Source: a virus. Taken from it: 61,861 nucleotides of DNA. The translations under genes and the position numbers were made by a program. Shown in pieces: positions 1-61,861 of the stretch. The DNA lies in IMG/VR virus record IMGVR_UViG_3300042472_000345, positions 1 through 61,861 of that record; one strand, written 5' to 3'. The notes beneath the pieces are model-generated. The model was not told the origin of the DNA. It saw nothing but the letters and a program-made list of their open reading frames with translations, and did no database searches. How positions within the stretch are numbered: position 1 is the first letter of the stretch; every line of letters begins with the position of its first letter.

Positions 1-18
1 GGATGTTTATAATACATA

Positions 19-50
19 TATATAAGAAACAATGGGTTAGTACCCCATTG
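19..50 (-). terminator. Terminator overlapping the stop codon of the leftward gene
   Basis: Read on the minus strand, CAATGGG (50-44) pairs perfectly with CCCATTG (36-30), and the TAA stop (39-37) lies in the 7-nt loop. The hairpin is followed by TTTCTTATATA, a U-rich tail. The stem therefore encodes the last residues of the upstream protein and also acts as an intrinsic terminator candidate. The tail is not a pure U-run, so efficiency is uncertain. Confidence 0.55.
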
Positions 51-372
51 CTTCTTCAAAGGTTGAAACAGTTTGAACAACAGCTTCTTCGATAGTTAAG
101 TCTGCAACATTAACCACGATTTCATTACTACGATCTCTTTGGATAATCCAACGACCTGCTTCATTAAGCTCAATGTTTAAGTTCATCAGTCCATCTTTAG
201 GACGTCTTCCTGAACGTAACTCTTGGGTAACAGTTGTTGAGCAGAATGCTTCTTTAACAACTTCACCTTTGTCATTTCTAAGTTTAACCATAATTCTTTT
301 CTCACCCATAAGGTTTTGATCTAAGAATACTAATGAACCTTTTTTACCTGTAATGTCAATTACTTTTGCCAT
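37..372 (-). CDS. Conserved-looking small protein, unknown function (111 aa)
   Basis: This is the only leftward gene in the window, divergent from the late block. The 111-residue product begins MAKVIDITGKKGSLVF, is mostly predicted beta strand with a helical C-terminal tail, and has no signal peptide or membrane segment. Residues 50-60 hold a basic patch (RSGRRPKDG), which could contact nucleic acid, but I recognise no family. The divergent position suggests it belongs to the early or replication half of the genome lying left of the window. A hairpin with a U-rich tail sits over its stop codon. The start is the ATG preceded by an A/T-rich leader, as elsewhere in this phage. Existence is well supported by length, orientation and the terminator; function is unknown. 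Confidence 0.8.
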   Translation of the reverse strand: MAKVIDITGKKGSLVFLDQNLMGEKRIMVKLRNDKGEVVKEAFCSTTVTQELRSGRRPKDGLMNLNIELNEAGRWIIQRDRSNEIVVNVADLTIEEAVVQTVSTFEEAMGY

Positions 373-417
373 AACGTTTTGATTTTGATTTGTGCGTGTT
401 TTGTCAAATGGGGACTA

Positions 418-449
418 CCCCAACCACGCAAATTATAGGTGGGGTTTTT
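418..449 (+). terminator. Terminator-like hairpin in the divergent control region
   Basis: CCCCAACC (418-425) pairs with GGTGGGG (438-444), leaving one bulged A, with a 12-nt loop and a following T5 run (445-449). On the plus strand this is an intrinsic terminator shape. No rightward gene precedes it in the window, so it may stop read-through from outside or act as a leader attenuator if a promoter lies left of it. Confidence 0.45.
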
Positions 450-556
450 GTTGGGATGGGTCTACTCCAGCACATACACGATGGGTATCAAAATTTTGGG
501 AAAAAAGTTTTTTTTTCTTTTACAGCGTTTTTATAACGAAAAAAGTTTTTACCTTT

Positions 557-571
557 GGTGGGTGGGTGGGG
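557..571 (+). other. G-quadruplex motif
   Basis: The plus strand reads GG-T-GGG-T-GGG-T-GGGG with single-T loops. This would form a stable intramolecular quadruplex of two tetrads, or three with a bulge. It lies 13 nt upstream of the -33 box of the promoter that drives the late block. Such a G-rich run is striking in this AT-rich sequence. Confidence 0.55.
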
Positions 572-583
572 TGTATATAATAT

Positions 584-616
584 TTTGTTGTGTATAAAGA
601 TTTTTGTATATCTTTG
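584..616 (+). promoter_or_regulatory. Bacteroidota-type promoter for the late block
   Basis: TTTG at 584-587 is followed after 21 nt by TATCTTTG at 609-616, an exact fit to the -7 consensus TAnnTTTG of the primary sigma factor of Bacteroidota. Transcription should start near 622, leaving a short leader before the ATG at 640. This suggests host RNA polymerase can transcribe the structural genes. Confidence 0.65.
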
Positions 617-639
617 TTCTTAATAAACCAAATAATATA

Positions 640-993
640 ATGATAGTTCAGAAGTTAAAAAGAAATGTACAGGATGATATAGCTCTTGCTGAGAAGTATT
701 ATTCTATTCTTTCAGATGTTAATTCTTTAAATTTAACTACGAGAGAAATACAGTTGATTGCTTTTACAGCTGTGAGAGGTAATATTACGAATGCCAATGT
801 AAGGGAAGAATTTTGTACAAAGCACAATACAACAAACCCTACGATTAACAACATAATTAGTAAGTTGAAAAAGGTTGGAGTGTTTGTTAAGGAGAAGAAC
901 ATGGTGAAGGTTAATCCTGTTATAGTGTTAGATTTTAATAAGGATGTATTCCTTGCAATAACATTGAAGCATGATGACAAACAAACCTCCTAG
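640..993 (+). CDS. Winged-helix DNA-binding protein candidate (117 aa)
   Basis: First gene of the rightward block. I start it at the ATG at 640, not the upstream TTG at 604, because the promoter -7 box (609-616) would otherwise lie inside the gene. The region around LTTREIQLIAF and the downstream stretch TNPTINNIISKLKKVGVFVKE looks like a helix-turn-helix followed by a two-strand wing, so a small transcription regulator is likely. Its 3' end overlaps the next gene by 23 nt. It ends in TAG, one of very few non-TAA stops in the window. A promoter-proximal regulator would suit control of late expression, but this is inference from position and fold impression only. Confidence 0.7.
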   Translation: MIVQKLKRNVQDDIALAEKYYSILSDVNSLNLTTREIQLIAFTAVRGNITNANVREEFCTKHNTTNPTINNIISKLKKVGVFVKEKNMVKVNPVIVLDFNKDVFLAITLKHDDKQTS

Positions 994-1363
994 TATGTCT
1001 ATTAAGGAATTTCTTGTTAAGAAGATTGCTATTAATAAGGTGTGTGACAAGATGGTTTCTGAGAAGACGATTGATACAATTATTTCACATCAATTTGATT
1101 CTGCCAATGCAGCTACAGCTACAAACAATTCAATTGAGATTTCTGGATTTGGAAAGTTTGTGTTTAATGAGAAACGTGGAGTTAAACAAATGCAGAAATA
1201 CACAGAGCAGGTTAGCTATTATTCTAAGATGTTATCTTCAGAGCTAACAGATGTAGAAAGAAGAAACGCAGAAATGAGACTAGAGTCTGTTAATAATAAT
1301 GTCAAAGCTTTAAAACCAAAACTAAATGAGCCTAGCACAAATAATCGAGGGATGGAAGAATAA
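971..1363 (+). CDS. IHF/HU-like DNA-binding protein (130 aa)
   Basis: The segment SIEISGFGKFVFNEKRG (about residues 55-71) matches the beta-arm entry of the HU/IHF fold, where a GFG-x-F pattern precedes the DNA-clasping arm. The N-terminal part has the two helices expected of that fold. After about residue 75 a long charged helix follows, which is not part of normal HU (about 90 residues), so the protein is extended at the C-terminus. IHF-like proteins encoded near terminase and portal are a known trait of crAss-like phages, where they are thought to bend DNA during packaging or in the virion. It overlaps its neighbours on both sides (23 and 38 nt), indicating translational coupling. Confidence 0.65.
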   Translation: MMTNKPPSMSIKEFLVKKIAINKVCDKMVSEKTIDTIISHQFDSANAATATNNSIEISGFGKFVFNEKRGVKQMQKYTEQVSYYSKMLSSELTDVERRNAEMRLESVNNNVKALKPKLNEPSTNNRGMEE

Positions 1364-1580
1364 TCTTCTTCCTTCAGAAAAAGAAAAAGAATTGATTCAA
1401 CAGGTGAGTGATTCAAGGATGATAGTGTGTAACAATTGTGAGCACATTTCTACAAAACACAAATCTGTTAGACCAGATGTACATTGTACAGATTGTGGAT
1501 GTACATTAGCAGCAAAAACAAAATGTCTCTCTTGTGAATGTCCTTTAAAGAAATGGACAGCCATAGAAAAAAATACATAA
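1326..1580 (+). CDS. Zinc-ribbon protein (84 aa)
   Basis: Cysteines form clustered pairs: CNNC at about residues 35-38, CTDCGC near 53-58, then CLSCEC near 67-72 and a final CPLKKW box. Two Cys4-type zinc sites are plausible. The pattern resembles small phage zinc-ribbon proteins with a CPLGKW-like ending that occur near terminase genes in Bacteroidota phages. Its role is not known; it could be a DNA-binding or adaptor factor for packaging. It overlaps the IHF-like gene by 38 nt and is followed by the next gene after only 3 nt, so it is part of one operon. Confidence 0.7.
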   Translation: MSLAQIIEGWKNNLLPSEKEKELIQQVSDSRMIVCNNCEHISTKHKSVRPDVHCTDCGCTLAAKTKCLSCECPLKKWTAIEKNT

Positions 1581-1583
1581 GCC

Positions 1584-1835
1584 ATGGAAGCAAACAAAGA
1601 TTTTAAAGTTACAAAGATTCCTCTAGAGATGTTCATTAATCTCCTTGTTATATTATATGAGGAAGGAGCAAACTTTATTGATCTTTCTGCACAGGTTGAT
1701 GAAGAAGAAAAACAGGACACAATTAAAATAGCTGTTCAAGAAGATTATTATGATGCTGAAGATGATGATGACGAGGAAGATTCTCCAAGAGCAAAAATTA
1801 AACTGTCAGACGATGACATTAACAATTTAATATAA
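1584..1835 (+). CDS. Small acidic protein, unknown function (83 aa)
   Basis: The N-terminal 45 residues look helical, with FKVTKIPLEMFINLLVILYEE, while the C-terminal half is strongly acidic (DAEDDDDEED). No family is recognised. It sits in a tightly packed run between the zinc-ribbon gene and another small gene. Its stop and the next start overlap as TAATG, typical of coupled translation. Acidic small proteins beside terminase can be packaging accessories or DNA mimics, but nothing here decides this. Confidence 0.65.
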   Translation: MEANKDFKVTKIPLEMFINLLVILYEEGANFIDLSAQVDEEEKQDTIKIAVQEDYYDAEDDDDEEDSPRAKIKLSDDDINNLI

Positions 1836-2092
1836 TGGCTGCTAGTTTTTATAACCAGAGTTTAAAAGCTTTATCAAAGCTTGATAAACTTTTTCCTTTA
1901 CAGTCATTAGGGAAACACATTGCTACAGCGATGGATGGGCATTGCATAGAGAACCTTTCTAATAAGGAGTTCTACAATATATTAAATGATTACATTATAG
2001 AGCTTGAATCAGGAGTTCCATATTGCGAAGATTTGGAACAGATAATACAAGAGGGCCTCGATTTAAACCATATTCTTGACGAGGAGGAATAA
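1835..2092 (+). CDS. Small helical protein, unknown function (85 aa)
   Basis: All-helical composition, acidic C-terminus (HILDEEE), no cysteine cluster and no membrane segment. It begins in a TAATG overlap with the preceding gene. A 13-nt A-rich leader separates it from the next gene. I do not recognise it. The pre-terminase location makes a role in packaging or assembly likely. Confidence 0.65.
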   Translation: MAASFYNQSLKALSKLDKLFPLQSLGKHIATAMDGHCIENLSNKEFYNILNDYIIELESGVPYCEDLEQIIQEGLDLNHILDEEE

Positions 2093-2105
2093 CAAAAACT
2101 AAATT

Positions 2106-2441
2106 ATGGCAGCGTTAAAGAAAACTACATACATTAATACAGAGCTTGATTGGGCAGAGCAACAACTCTCAAGTTGGAAACAATACGTTGATGCAAATCC
2201 TATGCACACATTAGAGGATAGAATCAAGTGGAAAGAAACCAAAGCTGGTGGAGCAATGCCAATGGTTATTGCGAGCATTGAGAGCCAAGGAAAATTTATT
2301 CAGGAGACAATGAAAAATTACTTAGCTTTGCTCGAAGTTGTAGACAAGCTACGTGAGAAAGAAGAGGCCAAGAAAGTGGAGACACGAGGTGGTCAAGAAC
2401 TTGGCTCTATGGCTGAAGACTTCTTAAAAGGAAGACGATAA
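2106..2441 (+). CDS. Terminase small subunit candidate (111 aa)
   Basis: The gene ends exactly one base before the TerL start codon, the usual place of a terminase small subunit. The protein is predicted helical with two long amphipathic segments (about residues 12-35 and 60-95) and a basic end (DFLKGRR). This would suit an oligomeric ring protein that presents DNA to TerL. There is no clear N-terminal helix-turn-helix, so the assignment rests on position and size. An alternative is a different packaging accessory. Confidence 0.45.
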   Translation: MAALKKTTYINTELDWAEQQLSSWKQYVDANPMHTLEDRIKWKETKAGGAMPMVIASIESQGKFIQETMKNYLALLEVVDKLREKEEAKKVETRGGQELGSMAEDFLKGRR

Positions 2442-4463
2442 ATGAAACTACATAGTATAGATTATAAGGATTGGTTCATCAATCAGAAACGTATTCCAGA
2501 TAAAACGTCTGATGAATACAAAGCATTCTTCAACTTCCACAAGGAGTTAAGTATGAATGGCTGTATGATGGATGGACAGTACATCAATCCCTTTCTATAT
2601 TGGCATCTAAACATCTGGCACACAGAGGTGGATATTATAGATGAATATGGACGTATTAATCAGAAATATGCTAACCCTCTTCTTAGAGATAATGAGTGGT
2701 TAGTTACAAATGAAATTGACAGAGCACATAAAGAAAAGAAAGGTTTAGTTATACTAGGTATTAGACGTTTTGCTAAGTCTGTTATTGAGGCAAGTTACAT
2801 AGGACAAGGTGCTACGTTTGATGAGAACTCACAGAACATTATTGCAGGACTAAATGCTCCTGATATCAAGCTTATTACAGATAAGATTGACAAGGGATTA
2901 AACTTCTTACCAGAAGCATGGAGATGGCAGAGGGTAGAAGACAATTGGAAGAACCAAGTGACACTTGGAATTAAAACTAGAGCAGGAGAAAGAATCCCAT
3001 TTTCTCAGATCCTTATTCGTAACTTAGATGGTGGTAATAATGAGGAAGCTATTGCAGGTACAAAACCTCGTAGACTAATCATTGACGAGATAGGTAAAGG
3101 AAGTTTCTTACGAGGACTTCAAGCTGCTACACCTGGATTTACAACACCATTTGGTTGGGGTTGTAGTCCTATTTTGACAGGTACAGGTGGGGACATGAAG
3201 ATGTTTATGGATGCGAAGAGCTTAATGTTTGACGTAGACAATTTTAATTTTCTTACGTATAATAATGCAAAAGATGATAAGCGTGTACATGGACTTTTCA
3301 TCTCACACAAATACAGAATGGAAGCCAAAGAGGAAAGCTCTCTTGGTGCATTCTTAGAAAAACCAGAAGGATCTTCTTTACATGAAGTGAAGATGATGGT
3401 GTCTAATGAAGAGTTAGCCACAAAGATTACAAATGACAATCTCGAGAAGCTTAAAAAAGCAGGAGATAGAATTGCTTATTTAAAGGAGAAGATGTATTAT
3501 CCACAAGAGGTAGATGATATATTCCTGAACGAAGACACAAACATCTTTGACATTGAATCAGCTAAACGTCAAAAAACCAGACTATTAAATCAAGAAAGAA
3601 CAGGAACTCCTGTTGTATTATATGATGATGGACAAGGTGTAAAACATGAGTTTTCAGATAGACTACCAATTACAAATTTTCCATTAAAGAATTCAGATCA
3701 GAAAGATGCTCCTGTAGTTATATATGAGTTTCCTGTAGACACTCCCCCATATGGACTTTATGTTGCAGGGATTGACCCCTACAGACAAGGTAAGTCTGCA
3801 TATTCTACATCGTTAGGATCTGTGTACATATATAAACGTATGCATGCCATAGCTGGAGAGAAATACCAGGATATGTTTGTAGCTAGTTATTGTGCACGTC
3901 CTGACAAAAAAGAAACATGGGAAGAACAGGCACGACTATTGATTAAGTATTATAATGCTAGAGCTCTATGTGAGAATGATGAGATTTCCTTTATAGATTA
4001 TATGATTTCCAAAGGAGATGCGCATTATTTAGAACGTCAACCAGACTGGTTAAAAGAAATAGTTCCCAATACAACAGTTAGACGTGACTATGGTATACAT
4101 AGATCTGCTGAGAAAATACGAGACTTCCTACATGGATGTCTTAAGAAATATACAGAAGAGGCAATACACGTAGAGAAAGATGATGATGGAAATATTATCT
4201 CTGAAACAAAAGGTATGTCAAAGATATTTGATCCTGTGCTCCTTGAAGAAATGATACAGTATAATGAGGATGGTAACTTTGATAGAATCATTGCTGCAGA
4301 ATTAGCTGTGGCATTAGCCATGAAGTTAGATCCTATCATGGGAAGAACTGGTGGGAAAGAAGATGGAAGAATTACATCACTATATAAAACAAAGAAGAAA
4401 AACTCTTTGTTTGCAGAATCTAGTGGAATGTTTAATAATAAAAAACGTAAATTGTTTACATAA
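2442..4463 (+). CDS. terL: Terminase large subunit, TerL (673 aa)
   Basis: ATP-driven packaging motor and headful nuclease. The N-terminal ATPase shows a Walker A-like loop GIRRFAKS at residues 106-113 (the phage variant with RR before the KS) and a Walker B, LIIDE, at 212-216. The C-terminal RNase H-like nuclease starts near residue 435. A catalytic Asp candidate is D445 in VAGIDPYRQGKS, followed by the usual beta strand YIYKR. Length is normal for crAss-like TerL. It follows the small-subunit candidate with no gap and overlaps the portal start as TAATG. It would dock on the portal vertex during packaging. No truncation or frameshift is seen. Confidence 0.92.
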   Translation: MKLHSIDYKDWFINQKRIPDKTSDEYKAFFNFHKELSMNGCMMDGQYINPFLYWHLNIWHTEVDIIDEYGRINQKYANPLLRDNEWLVTNEIDRAHKEKKGLVILGIRRFAKSVIEASYIGQGATFDENSQNIIAGLNAPDIKLITDKIDKGLNFLPEAWRWQRVEDNWKNQVTLGIKTRAGERIPFSQILIRNLDGGNNEEAIAGTKPRRLIIDEIGKGSFLRGLQAATPGFTTPFGWGCSPILTGTGGDMKMFMDAKSLMFDVDNFNFLTYNNAKDDKRVHGLFISHKYRMEAKEESSLGAFLEKPEGSSLHEVKMMVSNEELATKITNDNLEKLKKAGDRIAYLKEKMYYPQEVDDIFLNEDTNIFDIESAKRQKTRLLNQERTGTPVVLYDDGQGVKHEFSDRLPITNFPLKNSDQKDAPVVIYEFPVDTPPYGLYVAGIDPYRQGKSAYSTSLGSVYIYKRMHAIAGEKYQDMFVASYCARPDKKETWEEQARLLIKYYNARALCENDEISFIDYMISKGDAHYLERQPDWLKEIVPNTTVRRDYGIHRSAEKIRDFLHGCLKKYTEEAIHVEKDDDGNIISETKGMSKIFDPVLLEEMIQYNEDGNFDRIIAAELAVALAMKLDPIMGRTGGKEDGRITSLYKTKKKNSLFAESSGMFNNKKRKLFT

Positions 4464-7048
4464 TGGCAATAATTAGATATACCAAAGATGCTACAATACG
4501 CTATGCGTATTTAAACATCTTTCCAGATCAGTTCAAAACTGAAAAAGAAAAGCAAGATGAAAGTTGGATTAAAAATACAATGGACTATTTTGCTAACAAA
4601 GCATATGCTGAATATGTGAAGAACAGGGACACCTTTGTAAAGAACTATGATCTTATGAAAGGTATTCTGAGAATGGAAGACTTCTATCAAGAACCACATG
4701 TGAAAAGTTTTACAGACATGTTAGAAGCTGATCTTCAACTTCCTGCATATGTAAAACACTATTCTATTGTCACCACTCCTGTAAATGAATTGGTTGGAGA
4801 AATAAGCAAACGTCCTGATACTTACAGAGTTAAGGCATTTGATGATGACAGCCAAGCTGAAGAATTACAATTCAAAACAGATATTCTTCAAGAGTACATA
4901 ATAAATAAAGTTAAAAAAGGAATTTACGAAAAGGCTGCAATGCAAGGTCAAGAAATTTCTGATGAAGAAGTTCAACAAATGACAATGGAAGAAGTTAAAG
5001 ACTCGTTAGATTCTTATACATCTGTTGCAGAAAAATGGGCTAATCATATTCTTACATGTCAAAAAGCAGAGTTTAATTTAAAAGAAAAATCAGAAGATGC
5101 ATTTAGAGATCTTCTAATATCAGCAAGAGAATTTTATCACATATATGAAGACAACTCAAAACTTGGTTTCAACATCGAAGTTGCTAACCCAAAGAACACT
5201 TGGTTTCTCACTACTCCTGATAGAAAGTGGATTTCTGATCCCACAGGCAGAGCTCAGGGTGCTTATGCTGCTGGCACAGTACAGGTTATGGAGCTATCAG
5301 AGATCATTGAAGCTATACCAGATCTTACGAAAGAGGAAATTGACCACTTACGCTCGTCACTACAAGACTATGGACTTATCAACGTTAGAGAGTCTAATCT
5401 TGGGAATCCTAATGCTCCTGAAGGTATCGATTCTGTAGTTTACGATACATATGATCCTCTTGTGTTACAAACAAGAATGATGATTGAGTCTGAGATGAAA
5501 GAGAACAATGATGGACTTAAAGACTTTTTAGGGCTAACGTCAAACGTTAGTAGTTTTGGTTATAAGTATGTTGTTGTACGTAGTTATTGGATTTCTAAAA
5601 AGAAAATAGGTAAGCTTATTTATGTTGATGATATGGGTAATGAGCAATCAATGCTTGTAGATGAAAGTTATAAGTCTGGATCCATGCCTACACAACAATC
5701 ATTAGAATGGGGATGGATTAATCAATGGTATCAAGGAACTAAGATTGGTCCAGACATCTATCACATTAAACCATTTAAGTTAATAAATTATTGTCCTATT
5801 ATAGGAACAACATATGAGGTGAAGAATACAGAGGCAAGATCTCTTGTAGATCTTATGAAACCTTTTCAAGTTATATACAATGTATGTATGAACCAATTAT
5901 ACAAACTTCTTGAGAAAGAAGTTGGTAAGGTTCAACTTATGTCATTACGTCACATTCCTATTCCTAAAGATGGAGATGCACAAGATGCTCTTGACATATG
6001 GGAAATGGAAGCACGTAACAGAGGGGTTGTATTTATTGATGACTCTCCAGAGAACTTAAAAGCTCCTAGTTCATTCAACCAATTTACAGCTCTCGACCTT
6101 ACACGTACGCAGGAGATACAATCTCGTTACACTCTTGCACAACAAATGAAAGTGGAATGCTGGGAACTTATTGGTATGTCTAAACAACGTATGGGATCTG
6201 TTGCAGCATCTGAAACTGCTACAGGTACAAACACTGCAATACAACAAAGTTATTCTCAAACAGAACCTTTATTTATTGCACACGAATATGTAATGGGACA
6301 ACTCTATCAAGCAATCATTGATGCTGCATTATATGTAGAGAGTTCTAAACCTCAGTCTACGCTTTCATATATTACATCTGAGGGAGAATCTGCGTTTATA
6401 CAAGTGAATGGTACAGATTTAAAATTCAGAGACTTAAAAGTGTTCCCAACGAATCGTCCTGAAGATACACAAATGTTTAATGAACTTAGACAATTGGCAC
6501 AACCTTTGATGCAGAATGGTGGTTCATTATATGATGTTATTGAATTGTACAGCACTAAGTCTATGAGAGAGATGAAGAAAACCTTCAAAGATCTTAGAGA
6601 TCAACAAATGGCTCAACAACAACAAGCACAACAACTTGAGCAACAAAAACTTGAACAACAACAGCAGCAATCTCAAGCTACACTACAACAAGCTGCTCAA
6701 TTACAACAAGAAAAACAAGCTAATGACGACTATCAAAAAGAACTTGATAGATTATCTAGAGAGAAAATTGCTATCATTCAAGCTACAGGATTTGGTAAAG
6801 TAGAAAGTGAAGACACTAATCAGAATACAATTCCTGATGTATTAGAGATGAGTAAACTTACACAAGAACAAGATAAAGCTGGTAAAGAATATGCTAGCAC
6901 AATGGCTGACATTCAATTGAAAAATAAACAAGCCTCTGATAAAATGTCTATAGAAAGAGAAAAGTTACAAGTGGCTAGAGAGAATATGGCAAACGATCTT
7001 GCTGTTGCAAAAGAGAATGCAAAGGGCAGAAATAACAAAAAAAAGTAA
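4463..7048 (+). CDS. Portal protein (861 aa)
   Basis: Position directly after TerL, length and the mixed alpha/beta body followed by a long helical C-terminus identify the dodecameric portal. Residues 1-620 form the clip, stem and wing regions. From about residue 710 the protein is very rich in glutamine (runs such as QQQQAQQLEQQ) and then forms a long charged coiled coil to the end, with a basic NNKKK tail. The Q-rich barrel extension would line the DNA channel inside the capsid, as long helical barrels do in short-tailed phages. The final codons AAA AAA AAG precede tandem stops TAA TAA. It overlaps TerL by one base. Confidence 0.9.
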   Translation: MAIIRYTKDATIRYAYLNIFPDQFKTEKEKQDESWIKNTMDYFANKAYAEYVKNRDTFVKNYDLMKGILRMEDFYQEPHVKSFTDMLEADLQLPAYVKHYSIVTTPVNELVGEISKRPDTYRVKAFDDDSQAEELQFKTDILQEYIINKVKKGIYEKAAMQGQEISDEEVQQMTMEEVKDSLDSYTSVAEKWANHILTCQKAEFNLKEKSEDAFRDLLISAREFYHIYEDNSKLGFNIEVANPKNTWFLTTPDRKWISDPTGRAQGAYAAGTVQVMELSEIIEAIPDLTKEEIDHLRSSLQDYGLINVRESNLGNPNAPEGIDSVVYDTYDPLVLQTRMMIESEMKENNDGLKDFLGLTSNVSSFGYKYVVVRSYWISKKKIGKLIYVDDMGNEQSMLVDESYKSGSMPTQQSLEWGWINQWYQGTKIGPDIYHIKPFKLINYCPIIGTTYEVKNTEARSLVDLMKPFQVIYNVCMNQLYKLLEKEVGKVQLMSLRHIPIPKDGDAQDALDIWEMEARNRGVVFIDDSPENLKAPSSFNQFTALDLTRTQEIQSRYTLAQQMKVECWELIGMSKQRMGSVAASETATGTNTAIQQSYSQTEPLFIAHEYVMGQLYQAIIDAALYVESSKPQSTLSYITSEGESAFIQVNGTDLKFRDLKVFPTNRPEDTQMFNELRQLAQPLMQNGGSLYDVIELYSTKSMREMKKTFKDLRDQQMAQQQQAQQLEQQKLEQQQQQSQATLQQAAQLQQEKQANDDYQKELDRLSREKIAIIQATGFGKVESEDTNQNTIPDVLEMSKLTQEQDKAGKEYASTMADIQLKNKQASDKMSIEREKLQVARENMANDLAVAKENAKGRNNKKK

Positions 7049-7060
7049 TAAACCTTAAAG

Positions 7061-7119
7061 AGGATTAGACATTAATGCTATATTACGACAAAAATTATAG
7101 CATATTGGCAACTAATCCT
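7061..7119 (+). other. Two-tier hairpin in the portal-scaffold spacer
   Basis: AGGATTAG (7061-7068) pairs perfectly with CTAATCCT (7112-7119). Inside it ATGCTATA (7075-7082) pairs perfectly with TATAGCAT (7096-7103), giving two 8-bp helices separated by an internal loop. There is no U-run after it, so it does not look like an intrinsic terminator. It could be an mRNA processing or stability element, and it abuts the promoter described next. Confidence 0.55.
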
Positions 7120-7149
7120 TTGAAATTAAATATTGTTAAATTAGTTTTA
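7119..7149 (+). promoter_or_regulatory. Bacteroidota-type promoter before the scaffold and capsid genes
   Basis: TTTG at 7119-7122, a 19-nt spacer, then TAGTTTTA at 7142-7149 fit the -33/-7 consensus apart from the last base. Transcription would start near 7156, about 30 nt before the ATG at 7187. A dedicated promoter ahead of scaffold and capsid would allow higher expression of these abundant proteins. Confidence 0.45.
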
Positions 7150-7186
7150 CACGTAATATAAACCAAATATTAAACACAACTACATT

Positions 7187-8455
7187 ATGGCTGATAATAC
7201 AGACAACCTGTCTATGGGTAATTTTAGTATCCAAGATACTATGGAGATGGGTATGGGAAATCAGGAATTACTAAATGATTTGTTTTCTCCTGAAACTTCT
7301 ACTTCCAACCCTGAAGATGTCACACCAATCATTAAAGACGCTGAACCTGCTACACCTCCTGCTAAACCAGCAGTACCAAAAGGTAAAGAGATATCACCAG
7401 TTGATGATGATGCTGATGATAAAGAAAAAGGACAATCTCTTATTTCAAACTTCTTAGGTGACAACACTGATGAAGAAGATGAAGATGACGATACACCACC
7501 TGCACCTGTTGCAAAAAATGCACCAACTGATACATCTGATGAAGAAGATGAGGATCCACAAGGTACTCAATTCTCTGCACTAGCAAATGACTTATTCAAG
7601 TTAGGAGTTTTTAATAAAGATGAAGATGACGAAGAAGAACCTATTACAACACCAGAACAATTCTTAGAAAGATTTGAAACTGAAAAGAAAAAAGGAGCTA
7701 CTGAAATGGTTCAAAATTTCATTTCACAATTTGGAGAAGATTATCAAGAAGCTTTTGATGCCATATTTGTAAAAGGAGTTAATCCTAAAGAATACTTTGG
7801 TACATATAACCAGGTGGTTAATTTTGCTGAGATGGATCTCTCAGAAGAATCAAACCAAATAAGAATAATGAAACAAGCATTGGCTGATCAAGGATTTGAC
7901 GCTGATGACATTGATTCAGAAGTTGAAAGACTTCAAAATTATGGTGATCTTGAGAGCGTAGCAACAAAGCATCATAAAGTATTGGTTAAAAAAGAAGCAC
8001 AGAAGTTGGGACAAATGGAAGCTAAGGCTGAACAAGAGTTAAAACAAAAAGCTCAAATTAGAAATCAATATATACAAAATGTTCAAGGTATCCTTGGAGA
8101 AAAATTAAAATCAAAAGAGTTTGATGGTATTCCATTAAACCCAAAATTAGCAACAGAACTACAAGACTTCTTATTAGTTGATAAATGGAAGACAGCATCT
8201 GGAGAAACACTTTCAGATTTTGACAGAACCATTTTAGATCTTAAAAGACCTGAGAATCATGCCATGAAAGTTAAAGTTGGTTTGCTTCTTAAAATCTTAG
8301 AAAAAGATCCAACATTATCAACTATACAAAGAACAGGTGTTAGTAAAAAATCTAACGAGTTGTTTGGAGAAGTTGCAAGACAGGTGACAAAAACAAAAAC
8401 GTCAACTGGTAGTGGTTCAAAAACTAATCCTAATTCGTGGTTCACTAACCTATAA
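7187..8455 (+). CDS. Scaffolding / capsid assembly protein candidate (422 aa)
   Basis: The gene lies between portal and major capsid protein, the standard place of a scaffold. The N-terminal 150 residues are low-complexity and strongly acidic with Asp/Glu runs (DDDADDKE, DEEDEDDDT) and Pro/Ala stretches. Residues 150-390 are helical with coiled-coil character and a charged KKEAQKLGQMEAKAEQELKQKAQ region. The end is basic and Ser/Thr-rich (TKTKTSTGSGSKTN). This acidic N-terminus, helical middle and basic C-terminus is typical of scaffold proteins, whose basic tail binds the capsid shell. No protease motif is seen, so it may exit intact or be cleaved by an unseen protease. The leader shares a motif with the gene at 10246. 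Confidence 0.65.
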   Translation: MADNTDNLSMGNFSIQDTMEMGMGNQELLNDLFSPETSTSNPEDVTPIIKDAEPATPPAKPAVPKGKEISPVDDDADDKEKGQSLISNFLGDNTDEEDEDDDTPPAPVAKNAPTDTSDEEDEDPQGTQFSALANDLFKLGVFNKDEDDEEEPITTPEQFLERFETEKKKGATEMVQNFISQFGEDYQEAFDAIFVKGVNPKEYFGTYNQVVNFAEMDLSEESNQIRIMKQALADQGFDADDIDSEVERLQNYGDLESVATKHHKVLVKKEAQKLGQMEAKAEQELKQKAQIRNQYIQNVQGILGEKLKSKEFDGIPLNPKLATELQDFLLVDKWKTASGETLSDFDRTILDLKRPENHAMKVKVGLLLKILEKDPTLSTIQRTGVSKKSNELFGEVARQVTKTKTSTGSGSKTNPNSWFTNL

Positions 8456-8490
8456 TAAAGTAATTTAATAACAACAAAAAGTATAACAAA

Positions 8491-10044
8491 ATGAGTATTC
8501 AAACTATCCCAGGGTTAACTGGTTTTACTTACGCTAGAGTAGCCTCTATGGACAAGCGTGCTGTAGGTAAACTTACAGACTCTAACCACTTGGAGTCTTT
8601 TCACTCCACTGAACCAGCTGACTATGATAAAAAAATCATCAGCTTGTACACTCAGAGTTCATTGTACAGCAATGACTTCTTAGACATGATCAACAAAAGC
8701 ACACCTTATTACATTGATAATAATAGTGATGCTTGGAAATGGCAAATTGCTGTTCCTTACAAGTTCCCAAAAATCATTGATATTCCTACTTCTACAGTAG
8801 AGAATAACAAACCAGGGATTGATGGACAAGAATTTACTTTAGTATTAGATACTAATGAGTTCTCTAAAAACGCTATCGTTTCTGTAGGTTCACGTCAGTA
8901 TGGTCCTCGTTTCTATGTAATCAAAGATCCTATTCCATGGAACATGGGTTACTTGTACAGTTTCAACTTAGTAACTGACAATCCAACAATTGATTTTGTA
9001 AACTCTACTTTCTTACAAGTTGGTGTTGAGTTAGAATTGGTTGATGCTGCTATTGGTGAGTTTGACCAAGACTTATTAGGATTGCCTCGTTTAGGTGAGC
9101 AAATCACAATGTTCGAATCTTTAGGTTCTGCATATGGATATGAGCACAAAATCACTGAATGGGCTGATGATAAAATGATGGTTGATGCTTCTGGTAAGCC
9201 TCTTGATATTTTAGTATATGCTCCACAAAGACGTAACCAATTACCTTTAACTCGTAATGATGTTAAATGGGAGCCATTTGTTGAGTTCTGGATGCGTAAA
9301 TCTATGTTGGAATTAAAAGTTAAACGTATGATCTGGGCTAAACCAGGTACAGTTAAATCTGGTGGTTCACAACAAAACTTGAAACGTACATCTGCAGGTG
9401 TTTACCACAGAATGCGTAACAATGGTAACTTAGTACAATATAACAGAGGTGAATTCTCTGCTAACTTGATTCGTTCAGTATTTGGAGATTTATTCTACAG
9501 ACGTGTGGACGTTAAAGATAGACGAGTTAAAATGTACACTAACGAAGCTGGATTCGACGTATTCCAACAAGCTTTGAAAACTGATGCATTAAACTCAGGA
9601 TTAACTTTCATGGCTGACTCTGGAAACAGATACATGCAAGGAGAAGGACAACACATCACTTACAACTTTGCATTTGATGCAATGGTAACTCGTGAGACTG
9701 GTCGTGTTGAATTGATTCACTTGAAAGAATTAGATTTACCACAATCTAACTTAGAGTTTGGACAAAACAAAAAGAGCACTCCAGTATTTATGGTGTTTGA
9801 TGTTTCTCCAATGTCTGATGGTTCAATGGTAAACAACATTCGTGAGGTACGTATGAAAGGTGCGCCTTCTATGACTTGGGGTTATATTGATGGAACTCGT
9901 CACCACTTAGGTTTTGCTAAATCTCAAGGTATGAGCTCTGCTAACAAATTCCCAGGATACGAAATCTGGATGAAAGATCGTTGCGATGTATTCATCGAAG
10001 ACTTATCAAGAACTGTGTTGATCGAAGAAATCCCACAATTCTAA
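8491..10044 (+). CDS. Major capsid protein (517 aa)
   Basis: Position after portal and scaffold, length of about 500 residues and composition fit the HK97-fold major capsid protein of crAss-like phages. The long N-terminal arm (about residues 1-90), the aromatic-rich body and the C-terminal stretch YEIWMKDRCDVFIEDL are consistent, although HK97 folds have no sequence motif that proves it. Codon use differs from its neighbours: arginine is often CGT where most genes here use AGA, and C-ending codons such as AAC and TAC are frequent. This suggests selection for very high expression. It is followed by a strongly structured non-coding region. Confidence 0.85.
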   Translation: MSIQTIPGLTGFTYARVASMDKRAVGKLTDSNHLESFHSTEPADYDKKIISLYTQSSLYSNDFLDMINKSTPYYIDNNSDAWKWQIAVPYKFPKIIDIPTSTVENNKPGIDGQEFTLVLDTNEFSKNAIVSVGSRQYGPRFYVIKDPIPWNMGYLYSFNLVTDNPTIDFVNSTFLQVGVELELVDAAIGEFDQDLLGLPRLGEQITMFESLGSAYGYEHKITEWADDKMMVDASGKPLDILVYAPQRRNQLPLTRNDVKWEPFVEFWMRKSMLELKVKRMIWAKPGTVKSGGSQQNLKRTSAGVYHRMRNNGNLVQYNRGEFSANLIRSVFGDLFYRRVDVKDRRVKMYTNEAGFDVFQQALKTDALNSGLTFMADSGNRYMQGEGQHITYNFAFDAMVTRETGRVELIHLKELDLPQSNLEFGQNKKSTPVFMVFDVSPMSDGSMVNNIREVRMKGAPSMTWGYIDGTRHHLGFAKSQGMSSANKFPGYEIWMKDRCDVFIEDLSRTVLIEEIPQF

Positions 10045-10245
10045 TAAAAATAACAGTACTTACTACGCTACCCATTCAGAACAGCGTCCCAGAGTAAGTC
10101 GTAAATCGAAAAGAATTCCCCCCTATCCCCCACTCTCTCCCACCTTGGGGGGAAAACTTTTCAAACAGAATGATGGACTTATGTCGCATTATCCTTCGAT
10201 GGGTACATTCTGCAAAGTATAAACCAATTTTAATTAAACTACATT
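10045..10245 (+). ncRNA. Highly structured non-coding element after the capsid gene (candidate RNA)
   Basis: This 201-nt gap holds three stable helices in a row. P1: 10058-10064 with 10093-10099 (7 bp), continued by 10065-10069 with 10083-10087 (5 bp) across a 5-nt bulge. P2: 10108-10113 with 10157-10162 (6 bp), a 2x2 internal loop, then 10116-10123 with 10147-10154 (8 bp including six G-C pairs); its 23-nt loop is almost all pyrimidine. P3: 10166-10172 with 10206-10212 (7 bp) enclosing a small hairpin around 10175-10194. The P1 loop segment TACCCAT (10069-10075) is also complementary to ATGGGTA (10199-10205), so a long-range contact is possible. It may terminate or protect the capsid mRNA, or act as a free RNA. 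Confidence 0.6.
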
Positions 10246-11217
10246 ATGGGCAAGTTAGGCAAAATCTCTACAATAAAAAGAGACTATTCAAATAGCGCAC
10301 AGTTGCAAACAATGCAAAGTGAACTATCACGAAAAGGTATGACACGTATTCCTGGAACAGGAGTATTTAAATATCCTTACAAAGAGTTAGATGGACAGTA
10401 TAGAACAGGATTAGATCCAAATGCTTCTTATATTAGAAGAATTGCTGATGAAACAGAACGTGAACTAGAAATAGAACGTGTTACAAAACTTCGTCAAAAA
10501 TTAGAAGCTGCATTAGGTGACATTGATCTTGGTCCTCGTTCTAAGTTTTGGAACTATGGATTATCAACATCTACAGATGATCAAACACATGTACAACCTG
10601 TGAAACTATTAGATGGTGATAACTATTATGATCTTATGGTTCCTTTTCAAGAATTAGCATTTTCATGGTTAAGAGTACATCCAACCATTGCAAGTTCTTA
10701 TCAATCTTGGGAAAGAGGAGAATATCCTGCAGAAACACAGTTTTATGTTGTTGATGATGAAATTGAAAATACAATTATATTCAAGAAAAAACAATTGATC
10801 AACAAAGCAATTGTGAAATTTGATTCTATGACTCCTGAGAAGAAACGTAAAGTTGCAAGACTTTTAGGACTTCCAGTTACAGAAGACACTAAAGAAGAAG
10901 TTGTTTACAACCAAGTAGATAACGTTCTTAAACAAGCAGAGTTTAAATCTGGTACATTCCAAGGATTAAATCCTGTAGAAGTGTTTAGTAGGTTTGCTGA
11001 CATGAAAGAAAACTTGTTACATATTAAAGATTTAGTTAAACAAGCAACATCACATTCTATCTACAGAGTGAAACCAAATGGTAGAGTTTATGAAGGAGAG
11101 TATGAAATTGCAGTTGATGAAGAGTCATTAATTAAATTCTTAATTGATGATGATAACCAAGATGATTTAATCACTCTTGAGCAGAAATTAAAAACTAAAA
11201 AACTAGCTTCTATTTAA
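10246..11217 (+). CDS. Virion structural protein, head or connector candidate (323 aa)
   Basis: First gene after the capsid gene and its structured spacer. The N-terminus is basic and extended (MGKLGKISTIKRDYSNSAQ), followed by mixed alpha/beta sequence and a charged helical C-terminal third. No enzyme motif, signal or membrane segment is seen. Crassvirales place head-associated and ring proteins in this interval, so a capsid-vertex, minor head or head-tail connector role is most likely. I cannot name the exact homologue. Its leader (ATAAACCAA, then ACTACATTATGG at the start) is nearly the same as that of the scaffold candidate gene at 7187, which points to shared translational or transcriptional control. 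A hairpin terminator overlaps its stop. Confidence 0.7.
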   Translation: MGKLGKISTIKRDYSNSAQLQTMQSELSRKGMTRIPGTGVFKYPYKELDGQYRTGLDPNASYIRRIADETERELEIERVTKLRQKLEAALGDIDLGPRSKFWNYGLSTSTDDQTHVQPVKLLDGDNYYDLMVPFQELAFSWLRVHPTIASSYQSWERGEYPAETQFYVVDDEIENTIIFKKKQLINKAIVKFDSMTPEKKRKVARLLGLPVTEDTKEEVVYNQVDNVLKQAEFKSGTFQGLNPVEVFSRFADMKENLLHIKDLVKQATSHSIYRVKPNGRVYEGEYEIAVDEESLIKFLIDDDNQDDLITLEQKLKTKKLASI

Positions 11218-11230
11218 GAGGTTAGTTTTT
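11198..11230 (+). terminator. Weak terminator spanning a stop codon
   Basis: AAAAACTA (11198-11205) pairs with TAGTTTTT (11223-11230). The TAA stop at 11215-11217 is in the loop and the U-run forms the 3' arm, followed by AAAAAT. It is A/T-rich and so only moderately stable. Partial termination before the next gene is possible. Confidence 0.4.
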
Positions 11231-11243
11231 AAAAATATAAAAC

Positions 11244-11975
11244 ATGATACCAGTAGATAGTCTATTATACAAGATTGACCAAAGATTGAATAAGCTATCA
11301 ACTAATGAGCACCAACAGATTCAACTTGAAGATAAAATCTTAGCTCTGAATGAGGCTCAGATCAAGTTGATAAAGCAAAAGATTGACAACATTAGTACTG
11401 TGAGTCAAATGGGTTTAGACTCATTTAAAAAACGTTACGAAGATCTACAAAGTTTAGTGATGGATTATAATCATCAACCATTAGAGCTTGTAGAATCAGA
11501 TAAAGAAATACATCAGTGGAAAGCTAACATACATCAATTAGAACCACAATATATGTTCTATGTAGATTCATATGTGTTAGCTGATAAAGGAAGATGTAAA
11601 AACAGAAAGATCTGGATTAACAGAGATCTTGCAAAACATGGGGATCTTCAGTTTATTATGAACAACGATCATTACAAACCAAGTTTTGAATATCAAGAAA
11701 CATTTAATCTTTTATCCTCTGATGATATAAGTGTATTTACAGATGGGACGTTCACTCCTAATACTATAAATATAATGTACATGAGATATCCAGTTTACAT
11801 AAATAAAACAGGATTCATTATGTTTGATGGTCAACCATCATTTGATCAAGACTGTGAACTTGAAATGTATCTAGAAGATGAATTGTTAGATTTAACAGTT
11901 GAGAATCTAGCAATGTATACAGAGAATCAAAGTGCAGTTCAAAATGCACAATATAGAATACAAACAAACGAATAA
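11244..11975 (+). CDS. Virion structural protein, head-tail connector candidate (243 aa)
   Basis: The N-terminal 75 residues are a helical coiled coil (from MIPVDSLLYKIDQRLNKLS to about FKKRYEDLQS). The rest is beta-rich with many aromatic residues (NIMYMRYPVYINKTGFIMFDG), ending in a helical segment. This mix resembles small connector or ring proteins located between capsid and tail genes in this phage group. No catalytic motif is present. The leader is A-rich without a Shine-Dalgarno site. Function is inferred from position only. Confidence 0.65.
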   Translation: MIPVDSLLYKIDQRLNKLSTNEHQQIQLEDKILALNEAQIKLIKQKIDNISTVSQMGLDSFKKRYEDLQSLVMDYNHQPLELVESDKEIHQWKANIHQLEPQYMFYVDSYVLADKGRCKNRKIWINRDLAKHGDLQFIMNNDHYKPSFEYQETFNLLSSDDISVFTDGTFTPNTINIMYMRYPVYINKTGFIMFDGQPSFDQDCELEMYLEDELLDLTVENLAMYTENQSAVQNAQYRIQTNE

Positions 11976-12000
11976 ATTTTTAACTTAATAAATAAATAAA

Positions 12001-13164
12001 ATGGCAGATTTTTCTTTAACTACTGTCTTTGTAGTACCAGGTTTTCAGAGCTCATTGCCTGTAAATGGTAGCCCTACACAAGACTTAGCAGCTGGTGAAG
12101 TAGGTATTTTTGGTAGCAACTATGAAGCTACTGCAACCCCTAGTTCTTTTAAGTATTTTTACATTGCCCAAGGTAGAACAAACACGTATTTGCAAGGAAC
12201 AAAACGTTCTGATAAAATTGCAGGATGTGGTGGTGGATTTGGTGGATGTAACTCAAATGTAACTGAATGGTACAAAGTGACTGGATGTCCTACTCCTATT
12301 AACCAAATCACTGATGTTGATCAATGGAATGTAAAATGTGGTGACGTTGTAACTTTAACATTACGTGCTCACTCTTCTTACATTGACACATTGTACTTCA
12401 ATGGTTTCACTCGTTCAGTAACTGTACAAGCACCTTGTTGTGATTGTGGTGGTGATCCTTGTGACACTGTTGATGTTGATGCTTTGATTGATCAATTCAT
12501 TGTAAAATTAGAAGCACAAGCTCCTGGTATCAACCCTGATAACATTAGCTTCAACACATTCTTTACATTTGCAAATGTAGGTGGTACAATTTTACGTATT
12601 ACAGGAAAACCATTAACTAAATATGGTCAACCATGTGACGTTGCTGCGTTCCCATTTGAATATGACAGAATGTATTTCAGAACTTTTGTATACAATGGTC
12701 CTGCAACTACAGCTGACTTTATCGTAGCTGATAATTGTAACATTGTTGCTGAAGCTGTTGTTACACAAACATCTAACTATGCTAGAGGTACATCTGCAGA
12801 AATTGCTCAATTAGAGAAAAACTTCTACAGCTACCAAGCAGGTTACTTGAAACACTTATACAGAATGGCTGGTTACAATGGTAACTTTGAGTCTTGGGTT
12901 GTTGATGGTACAACTTATGATACTTTCTACATCAAATTTAATGAGCTAGACAAGTCTGCTTATCAATGGGGTGATTATATTCATGAAGATTCAATGGTGA
13001 TCCTTGCAGTTGCAACTGGTTCAGGTATTGGTAGCGATATTCAAGATGCGTTAGAAGATGCTCTTGGTGAAGCATACGATGATTCAGGAGTATGTCTTAC
13101 TACAACATCTACTACTACAGCAACACCACCAACAACAACGACTACTACTACTACTGCTCCATAA
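12001..13164 (+). CDS. Abundant virion protein with polythreonine tail (387 aa)
   Basis: The body is beta-rich with paired cysteines (CGGGFGGC near residues 76-83 and CCDCGGDPC near 148-156). It ends in a Thr/Pro tail from about residue 364 made of runs of threonine. Codon choice (CGT arginine, AAC, TAC) resembles the major capsid gene, not the fibre genes, and suggests high expression. A capsid decoration, head-fibre or other abundant surface protein is therefore more likely than a minor part. The polythreonine tail matches the linkers of the downstream fibre array, so the protein may end in a glycosylated or flexible stalk. A strong terminator follows 28 nt after the stop. Confidence 0.7.
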   Translation: MADFSLTTVFVVPGFQSSLPVNGSPTQDLAAGEVGIFGSNYEATATPSSFKYFYIAQGRTNTYLQGTKRSDKIAGCGGGFGGCNSNVTEWYKVTGCPTPINQITDVDQWNVKCGDVVTLTLRAHSSYIDTLYFNGFTRSVTVQAPCCDCGGDPCDTVDVDALIDQFIVKLEAQAPGINPDNISFNTFFTFANVGGTILRITGKPLTKYGQPCDVAAFPFEYDRMYFRTFVYNGPATTADFIVADNCNIVAEAVVTQTSNYARGTSAEIAQLEKNFYSYQAGYLKHLYRMAGYNGNFESWVVDGTTYDTFYIKFNELDKSAYQWGDYIHEDSMVILAVATGSGIGSDIQDALEDALGEAYDDSGVCLTTTSTTTATPPTTTTTTTTAP

Positions 13165-13192
13165 GTATAATAGTAAGAACTAATAACTAATT

Positions 13193-13234
13193 AAAAAGGG
13201 GAAGGAAGGTTTTAACTTTCTCTTCCCTTTTTTT
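13193..13234 (+). terminator. Intrinsic terminator
   Basis: AAAAAGGGGAAG (13193-13204) pairs, with one bulged G, with CTTCCCTTTTT (from 13222), and a T-run reaches 13234. The loop side contains further GGAAGG/CTTTC pairing. It closes the operon that ends with the polythreonine-tailed virion protein at 12001-13164. Confidence 0.7.
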
Positions 13235-13250
13235 ATTAAAATTAAAAATT

Positions 13251-13814
13251 ATGCCAACATTAAAGTTAGATTTCTTAGTAGTTCCTACATATAACACATT
13301 AACTCTTGGGGTGATAGATGCGTCTACATATCCTACAGATCCTCCTGTTGTCACATCTCCAACAATTGAAATAAATATTCCTGGATTTGATACTGCAATT
13401 CTTGCGTTTGATGTAAATAATTTTAATATCTTTACATCATCAAGTTTAGGCATTACTGCATCAGGTGTAAACCAACCTCTTCCTGATGGAGTTTATCATT
13501 TAAAATACTCTGTAGCTCCAGCATATGAAAACTTTGTAGAGAAAACAATTATTCGTGTTGATAGATTACAAGAAAGATTTGATGAAGCATTCATGAAACT
13601 TGAAATGATGGAATGTGATAGAGCAATTAGAACACAATCAAAAGTGGAATTAAGCTCAATATATTTCTTCATACAAGGAGCAATTGCAGCAGCAAACAAC
13701 TGTGCAATTGTCGAATCAAACAAACTATATAATCAGGCATCCATTATGTTAAATAATTTTAACAAAAACAATTGTGGTTGTTCTGGAAATAATTATGCAA
13801 TAAACTTTTATTAA
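13251..13814 (+). CDS. Virion structural protein, unknown (187 aa)
   Basis: The N-terminal 100 residues are beta-rich, resembling an immunoglobulin-like domain, and end in LPDGVYHLKYSVAP. The C-terminal 85 residues are helical with conserved-looking cysteines (MMECDRAI, ANNCAI, NNCGCSGN). This two-part layout occurs in a protein family I have seen in other Bacteroidota phages next to fibre genes, but I cannot give its function. It starts a cluster with the two small Cys-containing genes that follow. All three probably build or anchor the fibre apparatus. It begins just after a terminator, though I see no clear promoter in the short gap. Confidence 0.65.
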   Translation: MPTLKLDFLVVPTYNTLTLGVIDASTYPTDPPVVTSPTIEINIPGFDTAILAFDVNNFNIFTSSSLGITASGVNQPLPDGVYHLKYSVAPAYENFVEKTIIRVDRLQERFDEAFMKLEMMECDRAIRTQSKVELSSIYFFIQGAIAAANNCAIVESNKLYNQASIMLNNFNKNNCGCSGNNYAINFY

Positions 13815-13815
13815 T

Positions 13816-13926
13816 ATGGCTGCTTGTGGAAATTGTGGGGCTAGTGTGGGCTGTGGATGCCAACTAAAGAATGGGTTATGTGGAAAATGTCAAAGTGCTC
13901 CTCCTAAACCCCAACCTAAAAAATAA
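13816..13926 (+). CDS. Cysteine-rich micro-protein (36 aa)
   Basis: An ATG at 13816, 2 nt after the preceding stop, opens 36 codons ending in TAA at 13924. The protein has CGNC near residues 4-7, CGC at 13-15, CGKC at 22-25 and a Pro/Lys tail (APPKPQPKK). Two CxxC knuckles suggest a zinc ribbon or a metal-stabilised peptide. It is 5 nt from the next gene, so it is in the operon. It is short, but the regular CxxC spacing and tight packing between two genes make it credible. Its function is unknown; a small structural staple is one option. Confidence 0.65.
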   Translation: MAACGNCGASVGCGCQLKNGLCGKCQSAPPKPQPKK

Positions 13927-13931
13927 TAATT

Positions 13932-14198
13932 ATGTTATCACCTAGACTAACCAATTGTCCAGAGTGTGCAAACATTCCTTCTCTGATTGCAGAGATTGAT
14001 TGTAAAATTGCAGATATGGCTAATAGCTTATACAACAATGTTGTATTCATGCTTAACCAATCTTTTGCAGGAAGTGTTATGTTTGATCTTTTAAACTATA
14101 AAAGAATCCTTACATACAAATATCATAATCCAAGTTATGCTAGTCAGTATTCTGTGAATATGATTGCTAGTAAAATTAAACTTTTAAAATTCAAATAA
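13932..14198 (+). CDS. Small virion-associated protein, unknown (88 aa)
   Basis: Short helical protein beginning MLSPRLTNCPECANIPS, with a CPEC knuckle near residues 9-12 and one further Cys near 24, ending in a basic segment (KIKLLKFK). It lies 1 base before the first tail-collar-type fibre gene and right after the Cys-rich micro-gene. I recognise the arrangement, not the function. A chaperone or adaptor for the fibres is a reasonable guess. Confidence 0.6.
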   Translation: MLSPRLTNCPECANIPSLIAEIDCKIADMANSLYNNVVFMLNQSFAGSVMFDLLNYKRILTYKYHNPSYASQYSVNMIASKIKLLKFK

Positions 14199-14199
14199 G

Positions 14200-15339
14200 A
14201 TGTCTTGTACAAATTGCTTTAATGGGTGTACTGAAACTAATTCAGATCAATGTATTAGATACACAGGAGAAGATGTTCCTGCATTAGGCATTAGTCATGG
14301 TGATAGTCTTTTGGCTGTAGAGAATGCAATTACAACATTTCTTGTTCCTGTATTAACAGGAGAAGGAATTAAACCTATAGTTGATGAGAGCATTATTTGT
14401 AATGTAGTTAAACAGTTTCTTCCAACATGTACACAGTGTACAGGATTCACATTAAATGAAGTCTTAACAGCAATTATTAAAGCAGCATGTTTATTACAAG
14501 AACAAATAGATGATCTTGTTGCAGAATTTGAAGCTTTAAATGCTGATTATAATATAGATTGTCTTGATAGTGTAACAGCATCGTCTGGTACACATGACAT
14601 ACTTCAAGCTGCAATTGATAAAATTTGTGAGCTAGAAGTTAACCTTGGAGCATTAGCTCTTGATCTTGCTACAAACTATTATACTAAAGCACAGGTTGAT
14701 GCAGTTGTCGCAAATTACGTCCCACCTGGTTCAAATTTAGTTAAGAATAAAATGATTCCCTATGTAGCTGTTCCATTTTTTGCTACAGACTTATCAATGT
14801 TTGATCCTACAGGCGCAGGCATAGGTGATTGGATTGATATTTATTTATGTGTTGGATCTAGTAGTAATTCACAAGTACCAGATATACGAGGAAGAGTTCT
14901 TGTTGGAGTTACAACAAATGTTCCAGGAGGACCAATGGATCCAGATGTTGTTCCTAATATGGGAACAGGTGGATTTAATCCTGCGTATACAATAAATACT
15001 ATATATGGAAGTAACAGTATAACACTTGGTGTTACACAAATGCCTACGCATACACATATTATAGATGTAATAAATCCTCCACATAGTCATTTTGTAGCTG
15101 CAGTACAAGGAGGAACATTATCATATCCTGCAAATCCTATCAATCCTATAACATCATATGTAGATTATTCTGATACAGGTAGTTATAGATTTTCATCATC
15201 TTCTCTTCCAGCAACAGTAGGACCAACATCAGCTACTACCACTGCAGTAACTGCAACTGCTCAGAATACAGGAAATGGGCTTCCTCATTCAAATATACAA
15301 CCTGTAATTGCTTGTAATTATATAATATATATACCTTAA
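14200..15339 (+). CDS. Tail-collar-type receptor-binding protein, copy 1 (379 aa)
   Basis: The N-terminal 80 residues form an adaptor module (CTNCFNGC, then CIRYTGEDVPALGI and an ENAI box) shared with three other genes nearby. A helical segment follows (about 85-170). The C-terminal domain has tail-collar features: PDIRGRVLVGV near residue 227, LGVTQMPTHTH near 275-285, a His-rich loop and the ending LPHSNIQPVIACNYIIYI. Phage collar domains bind metal through such HxH loops and mediate host binding. The gene after it is a paralogue of similar length, so a duplication gave two receptor-binding variants. Expected location is the outer tail. Confidence 0.8.
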   Translation: MSCTNCFNGCTETNSDQCIRYTGEDVPALGISHGDSLLAVENAITTFLVPVLTGEGIKPIVDESIICNVVKQFLPTCTQCTGFTLNEVLTAIIKAACLLQEQIDDLVAEFEALNADYNIDCLDSVTASSGTHDILQAAIDKICELEVNLGALALDLATNYYTKAQVDAVVANYVPPGSNLVKNKMIPYVAVPFFATDLSMFDPTGAGIGDWIDIYLCVGSSSNSQVPDIRGRVLVGVTTNVPGGPMDPDVVPNMGTGGFNPAYTINTIYGSNSITLGVTQMPTHTHIIDVINPPHSHFVAAVQGGTLSYPANPINPITSYVDYSDTGSYRFSSSSLPATVGPTSATTTAVTATAQNTGNGLPHSNIQPVIACNYIIYIP

Positions 15340-15349
15340 TTTTATTAAT

Positions 15350-16456
15350 ATGTCTTGCACAAATTGTTATAATGGTTGCGCTGAGATTGTTTCTGATCAA
15401 TGCGTTAGATATACAGGGGTCGATGTACCTCTATTAGGTATTCACAATGGTGACACTCTTCTCACTGTTGAGAATGCAATCATTTCATTTGTTACACCTT
15501 TTCTTGATGGATCAGGTATAAAACCTATTATTGATCCAGATATAATATGTGATGTAGTTAGACAGTATATTCCTACGTGTGTAGAATGTAATGGATTTAA
15601 CTTGAATGATGTATTGTCAGCAATTATAAAAGCTACATGTAATCTTCAAGAACAAATAGACGCTATTGTAGCAGAGCTTGCAGTATTAAATGCACCTTAT
15701 GATAGTGACTGTTTAGTACTTTCTCCAAATGCAGATACACATACTATTGTACAAGCTGTAATAAATAAACTTTGTGAAGTAGAAGCTGACCTTGCTATAT
15801 TAGCATTAGATGTTTCTACAAATTATATTAGAATTGATCAAATCAATAACTACATTGCTGCATACATTAATAGTAGTACAAGCGATTTAGTAAATGCTAA
15901 AATGATTCCATTTGTAGCATTAGAGTTCTATGGTGATTTAATTGGTAAGTTCGATGCTACTGGTGCAGGTATTGGAGCATGGAAAGATATTAATTTATGT
16001 AATGGAAACAATAACACTCCTGATAAACGAGGTAGAGTTGCTGTTTGTGCAATAACAGATATGGGTGGTGGTCAATTGGATCCAGAAGTAGATCCTGCAG
16101 TAAATCCATCATTTAATCCTAATTATGTAATAAATGATAATAGTCATGGTGTTAATTTTATAACACTTAATGAATTTCAATTACCTAGTCATGCACATAA
16201 TAATACTGTTTTTACAGCATTGGAACAAACACCACATACACATGGTTTGACAGGAGGTGTAGTTATGTTTGGTGGACCTTATGGATTAAATTATGCTAGT
16301 GACTTTGCTTTCTTTGCAAAATATGATACAGATCCACAACTTGCTAATATAACAGTAAATACTACAATAAATAATGCTTACACAGGTGGTAATCTACCTC
16401 ATTCAAATATCCAACCAGTTTACCCTTGTTATTATATAATGTATATACCAACTTAA
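15350..16456 (+). CDS. Tail-collar-type receptor-binding protein, copy 2 (368 aa)
   Basis: Paralogue of the gene just upstream: the same N-terminal module (CTNCYNGC, then CVRYTGVDVPLLGI), the same helical middle and the same collar C-terminus (PDKRGRVAVC, QLPSHAHN, LPHSNIQPVYPCYYIMYIPT). The adaptor is more alike than the tip between the two copies. That is the pattern expected when a fixed attachment domain carries diverging receptor-binding tips. Ten bases separate the copies. Confidence 0.8.
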   Translation: MSCTNCYNGCAEIVSDQCVRYTGVDVPLLGIHNGDTLLTVENAIISFVTPFLDGSGIKPIIDPDIICDVVRQYIPTCVECNGFNLNDVLSAIIKATCNLQEQIDAIVAELAVLNAPYDSDCLVLSPNADTHTIVQAVINKLCEVEADLAILALDVSTNYIRIDQINNYIAAYINSSTSDLVNAKMIPFVALEFYGDLIGKFDATGAGIGAWKDINLCNGNNNTPDKRGRVAVCAITDMGGGQLDPEVDPAVNPSFNPNYVINDNSHGVNFITLNEFQLPSHAHNNTVFTALEQTPHTHGLTGGVVMFGGPYGLNYASDFAFFAKYDTDPQLANITVNTTINNAYTGGNLPHSNIQPVYPCYYIMYIPT

Positions 16457-16458
16457 TT

Positions 16459-18408
16459 ATGTGGCCATATTTACCTCAAAACCCATGTGGGTGTGACTCT
16501 TGTGAGAGTTCTAATGAATCAACAACAAACGTTGGATCAGATAACGTAAGATATATTGGAGAACCTTTAGCTTGTACAGGGATTGAACCTTGTGACACGC
16601 TCACTGTTGCTCTCCAGAAAATTGATAATGCAGTTTGTAATATATTTGATATACTAGATGTATGTTGTACAAATATTACAACTACCACTACTACAAGTTC
16701 TACAACAATTTGTCCTTGTACTACATATGGATATGTTGGACCAAGATTCGATCCTGGTACAATTACATATGTAGAATGTAATACATTAGAGCCAATTACA
16801 GACACTGCATCTAGCACTGTACAATTTGCTTGTATTGATAATAACTATCCAATCATAGAAATTGGTTCAATTAATGTTATAGATACACAAGATTGTTGTT
16901 CAAACATTACAACTACCACTACAACTGCTGTTCCAGTAAATCCATTTTGTTATGAAGTTACAGCTGTAAATAGATGTACTGTTTATTGGACTGATGCAAA
17001 TGGTGATCCTCAATCACAAAACCTTACAAATGCTACAATAAACATTTGTGCTGACGAAGATTCTATTGCAAGTTCTTGTGGTGGAGGTGGAGGTATTTCT
17101 ATAACTGGAGGAACTGTTGCTTGTACAAATGATGCAATGTGTCAACCTACAACTACAACCACTACAACAATAGCTTGTAATTGTATTACATTTAATAATA
17201 CAAGCAGTAGTGCAATAGATATTCTTATTGGATATAATGATTGTATTGGAGAGTTTGTTGAAGATTTTATTTCTGCAAATGATGTATTACAATTTTGTGG
17301 AAGTGGTGGTATAGCAGCTAGTGAATTAGTAATAGTAACAACTGGAGGAGCTTGTATTGCTGAAGTGTGTCCTACAACCACTACCACTACAACAGCTACT
17401 CCATTAGCATGTGTATCTTATTTATTACAAAGTACAGGTGCTGGTGGAGCAAGTAATGAATGGGAAGCATTTGCTTGTAATTCAAACATTGCAGTGAGTG
17501 GAACAATTCCTTTCCCTGGAACAATGGAAACTGGATGTATTACAGAAGGTTCATTATTACTTGGTGCTAATTTAGAAGTTGTTTCTGATGCACCTTGTGA
17601 AGAAGTTAGTTGTGAAGCATTTGAAATACAAGGACTTTCTCCTGTAGGATCTTGGGATGCAATTGATTGTTCTGGAAATAGAGTTGGTGAAGTTGCTCCT
17701 AGTGGTGTCACTGTTCCTACAGGATGTATTATTCCTAATACATTAGTTTTAGATAATGCATATATAAAAAATTATCTTGGACCATGTGGTTCAACTACTA
17801 CCACCACTACATTAGTTCCACCTACCACTACGACAACGACAACTCCTGTTCCTACAAGTTTTAGATATTTTTTCTCTAACGCTGCAATCTCAGGAACATT
17901 AGCATGTGCTCAAATAACGTTCCCAATAGTTTTATATTCAGACGATGCAACTCTTAATTTAGGATCTTTCTTGTACACAGACATGGCATTGACCACTCCT
18001 TTCATAGGAGCTGCAAGATGGTATCAAGAATCTACAAGTGGTATATCTTTTGCTATTCTTAATAGTGGTGAAATTGCTGGTGAATTTAATTGTGCGCCTA
18101 CAACCACAACTACAAGTACAACATTGTTTCCACCAACTACAACAACCACTACAACTGTTGTAAATTTTAGTCATGGACTTTCTGCAGGAGAAACAAACAA
18201 TATATTAGCTTGTCTTGAAACAGTTGCAGCAATAACAGTGTATACAAGTGTTCCTACAATAGTTTTTGGGACTGTTGTATACACTGATCCAACACTAACT
18301 ACTACATTTAATGGAGGAGGAGTATCAGTGTATTATAAAAATTTCTCAGTAGGCAATTGTATTAGAATTAATGGTTCTGGACAAGTTTTCACTACTTTCT
18401 CTTGTTAA
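16459..18408 (+). CDS. Modular fibre protein with polythreonine linkers (649 aa)
   Basis: I place the start at the ATG at 16459 (MWPYLPQN), because the longer reading frame begins with a TTG inside the previous gene. The N-terminus carries the shared adaptor (VRYIGEPLACTGI, then DTLTVALQKID). After it come at least seven beta domains separated by runs of threonine. These include two tandem copies of a domain with GCI and APC/GPC ends (about 420-540), and two copies of another with the pattern YTD-x-LTT-F (about 560-649). The latter type occurs in many Bacteroidota phage fibres. Cys residues at domain edges may form disulphides. This is likely a long, flexible, possibly glycosylated fibre. Confidence 0.75.
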   Translation: MWPYLPQNPCGCDSCESSNESTTNVGSDNVRYIGEPLACTGIEPCDTLTVALQKIDNAVCNIFDILDVCCTNITTTTTTSSTTICPCTTYGYVGPRFDPGTITYVECNTLEPITDTASSTVQFACIDNNYPIIEIGSINVIDTQDCCSNITTTTTTAVPVNPFCYEVTAVNRCTVYWTDANGDPQSQNLTNATINICADEDSIASSCGGGGGISITGGTVACTNDAMCQPTTTTTTTIACNCITFNNTSSSAIDILIGYNDCIGEFVEDFISANDVLQFCGSGGIAASELVIVTTGGACIAEVCPTTTTTTTATPLACVSYLLQSTGAGGASNEWEAFACNSNIAVSGTIPFPGTMETGCITEGSLLLGANLEVVSDAPCEEVSCEAFEIQGLSPVGSWDAIDCSGNRVGEVAPSGVTVPTGCIIPNTLVLDNAYIKNYLGPCGSTTTTTTLVPPTTTTTTTPVPTSFRYFFSNAAISGTLACAQITFPIVLYSDDATLNLGSFLYTDMALTTPFIGAARWYQESTSGISFAILNSGEIAGEFNCAPTTTTTSTTLFPPTTTTTTTVVNFSHGLSAGETNNILACLETVAAITVYTSVPTIVFGTVVYTDPTLTTTFNGGGVSVYYKNFSVGNCIRINGSGQVFTTFSC

Positions 18409-18426
18409 TATTTTAAAGCTAAACTT

Positions 18427-19386
18427 ATGAGTATTCTTAATTGTATAGACACTGGTTCTTGTTCAACACAAATTACTAAATCTGATTTAGTAACATATAT
18501 TGGACTAGATCTATTGTGTACAAATATCCAAACATCAGAAGATCTCACTGAAGCTCTTGTAAAAATAGAAGAACGTATTTGTAGTATAACAGACAGTTTA
18601 AATGTCTGTTGTCCTACAACTACTACAACTAGTAGTTCTACTACAACTACTACAACTACTGAATGTCCTTGTCCAACAACAACGACTACTACTACAGCAA
18701 CACCAACAACAACTACTACTACTAGTTCTACTTCAACTAGCACAACTAGTACAACTAGCACAACTAGTACATCAACTACTACAAGTACAAGTACAAGTAC
18801 CACTACAACAACTACTACTACAGAATTACCAACAGTATTGATTTGTGAACAACGTTGGACAACTAGAAATTTGGATGTAACTACATATAGAAATGGTGAT
18901 CCTATTCCAGAAGTAAGTGATCCTGTTGCATGGGCTGCACTTACTACAGGTGCTTGGTGCTATTACAACAATGACCCTGCTAATGAAGCTATTTATGGAA
19001 AATTATATAACTGGTATGCTGTAACAGATCCAAGAGGATTACCTCCTATAGGATATCATATACCAACTGAAGCTGAATTTGATCAATTAGAAACTTGTTT
19101 AGGTGCTACTGCTGGAGGAAAATTGAAAGAAATTGGAATATCTCATTGGGCTAGTCCTAATGTAGGAGCAATTAATAGTACTGGTTTTACTGGTCTCCCA
19201 GGTGGGGAACGTTTTCCAGATGGAACATTTCTTGGACTTACACTTCGTGCATTCTTTTGGACAAGTACAGTGTTCTTTCCACCATATATTTATTATCATT
19301 CATTAAACTATAATAGTAGTGCTCTTGCATATGGAAGTGATGGAACTGTAAAATATGGAATGTCTGTTCGATTAGTAAAAGATTAA
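18427..19386 (+). CDS. Fibre protein with FISUMP-type C-terminal domain (319 aa)
   Basis: It starts with the shared adaptor (LVTYIGLDLLCTNI, then DLTEALVKIEERIC), continues with an unusually long Thr/Ser-only stalk (about residues 63-132), and ends in a domain of about 185 residues. That domain shows the signature of the Fibrobacter succinogenes major paralogous domain: EQRWTTRNLDVTTYRNG, YGKLYNWYAV, GYHIPTEAEFDQL, FTGLPGGERF and FFWTS. FISUMP domains are found in secreted and surface proteins of Bacteroidota and Fibrobacterota and have a C-type-lectin-like flavour, so the domain probably came from a host and may bind glycans. The DNA coding the stalk is a threonine-codon microsatellite. Confidence 0.8.
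   Translation: MSILNCIDTGSCSTQITKSDLVTYIGLDLLCTNIQTSEDLTEALVKIEERICSITDSLNVCCPTTTTTSSSTTTTTTTECPCPTTTTTTTATPTTTTTTSSTSTSTTSTTSTTSTSTTTSTSTSTTTTTTTTELPTVLICEQRWTTRNLDVTTYRNGDPIPEVSDPVAWAALTTGAWCYYNNDPANEAIYGKLYNWYAVTDPRGLPPIGYHIPTEAEFDQLETCLGATAGGKLKEIGISHWASPNVGAINSTGFTGLPGGERFPDGTFLGLTLRAFFWTSTVFFPPYIYYHSLNYNSSALAYGSDGTVKYGMSVRLVKD
18616..18823 (+). repeat. Threonine/serine codon microsatellite
   Basis: About 208 bp consist almost only of ACA, ACT, ACC and AGT/TCT-type codons, giving a Thr/Ser stalk interrupted once by a short ECPCP segment. It is the longest of more than a dozen such tracts spread over the fibre genes. Imperfect trinucleotide repeats of this kind can expand, shrink or recombine with each other. 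Confidence 0.75.
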
Positions 19387-19403
19387 TTTAAACCAATAAT
19401 AAA

Positions 19404-20234
19404 ATGACAGTATTAATAACATTAACAACAGCAGGATCTGACTCAGGTCCATTTAACCTATACTCAGATGTAGATGGATTTTTATCAGCATTTGAAGTGG
19501 GAGTTGCTAAAATAGATTTATTAGCAGGATATTCTTCATCATTGGTTCCTGACCCAACAACAATTATTAGAGTTATGTCTAGTAATTTTTTGTGTACTAA
19601 TTATATTGATTTAGAATTATATCCTGTAACTACAACAACCACTACAACATTACCATTAGAGTTTTTATTAAGTTACGAATGTGATGGTGAAACAGTAATT
19701 CAAATTACAGCAGACACAATCACTGGAGGTGCGCCAGGTTATTACCCAGCAACTACATTCTTCTATGATGAAGCTTCTGCTCTTGCAAATACAAGTTGGT
19801 CAGCATTTTCAATTGAGTCTATTAGTTATGGTACTAGTGAACCTAATAATACATTCTGGGTAGCAATCATAGATTCAGCAGGAAACGTTGCTGTTAATAG
19901 TATAACTACTAATTGTACAACTACAACAACTACTACAGCACCACTTGATTTTGTATTAACATCTAGTTGTGCTGGAATAAATGCAACACTTAGCATGAGT
20001 GCTTACACTGGAGGATCAGCACCTTATGAATCAGGAAATAATTATTTTACAAGTGAGGCAGCTGCATTAGCTAATACATCTTGGGTTGGACCACCATCAG
20101 GAGCATTTGCAATAGGAATAGGATCTACACCAGGAACTTATTGGATGGTTATTAGAGATTCATTAGGAAATTTAAAAGCTAAAGACATAACTGTAGATTG
20201 TTCAACAACTACAACTACAACTACAATACCTTAA
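19404..20234 (+). CDS. Fibre protein with two SprB-like repeats (276 aa)
   Basis: The N-terminal 75 residues (VLITLTTAGSDSGPF, then LLAGYSSSLVPD) form a beta module also found at the start of the gene at 30153. Two tandem domains follow, each bracketed by threonine runs: about 90-170 and 180-267. Both share the sequence ALANTSW and end with a pattern like GTYWMVIRDSLGN. That pattern, with the preceding GGSAPY box, resembles SprB repeats of Bacteroidota gliding adhesins. The gene ends in a polythreonine tail and TAA. Two hairpin terminators follow, closing the fibre operon. A receptor-binding or host-adhesin-mimicking role is likely. Confidence 0.7.
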   Translation: MTVLITLTTAGSDSGPFNLYSDVDGFLSAFEVGVAKIDLLAGYSSSLVPDPTTIIRVMSSNFLCTNYIDLELYPVTTTTTTTLPLEFLLSYECDGETVIQITADTITGGAPGYYPATTFFYDEASALANTSWSAFSIESISYGTSEPNNTFWVAIIDSAGNVAVNSITTNCTTTTTTTAPLDFVLTSSCAGINATLSMSAYTGGSAPYESGNNYFTSEAAALANTSWVGPPSGAFAIGIGSTPGTYWMVIRDSLGNLKAKDITVDCSTTTTTTTIP

Positions 20235-20242
20235 TATACAAA

Positions 20243-20272
20243 AAGTCTTGTTTTGTTGGTTTTACAAGACTT
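20243..20272 (+). terminator. First hairpin of a tandem terminator
   Basis: AAGTCTTG (20243-20250) pairs perfectly with CAAGACTT (20265-20272) around a 14-nt T/G-rich loop. It directly abuts a second hairpin and probably supports termination at the end of the fibre operon. Confidence 0.5.
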
Positions 20273-20302
20273 CTCCTCAAGATTTTTCTTGGGGAGTTTT
20301 TG
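20273..20302 (+). terminator. Strong intrinsic terminator
   Basis: CTCCTCAAG (20273-20281) pairs with CTTGGGGAG (20288-20296), nine pairs including one G-T, with a 6-nt loop and then TTTTTG. This is the clearest intrinsic terminator in the window and marks the end of the fibre operon. Confidence 0.8.
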
Positions 20303-20350
20303 TTTAATAACTTTTTTAATTATAAAGAATTTCTTGCGTAATTAAAAATA

Positions 20351-20383
20351 TTTGCATATTGTAAAAACTATTATTTATCTTTA
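20351..20383 (+). promoter_or_regulatory. Bacteroidota-type promoter for the phosphoesterase/tail operon
   Basis: TTTG (20351-20354), a 21-nt spacer and TATCTTTA (20376-20383) fit the consensus except the final base. The start would be near 20390, before the ATG at 20412. It follows the tandem terminator, so the phosphoesterase gene (20412-21620) and its followers form a separate transcription unit. Confidence 0.55.
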
Positions 20384-20411
20384 CCATATTTTTAATTAAA
20401 TTAGAACGTAT

Positions 20412-21620
20412 ATGCTTGACAATCAACAATTACTGAATCAGTTGAAGGATATGCTTCGCTGGAAAAAAAGCAAGAGTTACTATGCAAAGTCTTTAGGAAT
20501 TTCTGTATATGAAGTAGATCAACTTCTTTTACAGTTAAGTCATGACAAAAGACCTAAACTACTATCAGATAAAACAATCAAGGTTGATGTTGAAAGAGGA
20601 ACATTAGAAAGCGTAGTAATATGCGATCATGAACCCAAAGACGATCTTGAACTTGCAGCATTACATAAGATAGATCTTGATAAATATATAATTACCAACT
20701 ACTGGTCTAAGCTTTTACCAAATGGTAAGTTTACATCTTCAGTTTTTTCTAAACGAAAAGGACCAAAAGATTACAACCCTGAAGACTTTGCCAAGTTTTT
20801 AGAAAACTACAAACCAAACAACATTACAATTACTCCTGTTGATCATAGCAAAGAGAAAGATTATGTTGACATTGAGGTGTCAATCTCTGATTATCACTTA
20901 GCTAAACGACATGTAGACGAGGATAACAATCCTGTTGAAAGAGCTTACAGATATTTTAATGTGGCTCAATCTTTGATTAAAAAAGTTGCATCTGTATATA
21001 ACATAAACACTATAGTGTTTCCTATTTCGAATGACTTTTTCCATACAGACAATTACCAAAACCAAACTACACAAGGAACTCCACAAGACACTATATTAGA
21101 TTATAGTTCTGAATATGAGTTAGGATTCTCAATACTTGTAGACACAATAAACATGTTGAGATTTTATTCAAGTAATGTTGATGTAATACTTGTTCAAGGA
21201 AATCACGACAGGACTAAATCCTTCTATTTAGCACATGCATTAGAAGTGTATTTCAAACGTGAACTTGATGTTAAGTTTGATAGAGAACATAGTGTTGTAA
21301 AAGGTAAGACGTTAGGAGATACATTTATTGGATGGCATCATGGTAATTGTAAGTTAGAAGACCTTCCACTATTATTTGCCACACATCCTAAATATAGTCA
21401 AGCATTTGGTAATGCTAAATATAGAGAAGTGCACACAGGAGATAAGCATCACTATATGGCTAAAGAAGTCAAAGGTGTAAGAATACAACAAATGCCTAGC
21501 TTGTCTGGAACAGACAGATGGCACTTAGATAATAACTACGTACATTCAGTACGTGCAGCTCTTGCTTTAGTTTATGATAATAAACTAGGAAAAATAGCAG
21601 AGTTTGAAACTCGAATATAA
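20412..21620 (+). CDS. HTH-metallophosphoesterase protein (402 aa)
   Basis: Residues 15-45 (SKSYYAKSLGISVYEVDQLL) look like a helix-turn-helix. From about 150 the protein carries calcineurin-like phosphoesterase motifs in order: SDYHLAKR (D160, H162), SNDFFH (N207 and D208, in place of the usual GDxxD), GNHD (263-266), a WHHG box (H309/H310) and GDKHH (343-347). The set suggests an active dinuclear metal site that cleaves phosphodiesters, so a nuclease or nucleotide phosphodiesterase is likely. A DNA-directed HTH would guide it to nucleic acid. A predicted soluble enzyme at the head of a tail-gene operon, with its own promoter, is unusual. It may be packaged, or it may act late on host or phage DNA. 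The next gene starts 2 nt downstream. Confidence 0.8.
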   Translation: MLDNQQLLNQLKDMLRWKKSKSYYAKSLGISVYEVDQLLLQLSHDKRPKLLSDKTIKVDVERGTLESVVICDHEPKDDLELAALHKIDLDKYIITNYWSKLLPNGKFTSSVFSKRKGPKDYNPEDFAKFLENYKPNNITITPVDHSKEKDYVDIEVSISDYHLAKRHVDEDNNPVERAYRYFNVAQSLIKKVASVYNINTIVFPISNDFFHTDNYQNQTTQGTPQDTILDYSSEYELGFSILVDTINMLRFYSSNVDVILVQGNHDRTKSFYLAHALEVYFKRELDVKFDREHSVVKGKTLGDTFIGWHHGNCKLEDLPLLFATHPKYSQAFGNAKYREVHTGDKHHYMAKEVKGVRIQQMPSLSGTDRWHLDNNYVHSVRAALALVYDNKLGKIAEFETRI

Positions 21621-21622
21621 AT

Positions 21623-22348
21623 ATGTCAACATTAAGAAAATTAGTTTCAGACGTAAGATCAACACATAAGCTGCTTTCTACAGACAGCTTAATCACTGAT
21701 AGAGCTATTGCTTCTGAGATCAGAAACAATTCTTTATTGCTCATCAAGAGAGAAACAAATCTCAGAAAGCTTTGGGCTACAGATACTTTATTTACAACCA
21801 TTCCTTGTTTAGAGATGTGCCAAGTGCCAATCTCTGAATGTTGTGACTTTGTAGATGAATGTACAATTGCAAGAAGTAAACATAAGATTCCACGTATATC
21901 AGAAGGTAATTACCAATATGTAATACAAGGAGTTTATTCTATTAATGCATTGAGTGGTCAAGGAAAGAAGTTAAAAGAAATTTCTGTTAATAGATATATA
22001 AATCTATTGAAACTTCCTGTTATAAAGAATCAAGAATACTTCTGGATATCTAATGGATATTTGTATGTAAACAATCCAAACTTACAAGCCATTCGATTTG
22101 TAGCATTATTTGAAGAAGATGTAGACAATGAGATATTATATCCAGAATGTGGATGTGGAAAAGAATATTCTGAAGAAGAGTATTGTATTAATCCATTAGA
22201 TAAAAAGTTTGCTTGTCCAGGATATTTAGAACAACAAGTGTTACAATTAACTTCGCAGAAGTTATTATCTACATACTTTAGTATCAAAACAGATATAAGT
22301 CAAGATGGTGTAGATGGACAAGCCCCAAATTCAAAGCCAACTAGTTAA
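21623..22348 (+). CDS. Tail or connector structural protein (241 aa)
   Basis: A helical N-terminus (about 1-60) is followed by a beta-rich middle with a Cys cluster (CLEMCQVPISECCDFVDEC near residues 60-80) and a second one (CGCGKEYSEEEYC near 175-188). The C-terminal tail is disordered. This protein type is common in Bacteroidota phages beside ring and connector genes, so a ring or tail-terminator role is probable. The stop overlaps the next start as TAATG, indicating coupling with that gene. Confidence 0.65.
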   Translation: MSTLRKLVSDVRSTHKLLSTDSLITDRAIASEIRNNSLLLIKRETNLRKLWATDTLFTTIPCLEMCQVPISECCDFVDECTIARSKHKIPRISEGNYQYVIQGVYSINALSGQGKKLKEISVNRYINLLKLPVIKNQEYFWISNGYLYVNNPNLQAIRFVALFEEDVDNEILYPECGCGKEYSEEEYCINPLDKKFACPGYLEQQVLQLTSQKLLSTYFSIKTDISQDGVDGQAPNSKPTS

Positions 22349-22824
22349 TGAGAACAAAGGTTGATTGGAGAAGTTCGAGTAAAGATAACTATAGGGAGTT
22401 TTGTGAAAAGTATCCCAACATATTGTTATCTTTTGATGAATGGAGAAGTGTCATTTATACATTCAACGAAGCATTCAAACAATACATATTAGAAACTGGA
22501 GAGAAGATTAAACTTCCTTTTGGTTTTGGAGAGTTCTCAATAAAGAAAAAGAAGAGAAGAAAAATGAAAGGTGTTGATGGAAAGGAATATATTAATCTTC
22601 CCATTGACTGGCAGAAAACTAGAGAGAAAGGAAAAGTTATTTATAACTTCAACTATCACACAGAAGGATTCTTTTTTGGTTGGCACTGGTTCAAACAAAA
22701 TGCTAGATTCAAACATTCTGATCTTTGGTACTTTAAACCTTCTAGAACAACATCAAGATTACTATCTCACTACATAAAGGCTGATGATAAATATCAGCAC
22801 ATATATAGAGAGTGGATAACATAA
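22348..22824 (+). CDS. Conserved-type phage protein with HU-like LPFGFGEF box (158 aa)
   Basis: A helical start is followed by IKLPFGFGEFSIKKKKRR near residues 50-67, which resembles the GFG-x-F arm of HU/IHF proteins and carries a strong basic run. The rest is aromatic-rich (FFFGWHWFKQNARF, LWYFKP) and ends with basic helices. I have seen this type in diverse phages but know of no firm role. A DNA-contacting ring or neck protein would fit the basic surface and the position between two connector candidates. The start overlaps the previous stop. Confidence 0.65.
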   Translation: MRTKVDWRSSSKDNYREFCEKYPNILLSFDEWRSVIYTFNEAFKQYILETGEKIKLPFGFGEFSIKKKKRRKMKGVDGKEYINLPIDWQKTREKGKVIYNFNYHTEGFFFGWHWFKQNARFKHSDLWYFKPSRTTSRLLSHYIKADDKYQHIYREWIT

Positions 22825-22836
22825 ACACTTACAAAA

Positions 22837-23760
22837 ATGAGTTACTATTACAAATATAATTTTGTTAGCCCAGAGCCAGTCTACGCACTTGTGAAAGAAG
22901 AATTAAAATCTTACTTTGATACAGGAGCTGTAGACGATTTGTTATTTCCAACCTACTTAGATAAATGTCTAAAGAAACTTGGACAATCTAGTTATGTAAT
23001 AGCTCAACAACTTCTACATATAGAAGACTTTGAAGCTAGACTTCCTGATAACTTTCATGCTGTTAGAGAAGCTTGGTTGTGTACATCTATTCCTGGATAT
23101 CCATATCAGACAGCTAACTCATTTTACTCACAAGCTGCTTCAGAGACAACAATACAAATAAGTCCTGTTACATCTAATGGACAACCTTGCACTAACTTAG
23201 AATGCACCACAGGATGTCCTACGTGCATGCCAACATTAGTTCAAGCTGTATATAAAACAAATCAACAAGTTGCTGTAGAATATCATAGACAATACTTATT
23301 GAAACCAGGAAACATTTCTGTTAGAGCAAACTGTTCTTTAGATTGTGCAAACTTTGGTTCATCAGCTGCTGACTCATTTGACATCAGAGATAATAAGTTT
23401 GTCACTAACTTTAGAAATGGAGTGGTACACTTAGTATTCTACTCTACAGAATATGATAATGCAGGAAATCAAATGATGCCTGACAACTATCGTATTAGAG
23501 AGTTCATAGAAGCATTCATTAAATATAAAGTGTTCGAAACACTTGCAAACCAAACTAACGACGAAACTTTTAACCAACTTCAACAAAAACTTGTTTATTA
23601 CAAACAACTTCATGACGAGGCTTTCATTATGGCAAACATCGAAATCAAAAAACAAGATGCTTACACTAAACAAAGACGAATCATAAAAGATTTAAACAGG
23701 TTTAATATGTACGAGTTACCAAATCGTACTAATAGATATGGTAGAAGACGTAATAATTAA
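22837..23760 (+). CDS. Tail ring or connector structural protein (307 aa)
   Basis: The first 85 residues are helical (MSYYYKYNFVSPEPVYALV onwards). Residues 85-215 are beta-rich with Cys pairs (CTNLECTTGCPTC). The last 85 residues form a long basic helix with repeated KKQDAYTKQRR-like charge. Crassvirales build the tail from stacked ring proteins encoded just before the largest tail protein, and this gene is in that position. The exact ring number cannot be given. The gap to the next gene is 5 nt. Confidence 0.65.
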   Translation: MSYYYKYNFVSPEPVYALVKEELKSYFDTGAVDDLLFPTYLDKCLKKLGQSSYVIAQQLLHIEDFEARLPDNFHAVREAWLCTSIPGYPYQTANSFYSQAASETTIQISPVTSNGQPCTNLECTTGCPTCMPTLVQAVYKTNQQVAVEYHRQYLLKPGNISVRANCSLDCANFGSSAADSFDIRDNKFVTNFRNGVVHLVFYSTEYDNAGNQMMPDNYRIREFIEAFIKYKVFETLANQTNDETFNQLQQKLVYYKQLHDEAFIMANIEIKKQDAYTKQRRIIKDLNRFNMYELPNRTNRYGRRRNN

Positions 23761-23765
23761 TACTC

Positions 23766-26700
23766 ATGGCAGACGATAAACTTGAAAAAATTAAGAAACT
23801 ACTCAGTGGTGATCAAAGTGATGTTAACCAAGAGTATAATGTAGCATCTATAGGAATGAACTTAGATAACACTGTTAGTCAAGTTCCTAAAGGAATGCTT
23901 ACTTATGCATTGAATGCTTCTCTTGAGAACTTTGATGCTAACTCTGTAAACTATCAGAATGAACCAGGAAATGAACCATGCTTTAATAACAATGCTGAGT
24001 TTTTTCCTGCTAATTACATATTGATTGGTACACATCTTATTCAAGAAAAAAATAAACATATATTCTTTCTTACTAATCCTTCAACAGGTGAGTCAGAGAT
24101 TGGATACATGGACAATAATGATTGTAACTATCATGTGTTTATTAGTGCACCTTGTCTTAATTTTGACATTGATTATCCTATACACAAAATTGTACACAAG
24201 ATAACTAACTGTAGTACAGAGATATATTGGACAGATGGATTCAATCCTAGAAGATATTTGGATCTTGACCCTCTTAAAATTCCATATACATTAGCACAAA
24301 GTTCTACTTTTTGTGATCCTAATTATACAAGCCAAATAGATTGTAATCAATTAAAATTACAACCTAATTTTTCTATTCCTGAATTAACTATTGTAGATGT
24401 TATAACAGGGGGGGACCTAACTGCAGGTACAGTGCAGTTTGCAATTCAATATTGTGATGCATCAAGTAATCCTTACACATCATATTATTCAGTTACAAAT
24501 CCTACACCTATTGCAAATGCTCGTGTTACAGATGTTAACTTTAACTATCCTGTTGGAAAATCAGTTGTAGTTGGAATTAATAATCTTGATGCTACAGGAC
24601 AGTTTCAATATTTCAACTTAGCTGTAATTAAAACAGTAAATGCTATTTCATCAGTAGAACTAATAGGTACATACTTCATTGATAATGTAATAATGAGCAT
24701 TACATATAGTGGTCAAAATAAAACAAACATTAGACTTTCTACAGCTGATATTTTTGAAAAGTTTCCTCATTACGAAATAGCACAAGATCTTACATCTGTA
24801 CAAGATATTCTTGTATGGGATAATCTTACATCTATAGATAGAATTAACTACCAATCTATTGCAAGTAAAATAAGATTTCAATGGGAGACATATAGAATTC
24901 CTTCTAATGAAAACTATTCAGATGAATTAAATGCTACAAACTTACGTGGTTATCTACGTGATGAAGTGTATGCATTTGAAATTGTATTCTTATTAAAGAA
25001 TGGAAAACAAACAGATGGTTTTCATATCCCTGGAAGACAAAGAAATAATAATGAGTCTTTTCCAGATGTACCTGACACAAGTCCTGATTTTATAGGAACT
25101 CCTGAATACATTGACCCTCTTACAGGAGTTGGATATAGCCCTTATTGGAAAATATATAATACAGGTAGCGTAGTTGGAATTGGTACAGGGCTACCTATAG
25201 AAAATGCAACACCACACGAATATGGTGATTTTGCATATTGGGAATCAAAAGAAAAATACCCATGTAACGATGCTTTATGGGGAGATCTTGCAGATCAACC
25301 TATCAGACATCATAAGTTTCCTGATGTTCTTGTTAGTCCTATATTTGAAAGTGCTACACCAGTAATTACTGCTAATAAATATAAAGTAGAAATGCAAACA
25401 TCAGATGCTGTATTTCCTATTGGTGTAAAAATTAATATTAGTCAAGTTACGCAATTAATTCAACAATCAAATTTAACAGAAGATCAAAAAGCTGACATTG
25501 CTGGATTTAAAATTATAAGAGGAGACAGAGGAACAAATAAATCAATTGTTGCTAAAGGTATTCTTAGAAATCTTAATTTATACGAAAGAGAAAAACAAAC
25601 TTTTTATTTCCCCAATTACCCATATAATGATCTTAGTGAAGATCCTTTCTTACTTACAGCTAATAATGCATATTCACAATTAGCTGAACCTTGGGTAGTT
25701 ATGTGTACAGAAATTGATCCTGAAACAGAACCAGGTGGTTCATTATATAATCCTGCTGATCCTGATCCTAGACCATATGGAACTTATGAATATACAGATC
25801 CTAATACAAATAAAACTTTTACAGAAAGAATGTATTTGAATGAAATAAAAGAATTTTGTTCAAATAGTAGACCTTTTTTTGTTACAGGTAAAGCATATAT
25901 AGGTCCTGGAAACTATGATGTATATAAAGTAAGAAGTAGAGGATGTAAAGGTTTTCGTGTAAACTGGTCAAGTCCTTATACACTTGATAACACAGCGTTA
26001 GATCCACAAGGTCCATGGTTAGATGGATGGAGTGCTGTGGAATTTAATCTAACCAATGTACTTGTAGGTCTTCTTGTAGTACAAGTATTACCTTTTGCTT
26101 TTCTTGGAATTGAAGCTGTTGTTATTATAGGAGGAATAGTAGTAGATGGTGGTAGAGCATTATATGCCACTGTTGCTGTAGGTGGAACTGTTAGTACTGC
26201 ATGTAGAAATAGATGGTATGATATAGCATGTAAATGTAGTGTAGGACAAGAATATATTCCACCCATTGGTGAATCTCCTAGAGGAGTTATTGATTTTACT
26301 CGTTCTAGAAGATCTAGTGTTAAGTGTGGTGAAACAACTCAACTTCCTGCTATAACAACTGATGCATCAAAATACAGACATGTGTTTAATTCTCCTGAGA
26401 CATCTTTTGGACAACCTTTCTTAGGTAATGTTCTTAAGTTAGAGAACGTAATGTATGGAGCAGGTACTGGACATTTTGTTGCAGTTAATAAGAATGCTAA
26501 GTATAAACTAATTTCAAAAGAGGCTCAAGAAGATGCATTGCGTAGTTCTGATGCTATAGCAAGAATGACTGATCCTTTTAATTTTACTGCTACGTTTACA
26601 GCATATCAGGCATATTTAACTATTTATATAAATGGTATCACAAGAAAGAACTATGCATATTCATTTAATTCAATTGCTAGTTATGATTATTATGGAGATA

Positions 26701-28385
26701 TTGAAAATAATCCAGCATTAGCAATTAAACAACGTAATATTGATATTACACAATATCTTATTCCAGGAGTACAATCTGTAGGAGATAATCATAATATTAA
26801 TAATTTTAATAGAGAATCTTCTGTATTTATAAAAACTATAGAAGATAGAAATACCACTATTACTGTTCCACCTTTATTGTTTCCTAATGACGTTCCAAGC
26901 ATTAGCATAAATGGATCTCCTGGTATTAGCGACTATTCAAGATATACAATTACTAGTTCAGATCGTTGTATTACTCCTGCAGAAGAAAAAGATGATGTAA
27001 CAGTAGTATCTTATTATGCTTCAATGAAAAATGTATTTGATAACCAATGGGGACAAATATATTCTTATGAAACAGTTGATACAGGTTTTCAAAAAACAGT
27101 TCCATTTACAGGAGTGTCAACTGCCACTATATTTGGAGGTGATACATTCATTTCTAGATTTGCATTTAAAACAAAACTTCCATACTTTATTGATAACAGA
27201 GTGGGAGCTCCTGATGATTCAGAGATATTCTATGATGAGATTGGTAACATAGCCTATCCAAAGTACTGGCACTCAGCACGTTCTGTATTATCAGATTTTA
27301 GTCTTGATAATGGAGTTGTAATGACAAACATAGTTTCAATCAAAGCACATAATTTTGATTGCCCTAATGATCCTTCTAAAGTACCTACAGGAAGTGAGAG
27401 TTCTTATAGAACCTATTATGATGGGTATTTTTATTTATTTGCATATGGAGTTCCTAACTTCTATTGTGAGAGCTCTTACAATTTAGATTTGCGTCAAGCA
27501 TTCAATAATAGAGAAGGTGACTTCTGGCCACATGTTAGTACTAGTATTCCTGATGATTGGGTACAAGAAAGTTTTGTTCCAATTTCTCAAGATAATACAT
27601 ATTATTATAATACAACTTTTTCTAAACAGAATAAAGAGAATTACTTCACACACTTACCTCCTGATTGGACAGAACAACTGTGTTATACAAACTATCCATT
27701 CAGAGCAATATACTCAGATCCCCAAACCACAAATGCTGATAACAGAGTTAATAACTGGTTGACGTATAGAGCAACTGCAATGTTTGACTTTCCTCAGAAT
27801 TATGGAAGTCTTACAGCATTAGATGGTATTCAGAATAAAGCTATTTTAGCTAGATTTGAAAACAAGTCATTGTTATATAATACATTGCTTACAATTAACA
27901 CAAGTAATCCACAAGCAGCATATATAGGAAACGATACATTGTTTAAACAATCCCCTCCTATTGACTTTGCTGAAACAGATCTTGGATATGTAGGAAGTCA
28001 GAATAAGTTCTTGTTGAAGATTCCACAAGGACAAATTACTGTTGATGCTAAACGTGGACAAGTGTTTCTTGTTAATAGTAATCAAGCTACAGATCTTTCT
28101 GCATTTGGCACAGGAATGAATAGATTCTTTACAGACCATTTAGCATTTGAGATTCTTAGATATTTCCCTGAAGTAAATACAGATAATCATTTCACAGGAA
28201 TTGGTTTACATGGAGTGTATGATTCTAAATTTGATAGAGTTATTATTACAAAACTTGATTATATTCCTATAGACAAAGATGTGAAATATGATGCTGATAA
28301 AAGAGAGTTTTATATAGAGACAGTGCAGCATATTCCAGATGCTACAACAACATCAACAACTTCTACTACTACAATAATATCTTAA
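23766..28385 (+). CDS. Large tail protein, probable tail-tip/muzzle or stabilisation protein (1539 aa)
   Basis: This is a very long, beta-rich, aromatic-rich protein (many GNTIYWTDGFNPRRY-like strands) directly after the ring candidates. That is the place and size class of the crAss-like tail protein variously called tail stabilisation or muzzle. A hydrophobic stretch occurs near residues 760-800 (VLPFAFLGIEAVVIIGGIVV), which is odd for a beta-sheet tail protein and could insert into a membrane. The last 12 residues are a Thr/Ser run. A run of seven G lies inside the gene at 24408-24414. The next gene starts with what may be its missing C-terminal part. Confidence 0.7.
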   Translation: MADDKLEKIKKLLSGDQSDVNQEYNVASIGMNLDNTVSQVPKGMLTYALNASLENFDANSVNYQNEPGNEPCFNNNAEFFPANYILIGTHLIQEKNKHIFFLTNPSTGESEIGYMDNNDCNYHVFISAPCLNFDIDYPIHKIVHKITNCSTEIYWTDGFNPRRYLDLDPLKIPYTLAQSSTFCDPNYTSQIDCNQLKLQPNFSIPELTIVDVITGGDLTAGTVQFAIQYCDASSNPYTSYYSVTNPTPIANARVTDVNFNYPVGKSVVVGINNLDATGQFQYFNLAVIKTVNAISSVELIGTYFIDNVIMSITYSGQNKTNIRLSTADIFEKFPHYEIAQDLTSVQDILVWDNLTSIDRINYQSIASKIRFQWETYRIPSNENYSDELNATNLRGYLRDEVYAFEIVFLLKNGKQTDGFHIPGRQRNNNESFPDVPDTSPDFIGTPEYIDPLTGVGYSPYWKIYNTGSVVGIGTGLPIENATPHEYGDFAYWESKEKYPCNDALWGDLADQPIRHHKFPDVLVSPIFESATPVITANKYKVEMQTSDAVFPIGVKINISQVTQLIQQSNLTEDQKADIAGFKIIRGDRGTNKSIVAKGILRNLNLYEREKQTFYFPNYPYNDLSEDPFLLTANNAYSQLAEPWVVMCTEIDPETEPGGSLYNPADPDPRPYGTYEYTDPNTNKTFTERMYLNEIKEFCSNSRPFFVTGKAYIGPGNYDVYKVRSRGCKGFRVNWSSPYTLDNTALDPQGPWLDGWSAVEFNLTNVLVGLLVVQVLPFAFLGIEAVVIIGGIVVDGGRALYATVAVGGTVSTACRNRWYDIACKCSVGQEYIPPIGESPRGVIDFTRSRRSSVKCGETTQLPAITTDASKYRHVFNSPETSFGQPFLGNVLKLENVMYGAGTGHFVAVNKNAKYKLISKEAQEDALRSSDAIARMTDPFNFTATFTAYQAYLTIYINGITRKNYAYSFNSIASYDYYGDIENNPALAIKQRNIDITQYLIPGVQSVGDNHNINNFNRESSVFIKTIEDRNTTITVPPLLFPNDVPSISINGSPGISDYSRYTITSSDRCITPAEEKDDVTVVSYYASMKNVFDNQWGQIYSYETVDTGFQKTVPFTGVSTATIFGGDTFISRFAFKTKLPYFIDNRVGAPDDSEIFYDEIGNIAYPKYWHSARSVLSDFSLDNGVVMTNIVSIKAHNFDCPNDPSKVPTGSESSYRTYYDGYFYLFAYGVPNFYCESSYNLDLRQAFNNREGDFWPHVSTSIPDDWVQESFVPISQDNTYYYNTTFSKQNKENYFTHLPPDWTEQLCYTNYPFRAIYSDPQTTNADNRVNNWLTYRATAMFDFPQNYGSLTALDGIQNKAILARFENKSLLYNTLLTINTSNPQAAYIGNDTLFKQSPPIDFAETDLGYVGSQNKFLLKIPQGQITVDAKRGQVFLVNSNQATDLSAFGTGMNRFFTDHLAFEILRYFPEVNTDNHFTGIGLHGVYDSKFDRVIITKLDYIPIDKDVKYDADKREFYIETVQHIPDATTTSTTSTTTIIS

Positions 28386-28390
28386 ATATT

Positions 28391-30148
28391 ATGTCAACAA
28401 ATAATGATAATACAATACCAGTAGTAACAAGAACACAGGTCTATCTTACAGATCCTGAATTCTTCTGTAATAAGTCTTGGACTATTTCATATAATATGAA
28501 TACCAATAGTTGGATTTCATTTCACAGCTATATTCCTAATTGGTATATGGGTGAAAATAATTTCTTCTATTCAGGAATCAATGGCTGTTGTGATGATTTT
28601 GATTCTAATTTTATTGCATTTGTAGGTGATACAAATAAACCAACAACCTCTACAACTACCACAATTCCAACTAGACCAAATTATACAACCACTATAAGAT
28701 ATGTTCCATCATGTGATTTAGTGGGTGAAGCTACAGAACTGTTTTGTGAATTGGCTGGTGAAGTTGTAATTACAGTTTCAACAACAACAACAACTACAAC
28801 TTGTACACCACCTGATAATTTATTTACATATACTTTATATGCTGGATATCAATATGGTAGTGGTATGCCAATTGATTCAACATCAAGTTTGAATGATATG
28901 TGTAATGCTATGGCAATCATTAGACTTGGTAATCCATCAATCAGTGCTGTAACAATTAATGGTTATGCATTTAGTCTTGATGTTTTACAACTTGTTTATG
29001 ATAATCAATTTTCTAGTTGTACATTTATTCCTGATGGATATTATTACACATTAGAAAGCTTATCTGATGGATATGGATATTATGTAACTGATGGATACAT
29101 TGCTAGATTAGTAGATTGTAATTGTGGAACTACAACTACCACTACCACAATTGCACCAACAGTAGGAGAATGCTGTGGACTTTTATTTAGTGCAGCAGAT
29201 AAAATTTATGTTCTCAATGATGATGATAATCCTATAACAGAAGTAATTGTACCAGGATATGTAAGTGGATATGGAATAGCTATGACAGCAAATAAATTCT
29301 GGTCTATTGATACACAATTTATTGAATGGGATATAGCACTGTCTCCATTTAGCGCAATCTTTAATAGAAACATCACTTTCCCTGGAGGATTTACAACATC
29401 ATCAGGGATGGTGGCAATTGATGATGTAACATTAATTACAATTGATGATTCAACAACTCCTCAAGATGTAATAGAAATGGATGTTACAGGACTTGCAGGA
29501 GTTGCAACTATAATGTTTAGTTTACAAACTGATAGAGTTGCAATAGGAAACATGTTGTATACAACAGAAGCTAAACTTATTATAATCAATCAGGATGTAA
29601 CTACATCAGATTATTACATTACACAATATGACTATCCTACATCAGTGATCGAAATAGATTTAAATGTTGGAACGTCTTATGATCTTGTAACATTATCAGA
29701 ATGTAATTGTATTATATTTGCAGGAGATACTTCTGGAAACTTATATGCTGTAGATGAATTACTGTCAGGTATATTAATTCCTATATTTGGTACAGGGCTT
29801 ATTCTTGAATCAGCTACACAAGTAGCAAGTTGTGTTCCACAGTCACTTAATAGTAATGGTAATAATATAACTACAACTACAACAACTACAGTGTTTGTTC
29901 CAAATCCATTCTGTTATACTATCACTGTATCTGGCAATGGATCAGCTACGTTCACTTGGATAGATTATTTAGGAGTGGGACAATTCCAAACATTGGTTAA
30001 TGAAACAATTTACATATGTGCACAACTCAATACTATTGATGGAGAAACAACTGGAGAAGCTATAGTTACTCTTACAGGAGGAATAACTTCTTGTACATCT
30101 GATGGAGATTGTACACCCACAACAACAACAACAACAACTATTCCTTAA
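28391..30148 (+). CDS. Tail/fibre fusion: tail-protein fragment, propeller-like domain and fibre module (585 aa)
   Basis: Residues 10-80 (VYLTDPEFFC, then SWTISYNMNTNSWISFHSYI) look like the C-terminal end of a large tail protein. Threonine-run linkers then separate a small beta domain (about 85-135) and another (about 140-250). A propeller-like region with strands such as KIYVLN and GNLYAVD spans about 258-485. The last domain (about 500-575, FCYTITVSGNG) is homologous to one in the modular fibre at 16459-18408. A polythreonine tail closes it. The gene is 5 nt from the large tail gene. The whole looks like a fibre anchored through a detached piece of the tail protein. Confidence 0.7.
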   Translation: MSTNNDNTIPVVTRTQVYLTDPEFFCNKSWTISYNMNTNSWISFHSYIPNWYMGENNFFYSGINGCCDDFDSNFIAFVGDTNKPTTSTTTTIPTRPNYTTTIRYVPSCDLVGEATELFCELAGEVVITVSTTTTTTTCTPPDNLFTYTLYAGYQYGSGMPIDSTSSLNDMCNAMAIIRLGNPSISAVTINGYAFSLDVLQLVYDNQFSSCTFIPDGYYYTLESLSDGYGYYVTDGYIARLVDCNCGTTTTTTTIAPTVGECCGLLFSAADKIYVLNDDDNPITEVIVPGYVSGYGIAMTANKFWSIDTQFIEWDIALSPFSAIFNRNITFPGGFTTSSGMVAIDDVTLITIDDSTTPQDVIEMDVTGLAGVATIMFSLQTDRVAIGNMLYTTEAKLIIINQDVTTSDYYITQYDYPTSVIEIDLNVGTSYDLVTLSECNCIIFAGDTSGNLYAVDELLSGILIPIFGTGLILESATQVASCVPQSLNSNGNNITTTTTTTVFVPNPFCYTITVSGNGSATFTWIDYLGVGQFQTLVNETIYICAQLNTIDGETTGEAIVTLTGGITSCTSDGDCTPTTTTTTTIP

Positions 30149-30152
30149 TGAT

Positions 30153-31019
30153 ATGTCAAAGGTTATAACAATACGATTAACAACTGCTGGAGCAGGGACT
30201 GGACCATTCACGATCACAGATCAGTTTGGTAATGTTATAGCTACAAACGTTTCCAAAAAATCATTGATGGCAGGAATTAGTTATGTAGTTGATAATGTAG
30301 TTGACATAATAACAATTGAATCTACAGGAAAATGTAAATTAAAAAAATCATTCACTCTACAATCAATTACTAGAACTGACTATGCAGCTTTAACATATAC
30401 ACAATCTACTAGTGCATGTCTATGGAGACATCTTACTGACATACATACATATAACTACTATTATGGAAAAATAGAACCATACATTATCGAATACCCTTTT
30501 ACATATCAATACCAAGATGAGATCTTACAGAATGTAAAAGATTACACCAAGGCATATGAATACATTCCTATTCCTGATGGTGTATTTAGTTACAATACAA
30601 AAGTTGAAACAAACGATAAATGGTTCAACAAAGCTATTCTATATAATGGACAACAAAGCTCAGGGTTATTAGAACTTGTAGCAAAACCAATAAATAACTT
30701 ACAAGCATACAACTTATATCCTATCTTTAACACTAATAGTAAAACTATCACTTATACTAAGAGTGATAACTTCTATCAGTATAATACATTCTGGGCATTG
30801 CAGAAGAGTTCTCAGATTCCATTATTCAACACGTCTTGTGAAAGCCTTTCAATTGATAAGGTGATTAATCAATCTAACATGGACTATGGATCTAGATCAT
30901 TTAAGAAAGCTACCCTTAGAGCAAAAGAACTTAAGGTGAGACACATCTTAGATAACTCTGCAACAGTACACTTAGTTAGTCAATTCATAATAGCTCCTGC
31001 TATGATAAGCTATAAATAA
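30153..31019 (+). CDS. Tail fibre or tail structural protein with TTAG-GPF module (288 aa)
   Basis: I start at the ATG at 30153 (MSKVITIRLTTAGAGTGPF). The upstream ATG at 30102 lies within the polythreonine end of the previous gene and would add an artificial Gln-rich segment. The first 70 residues match the N-terminal module of the SprB-like fibre at 19404 (ITLTTAG, GPF, LLAGY/LMAGI). The rest is beta-rich with many aromatic residues (DIHTYNYYYGKIEPYIIEY). No enzyme motif is seen. It ends the tail-fibre section, and the giant cargo genes follow. Confidence 0.65.
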   Translation: MSKVITIRLTTAGAGTGPFTITDQFGNVIATNVSKKSLMAGISYVVDNVVDIITIESTGKCKLKKSFTLQSITRTDYAALTYTQSTSACLWRHLTDIHTYNYYYGKIEPYIIEYPFTYQYQDEILQNVKDYTKAYEYIPIPDGVFSYNTKVETNDKWFNKAILYNGQQSSGLLELVAKPINNLQAYNLYPIFNTNSKTITYTKSDNFYQYNTFWALQKSSQIPLFNTSCESLSIDKVINQSNMDYGSRSFKKATLRAKELKVRHILDNSATVHLVSQFIIAPAMISYK

Positions 31020-31061
31020 AATAGTTATGGAAATTTGGAAACACGTAATCTCTTACAAATA

Positions 31062-33341
31062 ATGAGTAGTGGTAAAGTAAAATGCACATGTGGATGGAGT
31101 TGGAACAAGTCTGATTCTAGCAAGAAAGATTTGTACATATGTCATGAGTGTGGTAGAGACAATAGTAACAACATGAAGAATGGTGGTTGGCTAGACAACT
31201 ATGGTGAGGAAGAAAACTATAATGATTATGAAGTTTCTGCTCCTGAAGGATTTGAAGGAGATGGATATAGTAACGTAGGACGTAACTATTCTCCTGCATG
31301 GGGGGGACAGTTTCAAAAAGGGGGTAAACTTAAATTCTTACAACCTACAGATGAAAATCTACCTGAAGGATATGTTATTCCATATAACACTCCTAGTTCT
31401 GAACTAGCTATGTCAATAGGAGGAGAGAATGGGGAACCAGCTTATTTAATCCCTAGCTTTAAATATGGACAACCATTAGATGATCCATTAGCAGAGTTTA
31501 GAAAAACTGGAGAACATCTTGGTGGTCCATTTAAGACATATCAAGAAGCTGATGAATGGGAAAGAACTGTAAGACATCCTGCTGTTGAAAGAAAAGAAAC
31601 TATAATGTTTCCTCAAGAAAAATTTCAACAAGGTGGTGACATTCCTCAACCTACATCAGGTATAGGTAATATATTTAGTAATATGATGGGAGGAAGAAAT
31701 AACTCTCAGTATGAAGTGTATGGGGATAACTCTGCACGTAACCTTAATACATTCAATCCACACTATACAAGAATAGATAAAAAAGAACCTGTTCCTGGTG
31801 CTGAACTTCCTAAAGAAGAAATAAAACTATTTAGAGAAGATGTTCCTGCAGACACAGGATTTATTCCTAAATATTTTTCACAATCATCTACAAGTGACGA
31901 TGATGAATATTCAAGAATACGACCCATATACAGAAAAAAGAAAAAACCTATATATAATATAGAACCAGAAGATGAAGAACTAGAAGAAGATGAAGAGTCA
32001 GAATTTACTGATCCAATCAGTTGGATAATTGATAAAATAACAGATCTCTTTACACCATCTGATGATGAAGAAAATGAATCTGGAGAAAAAGAATCTTGGA
32101 ACATCAAACAAAGAAATACTCGAATGAAAGGTGAGGGAGGAGCGTATGATGCAATGAATATTAATACAAGTGATCCTGAACAAATTAAACGAGCACAAAG
32201 AAAAGCTGACATATTTAATACATCTATAAAGAAGAAATATGGAAACTCCAAGAACCCTAAAGCAATTGAAAGAGCAAACACAATAAAAGATACTGTTACT
32301 GTAACTCCTAATCTTGCAATGGGTGGTTCTGTTCCAGGAGCTGTAGGATTCACATACGCACGTACGAAGGGTATTCCTTCCAATGGTCCATATGCAAAGA
32401 AGACATTGGCTAGTGCACAGGATGGGGAACAATTAGATATGCATGGAAATCCAATGTTTGCAAGGAGAGTAGATAATCCTAATGTAAATAGAAGTTACTA
32501 TGATCCTAGGTTAAACACAATGAACATAGGGACTGATTACACTACATGGAAAGATGATGAGGGTAACCAATTAACAGGAGAAGATTTAAAACTTCATCAA
32601 GATCAGTTATTAGCACATGAAAATTATCACGCTATTCAGCATTCAGAAGGTAGAGATAATTATGACATAGCTCATGATACAGATGATAGACTATGGGCTG
32701 AGATGCAAAATCCACCACAGATGATGACCACTGATGCTGTATGGAATAATTTTTATAATAGAAGCGATTTAGAAAATCAAGAAGACTATATACAATTAAT
32801 AAACGATGTTCCAGAAGCAAGAATTCTTAATAAATATTTATTATTTGATAAAGTTCTTGACAGTCAAAGATATACTAATCCTTTAAACCTAGAAGGAGAG
32901 GCAAAGTATTATGAAGAAGTAGGAAAAGAGTATGACTACAAAAATGGTGGATCAATGTCTTATTACCAACATGGACTAGATTGGAAACCTAAAGGAATGA
33001 AGAATGGTGGGTGGTTAGATTCATTTGCTGAAGGTGGGATCATTAAAGATGACAGAGGACAATGGGCTCATCCTGGAGAGATAACAGAAATAGGTTCTAA
33101 CAATATAACCATGCAAGGAGTTCCTTATGATGTATTAGGAATATCTGATACTGGTGATACAAAACTAATGAAACCAGGAAAGAACTATAAGTTCAAAGGA
33201 AAGAAAGTAACAGAGTTTCCAATGGCTAAGAATGGTGTAAATCAACAAGATGAAAAAACTTTTGAACAGTTAGATCAATTAACTAACTTTACAAACTATA
33301 ACAAACCACAACCAGGTGGATGGTTGAACAAATACAATTAA
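31062..33341 (+). CDS. Zinc-ribbon protein with HExxH metallopeptidase motif, virion cargo candidate (759 aa)
   Basis: The start is taken as the ATG at 31062, which overlaps a stop as TAATG; a longer frame begins at TTG. The N-terminus has a Cys4 ribbon (CTCGWSW, then CHECGRDN). A box NMKNGGWLDNY follows and recurs near residue 645 (GMKNGGWLDSF) and at the C-terminus (PGGWLNKYN). The middle (about 300-345) is strongly acidic. Near 515-530 the sequence LLAHENYHAIQH holds an HExxH site (H519, E520, H523). A downstream Glu, perhaps in the LEGEAKYYEEVG helix, could be the third ligand. This suggests a zincin-type peptidase packaged with or ejected from the virion. It could process other cargo proteins or cut a host target. 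A run of seven G occurs at 31300-31306. Confidence 0.7.
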   Translation: MSSGKVKCTCGWSWNKSDSSKKDLYICHECGRDNSNNMKNGGWLDNYGEEENYNDYEVSAPEGFEGDGYSNVGRNYSPAWGGQFQKGGKLKFLQPTDENLPEGYVIPYNTPSSELAMSIGGENGEPAYLIPSFKYGQPLDDPLAEFRKTGEHLGGPFKTYQEADEWERTVRHPAVERKETIMFPQEKFQQGGDIPQPTSGIGNIFSNMMGGRNNSQYEVYGDNSARNLNTFNPHYTRIDKKEPVPGAELPKEEIKLFREDVPADTGFIPKYFSQSSTSDDDEYSRIRPIYRKKKKPIYNIEPEDEELEEDEESEFTDPISWIIDKITDLFTPSDDEENESGEKESWNIKQRNTRMKGEGGAYDAMNINTSDPEQIKRAQRKADIFNTSIKKKYGNSKNPKAIERANTIKDTVTVTPNLAMGGSVPGAVGFTYARTKGIPSNGPYAKKTLASAQDGEQLDMHGNPMFARRVDNPNVNRSYYDPRLNTMNIGTDYTTWKDDEGNQLTGEDLKLHQDQLLAHENYHAIQHSEGRDNYDIAHDTDDRLWAEMQNPPQMMTTDAVWNNFYNRSDLENQEDYIQLINDVPEARILNKYLLFDKVLDSQRYTNPLNLEGEAKYYEEVGKEYDYKNGGSMSYYQHGLDWKPKGMKNGGWLDSFAEGGIIKDDRGQWAHPGEITEIGSNNITMQGVPYDVLGISDTGDTKLMKPGKNYKFKGKKVTEFPMAKNGVNQQDEKTFEQLDQLTNFTNYNKPQPGGWLNKYN

Positions 33342-33342
33342 T

Positions 33343-36300
33343 ATGAAGGCTCAAATATTAAAAATTGCTGGTGTTAAATCTGAAAAAGAATTCTATAAAA
33401 AGTATCCTTCAGAAGAAGCATTTATGAAAGTGCATGGTAAAGAGTTTAAGAAAGCTCAAACTTCTAATGCTGTTGAGAAAGCTCAATTTGGTAATCAATT
33501 TTCTGCCCCTAATTGGTATCAGAATAATCAACCATATGGTATATCATCAACTCCTGGTGCAGGATTCAATCCTGGGAATACAAACATTCCAGCAGGAGGA
33601 ATAAGTGCACCTAATGCGCAAGCCTTTGCTAATCAATCATTTCAAACACAAGATCCATTTGCGTTAAATAATAAAGTTGGAAAACGATGGGCTACAAACA
33701 ATCAACTTCCAGCAGGTGTTACAGATAGAAGTGTTCCTGAAGATATAGGATTTACTCCTCAATCTCCTGCAAAAGAAACAAGTGGAATTAGTAGTGCTCT
33801 AGGAGCACTTCCAATAATAGGTGGAATAGTACAAGGACTTGATGCATTTGAACAAGAGAAAGATGCAGTGAAGCAAGCAAGACAAGATAAAGCAATAAGT
33901 GATGTACAACTTAAAGCTCAACAATCTTCAAAAAGAGCTCAACCTATTGAGCGTAAATATGTAAGACCTGAAGATGCATTGACAAGTGCTAACCAAGTAT
34001 TTCCTACAATGGGTGTAGGTACAAATATTCTTAAACGTAATGGTGGTTTTGTAGATAAGGCACAGAATGGTTATGTGACAGAAGAGAAATCAGACTTAAT
34101 AAATAAATATCCAAATGCTGCAAGACAAAAAGCAGCTATTGAAAATAGAAAATCTAATCAAGTGGCATTTGGTCCACAAGAAGCACCAGCAGGATATGTG
34201 GCTCCTAAAGAAACTGAAACTATCAAAGCTATATCAAAACCTAAAAGTAAAGAGGTTTGGAAGATATGGGAAGATACAACAGGTACACCTTGGAGTGAAG
34301 CAAAGAAAAAAGGATATACAGATGGATCAGCTAAAAATAATTTAGCATTAGCTGACAGATTACTAAGAGGTGAAAAATTAACTCCTCCTGGTGGAAGTAA
34401 ACCTTCTGCTAAAAAACAAGTTGGTAAACAACAAACATTTGCTCAAGCAATGGCAAGTAAACCAAAGATGGGCAAAAAAGATTTTGGAAATATACAAGAT
34501 CCAGAAGAAGATAATTTCATAACTAGAACAGGAGAAGTGTTAGCTAATCCTTTACAGAGTTATGCTCACTATAGTAAGTATGGTGAACTTCCTGCAGAAG
34601 GGTTCTCTAAAAATAATAAGAATGCATACGATGAAGTTTTAGGAGCAATAAATCCTGCATACTGGGTAAACTCAGCAGCTAATGCAAGTGACTATGCAAC
34701 TGAAGGAGAATATAAAAGAGCAGGGATGGAAGCATTAGGAGCACTCCCAGCATTAGGGTTATTGAAAAACACTAAATACTTACCATATCTCCAAGGACTT
34801 CCAGGAGCAAGAAATTATCAAAGAGCAGCAAAACAAATAGGTGAAGGTGCAAAAAGATTAGGTCAAGGTGCTCCTAAACAATTAGGTGCAAGAACTGTGA
34901 AACAACTTGGACCAGGGAAAATGAAACAGATAGGAAGAGGACCTCATCCTAATTTTGTAATGTATGAAGATGGAGGAGAGATCCAAAACACTTATGCTCC
35001 TGGAACGTTATATGATGATCTTGGATATGAGCCCCTCAATGATTCATCTATGGTAAAAGGATATAGACATGGTGGACATGTTCCACAAGCACAGAGTGGG
35101 TGGAGCAATTGGCTAAATACAATAAATGGTGGAGGAAGTGGATTCTCTGGTGTTGATGGTGCTTCTGGTGCTGGTAGTTCTTTGGGACAATATGGTCAAA
35201 TTGGTGGCAATTTAGCAAATGCTGTAACAGGTAACAATGCAGGTGGGGCTATTGGTGGATCTGTAGGTGGAGCTGTTGGTAGTATATTTGGACCAGCTGG
35301 TTCAGCTATTGGACAAACAGCAGGAGCATTAATTGGTGGATTTGCTGATCAAAATCCAAAAGAGATAGAAAGATTACGAAGACAAACAGAAAGAAATCAA
35401 CAAACTATAATGCTTAACCAAAAGCTTCCTGCTATACAAGCAGGTTATGCCTCTCACATGAAAGATGGTGGATGGGTAAGTCATGATTGGCAGCCACAAG
35501 TTATTACACAATTTGGTGATCATAGTATGAAAAAACTATTAGCTCCAGATGAAACTATGGATACGTTAAGAAGTGGTGGGCACATTAGTGGTCGTTACGT
35601 ACAGCCTAGCCCTAGTGCATTAGAAACTATGGCATTAGGTGGACAAGTTAAAACTACTTGGGGTGGACATGCTGAAACTATTTCTCAAAATCCATACATG
35701 CCAGGTACAGGTGAAACTATTATGTTCAGAGGAAAGTCACATGATGAATCTGATGGTAATGGTCACACAGGTATTGGTGTTAAATATGGTGAAGGTGGAC
35801 ACGATTCATATACAGACTATGCTGAGTATGGTTCACAGAACGCTGATGCTGATGTAGAAGTGGAAAGAAATGAACCAGCATTTGAAATGGAAGATCCTGA
35901 AACAGGTGAGAAAAACTTAACTGTATTAGGTAATCTTAAATTTGATAAAAGAATTGCAGCACAAACAGGTGATCAAGATATTATTGCTTTATCAAATAAA
36001 TACAATGGTAAGAAATTTAAGAATATTGGAGATATTATTTCTAAACAAGAAGCTAAAGAGAATAAAGTTATTGCTAGTTCGACAGACAAGTTAAATGGAT
36101 TAGATGTAAACAACTCATTTGATAAACTTACACTTTCTGCACTTAAAGCAAATATCCAAGGAGCTAATGCAAAACTAAAAGGTTATGCAACAGATAAAAT
36201 GAATCTTGCCAATTTCCAAAACGCAATCAATGATTCATCTGAAGAACATTATTTAGATGCTGATAGTCTTGCACAAGGAAGAGGTAAAGTTAATAAAGAA

Positions 36301-37662
36301 GCTATCAATGAAGCTAGATATGGTACCAAGTTAGAGAAAGCTCAGAATGGTAAATATAAAGTTCAAGGAAAAGGTAAGAAATGGTCTTTCACTCCTGCAG
36401 GACAAACAGGTGTTGCTGAATGGGATGATCCAGGACTATATGTAACTCAATGGGGAAAATCTATTGATGATGCTCTTGCTGATAAAGATAGAGCTGATCA
36501 AATGATTAAGTATATGGAAAGTGCTCCTGGACCTGAAGGACAAAAGATTAAAGAAGATCTTGCTAGTAAAAAAACTCGTGATGAAAAAATAAAATTTATA
36601 AAAGAGCAATCAAGTAACTCTCAAGTTGGAGATATGCATTATATTATTAAAGCAGCAAGAGATGTCACTATGCCAAAAGCAAAAGCACCTACAACTACAC
36701 AAACTACTACAGCTGCTGTTGCTACAGATGACCAATACGAAGTTATTCCTTACGAAAGAAATAAATGGGTGGATATATTAGGACAAGTGTTACCATTCTT
36801 TAGACCTACAGATCAAGAAGGACTTGATCCACGACAGTTGTCTGGAGAGATGTATGCTTTAAGTAACAACTTAGTTGATCCTGTACAAGCTCAAACTTAT
36901 CAACCTGAACTTAGTTCTCCATATGATATTTCATTACAAGATCAAATGAATGAGATTACTGCTCAAACAAGAGCTGCTCAAAGAATGGCACAAGGTAATC
37001 CTGAAGCCCAAGCATTGATTGCATCAAATGCATATGATGCTATTAACAAAGTGAAAGGTGAAGAGTTTAGAGCTAACCAAGCAATGAAAGATAAAGTGTA
37101 TGGTGAGAATAGAAACACATTGAATGATGCTAAAATTAAAAACCTAGCTATATACGATCAACAATACCAAAGACAATCACAAGCTGTTTCTAATACAAAA
37201 GAAGCTACACAAGCTGCATTGAATTCTATTGCTGATAAGTATGGTAAGAACAAACTTGAAAACAGAACTCTTGGTGTATACGAAAACTTGTATAATTACA
37301 GATATGATAATGCTGGTAGAGCAATCAATATGAATGCTCCACAACAATTTAATATGCCTTACATATATGGTCCTGGTGGAGAGATTACACATGTTGCTCA
37401 GAAAGATGAAAAAGGAAATATAATTGGATATACAGAAGTTAAGAAAAAAGCTGGAACAACTACTACACCTGCTCAAACAAAAACTACTCCTGTCATACCT
37501 ACAAATAATACTCCTGCAACAACATCTCCAACTACAACATTGTATTCTCCTATTGTAATTGATTATGATGATCCTCTTGCACCACTTCCAGGTAAGAATG
37601 GAAAAAAATTAAAACTTGCTGCTAAGAATGGATCTATTGTAAGAGCTGCTAGAAATCTCTAA
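33343..37662 (+). CDS. Large virion cargo protein with glycine-zipper segment (1439 aa)
   Basis: Low-complexity, Gly/Gln-rich protein with many short boxes of the type K-x-GG-x-hydrophobic (RNGGFVDKAQNG, EDGGEIQ, RHGGHVPQAQSG, LRSGGHISGRY, LGGQVKTTWGG). Residues 505-535 repeat KQLG in tandem. Around 610-670 lies a hydrophobic glycine-zipper segment (GSVGGAVGSIFGPAGSAIG) suited to membrane insertion. A Thr-rich linker sits near 1110-1125 and a long helical region follows to about 1370. The ending is basic. It resembles internal or ejected proteins of short-tailed phages that form a channel through the cell envelope. It is separated from the HExxH gene by one base. Confidence 0.7.
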   Translation: MKAQILKIAGVKSEKEFYKKYPSEEAFMKVHGKEFKKAQTSNAVEKAQFGNQFSAPNWYQNNQPYGISSTPGAGFNPGNTNIPAGGISAPNAQAFANQSFQTQDPFALNNKVGKRWATNNQLPAGVTDRSVPEDIGFTPQSPAKETSGISSALGALPIIGGIVQGLDAFEQEKDAVKQARQDKAISDVQLKAQQSSKRAQPIERKYVRPEDALTSANQVFPTMGVGTNILKRNGGFVDKAQNGYVTEEKSDLINKYPNAARQKAAIENRKSNQVAFGPQEAPAGYVAPKETETIKAISKPKSKEVWKIWEDTTGTPWSEAKKKGYTDGSAKNNLALADRLLRGEKLTPPGGSKPSAKKQVGKQQTFAQAMASKPKMGKKDFGNIQDPEEDNFITRTGEVLANPLQSYAHYSKYGELPAEGFSKNNKNAYDEVLGAINPAYWVNSAANASDYATEGEYKRAGMEALGALPALGLLKNTKYLPYLQGLPGARNYQRAAKQIGEGAKRLGQGAPKQLGARTVKQLGPGKMKQIGRGPHPNFVMYEDGGEIQNTYAPGTLYDDLGYEPLNDSSMVKGYRHGGHVPQAQSGWSNWLNTINGGGSGFSGVDGASGAGSSLGQYGQIGGNLANAVTGNNAGGAIGGSVGGAVGSIFGPAGSAIGQTAGALIGGFADQNPKEIERLRRQTERNQQTIMLNQKLPAIQAGYASHMKDGGWVSHDWQPQVITQFGDHSMKKLLAPDETMDTLRSGGHISGRYVQPSPSALETMALGGQVKTTWGGHAETISQNPYMPGTGETIMFRGKSHDESDGNGHTGIGVKYGEGGHDSYTDYAEYGSQNADADVEVERNEPAFEMEDPETGEKNLTVLGNLKFDKRIAAQTGDQDIIALSNKYNGKKFKNIGDIISKQEAKENKVIASSTDKLNGLDVNNSFDKLTLSALKANIQGANAKLKGYATDKMNLANFQNAINDSSEEHYLDADSLAQGRGKVNKEAINEARYGTKLEKAQNGKYKVQGKGKKWSFTPAGQTGVAEWDDPGLYVTQWGKSIDDALADKDRADQMIKYMESAPGPEGQKIKEDLASKKTRDEKIKFIKEQSSNSQVGDMHYIIKAARDVTMPKAKAPTTTQTTTAAVATDDQYEVIPYERNKWVDILGQVLPFFRPTDQEGLDPRQLSGEMYALSNNLVDPVQAQTYQPELSSPYDISLQDQMNEITAQTRAAQRMAQGNPEAQALIASNAYDAINKVKGEEFRANQAMKDKVYGENRNTLNDAKIKNLAIYDQQYQRQSQAVSNTKEATQAALNSIADKYGKNKLENRTLGVYENLYNYRYDNAGRAINMNAPQQFNMPYIYGPGGEITHVAQKDEKGNIIGYTEVKKKAGTTTTPAQTKTTPVIPTNNTPATTSPTTTLYSPIVIDYDDPLAPLPGKNGKKLKLAAKNGSIVRAARNL

Positions 37663-37703
37663 CTTTTTTAGTTATAAAGAATTACCAAAATTTATTACTC
37701 ACT

Positions 37704-37735
37704 ATTGGATAGTATTATTATTCATATTACATTTG
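37704..37735 (+). promoter_or_regulatory. Bacteroidota-type promoter before the RNA polymerase operon
   Basis: ATTG (37704-37707), a 20-nt spacer and TACATTTG (37728-37735), an exact TAnnTTTG match. The start would be near 37742. It controls the 921-aa protein, the RNA polymerase giant and the nuclease-containing protein. Confidence 0.6.
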
Positions 37736-37741
37736 CTAATC

Positions 37742-37757
37742 ACACGATAAATCGTGT
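37742..37757 (+). promoter_or_regulatory. Palindrome at the predicted transcription start
   Basis: ACACGAT-AA-ATCGTGT is a perfect 7-bp inverted repeat with a 2-bp centre, placed at the predicted +1. It could be a repressor site or, as RNA, a tight 5'-end hairpin. Confidence 0.5.
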
Positions 37758-37774
37758 ATAAAAAATAAAGACCT

Positions 37775-40540
37775 ATGGCTTCATGGACTGATAAAACCCC
37801 AACCTTTAATCCCTATATACAGCAATTACCTGTTGAGGCAATGGTTGAGGTTGGAGTACAAAAACAAAAACAGTATGAGGAGGGTGTACAAAAGATTCAA
37901 ACAAGTATTGATAACATTGCTGGACTAGATGTTGTTAGAGATGTGGATAAAGCTTATCTACAATCTAAGATAAACAAGTTAGGTAATGATTTAAGATATG
38001 TAGCTGCTGGAGACTTCTCAAACTTTCAGCTTGTCAATTCTGTATCAGGAATGACAACTCAAATTATTGGTGATCCCAATGTACAAAATGCTGTTGGTTC
38101 TGCTGCAAAATACAGAAAGGAAGTTGCATTAATGGAAGAGGAGAAAAAGAAAGGAACTTTAACTCCTGACAATAAATACGTATTTGATAAACAAGCAGGC
38201 GAATGGTTGAATGATTCTACAATAGGTAAATCATTCAATGCTTCATACACTCCATACTTTGATGTATTTAAATTCACAAAAGAAACATTTGATGCAGTGA
38301 AACCTGATGGTTATTCTTATGATCAAATCTTTGAAACTGATGCAGCTGGTAACCCTAGAGTTGATGCTAAAGGAAATCCTATACTAAGTACAACAATGGT
38401 TCGCTTAGAGAAAGAAGGAATCTTTCCAGATAAAGTAAAAGCAACTTTAGATCAAGTGTTTTCAGATCCTCGTGTTGGACAACAATTAAATATTTCTGGA
38501 CAATACAATTATAGAGGACTTGATTCTAAAGCTCTTGAAGAGAAAATATCTTTGCAAAGAGATGATACAATGGCTGCTTATGCAGATAAACTTATGGATT
38601 TGAATTTGAAAAAATCTATGGGTGAAAAAGTAGATGATCAAATAAGTGAGTTACAATCTCAAATAAACAAAACCAGTAGTTCATATGATGAACTTGCTCA
38701 ACTATCTTATGACAATCCTGATGGAGTTAAAGGTATGCTTTACAAAGATGATGTAAGTTCTAAGTATACAACAATGTTTGGTTGGAATAAAACTAAACAA
38801 CAAACATTAGATAATCCTGCATGGAAGGCTGAGTTTGATATGCAGAAAGAAAGAAACGAACAAACTCGATGGGCAAGTGAACAAGCATATAAAAGAGGAA
38901 GAGATCAGATTGACGATGCTAAATGGCAATTAAAATTTGATCAAGATGAACGTCTTGCTAACTTAAAAGGTAAACCTAAAGCAGGTACTGCTGGTGGAGG
39001 TGCTGGAGGTGCTGGTGATGGTGGAGATGCAACTTTTGAATCTGCAGAAAAAAATAGAAATGAAATTCAGTTTCATGATACACAAATGCAAATGGCTTCA
39101 AATGATTATGCCAATGCATCAGATTCATTTATGTGGGAAACTATGTTTAGTAAAATTCCTAGCAATGTCACTAAATATAATAAATTAGTAGATGAAGGAA
39201 TGGATCCTGATAAAGCTATCTCTTTAATGATAAACAATGCTGCTAAAAAATCTGGTCAAGATCCAGAGGCATATAAAACAACATGGTTAAATAGAGCTAC
39301 ACAAGAGTATCAAAAATCAACTAACGCAAAACCATCTGTCAAAGATAGTTACATAGCTTATAAAAATTCAAAAAAATCATATGATGCTGTATTAGCTATT
39401 GATAACAATATAAAAAAACGAACTCGTGAATCTCTTGGAGAAGTTGCAAATGAGTTAGTTAATATGGATTTGAAACCTGAAACAATCAAGTGGAAAGATA
39501 AAACATATAATCTATCAAAAGAAGATATGTTTGATCTTGCAATTGCTACACAATCTCCTACAGCAAGAGAAGCATTAAGTGGATCTACAGAGGCAAAGCT
39601 TATGAGTTCTGAAGCAAATGCTGCTGTTGCTAGATTACAAAAAAGAGGTAAAGGAGAATTACTTAATGCATGGCAATCATATAACAATGGACAAGGTTCT
39701 ACTAAATTAGGAATGCTATCTGAGAACGATCAGCTTTGGGGTAATTTATTTTCTTTTAATGAGCCAGCTTTATTTGGAGGTGTAAGGAAAGTAAGTGAGA
39801 CTATTGCTAAAAAACAATACAAAGAAGGACTAAAAAAGAAAGCTGATGTAATAAGAGCTGCTTATGGTAAGTCTCCTAATAGATCATTTACTGTAGCAAC
39901 TGGAGATACTGAAACTGATAAAGCAACACTTGCTGATATAAAAGTAATAGCAGGTGGTTTTAAAGCTGCAGATCAAAATCTTTCTGGTGACTTTGATGAT
40001 TTCTATTCAAGCATTACTAGTAAGGAGGTTAAGGATATGACAGACCTTACTTTAGAATATAGAGTGACTACAAATGAAAGAGGTGAACCTGCAGTAGAAA
40101 TTATATCATATAGTCCAGATGGTAGAGCAGGAGGAATGACAGTGACTACTGATCAAGCTGCTAGATTAAATTTAGATGTTAATGGTATATACGAACCTCA
40201 AGATGTAATTACAGTTAGAAATGTAATAAATAATAATCCTCTTAGATCAACTTCAAAAGGTGATCCATTGGAAAAAAGTACATACATAAATGGAGATTCA
40301 TGGTTTGATAATGATGATCTTCCTAATATGCAAAATAGTAGATTTGAAGTTCAGTCTAATATTAAATACATCAATGGAAAATACTATTCATACTTATATG
40401 CAAAAGATCCATCTACAAATAAATCTATAATTAAAGAATTAGATGGAGATACAAATCTTCAAAATGTAATCATGAGTTTGAAAACAACAATAAATCCAAC
40501 ATCTGTTCAACTAGCTTTACTTCAAAACAATGCCAGATAA
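37775..40540 (+). CDS. Virion cargo / internal protein (921 aa)
   Basis: Mostly helical, charged protein with a Gly-rich hinge near residues 405-425 (GTAGGGAGGAGDGGD). No signal peptide, TM segment or catalytic motif is seen. The N-terminal 120 residues (YIQQLPVEAMVEVG, QKQKQYEEGVQKIQ) look like a repeated helical hairpin. It precedes the RNA polymerase giant with an 11-nt overlap, so the two are co-translated and may be packaged together. In crAss-like phages the corresponding genes encode proteins held in the capsid or tail lumen and ejected with DNA. Function remains inferred from context. Confidence 0.7.
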   Translation: MASWTDKTPTFNPYIQQLPVEAMVEVGVQKQKQYEEGVQKIQTSIDNIAGLDVVRDVDKAYLQSKINKLGNDLRYVAAGDFSNFQLVNSVSGMTTQIIGDPNVQNAVGSAAKYRKEVALMEEEKKKGTLTPDNKYVFDKQAGEWLNDSTIGKSFNASYTPYFDVFKFTKETFDAVKPDGYSYDQIFETDAAGNPRVDAKGNPILSTTMVRLEKEGIFPDKVKATLDQVFSDPRVGQQLNISGQYNYRGLDSKALEEKISLQRDDTMAAYADKLMDLNLKKSMGEKVDDQISELQSQINKTSSSYDELAQLSYDNPDGVKGMLYKDDVSSKYTTMFGWNKTKQQTLDNPAWKAEFDMQKERNEQTRWASEQAYKRGRDQIDDAKWQLKFDQDERLANLKGKPKAGTAGGGAGGAGDGGDATFESAEKNRNEIQFHDTQMQMASNDYANASDSFMWETMFSKIPSNVTKYNKLVDEGMDPDKAISLMINNAAKKSGQDPEAYKTTWLNRATQEYQKSTNAKPSVKDSYIAYKNSKKSYDAVLAIDNNIKKRTRESLGEVANELVNMDLKPETIKWKDKTYNLSKEDMFDLAIATQSPTAREALSGSTEAKLMSSEANAAVARLQKRGKGELLNAWQSYNNGQGSTKLGMLSENDQLWGNLFSFNEPALFGGVRKVSETIAKKQYKEGLKKKADVIRAAYGKSPNRSFTVATGDTETDKATLADIKVIAGGFKAADQNLSGDFDDFYSSITSKEVKDMTDLTLEYRVTTNERGEPAVEIISYSPDGRAGGMTVTTDQAARLNLDVNGIYEPQDVITVRNVINNNPLRSTSKGDPLEKSTYINGDSWFDNDDLPNMQNSRFEVQSNIKYINGKYYSYLYAKDPSTNKSIIKELDGDTNLQNVIMSLKTTINPTSVQLALLQNNAR

Positions 40541-43500
40541 CAAGCCAAAAATAGTCAACCTGCGTGGTGTAGCACAAGGTCTACCAACAACTCCTGATGT
40601 GCCAACTCCAAACTCTGCTTTTGGAGGAGAGCCAAATAACAATAGATCTTTTGATGATATATGGAGAGCAGGATTAGCAGCCCCTAAAGAATTAGGAGTG
40701 GCACAGATTCCTCTATCTTCTATTTATAAAGGCAACAGATATAAAGAAACTCTTCCTGGTACTGACTATGAAGAGATGGCTGCACAACAACAGTCTGGAC
40801 TATCTAAGTTAGGAAATGCTACAGCTAAGTTTGCAGGAGTAGCAGGAACATCTTTTGTTTCTGGTACTGTAGGATTAGTAGCTGGTATTGGTACTGCTGT
40901 AAGAGATCAAAGATGGGCAGGACTAATTGATAATGATGTCACAAGAGGGATGGATGACATCATGAAAAATCTTGAAGATGAACTTCCTAACTATTACACA
41001 CATCAAGAACAAGATGCCTCATGGTATTCTCCTGATAACATTTTAACTGTAAACTTTTGGTCTGATAAAGTTTTAAAGAACTTAGGATATTCTGTAGGTG
41101 CTCTTGCAGGTGGAGTTGCTTGGGGAAGTGTGTTGCGTGGAATAGGTTTAACAAGTAAACTTGTTCAAGCAGGTAAAGGATTACAAGCTGCTACAGCTAT
41201 TGAAGAAGCAATGTCTGTTGCTCCTAAATTAGGAAAGTATGCAGCATTTGAGAATACATTAAACTCTCTTGCACAACAATATGTAAAATCTCCAGTATCA
41301 AGTGTACTTAAAAACTCAGATAGAATTCTAACTTCTGCAATGGGAACATTTGGAGAAGCTTCTATGGAAGGTCTTCAGTCAATGAACACTTTTAGAAATA
41401 AAGCTATTGAAGAATATAAAAGTGTATATGGTCTAGACCCTACAGGAGAAAGTCTTGAACAAATAAATGAGATGGCTGATAAGGTAGGTATGCATACTTG
41501 GGGAGCTAACTCATTATTATTAACTGCAACTAACTATATTCAGTTACCAAAAATATTAGGATCTTCTAGAAAGGCTGATAAAGCTTTGATTAATAAGATT
41601 GAACAAGAAACTCTTGGTGGTGGGTTTGTTCAGAATGTTCCAAAAACAGCTTTTGGTAGAATTACAAAAGGTGTTGGTAGTACAATGAAATCATTAGCTA
41701 CTGGTAAGGCCACAGTTTTATTTGCACCTTCAGAAGCATTTGAAGAGGGTATGCAAAGTGCTATTCAAACAGGTGTAACTAATTACTTTGAAAGAGCATA
41801 TAAAAATAGAAATGGTTCTAAAAAAATTCTTACAGATATAAGTGAGTCTTGGGGTAATATTTTTACAGAAGGTATCCCTGAAACCCTAACATCAAAAGAA
41901 GGACTTGAAAGCATTCTTATTGGTGGTTTATCAGGAGGTATTCAACAAGCTGGTTTTGTTGGAACATATAAAGATGAAAAAGGTAAAACTAGAATTGGGG
42001 TTGGTAAATCTGGACTGATTGCAGAGCAAGGATTGTTTGGTCTTGGTGGAGAAAGACAAGCAAACACAGAGGCAGCTTTAACAGCATTAAATAAAACTAA
42101 TGTTGATAAAGCATTGAAGGACCAACTCAAATTTATGGGTATTGGTATTGGCTCACAAAAACTTAGACAACAAGCAATTGCAAATAACGACTTACTTTCT
42201 GAGAAAGATTATGAGAAAGACTTTGCTCTTTCTTATGTTATGCCAAGAGCTAAATATGGAAAAATTGAATCAGTGAATGAAGAACTTGATTATTACAAAA
42301 ATCAAGCAATGGATGCTGATGGATTTAGACAATTGGTAACAGGTGGAATAGTTAATGAGAATGAAACTAGAGAAGACTTCATACAACGAATTGATAACTT
42401 ACAATCAGTAGCTAAGAATGTAGATAATTTATATTCTAAGCTAAATGATAAATATGGAGATAAGATTGTAGATGGACAAAGAGTTTATTCTGATGATGTT
42501 ATTGATAGATTAGTTTATGCTGCATCTAAGATCAAAGATTATGATTCACGTATTCCTGGAATAAATGGATTCTTATTAGAAAATAACATTATTACACAAG
42601 ACATAATCAAAGATGTTCTTGAGGATGATTCAGTTGATGTAGACAGTTATAAAGCTGCTCTTTCTACAATTGCTAACATGGATGTAGATAATGACACTAA
42701 GCAAGACTTGATACAAGATCTTAATGACTTAGCAGAGATAGCTGTAAGAAGAAAAGCATTCATTAATGAGTACAATGACATTCTTGCTAAACCTGAGAAC
42801 TACAAAGATGAACTTATAGAAAACACTCCAGATGATGAACCACAAGAATTATTAGCTCTTCCTGAAGGTAGAGGTGTTAATCCTGATGGCACTTCTGTTG
42901 AAGATATAGAAGGACAAGAAAATGTTCCTAGTGTAAACATCACTACAAAAGCAGGTATACGAAATATTAAACTTAACAAAGAATACTTCTTAGGAAGAAT
43001 TGTTGAGTATGATGCAAAAGGTAAAGAAGTTTATCGTGCTCCAATGCTAACAGTTCTTGGAGAGAACGAAGATGGTACTATTAAAATTAGAACTTCCAAT
43101 GGACGAATTAGAGATATCTCTAAAGAAGAATTTGAAGACTACAACCTTGTAGAGGTTGACAAAGCACAATCTAATAAGAAGCTTAACTACTATATGAAAC
43201 ATTGGAATACAGTGTTTGAACATTATGGTAGAAAAAATAAAGATGGATCACCTGCAAAAGGTCGTTTAGAATATAACGATAAAGACAGAACTCTAACACT
43301 TGTATATACAAGAGATGGTAAAGTTAAAAGAGAAGAATTCACAGGAGATCAAGTTGATGATGCATTAGCAAAAAAGAAAGGTTACAAACATCCATTAATA
43401 AAAGCTGTTGGTGAACTAACTGCTGAACAAATACAGGCTGAACAAGAATTCAATGAAGATGCTAAAACTGATCCACGTGTAACAGAAAAAAGACAAGAGC

Positions 43501-46500
43501 GTCTTAGAATTCTTAATGAGTTATTTGATGATCTTTCTAAAAGACAGGATAGCACAAAGAGTTTAATTGAGCAAAAACAAAAATCATTTGAAGCTATATC
43601 TGAAGAACTTGCTGAACTTCAAAAAGAAATTGAACAGAATGCTCAAGTAGATAATCGTTCTAAGAAAGCAATTCGTTTCAAAAAAGTAACTAAGAAAGCA
43701 TTGGATAACGCTATGAAGTTATCTAGAATGCAAACTCAACTTGAAGAAGAAGTTGAAAAACTTCAAAGTGATCTTCAAGAGATAGAATACAACATGGAGT
43801 ATGTTGCAGATGTTGCAAGTAATATTGATGAGTATTCTACAAACTTCTATGAGTTCAAAAATGAATTAGAGAATGAACTTCTTGATCTTGAAATGTTACA
43901 AGAGAAGACAGCTAAACAAATTAGCTTCATCTCAAAATTAATAGATGAGGTACAAAGAGCAATTGATTCTGCAATCAGTTTGCTTTCAGGATTGATTCAA
44001 GACTTTGAAAATAGATATCCAAATGTTCCTAGACTTATGGGACAAGACTGGGTAGACTTCTTAAAAGAAAATCCAAACTTCTTAAAGATAAAACCTAACT
44101 ATAGAGAAGAGTTACAGAACTTAGAAGATATTGTTTCAGTTATGGAGGATGGAGACATCACTCCTAATGAGAAACGTATTGAGGATTTGAAAGAGCACAT
44201 TGACATAATGGTTGGTCAGCTCAAAGATTTAAACAATGAGATAACAGCCAAAGGTTTAATTCTTGACAAATTTGAACAAGTTGCTGAGAAGTACAAACAA
44301 CAAAAAATCCAAGAAGATTTCTTAAAGAATAATCCAAAACTAACACAACAGTTGTTTGCAACACTGACAACTGATGTGCAAAACTTCTTTGGAACAAAAC
44401 AATACGAACCAGTAAGTAAGAAAAATGAATATGATGTAGTGGGAGGTTCAAGACCTGCTGCTGATGACAATATTCCTCATCAAGCTAGAGCTAATTACTT
44501 TGGTAATAAATTCCAAACATTCACTAACAAGAATCGATTGAAAGCGATGATTGTTACAGCTAAGACAGAAGATCAAATTATCCCTGGACTTACAGAAAGT
44601 TTCTTGAAAGATATTGCTGAAGGCACTAGAAAAGATACAGCCAGAAATGAAATCATCTATATGGTGATGGTTCAAGATAATGGTAATGGTGCACATAGTG
44701 TTGTAGGTCAAGATGGTCAACCTTTAGCTGAAGGTGCTAATAAGATTGATAATGCCATCTATCAAGTGTTTCCAGCTGAAACTCTTACAGGAGAATATGA
44801 TGGTAAGAAACAATCAATGTTTAGAGAAGGTACTCCTGAAAATATTGTAACATCATTTACACAACAATACAAACAATGGAGAACAGGGCAACTATCACAA
44901 GCAGTGTTAGGAGAGCCTCAAGCATTCACTCCTTCGTTTGGTTCACCAAAACTTGTCACTGTTAGAGATGTAGCAGGAAATGAAACAGTTGACAAAGGAG
45001 CAAGAACTTCAGCACAAGCTGCAGGACTAGTTACAAATTCAACACTAAGAAAGGAACCAGTAATTCAAGTAGCAGTAACAAATGATACTATCAAAGAAGG
45101 ATCTGTAGCTTTCAATACACCAAAAGGTAGAGTGTTTTTAAAAGTACCAGGAGTTGGTATGGCTAAACTATTCAATAGAAAGTTTAACGATAAAGAAGCA
45201 AATACAATATATGATGTAATTCTTCAAGTTTCTAAAAATGCTCTTGAGGATGGTGAATTAAAAGAAAGATCTAATGAATTGTTTGAATGGTTAAAATCAA
45301 CAATTTATTGGGGATTTGCTCATTATCCTGATGGAAAACCAAAACCATTTGGATATAACAATGTTTGGTTTGAGACAGTAACTGAAGATGGTAAACCTGT
45401 AACAAAATTATTTATTACAGGATTGACAAAAGATTCTAAACAAATGTTCAACTTCACTCCTTCTGAACTAGGGAGCCCAAGTACAAGAGCAGAAATTGTT
45501 GGTTTGTTGAAACAATTGTACAATAACACAAATAACTCAAAACTCAAAGGAGACAATTTTAATAATCCTTATTTCGAAATAACAGGAATTGATAAACAAG
45601 GAAATCCTATATATCAAAGATGGCCAAACTATCAAACATATTTATTGTCTGATAAAGCTCCAAACGAAAATGGAGAACTAACTATCACTAGAGAAGGTAA
45701 AGATCTTCCTTTGGCTACACAATATAAACCTGTTACAGAATCTAATCCTGTAAACAGAACTGGTATTTATTTTACACTTGACTCTACAGTTGATGATTAT
45801 GTAAAACCTAGTGCTCCTGTTGTAATGGAACAACCTGTACAACAACCTGTACAGAAAGTAGCTCCAGTTCAACAAGCTCAACCTGCGCAAGCAGCACAAC
45901 CAGCACAACCAGTTTCTACTCCTGCTCCTGTACAACCAACTGTACAACCTTCACCAACCACTTATAATTTAAATGGCCAAGCTGAAAATATTAAAGTATT
46001 TGGACGAGGTGCAGGACCTGTTAAGTTTAAAGCAAACTTAGAAGGTATTGTTGATTTCTTAAAAACTATTCCTAATCATTTGGAATTAATTAAAGATAAT
46101 GTAATATTACCTGCTAATGTTATACAATCTCTTAAGGCAGAAAAATTAATAGATATAACAGATCCAAGTAACGAAGATGCTATTTTCAGTATCAAAGGAG
46201 ACTTGTTGAATTCTGCAATTGATAGAGAACTTCCAGCATCAGAAACAACAGATGCTGTATTGTTTCCAAAGGCAGTGGGTATTGTTATACAAACTATCTT
46301 TAAAGATATAACTCCACAGATAACACAAAAGCTTGTTCCTGTTCAACCTGCTATACAAGATAGTGCTCCTACTGAAACTCCTACAGTTCAGACTTCTGAT
46401 ACAGAAGAAGTTCAAGAAGCTGAAGAAATTGAAGAAATTGAAGATGACTCAGAAGACTTTAATACACCATCTACAGGAAGAACAGATGAAACGTTTCGTT

Positions 46501-49500
46501 TAAAACTTGTACAAGAAGCTGAAGAGTTTCAACAAGAAGACTGGACTAGTCTAGAAAAAGATTATGCAAAAATGCTTCCTAATGTTCCATTCTATAGAGT
46601 GAAGAACATGATTCAAGCTACTAATGGAAGACAAGCTTGGGGTATGCTTCACAATGGTGCTGTTTATGTATATGAAAATGCTGAGGTGGGTACTGCTTAT
46701 CACGAGGTGTTTGAAGCTGTATGGAAAATGTTTGCTGGTCCTGCTGAGAAACAATTGATTATTGATGAGTTTAGAAACAGAGAAGGAAGTTATCAAGATA
46801 GATTCACAGGAGAACTTATTGAATATAAAAATGCAACAAACCAACAAATCAAAGAAGAACTTGCTGAACAATTTAGAGATGCTGTTCTTCAAGATAAGTT
46901 AGGAAAACCTGTCGCATCTAAAGGTTTAATTGGTAGACTATTCTCTGAACTGATTGAGTTTATTAAATCTTTCTTTACAGGAAAGAATGCTCAGAAGAAT
47001 ACACAAGAGTTATTTAATAAGATAGGTGATGGGTACTTTGCAAAATACAATCCTTACGAAAGTAAACTTGCTTATGCTAAAGTAGGAGTGATTGATATTG
47101 ATGACGTTGCTGCTGATGAAACATCAGAATTTAGATTGGAGAAAATACCAAGTGCTCAAGCACATGATATTATTCAACACATGACATACAGTACACTTTC
47201 CAATATTGTTGAAAATAAAGGAAATATATTTAACGTACAGAAAGAAAACAAACAAGAGTTATATACAAGACTTAGAAAAGAAGTATTGAATCTTATTAAG
47301 TTCAAGAGAGACCTACTTGTTCAATCTATCAACAAAGGTGAATTAGATGTTGCAACAGCCACTCGTGATATAAACAATCTTGCAACATTATTTGAAGATA
47401 TTAAATCAGAATGGAATCAGATAATTGAAAAACATCAAGAGCATTTGAAAACTTTCTCTATCGAGTTTGATGAGAATGATGATGTAAATGTAACTGATGA
47501 GAACAATTCTGGTAAAGCAGATTATATGGATGCTAGAAAGATTGATTCTTTCAGAAAAGCAAATAGTGTAATTAAACTTTTATTGGCTACACTTCCTAAA
47601 ATGGAATACAATAACAATTACGCTAATCCTATTCCACAACGTTCTTCTGTAGGAGGTATGATATTAATGCCTGCAGATGAAGTTTATGCTACCCTTGTAG
47701 ATAAACTACATAGCTCTGTGAACATTGATGACATGTTTGAAAGACTTAGAGTTCTTGCAAAAGGAAACTCTAACTATGCAAAATTATATACACGTATTAC
47801 AAACAGTCCTTTAGGAGAAGCTATTAACTTTAATAATCTTGAAGATTATAACTTACAGTTAATGAGTGCTTTCTGGAAAGCTGTTAAGAAACAAAATGCA
47901 GATGTTGTAACAGTGTTTGTTCTTCCTTCAGGAGAGATTGTAGTTAGTGATTCAACTCTTACATCAGCAGCTAAACAAGCTGCTCGTGAGATGATGGGTG
48001 GTATCTCTGAAAGAATTAGAGGTGACAAATCTCCATACATTTCTTACAACAGACAAACATTAAAATATAATCCTACATCAATGCTAACTAACAGAAGACT
48101 TAATCCTTCTGATATGTCTAGCTATGTTACATTCTTAAATAATTTAGGAATCAATTTTAAAGTTGCAGATTTAGAAAGTAAAACTAAATTAACACCAGAC
48201 AAACGTAAAATGTTTACAGAAGCTGTTGAAGGACTTCGTGACAGTTTAATTGCTGTAAAAGATATTTCTTCTATCACTTCAAAAACGTTAGACATTGATG
48301 GACGTTTGTTTGAATTAGGATTAGTTAAAGCTGTTCTTGAGAACACTTCATTTGAGACAACTTACTTTAACCTGAATGGTGAACGTACACAATCATATGT
48401 AGGGGTTAGTGCAATTAGTACGTTATACGATGTTCTTTCCAAACTAGAAAACATCAATGATTTAAATGATGTTGAAAGAGGATATTCGTCATTCAAACAT
48501 TTATTGACAGATGTCTTTACAAAAGATAGTAGTGTGATGCTACAAAGAATGTTTGATCTTGATCCAGATGGAGATGGTGGACGTAAAAAGAATACAGAAC
48601 AGTTTATGAAACCTGTATTCATTGATGGTACAGTTGACCAAGAAACAGGTAAGAAAAAAGAATCATCAAAACTTACATTTAAACAAAGACTTGTACAAGA
48701 GATCAACTTGAATCTTGATGGAATCTATTTGAACTTAGTTCCTGGAGATGCTTCTATTGAACATGCTATCAAGATGCATAATTCACAAACACCTTTTGTA
48801 ACTGAGGCATCTTTCTCAAGTGGAGACTATTTAGATATATTCAAGAACTACTTTATCTCTGAGGTTTTATTATCAAGAGATGGAAGAAAAGTTGTTGGAA
48901 ATAAAAATTCACAAGATTTACGTTTCTTCAAAGCTATCTTAGGAAACAGTTTGCATGATAAAATCATAAAAGGAAATCTTAAGAAGACACCACTAGAAAT
49001 TTATAATGCCAATAAAAATGATATCAATGCTGCTGTAAAACAATTTGTTGAAACACAAGCAAAAGATACAGAAGGATTATTGAAAAACTTTGGTGTAATC
49101 ACTTCAACTAAAGAAGAAGGATTAACTGCTAAAGGATTGTCACTTAATCAAAGAGGATTGACACAAGATATTCTTAATAAAAAACTCAAGATACTTTCTG
49201 TAAATTACATGATTGCTAATATTGAGATGCACAAACTTATCTACTCAGATCCTTATCAATATTCTGATGAGTTGAAACGTATCAAAAACTTCAACTCACC
49301 TAGACAAGCACTTGTGTATGGATCTACAAGAATAAATGTTTCATTCAATGATAAGTATAACAAAGGTTATAATTCAAAAGATATAGGATATACAGACATG
49401 ATGAAAGATTATTTCAGATCTACAGTCATCTCTGACGTATTCTCAACAAATGATCTTCCAGGATATGATGAACCATATGAAGAAACAGATGGTGGTGGTT

Positions 49501-52500
49501 ATATTTCATTGAAAGCCTATCGCATATTTGCTCTTCGTTCAGGAGAATGGAATAGTTCTAAAGAAGCACAATACAGATATGATATTGCTTATGAAAAATT
49601 TGTTAAAGGAATTGATTTAAGTCCTGAAGAAAAGAAATTTGAACTTAAAGAAATTACAGACAAAGAAGGCAATGTTAGAATTGTAGGAAAGAATCCTGGT
49701 GTAGCTAGTGTATACACTCCTATTAAACCTATTGTATCTGGAAGTAAAGCTGATGGCAAAAACTATAATGATATCGTATTAGACAAGTTTGCATTGGTTC
49801 CTCTTTCATTTAGAATTCTTCATGAGATGAATCCTAATTCAAATGCAATGAAGTTCTATGAGAAAATGGCATCAGATAAAGTAGATTATGCTGTTTACAA
49901 GTCAGGTAGAAAAGTTGGAGCTGGTATCACTACACCTTTATACAATACTAATGGTAGTTTCAATACTACACCATTTGCAGAAGTAAACAATATACCATTC
50001 AGTATAATGGGAGTACAATCTGAAGTTCCTTCTAAAGACACTCCATCAGTAACACAGGGTTCTCAGATTACAAAACTTGTAACCATGGACTTCTTAGAAG
50101 CTGGTGTGCCAATTGATTTTGATTCTCAGAATAAAGACTTCAATGATCGTTTTGTTAAATGGGAAGCAATCACTGATGAGAATGAGAGAATGGCACAGTC
50201 TGAGGTATACAGAATGATTAAAAACAATCAAAACTTATTACAAGAAAAAACTGAGGAAGGGTTTAAATCACTTCTTAAAAAACTTGGTATCTCTAAAAAT
50301 AACAAAGGTTTTGTTTTAGCAGATCCAAAGAAATTAATAAATGTATTAAAAGATGAGATTCTAAAAAGAGAAGTAAATGATAACATCACTGCTGCTCTTG
50401 CAGGATTTGAAAAAGGTAGTGTAGTTCTTGAAGCCACTCCTGCATATCAACAAATCAGAAACATTCTTTATTCTATTGCTGACAAGAATGTTGTACGTCC
50501 TAAGATATCAGGTGGATTGAAAGTTCAAATTCCTTCTACATTATTTGAAGGAACTAGAAAAGAAGCCAAACGAATCGTTAAAGAAGATGGTACAGAAACA
50601 TTAGCATACCAATCAGACTCTCTTAAGTTTTATTCTAAATCTAAAGATGGTAAGAAAATCAACGTGTGTGAAATCATGCTCCCTAGATGGTTTGAAAGCT
50701 CTATGTCTGACAAAGAACTTCTTAACTATTTGAATAATACAGATGAAGGTCAAAAGATATTATCAGGACTAGGTTATCGTATTCCTACACAGAAACAAAA
50801 CTCTATTGATAGTTTCATTATCAAAGGATTCCTTCCTGCTGATTTTAAAGATTCTGTTGTAGTTCCATCTGCTCTTGTTAAGAAAGTGGGATCTGACTTT
50901 GATATTGATAAACTTTCAATCTATTTGAAAAATGTTATCACTGATGAGAATGGAGAAATAAGATTGATCGAAAGAAAAGGAACTAAAGAACAAACTATTG
51001 AATACTACTCTAACTTATTTGACAAGTTAATAGATAGCGAACAACAATATGTACTAAGACAACTTGCTAAACTATCTAAAGAAGATGAATTAGATGTTGA
51101 TGCTGAACAACGTCTTATGGATCGACAAGAAAAGATCAATAAGAAAGAGTTAAATAAACAAGACTTCATAGATGGTATATACAAGAAAGTATTAGAGAAC
51201 GAATACATTCAATCTTTACAAGATCTTGTTGAGCATCCTTCAAACTTTGACAGTCTTATTAAACCTAACTCTGCAAAAGAATTAAAAGACCTTACAAAAG
51301 AAATCAATAAAGAACTTGGAATACCTGAAGTTGACTATTCATCTGTTGGTAACATGTTGAATAGAAAGTTCATGTCCACGTTACGTCAATCATTTGTATC
51401 TGGTAAGTATGCAATTGGTATTGCTGCTGTAGGTCAAACTAACCATGCTCAAAATCAACGTTCAGCAATGTATGTTGATATAGATAGATTAAGTCAAGTG
51501 GATGGAGTGGATAGAGAAATTTTAGGTGGTGATCCAAAATCAACCACTTATTCTACAAACCCTAACATTAACTTCAAAGAATACAACACTATATTAATAG
51601 ATGGTAGATTGAAACCAAATCTATCTATGATTAAGAATAAAGCTGGAGAAACTATATCAGATATCATAGGGATGTTTATTGATGGATATGTGGATATCTC
51701 TAAAGGTGCATGGATCATGGAGCTTGGAGCCACTCCTAACGTAGCTTCTACATGGTTGTTCTTAGCCAAAGTGGGTGTGCCTATTAAAACTGTAGGATAC
51801 TTCATGAATCAACCAATCATTAAAGATTACTTACGTTCTGTTGAGAACAAAGGGTACTCTTGGTTATTCATTGATTCTATTATACAAGAGAAACTAGATG
51901 AATATTCTCCTAGTAAAGAAATAGAAATTACAGGAATTCCTGCTGAAGAAGATTTATTTAAAACAATTAAATTTAATCAAGTAGGAGCAAAGGATAAAAT
52001 GGATGATTTCCAAAAAGCTCAACAACAATATATATTGAAAGAGTTTATCAAGTATGCTAAGATGTCTTCTCAATTGTTTGATGTAACACAAGGTTCTAAC
52101 TTTGATACAGCCACAATCAATGATCCATACTTAGTGTTTAAGAAAAGATTGCAATTGGAAAAAGCTCGTAAAACAATCATCTCTTCTGTAGATAAGTTGT
52201 TAGACAAATCATTTATTGGTCCTTTGAAAGATCTTATTTATGATTTCAGAGATGCATTTGCAGAGATTCTTATTTCTGATAAACCTAATGTAAGAAAAGT
52301 GATGGAAGATGTCCTCACTCCTTATGTAGGATTAAGTGACAGAGACTTTGTTAAAGTGTCTCAGAAAGCTGTTAATGATCTTTTTGACTGGGCTATGCAA
52401 ACTAATGATACAGTTAACATCAATGTTGCCAATATATTATTAGGAAGTGACACAAGAGAAAATACTGCTCAACAAATCATAAACCTCAGAGATTCCATAT

Positions 52501-53549
52501 TAGGAAATGAATCAAAAGGTATGACAGGAAATCCTTTACACCCATTGTACAATAACATCATTCTTAATTCCATTAAGATGGAGGCTGGTGCTAGAGAGGG
52601 TAAAGTTAATAACCTTTACATTGCAGGAAGAGATAACAAAGTGTATGATCAAAACCTCATCATATATGGATTCAGTGAACTTAAAAAGTATTTAGGTAGT
52701 GAAGGTAAAGATCTTTATGGAAAACTTGTAAGACTTGCTGTATTGCAGTCAGGACTTACTAACTCTCCTATTGCTTTCACCAACTTACTTCCATACGAAG
52801 ATTTCAAAGCAGTGTACAATAATACATTGTCCAATTTAGAAAATATGCCTAACTTAGCTGACTTCCAAAAATTACATGTGTTTGAAAGAAACAATTGGAA
52901 CAACTCAGACATCATACCATTCATGAAAGCTAAGATGAAAATGGGTGAAGATTTCTATTCAGGGTTTGCAACATTCTATGATCCTAATACTTCATACTTG
53001 AATGAAAACTTGAAGAATGCAGTGAGAGAGGGAAAACTTCCAAAGCTTGTAGCAATCAGCGCATTCTCATCTGAAGGAAGGAGTGAATTTGTTTCATACA
53101 GTTGGACTGATGATATTCCATACGCAGAACAACTCAAAAGAGCAAAAGCAGGAGATCGTTCTCATATCAAGAAAGTGTTATTGCAAAAAGTGTACACAAA
53201 AGATGATAAGAATAATCCAATTCCTTTAATGCAAATTGATGAAAAAACTGACAAACAAGGAAAACCTGTTGTGTATATGAAATACATATACAAAGCAATC
53301 AATGCTTGGGGAGATTCATTCAGAGCTCAAGAGTTCTATGATGATATTCGACCATCAGTGCTAGACAATGATTTTGAGAAAGTAGAAAGAATAACAGATG
53401 CTCAAGGTAATCAGATTGCATCAGGTGAAGTGAGTGATGAAGAAATTGCATCAGTGTTTGGTAATCAGCCAGTAGCTCAACCAGTAATTGAAGAACAAGA
53501 AGAATCTTGGGAAGAAGAAGACAACAATGATACATGCAATCCTTTTTAA
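40530..53549 (+). CDS. Giant virion RNA polymerase polyprotein (4339 aa)
   Basis: Near residues 3410-3465 the protein shows RIPTQKQNSIDSF, then VPSALVKKVGSDFDIDKLS, where D3456, D3458 and D3460 match the metal-binding loop of the virion RNA polymerase known from crAss-like phages. GSQITKLV (about 3177-3184) may belong to the other barrel. Other regions in order: two hydrophobic segments (about 102-124 and 186-205), a coiled coil (about 980-1255), a Pro/Gln-rich linker (about 1763-1811), an acidic linker (about 1945-1975), and a zincin-like region with HEVFE at 2058-2062. The polymerase region extends roughly from 2900 to 4250. It would be ejected with DNA and transcribe early genes. One unbroken 13-kb frame suggests later cleavage into parts. 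Confidence 0.85.
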   Translation: MPDNKPKIVNLRGVAQGLPTTPDVPTPNSAFGGEPNNNRSFDDIWRAGLAAPKELGVAQIPLSSIYKGNRYKETLPGTDYEEMAAQQQSGLSKLGNATAKFAGVAGTSFVSGTVGLVAGIGTAVRDQRWAGLIDNDVTRGMDDIMKNLEDELPNYYTHQEQDASWYSPDNILTVNFWSDKVLKNLGYSVGALAGGVAWGSVLRGIGLTSKLVQAGKGLQAATAIEEAMSVAPKLGKYAAFENTLNSLAQQYVKSPVSSVLKNSDRILTSAMGTFGEASMEGLQSMNTFRNKAIEEYKSVYGLDPTGESLEQINEMADKVGMHTWGANSLLLTATNYIQLPKILGSSRKADKALINKIEQETLGGGFVQNVPKTAFGRITKGVGSTMKSLATGKATVLFAPSEAFEEGMQSAIQTGVTNYFERAYKNRNGSKKILTDISESWGNIFTEGIPETLTSKEGLESILIGGLSGGIQQAGFVGTYKDEKGKTRIGVGKSGLIAEQGLFGLGGERQANTEAALTALNKTNVDKALKDQLKFMGIGIGSQKLRQQAIANNDLLSEKDYEKDFALSYVMPRAKYGKIESVNEELDYYKNQAMDADGFRQLVTGGIVNENETREDFIQRIDNLQSVAKNVDNLYSKLNDKYGDKIVDGQRVYSDDVIDRLVYAASKIKDYDSRIPGINGFLLENNIITQDIIKDVLEDDSVDVDSYKAALSTIANMDVDNDTKQDLIQDLNDLAEIAVRRKAFINEYNDILAKPENYKDELIENTPDDEPQELLALPEGRGVNPDGTSVEDIEGQENVPSVNITTKAGIRNIKLNKEYFLGRIVEYDAKGKEVYRAPMLTVLGENEDGTIKIRTSNGRIRDISKEEFEDYNLVEVDKAQSNKKLNYYMKHWNTVFEHYGRKNKDGSPAKGRLEYNDKDRTLTLVYTRDGKVKREEFTGDQVDDALAKKKGYKHPLIKAVGELTAEQIQAEQEFNEDAKTDPRVTEKRQERLRILNELFDDLSKRQDSTKSLIEQKQKSFEAISEELAELQKEIEQNAQVDNRSKKAIRFKKVTKKALDNAMKLSRMQTQLEEEVEKLQSDLQEIEYNMEYVADVASNIDEYSTNFYEFKNELENELLDLEMLQEKTAKQISFISKLIDEVQRAIDSAISLLSGLIQDFENRYPNVPRLMGQDWVDFLKENPNFLKIKPNYREELQNLEDIVSVMEDGDITPNEKRIEDLKEHIDIMVGQLKDLNNEITAKGLILDKFEQVAEKYKQQKIQEDFLKNNPKLTQQLFATLTTDVQNFFGTKQYEPVSKKNEYDVVGGSRPAADDNIPHQARANYFGNKFQTFTNKNRLKAMIVTAKTEDQIIPGLTESFLKDIAEGTRKDTARNEIIYMVMVQDNGNGAHSVVGQDGQPLAEGANKIDNAIYQVFPAETLTGEYDGKKQSMFREGTPENIVTSFTQQYKQWRTGQLSQAVLGEPQAFTPSFGSPKLVTVRDVAGNETVDKGARTSAQAAGLVTNSTLRKEPVIQVAVTNDTIKEGSVAFNTPKGRVFLKVPGVGMAKLFNRKFNDKEANTIYDVILQVSKNALEDGELKERSNELFEWLKSTIYWGFAHYPDGKPKPFGYNNVWFETVTEDGKPVTKLFITGLTKDSKQMFNFTPSELGSPSTRAEIVGLLKQLYNNTNNSKLKGDNFNNPYFEITGIDKQGNPIYQRWPNYQTYLLSDKAPNENGELTITREGKDLPLATQYKPVTESNPVNRTGIYFTLDSTVDDYVKPSAPVVMEQPVQQPVQKVAPVQQAQPAQAAQPAQPVSTPAPVQPTVQPSPTTYNLNGQAENIKVFGRGAGPVKFKANLEGIVDFLKTIPNHLELIKDNVILPANVIQSLKAEKLIDITDPSNEDAIFSIKGDLLNSAIDRELPASETTDAVLFPKAVGIVIQTIFKDITPQITQKLVPVQPAIQDSAPTETPTVQTSDTEEVQEAEEIEEIEDDSEDFNTPSTGRTDETFRLKLVQEAEEFQQEDWTSLEKDYAKMLPNVPFYRVKNMIQATNGRQAWGMLHNGAVYVYENAEVGTAYHEVFEAVWKMFAGPAEKQLIIDEFRNREGSYQDRFTGELIEYKNATNQQIKEELAEQFRDAVLQDKLGKPVASKGLIGRLFSELIEFIKSFFTGKNAQKNTQELFNKIGDGYFAKYNPYESKLAYAKVGVIDIDDVAADETSEFRLEKIPSAQAHDIIQHMTYSTLSNIVENKGNIFNVQKENKQELYTRLRKEVLNLIKFKRDLLVQSINKGELDVATATRDINNLATLFEDIKSEWNQIIEKHQEHLKTFSIEFDENDDVNVTDENNSGKADYMDARKIDSFRKANSVIKLLLATLPKMEYNNNYANPIPQRSSVGGMILMPADEVYATLVDKLHSSVNIDDMFERLRVLAKGNSNYAKLYTRITNSPLGEAINFNNLEDYNLQLMSAFWKAVKKQNADVVTVFVLPSGEIVVSDSTLTSAAKQAAREMMGGISERIRGDKSPYISYNRQTLKYNPTSMLTNRRLNPSDMSSYVTFLNNLGINFKVADLESKTKLTPDKRKMFTEAVEGLRDSLIAVKDISSITSKTLDIDGRLFELGLVKAVLENTSFETTYFNLNGERTQSYVGVSAISTLYDVLSKLENINDLNDVERGYSSFKHLLTDVFTKDSSVMLQRMFDLDPDGDGGRKKNTEQFMKPVFIDGTVDQETGKKKESSKLTFKQRLVQEINLNLDGIYLNLVPGDASIEHAIKMHNSQTPFVTEASFSSGDYLDIFKNYFISEVLLSRDGRKVVGNKNSQDLRFFKAILGNSLHDKIIKGNLKKTPLEIYNANKNDINAAVKQFVETQAKDTEGLLKNFGVITSTKEEGLTAKGLSLNQRGLTQDILNKKLKILSVNYMIANIEMHKLIYSDPYQYSDELKRIKNFNSPRQALVYGSTRINVSFNDKYNKGYNSKDIGYTDMMKDYFRSTVISDVFSTNDLPGYDEPYEETDGGGYISLKAYRIFALRSGEWNSSKEAQYRYDIAYEKFVKGIDLSPEEKKFELKEITDKEGNVRIVGKNPGVASVYTPIKPIVSGSKADGKNYNDIVLDKFALVPLSFRILHEMNPNSNAMKFYEKMASDKVDYAVYKSGRKVGAGITTPLYNTNGSFNTTPFAEVNNIPFSIMGVQSEVPSKDTPSVTQGSQITKLVTMDFLEAGVPIDFDSQNKDFNDRFVKWEAITDENERMAQSEVYRMIKNNQNLLQEKTEEGFKSLLKKLGISKNNKGFVLADPKKLINVLKDEILKREVNDNITAALAGFEKGSVVLEATPAYQQIRNILYSIADKNVVRPKISGGLKVQIPSTLFEGTRKEAKRIVKEDGTETLAYQSDSLKFYSKSKDGKKINVCEIMLPRWFESSMSDKELLNYLNNTDEGQKILSGLGYRIPTQKQNSIDSFIIKGFLPADFKDSVVVPSALVKKVGSDFDIDKLSIYLKNVITDENGEIRLIERKGTKEQTIEYYSNLFDKLIDSEQQYVLRQLAKLSKEDELDVDAEQRLMDRQEKINKKELNKQDFIDGIYKKVLENEYIQSLQDLVEHPSNFDSLIKPNSAKELKDLTKEINKELGIPEVDYSSVGNMLNRKFMSTLRQSFVSGKYAIGIAAVGQTNHAQNQRSAMYVDIDRLSQVDGVDREILGGDPKSTTYSTNPNINFKEYNTILIDGRLKPNLSMIKNKAGETISDIIGMFIDGYVDISKGAWIMELGATPNVASTWLFLAKVGVPIKTVGYFMNQPIIKDYLRSVENKGYSWLFIDSIIQEKLDEYSPSKEIEITGIPAEEDLFKTIKFNQVGAKDKMDDFQKAQQQYILKEFIKYAKMSSQLFDVTQGSNFDTATINDPYLVFKKRLQLEKARKTIISSVDKLLDKSFIGPLKDLIYDFRDAFAEILISDKPNVRKVMEDVLTPYVGLSDRDFVKVSQKAVNDLFDWAMQTNDTVNINVANILLGSDTRENTAQQIINLRDSILGNESKGMTGNPLHPLYNNIILNSIKMEAGAREGKVNNLYIAGRDNKVYDQNLIIYGFSELKKYLGSEGKDLYGKLVRLAVLQSGLTNSPIAFTNLLPYEDFKAVYNNTLSNLENMPNLADFQKLHVFERNNWNNSDIIPFMKAKMKMGEDFYSGFATFYDPNTSYLNENLKNAVREGKLPKLVAISAFSSEGRSEFVSYSWTDDIPYAEQLKRAKAGDRSHIKKVLLQKVYTKDDKNNPIPLMQIDEKTDKQGKPVVYMKYIYKAINAWGDSFRAQEFYDDIRPSVLDNDFEKVERITDAQGNQIASGEVSDEEIASVFGNQPVAQPVIEEQEESWEEEDNNDTCNPF

Positions 53550-53559
53550 TAAATAAACC

Positions 53560-56500
53560 ATGAGTTGTAACGACAAAAAAAAGTTTAGAACTTCAGAAGC
53601 ATCAACAAAAGCATCCTTAAGAACTAAGGGTGCTATTGATAAATTTTTAAATATTATTGATTATAATAAGTTTAACAACTTAAATAATCAATGGAGTAAA
53701 GATGCTCAAGAACGTTTTGATATTAAGGGTAAACTTTTTTCAGAAGAGAACAGCAGAGCTATTCCAAATAAAGAAGCATTTAAAAAAATTGATAACTCTA
53801 AAGGTATCTTCTATCAAGAGGATGAAATGCCTGTATCTAAATCTTCTGCTGAGACATTAGCTATTATGAAAGCTGCTGCTCAGAAGATGGGCATAGACTT
53901 CCAATCTCTTGAGGAGTATGCTAAAGCTAATCCAGACATAAATGTAAAAGGTGTAAATGGTCTTGCTGATCTTATCAAAGGAACAATTGCAGTGGCACAA
54001 GGAATGGAAAGCGTTGCTACAACAGAAGAGATTGTGCACATTGCTACAGCTATTCTTGAACAAACCAATCCAAAATTTATTACAGCTCTTATCAGTAAGA
54101 TTGATAGATTCAAGATATATAAAGAAGTTTTGGACAAGTATGGTAAGAGAAAAGAATACCAACTATCTAATGGTAAACCAGACATTCGTAAGATTAAGAA
54201 AGAGGCTGTTGATAAATTAATAACTGAACTTATAGTTAAACAATCAGAAGGCTCTACAGAGTTTCCTGAGTTAATGGAAGAAGAAAATAGAAACATGATT
54301 CAAGAATTTTGGAATACTATTCTTGATTACATCAGAGGTATCTATGGTAAATCTAACATTGACATTTTTGAAACAGCTGCACAACAAATTGCAACTGCTC
54401 AAGTAGATGGTACAGTTGCTGACATACAAGAAGGAGGAGTATTTTTTAACTTATCTGATGATGTCAAAAAACAAATAGATGATCTATACAATGCATATAT
54501 TGAAACTGCTAATAAGATTAAAGGACCTTTTCCTGAAGTTTTAGATAAAGATGGTAATGTTATAGACAAACGACACTATACTTATGAAGGTAATAGAGTA
54601 GGTCAAACTGTTACAGAGAAAGTAAAAGGAAAATTCAATAAAATTTTTGAAAGAACTCCTGCTCAAAAAATAGAAGATGACCAAAAGAAAGACTGGGGAT
54701 CTGAAGGACATAGATTTTTAGAACAACATTTTCTTACAAACTTAATAGATAAAGATGGTTACAAAAGAAAACCTTCTGGAACAGAATCTATATCGTCAAC
54801 ATTAAGTCCAGAAATACAAATTCAATTAAGAAGATTTGCAAAAGAACTTATAGACTCATATCCAGAAGGAACTAGATTCCTTGTAGAGAAGGAAGTGGTA
54901 AACACTAAAGTTAAAGACATGCTAGCTTCCACTGTGGATTTCAAGGCTATCTATCCTGTAACTAAAAAAGACAACACACAAGGATTCAAAGTTGATACAC
55001 TTGACTGGAAGTTTACAAGTATAAACAAAACAACAGAAGAAGATATTCCATGGTTTAAACAAAAAGAATGGATTCCTCAGATGGGTGAATACACTCAGAT
55101 TGATTACAACCTTGGTGTTAAAAGAGATCAGATAGGTAAAGCTAGAATGGTTCCATTTATAGTAAACTATGATTATGCTATAGTTAATGATAGAAAGTCT
55201 GGTCTTATTCCTACAGCTATTGAAATAGGAAAACTTGATTCATTAACAGAGACAAACTTATACTTACTTCCTGTTCCTTCAGCTGCTGAATCAACAGGTA
55301 ATTCAGGAGTAGATGCTCTTGTTAAATCTTTAAGAGAGCACTGGGAAAAAATATCCAAAATAAAAATTACTTCTGTTGAGCAAAAGATTGCTAGAACAGA
55401 ACAACTTAATGAACTTAGTAAGGCTATTCGTAACTTACATATCAAGTTAAACTTTGCACCATTGCAAGCAGTGGGTGAAACATTCTTGAAGAGTGCAAAG
55501 AAGACAGTAGATTCATTTGAGAATTTAGATTATTCTACATTATCAAAAGATGAAATTAAGAAAAAACTTGCAGACTTATTAGAATATTCAAAAAGTGCTG
55601 AGAAATTTAGAGCATTAGATCAGGTGTTTCTTTCTCAATATCCAAGAGAAGGAATGACTGCTGAAAACAAAAAGACACTTCTTGAATTAGAACACTTAAG
55701 TAAAAGTACAGAAAGGATGCTTAAGAAAATTCTTCAACTTCAAACAGAATATGCTATTCAGTTAGGAGAGAAAGAAGGATTTGATATGCCCTACACTGAA
55801 GATGAATTAGGGAATAAAAAGTTACAAGCTGAAGCTGAGATAAGTGGTTTTGCTAAGACTTGGGCTGAGGGAACTAAACTCAATGCAAGAATTATAAAAC
55901 TTGCTTCTAACTTATTGATGAATGCAAAGAGTCTTGTAAACATTAAGTTTAAACAAAACTATACAGAGTTTCAACAATTACTTGAACCATTAGAAAAAGA
56001 AGCTAGTAAACAAGGTAAGAACGCATTTGATTTTATAGGAAGAATAACCCCATCAGGATTAAAACTTATTAATAAAATTGATCCTAAATTTTGGGCTCAA
56101 CTTAAAGAAGCTTCTGAGAAAAAAGACGTTGATTTCTTCTTAAGAAACATAAACGTTGATAAATATAACAGATTAGCAAAAGAAGAAATTAATAAAGGAA
56201 TACAAGTTATAAACGATACAACTTATTCATCTGAAGAAGAAGAAGATGTACGTATAAGAGAATTCAGAATAAGTAAACTAAAAGACTCCCTTGATATAAA
56301 CAGAGATTCATTTAATGGATTCAATAGATACGAGTTCAAAAAACTAGTTAATCAAACATTAAAAGAAGACAAGTTATATTCTAATGAGTTTAGAGAACTT
56401 ATTAAAAACAAGCCTGCATATGACATGTGGCAATATTTCACTGCACTTAATAATAAAGCTAAGTTGCTTGGATATATTTCAGAAAAAGAAACTTCCTTCT

Positions 56501-58467
56501 TCCCATTAATAGAAGCTACTACAATTCAGAAGTTTGCAAAAAATAAAGACTTCTTAGGTCAAGCAAGTGAGAGTTTTTGGAAAGATCTTTATCAAACAAG
56601 AATTAACGAAGAACAAAATCTTTCTAAGATTGATCCTGAGACAGGAAAGGTTAGAAAAGAAATTCCTAAATACTTTACCAAAACAGACAAAGATGTAAGT
56701 CAGCTATCTACAGATCTTAATAAAGTGGGAGCTATGTGGATTAAATCATTATTGGAGTATGAGAAGTCTGCAAACATGGAAGAAACTATGCAGACACTTC
56801 TTGCTGTTGAAAAAGCAAAAGGTTCATTAATGAAAGATCAAGAAGGTAGAATCATATTTGATGAACAAGGTCCAAAGGTAAATGAAGCAGAAAATAGAAA
56901 TGCTATTGTATTAGAAACAATCATCGATGATGGACTATACAAATTAACAGAAGACTTAGGATCTTTAGGAAATATTGGAATTGGTAAAGTTGGAGAGAAG
57001 CTTGGTAAAACAGAAGAAGACAAATCAAAGAAAGCAGTTAACATTAAGAAAGGACTTAAGAATCTTGATACATTAACTAGAGCTCTTGCTGTTGGTCTTA
57101 AACCTCTTATTGGACTTGCAAACTGGGCAGGTGGTCAGTTCCAATCTTACATCAATGCTGGAGGAATGTATCGCTTTAGAGAGTTTGAGAAAAACAATGG
57201 AAAAATTAGTTTACCTTTTGGTAAAGGATTGTCAACTATTGAGAAAGGTTTATTAGATTTAATTGTTCCATTGAATGATGACATTGTTACAGAAGAAGCA
57301 AGAAGAGCTACATGGGAGAAAGGTCAGTATGCTAAATGGTTAGGTACATGGACATTCTCTGACACAATGATGATAACTAACTCATTTGGTGAGAAGAAAT
57401 TACAATTTGCTAATGCAATGAGTTTTAATGACAACTCAATGGTTGTAAATGGAAAGATTGTAAACATTAGACAATTTATAAAAGCTCAAGATAGAGCAGC
57501 TAAATATGATCTTTCTGAATCAGCAAGAAAGGAACTTGAAAAAACATTTGAAGAAAGAGTTCAAGAACTTAAAGAATCTTCTTCTTTAGCTAAGGTTGCT
57601 AAGATTGAAAATGATAAACTTGTTATTCCTGGAGTTACTGATGAAGAATTAGCTAAGTATAGAACTACAGTTATTGAGTATGGTAGAAAGCTTAATGGTC
57701 AAATGAATGAAGACAACAAAGCTGGCTACAGAAGAGATACAATCATTTCATCATTTATGATGTTTAAGACATGGATTCCTAAATTAGTTTCTGAACGTGG
57801 AATGGACATTACTAAAAATGTTGAACTTGATGAATGGGAATATGGTAGAGTTAGACTTTTCTTTAAAACTTGGAATCAATTAGGAACAAGAAATCTTTTG
57901 AAGATGCGTGAGATCATCAATGGTACTGATGAAGGTTTACGAATCTTAGATGAAATGCTTGAAGCAAAAAAAGATGATTACTATAAAAAAACTGGCCAGG
58001 TTCTTGAGATAACCACTGAGGAGTTTTATGATCTTGTAAGAAAAGAATTAACTAATGAAATGAAAGAGTTAAAACTTTTATTAATTGTTGCTGCAATGAT
58101 GTTTGCAGCTGCTGCTGCTGAACCACCTGAAGATGCTGATGATCAAACAAAAAATTTATATAAATTAGCTGCTAGAGGATTGCATAAAATTTCTGATGAG
58201 ATTACATTCTATTATAACCCTGTATCTTTTGAAGGTATGACTAAAGGTTCTGTACTTCCATCATTGAATATAATTACAAAAGCAATGAGAATCTTTAATG
58301 CAATAGGTAAAGAGATGGAAGATCCTGACAAAGCATATCCAATGAAGTATTTCTTTGCAATGATTCCTGGAATTTCTCAATTTCAAACTGAGATACTTCC
58401 TTACCTTTATCCTGAACTTGCTAAAGAAATGGGCATCAGAGTGAGTGCAGAATCAAGAAGACAGTAA
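53560..58467 (+). CDS. Giant virion protein with RecB/Cas4-type nuclease domain (1635 aa)
   Basis: Residues 380-515 hold the ordered motifs of a PD-(D/E)xK nuclease of the RecB/Cas4 type: GSEGHRFLE (H384, E388), VDF (D460), LDWK (D482, K484) and QMGEY (Q507, Y511). The N-terminal region near 150-165 has EEIVH, which may be a degenerate zincin site. The middle (about 560-1150) is helical and lysine/glutamate-rich. Near the C-terminus a short hydrophobic stretch (LLLIVAAMMFAAAAAE) could touch membrane. It follows the RNA polymerase giant by 10 nt, so it is probably packaged with it. A nuclease delivered at infection could cut host DNA or protect phage DNA ends. A structural role for an inactive nuclease fold cannot be excluded. 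Confidence 0.7.
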   Translation: MSCNDKKKFRTSEASTKASLRTKGAIDKFLNIIDYNKFNNLNNQWSKDAQERFDIKGKLFSEENSRAIPNKEAFKKIDNSKGIFYQEDEMPVSKSSAETLAIMKAAAQKMGIDFQSLEEYAKANPDINVKGVNGLADLIKGTIAVAQGMESVATTEEIVHIATAILEQTNPKFITALISKIDRFKIYKEVLDKYGKRKEYQLSNGKPDIRKIKKEAVDKLITELIVKQSEGSTEFPELMEEENRNMIQEFWNTILDYIRGIYGKSNIDIFETAAQQIATAQVDGTVADIQEGGVFFNLSDDVKKQIDDLYNAYIETANKIKGPFPEVLDKDGNVIDKRHYTYEGNRVGQTVTEKVKGKFNKIFERTPAQKIEDDQKKDWGSEGHRFLEQHFLTNLIDKDGYKRKPSGTESISSTLSPEIQIQLRRFAKELIDSYPEGTRFLVEKEVVNTKVKDMLASTVDFKAIYPVTKKDNTQGFKVDTLDWKFTSINKTTEEDIPWFKQKEWIPQMGEYTQIDYNLGVKRDQIGKARMVPFIVNYDYAIVNDRKSGLIPTAIEIGKLDSLTETNLYLLPVPSAAESTGNSGVDALVKSLREHWEKISKIKITSVEQKIARTEQLNELSKAIRNLHIKLNFAPLQAVGETFLKSAKKTVDSFENLDYSTLSKDEIKKKLADLLEYSKSAEKFRALDQVFLSQYPREGMTAENKKTLLELEHLSKSTERMLKKILQLQTEYAIQLGEKEGFDMPYTEDELGNKKLQAEAEISGFAKTWAEGTKLNARIIKLASNLLMNAKSLVNIKFKQNYTEFQQLLEPLEKEASKQGKNAFDFIGRITPSGLKLINKIDPKFWAQLKEASEKKDVDFFLRNINVDKYNRLAKEEINKGIQVINDTTYSSEEEEDVRIREFRISKLKDSLDINRDSFNGFNRYEFKKLVNQTLKEDKLYSNEFRELIKNKPAYDMWQYFTALNNKAKLLGYISEKETSFFPLIEATTIQKFAKNKDFLGQASESFWKDLYQTRINEEQNLSKIDPETGKVRKEIPKYFTKTDKDVSQLSTDLNKVGAMWIKSLLEYEKSANMEETMQTLLAVEKAKGSLMKDQEGRIIFDEQGPKVNEAENRNAIVLETIIDDGLYKLTEDLGSLGNIGIGKVGEKLGKTEEDKSKKAVNIKKGLKNLDTLTRALAVGLKPLIGLANWAGGQFQSYINAGGMYRFREFEKNNGKISLPFGKGLSTIEKGLLDLIVPLNDDIVTEEARRATWEKGQYAKWLGTWTFSDTMMITNSFGEKKLQFANAMSFNDNSMVVNGKIVNIRQFIKAQDRAAKYDLSESARKELEKTFEERVQELKESSSLAKVAKIENDKLVIPGVTDEELAKYRTTVIEYGRKLNGQMNEDNKAGYRRDTIISSFMMFKTWIPKLVSERGMDITKNVELDEWEYGRVRLFFKTWNQLGTRNLLKMREIINGTDEGLRILDEMLEAKKDDYYKKTGQVLEITTEEFYDLVRKELTNEMKELKLLLIVAAMMFAAAAAEPPEDADDQTKNLYKLAARGLHKISDEITFYYNPVSFEGMTKGSVLPSLNIITKAMRIFNAIGKEMEDPDKAYPMKYFFAMIPGISQFQTEILPYLYPELAKEMGIRVSAESRRQ

Positions 58468-58471
58468 TAGC

Positions 58472-58514
58472 TATATTATGGCATTTATTTACATCTTAGA
58501 TGCCATATAATATA
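58472..58514 (+). other. Hairpin after the cargo operon
   Basis: ATGGCAT (58478-58484) pairs perfectly with ATGCCAT (58500-58506), extended by TATATT with AATATA (58509-58514) across a 2-nt bulge. No U-run follows. It is similar in style to the two-tier hairpin after portal, so it may be an mRNA processing or stability element at an operon border. Confidence 0.5.
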
Positions 58515-58524
58515 TATAAATTGT

Positions 58525-58532
58525 TACATTTG
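58525..58532 (+). promoter_or_regulatory. Possible -7 box before the lysis genes
   Basis: TACATTTG matches TAnnTTTG, and the sequence continues TTACATTTGCTTACTACA, much like ATTACATTTGCTAATCACA at the promoter before 37775. No TTTG is found at the usual -33 spacing, so this is weaker than the other promoters. Confidence 0.35.
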
Positions 58533-58605
58533 CTTACTACAAATTAATCGTTTTTATCAAGGGAGAGAGTGGAAAACTAGTTACAAACTATAACATCATT
58601 CTTAA

Positions 58606-59049
58606 ATGAGAACATTTCTTTTACAATTACTAGCAGCCTTACTCTTATTCTTTGCGCCAATTCAACAGTTAGTTATGGTCGTAGGTATAGCAATCATGCT
58701 AGACACATTCACAGGTATTTATAAATCAGTTAAATTGAATGGATGGAGATCCATTCGTAGTAGAAAGTTGTCAAATATAATAAGCAAACTGGTTCTTTAT
58801 GAGGTGTCAATCATTCTCCTCTATCCAATTGATAAATTTTTATTGAACGAACTGTTGCTGAACATTGTTTCAGTTCAATTCTTTTCTACAAAAGTTGCAT
58901 GTGTTCTTCTTATTCTAGTAGAGCTTACATCAATTAAAGAGAATGTAGAAGCTGCTCTTAAGATTAATATCTGGCAGATTTTAAAAAGAACAATCAACAG
59001 AGCAAAAGAAATCTCCCATGATGTAGATGACATAGCCAATCCTAAATAA
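58606..59049 (+). CDS. Holin candidate (147 aa)
   Basis: Several hydrophobic stretches are visible: about residues 3-30, 55-75 and 85-105. The box LDTFTGIYKSVKLNGW, followed by SRKLSNIISKLVLY, resembles the loop between TM2 and TM3 of the phage holin-4 family. The C-terminus is charged. It is first in the lysis cassette, before a second holin-like gene and the endolysin, so it probably forms the membrane hole that frees the endolysin. The start ATG follows a leader of 138 nt that holds the possible promoter. Confidence 0.65.
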   Translation: MRTFLLQLLAALLLFFAPIQQLVMVVGIAIMLDTFTGIYKSVKLNGWRSIRSRKLSNIISKLVLYEVSIILLYPIDKFLLNELLLNIVSVQFFSTKVACVLLILVELTSIKENVEAALKINIWQILKRTINRAKEISHDVDDIANPK

Positions 59050-59055
59050 TATATT

Positions 59056-59430
59056 ATGGATAGTCTAGAAGGATTTATTCCAAAATTTTTAAAAGGAGGA
59101 TGGATTGTTACGTTAATTGGTGCTGCAGGAATGATAGCAAGACTGGCTGTATCTGAAGAAGAGAATGCCATGAATACAATAATCAAGAACATATCTGCTG
59201 CAATGATTGCATCTAGCATCTCTTGGTTCATATTAGAACAGTTCGAAATTAATTCAATGATTAAAGCAGTGACATATGGACTTGTTGGATTAAACTCACC
59301 AGAACTATTAAAAGGTATAACAAAAATATCTGGTGCGTTCTCTGAAGATCCTGCAAAGTTTATAGCCAATGCTAAGAAAGGTAAAGTTACATCAACTAAA
59401 AAACCTGTAAGAAAAAAACCTATAAAGTAA
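59056..59430 (+). CDS. LydA/holin-III-like membrane protein (124 aa)
   Basis: It begins MDSLEGFIPKFLKGGWIVTLIGAAGMIARL, with a TM segment about residues 15-30. A second hydrophobic stretch (about 45-62) and a third weaker one (about 70-85) follow, and the end is basic (KKPVRKKPIK). The GGWIVTLIGAAG box before a charged loop is typical of LydA-type holins. Two or more holin-type proteins in a cassette often act as holin and antiholin. It overlaps the next gene as TAATG. Confidence 0.6.
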   Translation: MDSLEGFIPKFLKGGWIVTLIGAAGMIARLAVSEEENAMNTIIKNISAAMIASSISWFILEQFEINSMIKAVTYGLVGLNSPELLKGITKISGAFSEDPAKFIANAKKGKVTSTKKPVRKKPIK

Positions 59431-60122
59431 TGAATAAGAATACTTCATTAATAGCACTAACTCTAATTATGTTATCAGTTGCAATCTATGGTAAATGGAT
59501 TGAAGTGAAGATATCAGAAAACGCACGAGCTATCATAGAAGATAGATTAAAACCTCAACCATGGCTATCAAGAGCTTTTGATTACTATGGTACACCTATA
59601 GAAGCAAACTTTGTAAATAAAGAATTTTCAGTTGACAAGTTAAAAGAAAATCTTGATTATATAAAAGATTGGAAAAAATCAAGAGACAGTGTGTGGTCAG
59701 CATACATTGCTACTGAAATGGTTCCTGAAGAACAGAAAATTATTGATAAAGTAAACGAGGATACAAAAGAAGTTGATGCTATTATAGAAGACATTATAGA
59801 AGATGTTGAGAACAATAGGAACTTAGAAGAAGTAGACTCTATAATTAAATCAGGTGTTATAGAAAAGAAGATAACACCAATCATGGATAACATTAACCTA
59901 CTAATTGATTTACAATCTACAGAAGGAGAAAAGTTAGCAGATGATATGAAGGTTACAATGTATACATTTTCAAACTTCATGATAGGAGTGTTATCGTTAT
60001 CTTTTATCTTATTAGGTACATTGATATATGATTTTATAAAAACAAAAAGAGAAGCAGCTAAACCTGTAAGAAAACCAAGAACAAAGAAACCAGTTAAACG
60101 TACAACCACTAAAAAGAAATAG
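59430..60122 (+). CDS. Two-TM protein with four-helix-bundle sensor-like domain (230 aa)
   Basis: TM1 lies at about residues 5-22 and TM2 at about 180-203. Between them are about 155 residues of amphipathic helix, with WKKSRDSVWSAYI, MVPEEQKIIDKVNED and a final NINLLIDLQSTEGEKLADD. This resembles the periplasmic four-helix bundle of chemoreceptors (4HB_MCP type), but no HAMP or signalling domain follows: the C-terminal tail is only about 27 basic residues (KPVRKPRTKKPVKRTTTKKK). Its place between holin candidates suggests a role in timing lysis or in exclusion of other phages. It ends in TAG. The basic tail resembles that of the preceding protein. Confidence 0.6.
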   Translation: MNKNTSLIALTLIMLSVAIYGKWIEVKISENARAIIEDRLKPQPWLSRAFDYYGTPIEANFVNKEFSVDKLKENLDYIKDWKKSRDSVWSAYIATEMVPEEQKIIDKVNEDTKEVDAIIEDIIEDVENNRNLEEVDSIIKSGVIEKKITPIMDNINLLIDLQSTEGEKLADDMKVTMYTFSNFMIGVLSLSFILLGTLIYDFIKTKREAAKPVRKPRTKKPVKRTTTKKK

Positions 60123-60126
60123 GTAA

Positions 60127-60384
60127 ATGGGATTTTTTAAAGAATTAGTAAGTGATGACAATTCAATAGATGAGAAAGCATTTGTTGGTGTCATTTCATT
60201 TTTTGCAATGGTATTTACATTGTTAGTAGATGTAGTTACAGGGATATGGGGCAAAGAGTTAATCATCAAACAATTTATCTTTGATGGATTTATGACTCTT
60301 ACAATGATCTGTTTTGGTATAGCCACAGCAGGTAAAGTATTTAGTATGAACAAACAAAAGAAAGAACAAGATGCAACTGAGTAA
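60127..60384 (+). CDS. Small two-TM holin-like protein (85 aa)
   Basis: TM segments are predicted at about residues 20-40 (VGVISFFAMVFTLLVDVV) and 52-70 (FDGFMTLTMICFGIATAG), with a charged C-terminus. It overlaps the endolysin gene by 14 nt, the usual arrangement for a holin with its endolysin. It could be the main holin, with the upstream membrane proteins in other roles. Confidence 0.65.
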   Translation: MGFFKELVSDDNSIDEKAFVGVISFFAMVFTLLVDVVTGIWGKELIIKQFIFDGFMTLTMICFGIATAGKVFSMNKQKKEQDATE

Positions 60385-60838
60385 ACACTTATCATTAGCT
60401 GAAGTTACAAGAAGTGATTCAGCAAAAAGAAATGGAATAAGCAATGAGCCTACTCCAGCACACTTAGAAAACTTTAAGTTATTAGCTGAAAAAGTATTTG
60501 AACCTATTAGAGAACACTTCAAAGTTCCTATTCATATATCTAGTGGATATAGAAGTGCTGCATTAAACAAAAAGATAGGTGGATCACTTACATCACAACA
60601 TTGTTCTGGTGAAGCAATTGATATCGACATGGATGGTAGTGCAAGTGGTGTTACCAATAAGCAAGTTTTTGATTTCATTAAGCAACATCTAAACTTTGAT
60701 CAAATGATTTGGGAATTTGGTACAGATTCTAACCCTGACTGGGTACACGTATCATACGAATCAACTGGTAAACAACGTAAGCAAGTTTTGAAAGCTGTTA
60801 AACAAGGTGGAAAAACAAGTTATGTACCATATAAGTAA
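60371..60838 (+). CDS. Endolysin, M15-type peptidoglycan peptidase (155 aa)
   Basis: A zinc-dependent D-alanyl-type peptidase of the M15 (peptidase M15_3 / VanY-like) group that cuts peptidoglycan stem peptides. Zinc and catalytic motifs are in order: SGYRS (58-62), SQHCSGEAID (75-84, fitting SxHxxGxAxD with H77 and D84), then a Glu (E115 in MIWEFG) and H126 in WVHVSY. The length of about 155 residues is usual for a stand-alone catalytic domain without a cell-wall binding part. No signal peptide is present, so it needs a holin. It overlaps the small two-TM holin-like gene upstream by 14 nt and the spanin-like gene downstream. Confidence 0.88.
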   Translation: MQLSKHLSLAEVTRSDSAKRNGISNEPTPAHLENFKLLAEKVFEPIREHFKVPIHISSGYRSAALNKKIGGSLTSQHCSGEAIDIDMDGSASGVTNKQVFDFIKQHLNFDQMIWEFGTDSNPDWVHVSYESTGKQRKQVLKAVKQGGKTSYVPYK

Positions 60839-61157
60839 GTTCATAAAACAACAATGGTTAGGAACCATCCTAATTATATTATTCATTCTGTTCTTGGTTT
60901 ATGGAATAGGAAAGAATAGTGAGTTACAAAAAGAAAAACAACGTCTTGAAAAAGAGATTGAAGTGCTTGAGCAAAAGGAAGAACTACACTGGAATAAACT
61001 TGACAGTTTAAAAGTTAGTGAGAGCACTATAATTAAGAAAGAAAAAATATTAATACAGATACAACATGACACAATTAAGATTATTGATACTATGTCTGTT
61101 AGTGAGCTTCAAAAGTATTTCACAAACAGATACAATAAAAAAGATAGTATTAGATGA
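60822..61157 (+). CDS. Inner-membrane spanin-like protein, Rz type (111 aa)
   Basis: The ATG at 60822 lies inside the endolysin end; a GTG at 60807 is an alternative. Residues 12-32 form one N-terminal TM segment (WLGTILIILFILFLVYG), followed by a long charged coiled coil (KEKQRLEKEIEVLEQKEEL). This is the topology of i-spanins (Rz), which link inner to outer membrane at the last step of lysis. The next gene starts inside this one in another frame, as in Rz/Rz1 pairs. It ends in TGA, the only TGA stop among the genes here. Confidence 0.65.
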   Translation: MYHISKFIKQQWLGTILIILFILFLVYGIGKNSELQKEKQRLEKEIEVLEQKEELHWNKLDSLKVSESTIIKKEKILIQIQHDTIKIIDTMSVSELQKYFTNRYNKKDSIR

Positions 61158-61533
61158 GAGAGTTGGTAGAGAAGTTGTTAAAGACCTTGTAAGAGGAGAT
61201 ATCTGTAGACAGCTCTTATCACTTGCTCAAGAGAAGAATGATGTTCTTAAAAAACAAACTATTGAACTATATTCAATCATTGCAATTAAAGATAGCATCA
61301 TCTCTAAAAAAGATGAAATAATCACTATACAAGACAAAGCTATTGGCTGGTGGAAGAAACCTGAACTTCATGGATACTTAGGAGTTCAAAGTGTAAATGC
61401 CACTATAGTTAATCCATATTTATATGGAACATTATTACTTGAATTTCCTAAATTTAGTTTAGGAGCACAATACTTTGTACAACCAAACAATCCATCAGGA
61501 TATGGATTTATTGTAGAATATAACTTATTTTAA
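61066..61533 (+). CDS. Outer-membrane-type spanin partner candidate (155 aa)
   Basis: It starts within the i-spanin gene in another frame (92-nt overlap). Residues 1-19 are a signal peptide (LRLLILCLLVSFKSIS) with a likely cut before Q, as is common in Bacteroidota; there is no clear lipobox. Residues 25-95 are a helical coiled coil. The C-terminal 60 residues alternate beta strands and end in EYNLF, a terminal aromatic like that of outer-membrane barrel proteins. It may be an o-spanin that uses a beta-type anchor in place of a lipid, or a partner of a different kind. Confidence 0.55.
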   Translation: MTQLRLLILCLLVSFKSISQTDTIKKIVLDERVGREVVKDLVRGDICRQLLSLAQEKNDVLKKQTIELYSIIAIKDSIISKKDEIITIQDKAIGWWKKPELHGYLGVQSVNATIVNPYLYGTLLLEFPKFSLGAQYFVQPNNPSGYGFIVEYNLF

Positions 61534-61538
61534 AACCA

Positions 61539-61673
61539 ATGGCAAAACAAACCAACACAGCAGAAAAGATTTTAAAACCTACGATCAGTCGTCCTGGTGT
61601 ACACGCAAAAGCAAAGACATCAAAGTTGAAATCTAGCAAACTATACAAGAAATTAAATAAAGGACAGGGATAA
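61539..61673 (+). CDS. Basic micro-protein (44 aa)
   Basis: ATG at 61539, 5 nt after the previous stop, opens 44 codons ending in TAA at 61671-61673. The peptide is lysine-rich (KAKTSKLKSSKLYKKLNKG) with an N-terminal helix. The stop overlaps the next start as TAATG. Packing and overlap argue for a real gene; a nucleic-acid-binding peptide would fit the charge. Confidence 0.55.
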   Translation: MAKQTNTAEKILKPTISRPGVHAKAKTSKLKSSKLYKKLNKGQG

Positions 61674-61819
61674 TGGATTGGCAATTAGAAATATCATTTC
61701 ATTGGCCACACGATAGACTAGCAATAGGATGGGAAGTCCTACACCCTGATGAGAAATTTGATTATACATCATATGTTCTCTTTCTTGGTTTCATAACAAT
61801 AACATTAGATATAAATTAA
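61673..61819 (+). CDS. Conserved-type micro-protein (48 aa)
   Basis: ATG in a TAATG overlap opens 48 codons. The sequence (FHWPHDRLAIGWEVLHPDE, then a hydrophobic YVLFLGFITITLDI) is amphipathic and resembles a small protein family of phages with a WPHDR-x-A-x-GWE box and a hydrophobic end. I know of no established function. A peripheral membrane peptide near the lysis genes is one possibility. Confidence 0.6.
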   Translation: MDWQLEISFHWPHDRLAIGWEVLHPDEKFDYTSYVLFLGFITITLDIN

Positions 61820-61827
61820 TATCTTTG
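61820..61827 (+). promoter_or_regulatory. Possible -7 box for the next gene
   Basis: TATCTTTG, the same -7 sequence as the promoter at 609-616, lies 22 nt before the ATG at 61850. No TTTG is present at the -33 spacing. Confidence 0.3.
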
Positions 61828-61849
61828 ATAACTAATAAATTATAAAGAA

Positions 61850-61861
61850 ATGGGAATACCA
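61850..61861 (+). CDS. First codons of a gene cut by the window edge
   Basis: An ATG at 61850 after an A-rich leader (ATTATAAAGAAATG), similar to other starts in this phage, begins MGIP before the window ends. Only four codons are visible. Confidence 0.4.

Follow-up and report, generated by a model that had tools for sequence, protein, structure and literature searches.

A covarying RNA domain with tRNA-like features behind the major capsid gene of uncultured phages

Introduction

The window analysed here, a virus record of 61,861 bases, carries on its plus strand the ORF of a major capsid (head) protein (8491–10044; 517 amino acids; phrog_11589 major head protein, E 3.2e-33), and the next ORF, in the structural gene region, starts only at 10246 (10246–11217, plus strand; 323 amino acids; phrog_16383, of unknown function). 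The 201 nt between them (10045–10245), here called the capsid gap, raise the question of what a spacer of this length does on the 3′ side of a capsid gene. An earlier note had seen in it three helices and a possible long-range pairing, and had guessed at an mRNA stabiliser, a terminator or a free RNA such as a packaging RNA. That proposal is confirmed in part: covariation in relatives gives strong support to a structured RNA 3′ of the capsid gene, and among the guessed functions formation or stabilisation of the mRNA 3′ end is plausible in a modified form, a terminator is unlikely and a packaging RNA finds no support. The crAss-like label given to the virus holds only distantly, by matches of the large terminase (Leptolyngbya phage Lbo-JY46, 40%; Cellulophaga phi17:2 and phi4:1, 32%; gut phages, e.g., cr272_1, 27%).

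Results

Fold of the capsid gap

The spacers of this genome had been called otherwise minimal, which is roughly true, but listed ORFs of the window are also separated by spacers of 86, 112, 117, 138, 138 and 177 nt. The G+C content of the capsid gap is 0.40; that of seven other window spacers of at least 86 nt ranges from 0.21 to 0.42, with six at or below 0.32. Folding of the gap gave a minimum free energy (MFE) of −45.2 kcal/mol against a mean of −31.5 for shuffled sequences (z −3.7) and none of 200 shuffles as good.

Three helical domains follow one another on the plus strand of the MFE fold, each where it had been predicted: D1 (10058–10099), a variable 5′ hairpin domain of 7 bp + 5 bp, also recognised by gap comparison; D2 (10108–10162), a long hairpin of 6 bp + 8 bp with six G-C pairs and a C/U-rich apical loop (10124–10146); and D3 (10166–10212), closed by 7 bp (10166–10172 with 10206–10212). 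This last helix was thought to enclose just a small hairpin; the 7 bp are present, but what they enclose is a three-way junction with a second arm at 10190–10205. The supposed long-range pairing between TACCCAT and ATGGGTA has to be given up: positions 10201–10205 already serve the covarying P3c arm of D3 as its 3′ strand, and by eye the CCCAT/ATGGG pairing shows no change in L003, L004 or the window's own type and is disrupted in L034.

Relatives of the capsid locus

A capsid scan of IMG/VR returned 80 loci with 93.8–100% capsid identity. Together with the window's own locus, the downstream gene was retained in 81 of 81, and the gaps measured 120–689 nt, in 63 distinct sequences. Diverged capsid queries and one isolate phage extended the collection to 307 loci with 183 distinct gaps; many of these loci lie on shared contigs, and counts are hence given per 183 distinct gap sequences, the window's included. 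A DNA search of isolate phages and a capsid-protein scan of bacterial and archaeal genomes gave no lead. The gaps differ much in sequence and mostly have the same fold, composed of variable 5′ hairpins, D2, D3 and a leader AAACCAA...AACTACAT. The capsid protein itself appears to change at an unusually slow rate, being at least 90% identical across relatives against about 59% for the gene at 7187 and about 72% for the next gene.

D1 is replaced by other hairpins, or absent, in relatives. In a subset only, a recurring loop like ACCC/TCCC...AAGAACAG is found in the D1 region (e.g., window 10069–10083; L018, L033, L039 and L048), and in L039 a similar piece reappears behind D3. An extra hairpin of the CAGTGCC...GTGCACT type was noticed between D2 and D3 in L018, L078 and L099 and at the start of the gap in L115.

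Most gaps longer than 450 nt contain an extra ORF behind the RNA, and the one tested (L016, 4781–5098) matches the HNH endonuclease family phrog_2255 (E 5.8e-22), with no Pfam family match. Such ORFs between the RNA and the next gene were seen in gaps of 472–689 nt in L012, L013, L016, L020, L026, L027, L032, L053, L073, L130 (by length only), L135 and L299; those of the long gaps that were read have the leader motif once more after the extra ORFs, and L030, L037 and L064 hold apparent remnants.

Covariation and distribution of D3

D3 is a real, clearly covarying RNA domain; it is carried by a large group of uncultured phages and matches no Rfam family. It is made up of P3, a 7-bp acceptor-like helix (5′ strand 10166–10172, paired with 10206–10212; 97.8% of cells paired), P3b (10173–10189; 90.6%), an arm that is short in this genome and has a bulged G at 10186, and P3c (10190–10205; 93.6%), a T-arm-like arm with the hexaloop UUCGAU at 10195–10200, all on the plus strand. 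Among 97 representatives the bulge column of P3b is G in 90, and the base directly 3′ of P3 (10213, plus strand), placed like a discriminator, is C in all 97.

The covariation looked for in relatives of the capsid gap is present. The first alignment, of 57 sequences (MAFFT) and not fitted to the covariance model, had 91.7% of the cells of the named structure paired and 21 of 22 pairs changed on both sides; its covariation score was 0.605, against 0.185 for shuffles (0/500) and at most 0.157 when slid. The 97 representatives gave 92.9% of cells paired, again 21 of 22 pairs changed on both sides (six of the seven in P3), and a score of 0.600 against 0.173 for shuffles (0/500) and at most 0.108 when slid. 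The first search for D3 used its outer helix and a TT-type loop motif, with 8 of 62 places set by hand, so that P3 and the loop start are partly selected in alignment A1 and the pairing of P3b and P3c is not; alignment A3 was fitted to the covariance model. With 141 G-U cells against 21 A-C cells, the structure is assigned to the capsid strand. The domain also folds better than expected on its own (median z −3.17; below −2 in 88/97).

The covariance model R1, which matches the window at 10163–10213 with 50.6 bits, finds D3 in 160 of the 183 distinct gaps (E ≤0.005; tally compiled from hit lists typed into a script), down to a capsid identity of 58% (L306). The input of the search that gave the 97 representatives was 100 of 119 cluster representatives, 17 having been left out as judged without a clear D3, together with L244 and L297, the latter of which has an R1 match in a separate search. 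Three of the 100 (L091, L092 and L159) have no match at E 0.005. The 97 matches, one per locus, all lie within the gap behind the capsid gene; the 100 loci searched total 785,912 bases and gave no other match at E ≤0.005. Among 27 long records, 22 have a clear single match, one a marginal match elsewhere (E 0.115) and four none; two match places (G001 and G006) were checked arithmetically against the gap, and the others were paired by bit score. Three antisense matches, some 1 kb ahead of the capsid gene on the minus strand (L054 3034–3105, L062 3040–3111 and L138 2019–2090), were set aside as too weak (E 0.006–0.03, 20.8 bits) and are probably due to chance; L054 and L138 are one and the same contig.

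The 23 gaps without an R1 match comprise six from distant relatives (capsid identity 21–42%), seven with an intact or decayed tRNA, four with a hairpin only (L042, L088, L302 and L305), four in which a weak three-way junction was seen by eye (L091, L092, L159 and L244) and two with a reduced structure (L104 and L124). D3 is thus dispensable in places, as the four hairpin-only gaps have neither D3 nor a tRNA.

Scanning the whole window against Rfam gave no match at the gathering score, and a permissive scan of 9900–10400 produced one sub-gathering match (E 7.1), outside the gap. A riboswitch or ribozyme of an Rfam family was rejected on these scans. Among the matches listed from open full-text literature, which takes in only a minority of subscription papers and preprints, none describes this RNA in its title or abstract start.

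Likeness of D3 to tRNA

In a tRNA, five T-stem and seven acceptor pairs add up to 12 nt, and the T loop has 7 nt of the form UUCRANY. The P3c loop of D3 has 6 nt in 96 of 97 sequences, and the letters of these 96 loops are U (95), U (96), C or U (87 and 9), a purine (96), A or G (73 and 19) and U (92), with UUCGAU in 48/97 and UUCAAU in 15/97. From the end of this loop to the end of P3 there are 12 nt in 63/97 and 13 nt in 34/97. By virtue of this ruler of 12–13 nt and the T-loop-like letters, D3 looks like an acceptor stem with a T arm, the third arm apparently standing where a tRNA has its D and anticodon arms. The T-like arm abuts the 3′ strand of the 7-bp acceptor-like stem (97.8% of cells paired in P3 and 93.6% over the 4 bp of P3c; the first search for D3 had partly selected for P3 and the loop start). 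A scan for the acceptor/T-arm stack, which required a TT loop motif, allowed 9–17 bp and preferred long stacks, found 11–13 bp in 122 of the 126 gaps called among the 183, some calls lying outside D3 (L049) or on 7-nt loops. According to the review PMC4919913, the acceptor stem has seven base pairs and RNase P measures the stack of T arm and acceptor stem from the elbow.

The likeness has clear bounds. The loop is one nucleotide shorter than the 7-nt T loop and otherwise alike; a D arm, a 7-nt anticodon loop and a 3′ CCA are absent from D3, which has one further arm with a variable loop. P3 is preceded by A in 84/97 and followed mostly by C, A/T and A. The tRNA family RF00005 has no match in the window and, at E 1, none at the place of D3 in the 22 long records with a clear D3; conversely, R1 has no match at E 1 in L082, an isolate phage with 17 tRNAs. 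By these models, D3 is not a tRNA.

ARAGORN, run on the 97 D3s with 25-nt flanks, called none at default or ps90, and 7, 23 and 35 on the plus strand at the relaxed settings ps80, ps70 and ps60. Ten shuffle sets averaged 0.2, 4.4 and 9.3 calls at these settings (highest 2, 8 and 16), and the minus strand of the D3s gave 0, 3 and 7. Of the plus-strand calls, 7, 22 and 32 end no more than 3 nt from the end of D3.

tRNA genes in the same gap

At default settings ARAGORN found tRNAs in 7 of the 183 distinct gaps: six tRNA-Met(CAT) (L273, L274, L282, L294, L298 and L301/L307) and one with a 6-nt anticodon loop (L115), which folds as a cloverleaf yet is not reported by RF00005. All nine default calls in the 306 loci other than L082 fall inside the capsid gap (seven distinct gaps), and the only calls outside it across the 307 loci are the 17 of L082; the gaps amount to 62,192 of 2,335,863 nt, L082 included. 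Position 1:72 forms a standard pair in none of the six tRNA-Met, which is a mark of initiator tRNA. L300 and L304 hold apparently decayed tRNAs, tRNA-Met being called there only when the threshold is relaxed to a setting that gives 26 calls in 10 sequences and yields many doubtful ones; L096, by eye alone, shows an acceptor-like helix and a T arm with the loop TTCAAAT, read as a decayed tRNA.

In L298, L301 and L273 the tRNA is present and R1 has no match; in L274, L282 and L294, D3 is followed by the tRNA. Intact or decayed tRNAs occur in 7 of 17 ingroup gaps without an R1 match against 3 of 160 with one. In a tree built from 66 concatenated capsid and next-ORF proteins, tRNA states without D3 occupy three or more separate positions (the L298/L301/L300/L304/L096 region, L273 and L115) and the state with both D3 and tRNA in two. 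The tree was made by a quick method and has long branches and several open forks, L298 not surely joining the rest of its group; its row states were set by hand, with the weak junctions of L091, L092, L159 and L244 counted as D3.

The co-occurrence in L274, L282 and L294 means that the tRNAs may be neighbours of D3 rather than substitutes, and the gap could be a shared, permissive insertion spot for tRNAs and HNH genes, with D3 unrelated to tRNA. ORFs were also inserted in the gap, the one tested being an HNH endonuclease; D3 and a tRNA stand together in three gaps; and neither covariance model, R1 or RF00005, detects the other's target. We nevertheless think this improbable, as the tRNAs concentrate in gaps without a match (the independent events are few) and the ruler, the loop and the relaxed tRNA finder independently point to a tRNA arm.

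Another alternative is that D3 is released as a small, stable RNA acting in trans, either as a tRNA mimic on translation or a host enzyme, or as a packaging RNA. Its compact fold, the single clear copy in 22 of 27 long records, the tRNA-like geometry and the initiator-type tRNAs in the same place all agree with this. Action in trans, however, would not need the position behind the capsid gene that all 97 matches keep, and D3 was lost in several lineages and has no Rfam family match; we consider such an RNA very improbable. The packaging RNA of the earlier note has no support: Rfam offers no match, and several lineages are without D3 or have a tRNA instead.

A whole-record scan with RF00005 gave matches over the cut-off in 17 of 30 records, and arrays of 7–22 are present in a few. 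G008–G010, G012, G013, G024 and G027 each have, elsewhere in the record, an RF00005 match of 103–138 nt; these exceed a normal tRNA and perhaps contain an insertion or a long variable arm.

The hairpin upstream of D3

The hairpin nearest to D3 on its upstream side lies 2–7 nt from P3 in 87/97 and has 12–20 bp in 93/97; in L048, L274 and L282 this nearest hairpin is an inserted one, not D2. The apical loops of 93 kept hairpins, four of the 97 rows having been dropped from this count, consist of C to 51% and of G to 3%. CCTCC or CCACC, similar to the anti-Shine-Dalgarno stretch of 16S rRNA, occurs in 32 of these 93 loops. MAFFT and RNAalifold on 56 D2 hairpins gave no consensus pairs, and D2 is therefore described from single-sequence folds and spacing.

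An intrinsic terminator had been one of the guesses for the gap. D2 is followed by AAA and D3 by CAAAGTA, with no U tract, and a pattern scan gave no terminator-like site in 10045–10245, a scan that is insensitive to bulged stems and overlooks a clear T-run hairpin at 13165–13250. A G+C-rich hairpin directly before a U tract was thus not encountered in the gap, and the terminator was rejected. In the distant relatives L084–L087 (about 40% capsid identity) the gap holds a strong, simple hairpin instead, and in L084 the scan reports a terminator-like site.

D2 and D3 together could also be a passive 3′ stabiliser against 3′ to 5′ exonucleases with no enzyme-specific cut, the tRNA-like shape being a compact, nuclease-resistant RNA. 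The 60 nt upstream of D3 fold strongly (median z −4.36; 89/97 below −2), a D2-like hairpin is kept despite the loss of D3 in L042, L302 and L305, and a capsid mRNA requires high expression. Left unexplained are the ruler of 12–13 nt, the UUYRR loop, the C after P3 in 97/97 and the result of the tRNA finder; moreover, the tRNAs found in the same place are excised from transcripts, not left in. On balance, passive stabilisation seems to us fairly unlikely.

The leader of the next gene

Between D3 and the next gene lies the conserved leader AAACCAA...AACTACAT (10221–10244, plus strand), whose two motifs occur together in the window only here and at 7160–7185. ACCAA is found at most 25 nt from D3 in 80/97. 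The R1 match ends 20–39 nt before the downstream ORF in 77/97, and this spacing would suit a D3 that serves as leader element of ORF 10246–11217, e.g., as a ligand- or protein-binding translation switch. The same leader also precedes the gene at 7187, however, where R1 has no match; the distance to the downstream ORF is at least 350 nt in 11/97, the cases with inserted ORFs; and tRNAs can replace D3, which has no Rfam family match. A leader function of D3 is therefore quite improbable.

The window gap with the second leader (7049–7186) contains a hairpin with z −3.3 and −3.5 in two runs. Several relatives have a conserved TTAATGCTATATTA stretch in the gap upstream of the gene at 7187, and this gap may be a promoter or an initiation signal.

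Discussion

A model for the 3′ end of the capsid mRNA

The reading that we prefer, with confidence evenly balanced, is that D2 and D3 form a tRNA-like processing signal at which RNase P/Z would cut, leaving the capsid mRNA to end in D2. Its starting points were read directly from the alignments and scans: the fold, covariation, strand, position and single copy of D3, the lengths of its loop and ruler, and the tRNAs found beside it or in its stead. What we infer from them is that cleavage occurs, by which enzyme, and how mRNA levels respond. Processing and protection by a hairpin are suggested by the combination of a strong hairpin and a tRNA-like stack a few nucleotides later, between genes and with no U tract.

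In this model, the gap would be the 3′ untranslated region of the capsid gene within a longer mRNA and would have two working parts. D3, with its acceptor-like helix of about 7 bp stacked on a T-arm-like hairpin and a third arm replacing the D and anticodon arms, would present a ruler of about 12 bp that host tRNA-maturing enzymes could recognise and cut, most likely RNase P on the 5′ side; the 3′ side would perhaps be the target of RNase Z or exonucleases. The capsid mRNA would then end a few nucleotides past D2, which would block 3′ exonucleases, and the downstream mRNA would begin with its own conserved leader. The outcome would be a separate, stable capsid mRNA, with transcription continuing into the genes behind. 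In some relatives an initiator-type tRNA gene, or a decayed tRNA, may do the same job.

The terminator-like hairpin in this slot of distant relatives suggests that the slot serves 3′-end formation of the capsid mRNA. More tentatively, and with somewhat less than even confidence, we propose that a widespread lineage of uncultured phages swapped its capsid terminator for a hairpin plus a tRNA or a D-armless mimic, that RNase P (and Z) of the host makes the 3′ end, and that tRNA, decayed tRNA and mimic are stages of a single replacement still to be seen in relatives. If true, the end of a phage capsid mRNA would be made by tRNA processing and not by termination, and the relatives would offer a natural series from a real tRNA to a minimal mimic, showing what RNase P needs in vivo.

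Comparison with known systems

According to PMC11143913, the substrates of RNase P include phage RNAs (the phage M3 RNA and the phage C4 antisense RNA), T4 gene 32 mRNA and other mRNAs, among them polycistronic operon mRNAs, as well as the tRNA-like ends of plant viruses. These are likewise phage or mRNA structures processed by RNase P; the passages on them mention neither conservation behind a capsid gene nor a place shared with tRNA genes, and D3 differs also in having no Rfam match.

In outline, D3 resembles the D-armless tRNAs, e.g., the truncated mitochondrial tRNA-Ser, with an acceptor-like helix, one long arm, a T-like arm by the 3′ acceptor strand and no D arm. It is unlike them in its 6-nt loop and in having no conserved anticodon loop, no CCA and no RF00005 match.

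T-phi of phage T7 is an intrinsic terminator behind the capsid gene. The gap RNA shares with it the place behind a highly expressed capsid gene and, in our model, would likewise allow a partial uncoupling from downstream genes; it differs in having no U tract, and it is in L084–L087 that a simple hairpin, terminator-like by scan in L084, is found instead.

A parallel to the proposed mechanism is the tRNA punctuation of mitochondrial polycistronic transcripts. Titles and abstract starts among the matches listed for tRNA punctuation and phages had nothing on phage gene expression. The phage setting sets the present case apart, as do an element that in most gaps is no tRNA and the strong hairpin immediately upstream of it; alike in both is a tRNA or tRNA-like fold between coding regions, the excision of which would free the flanking mRNAs.
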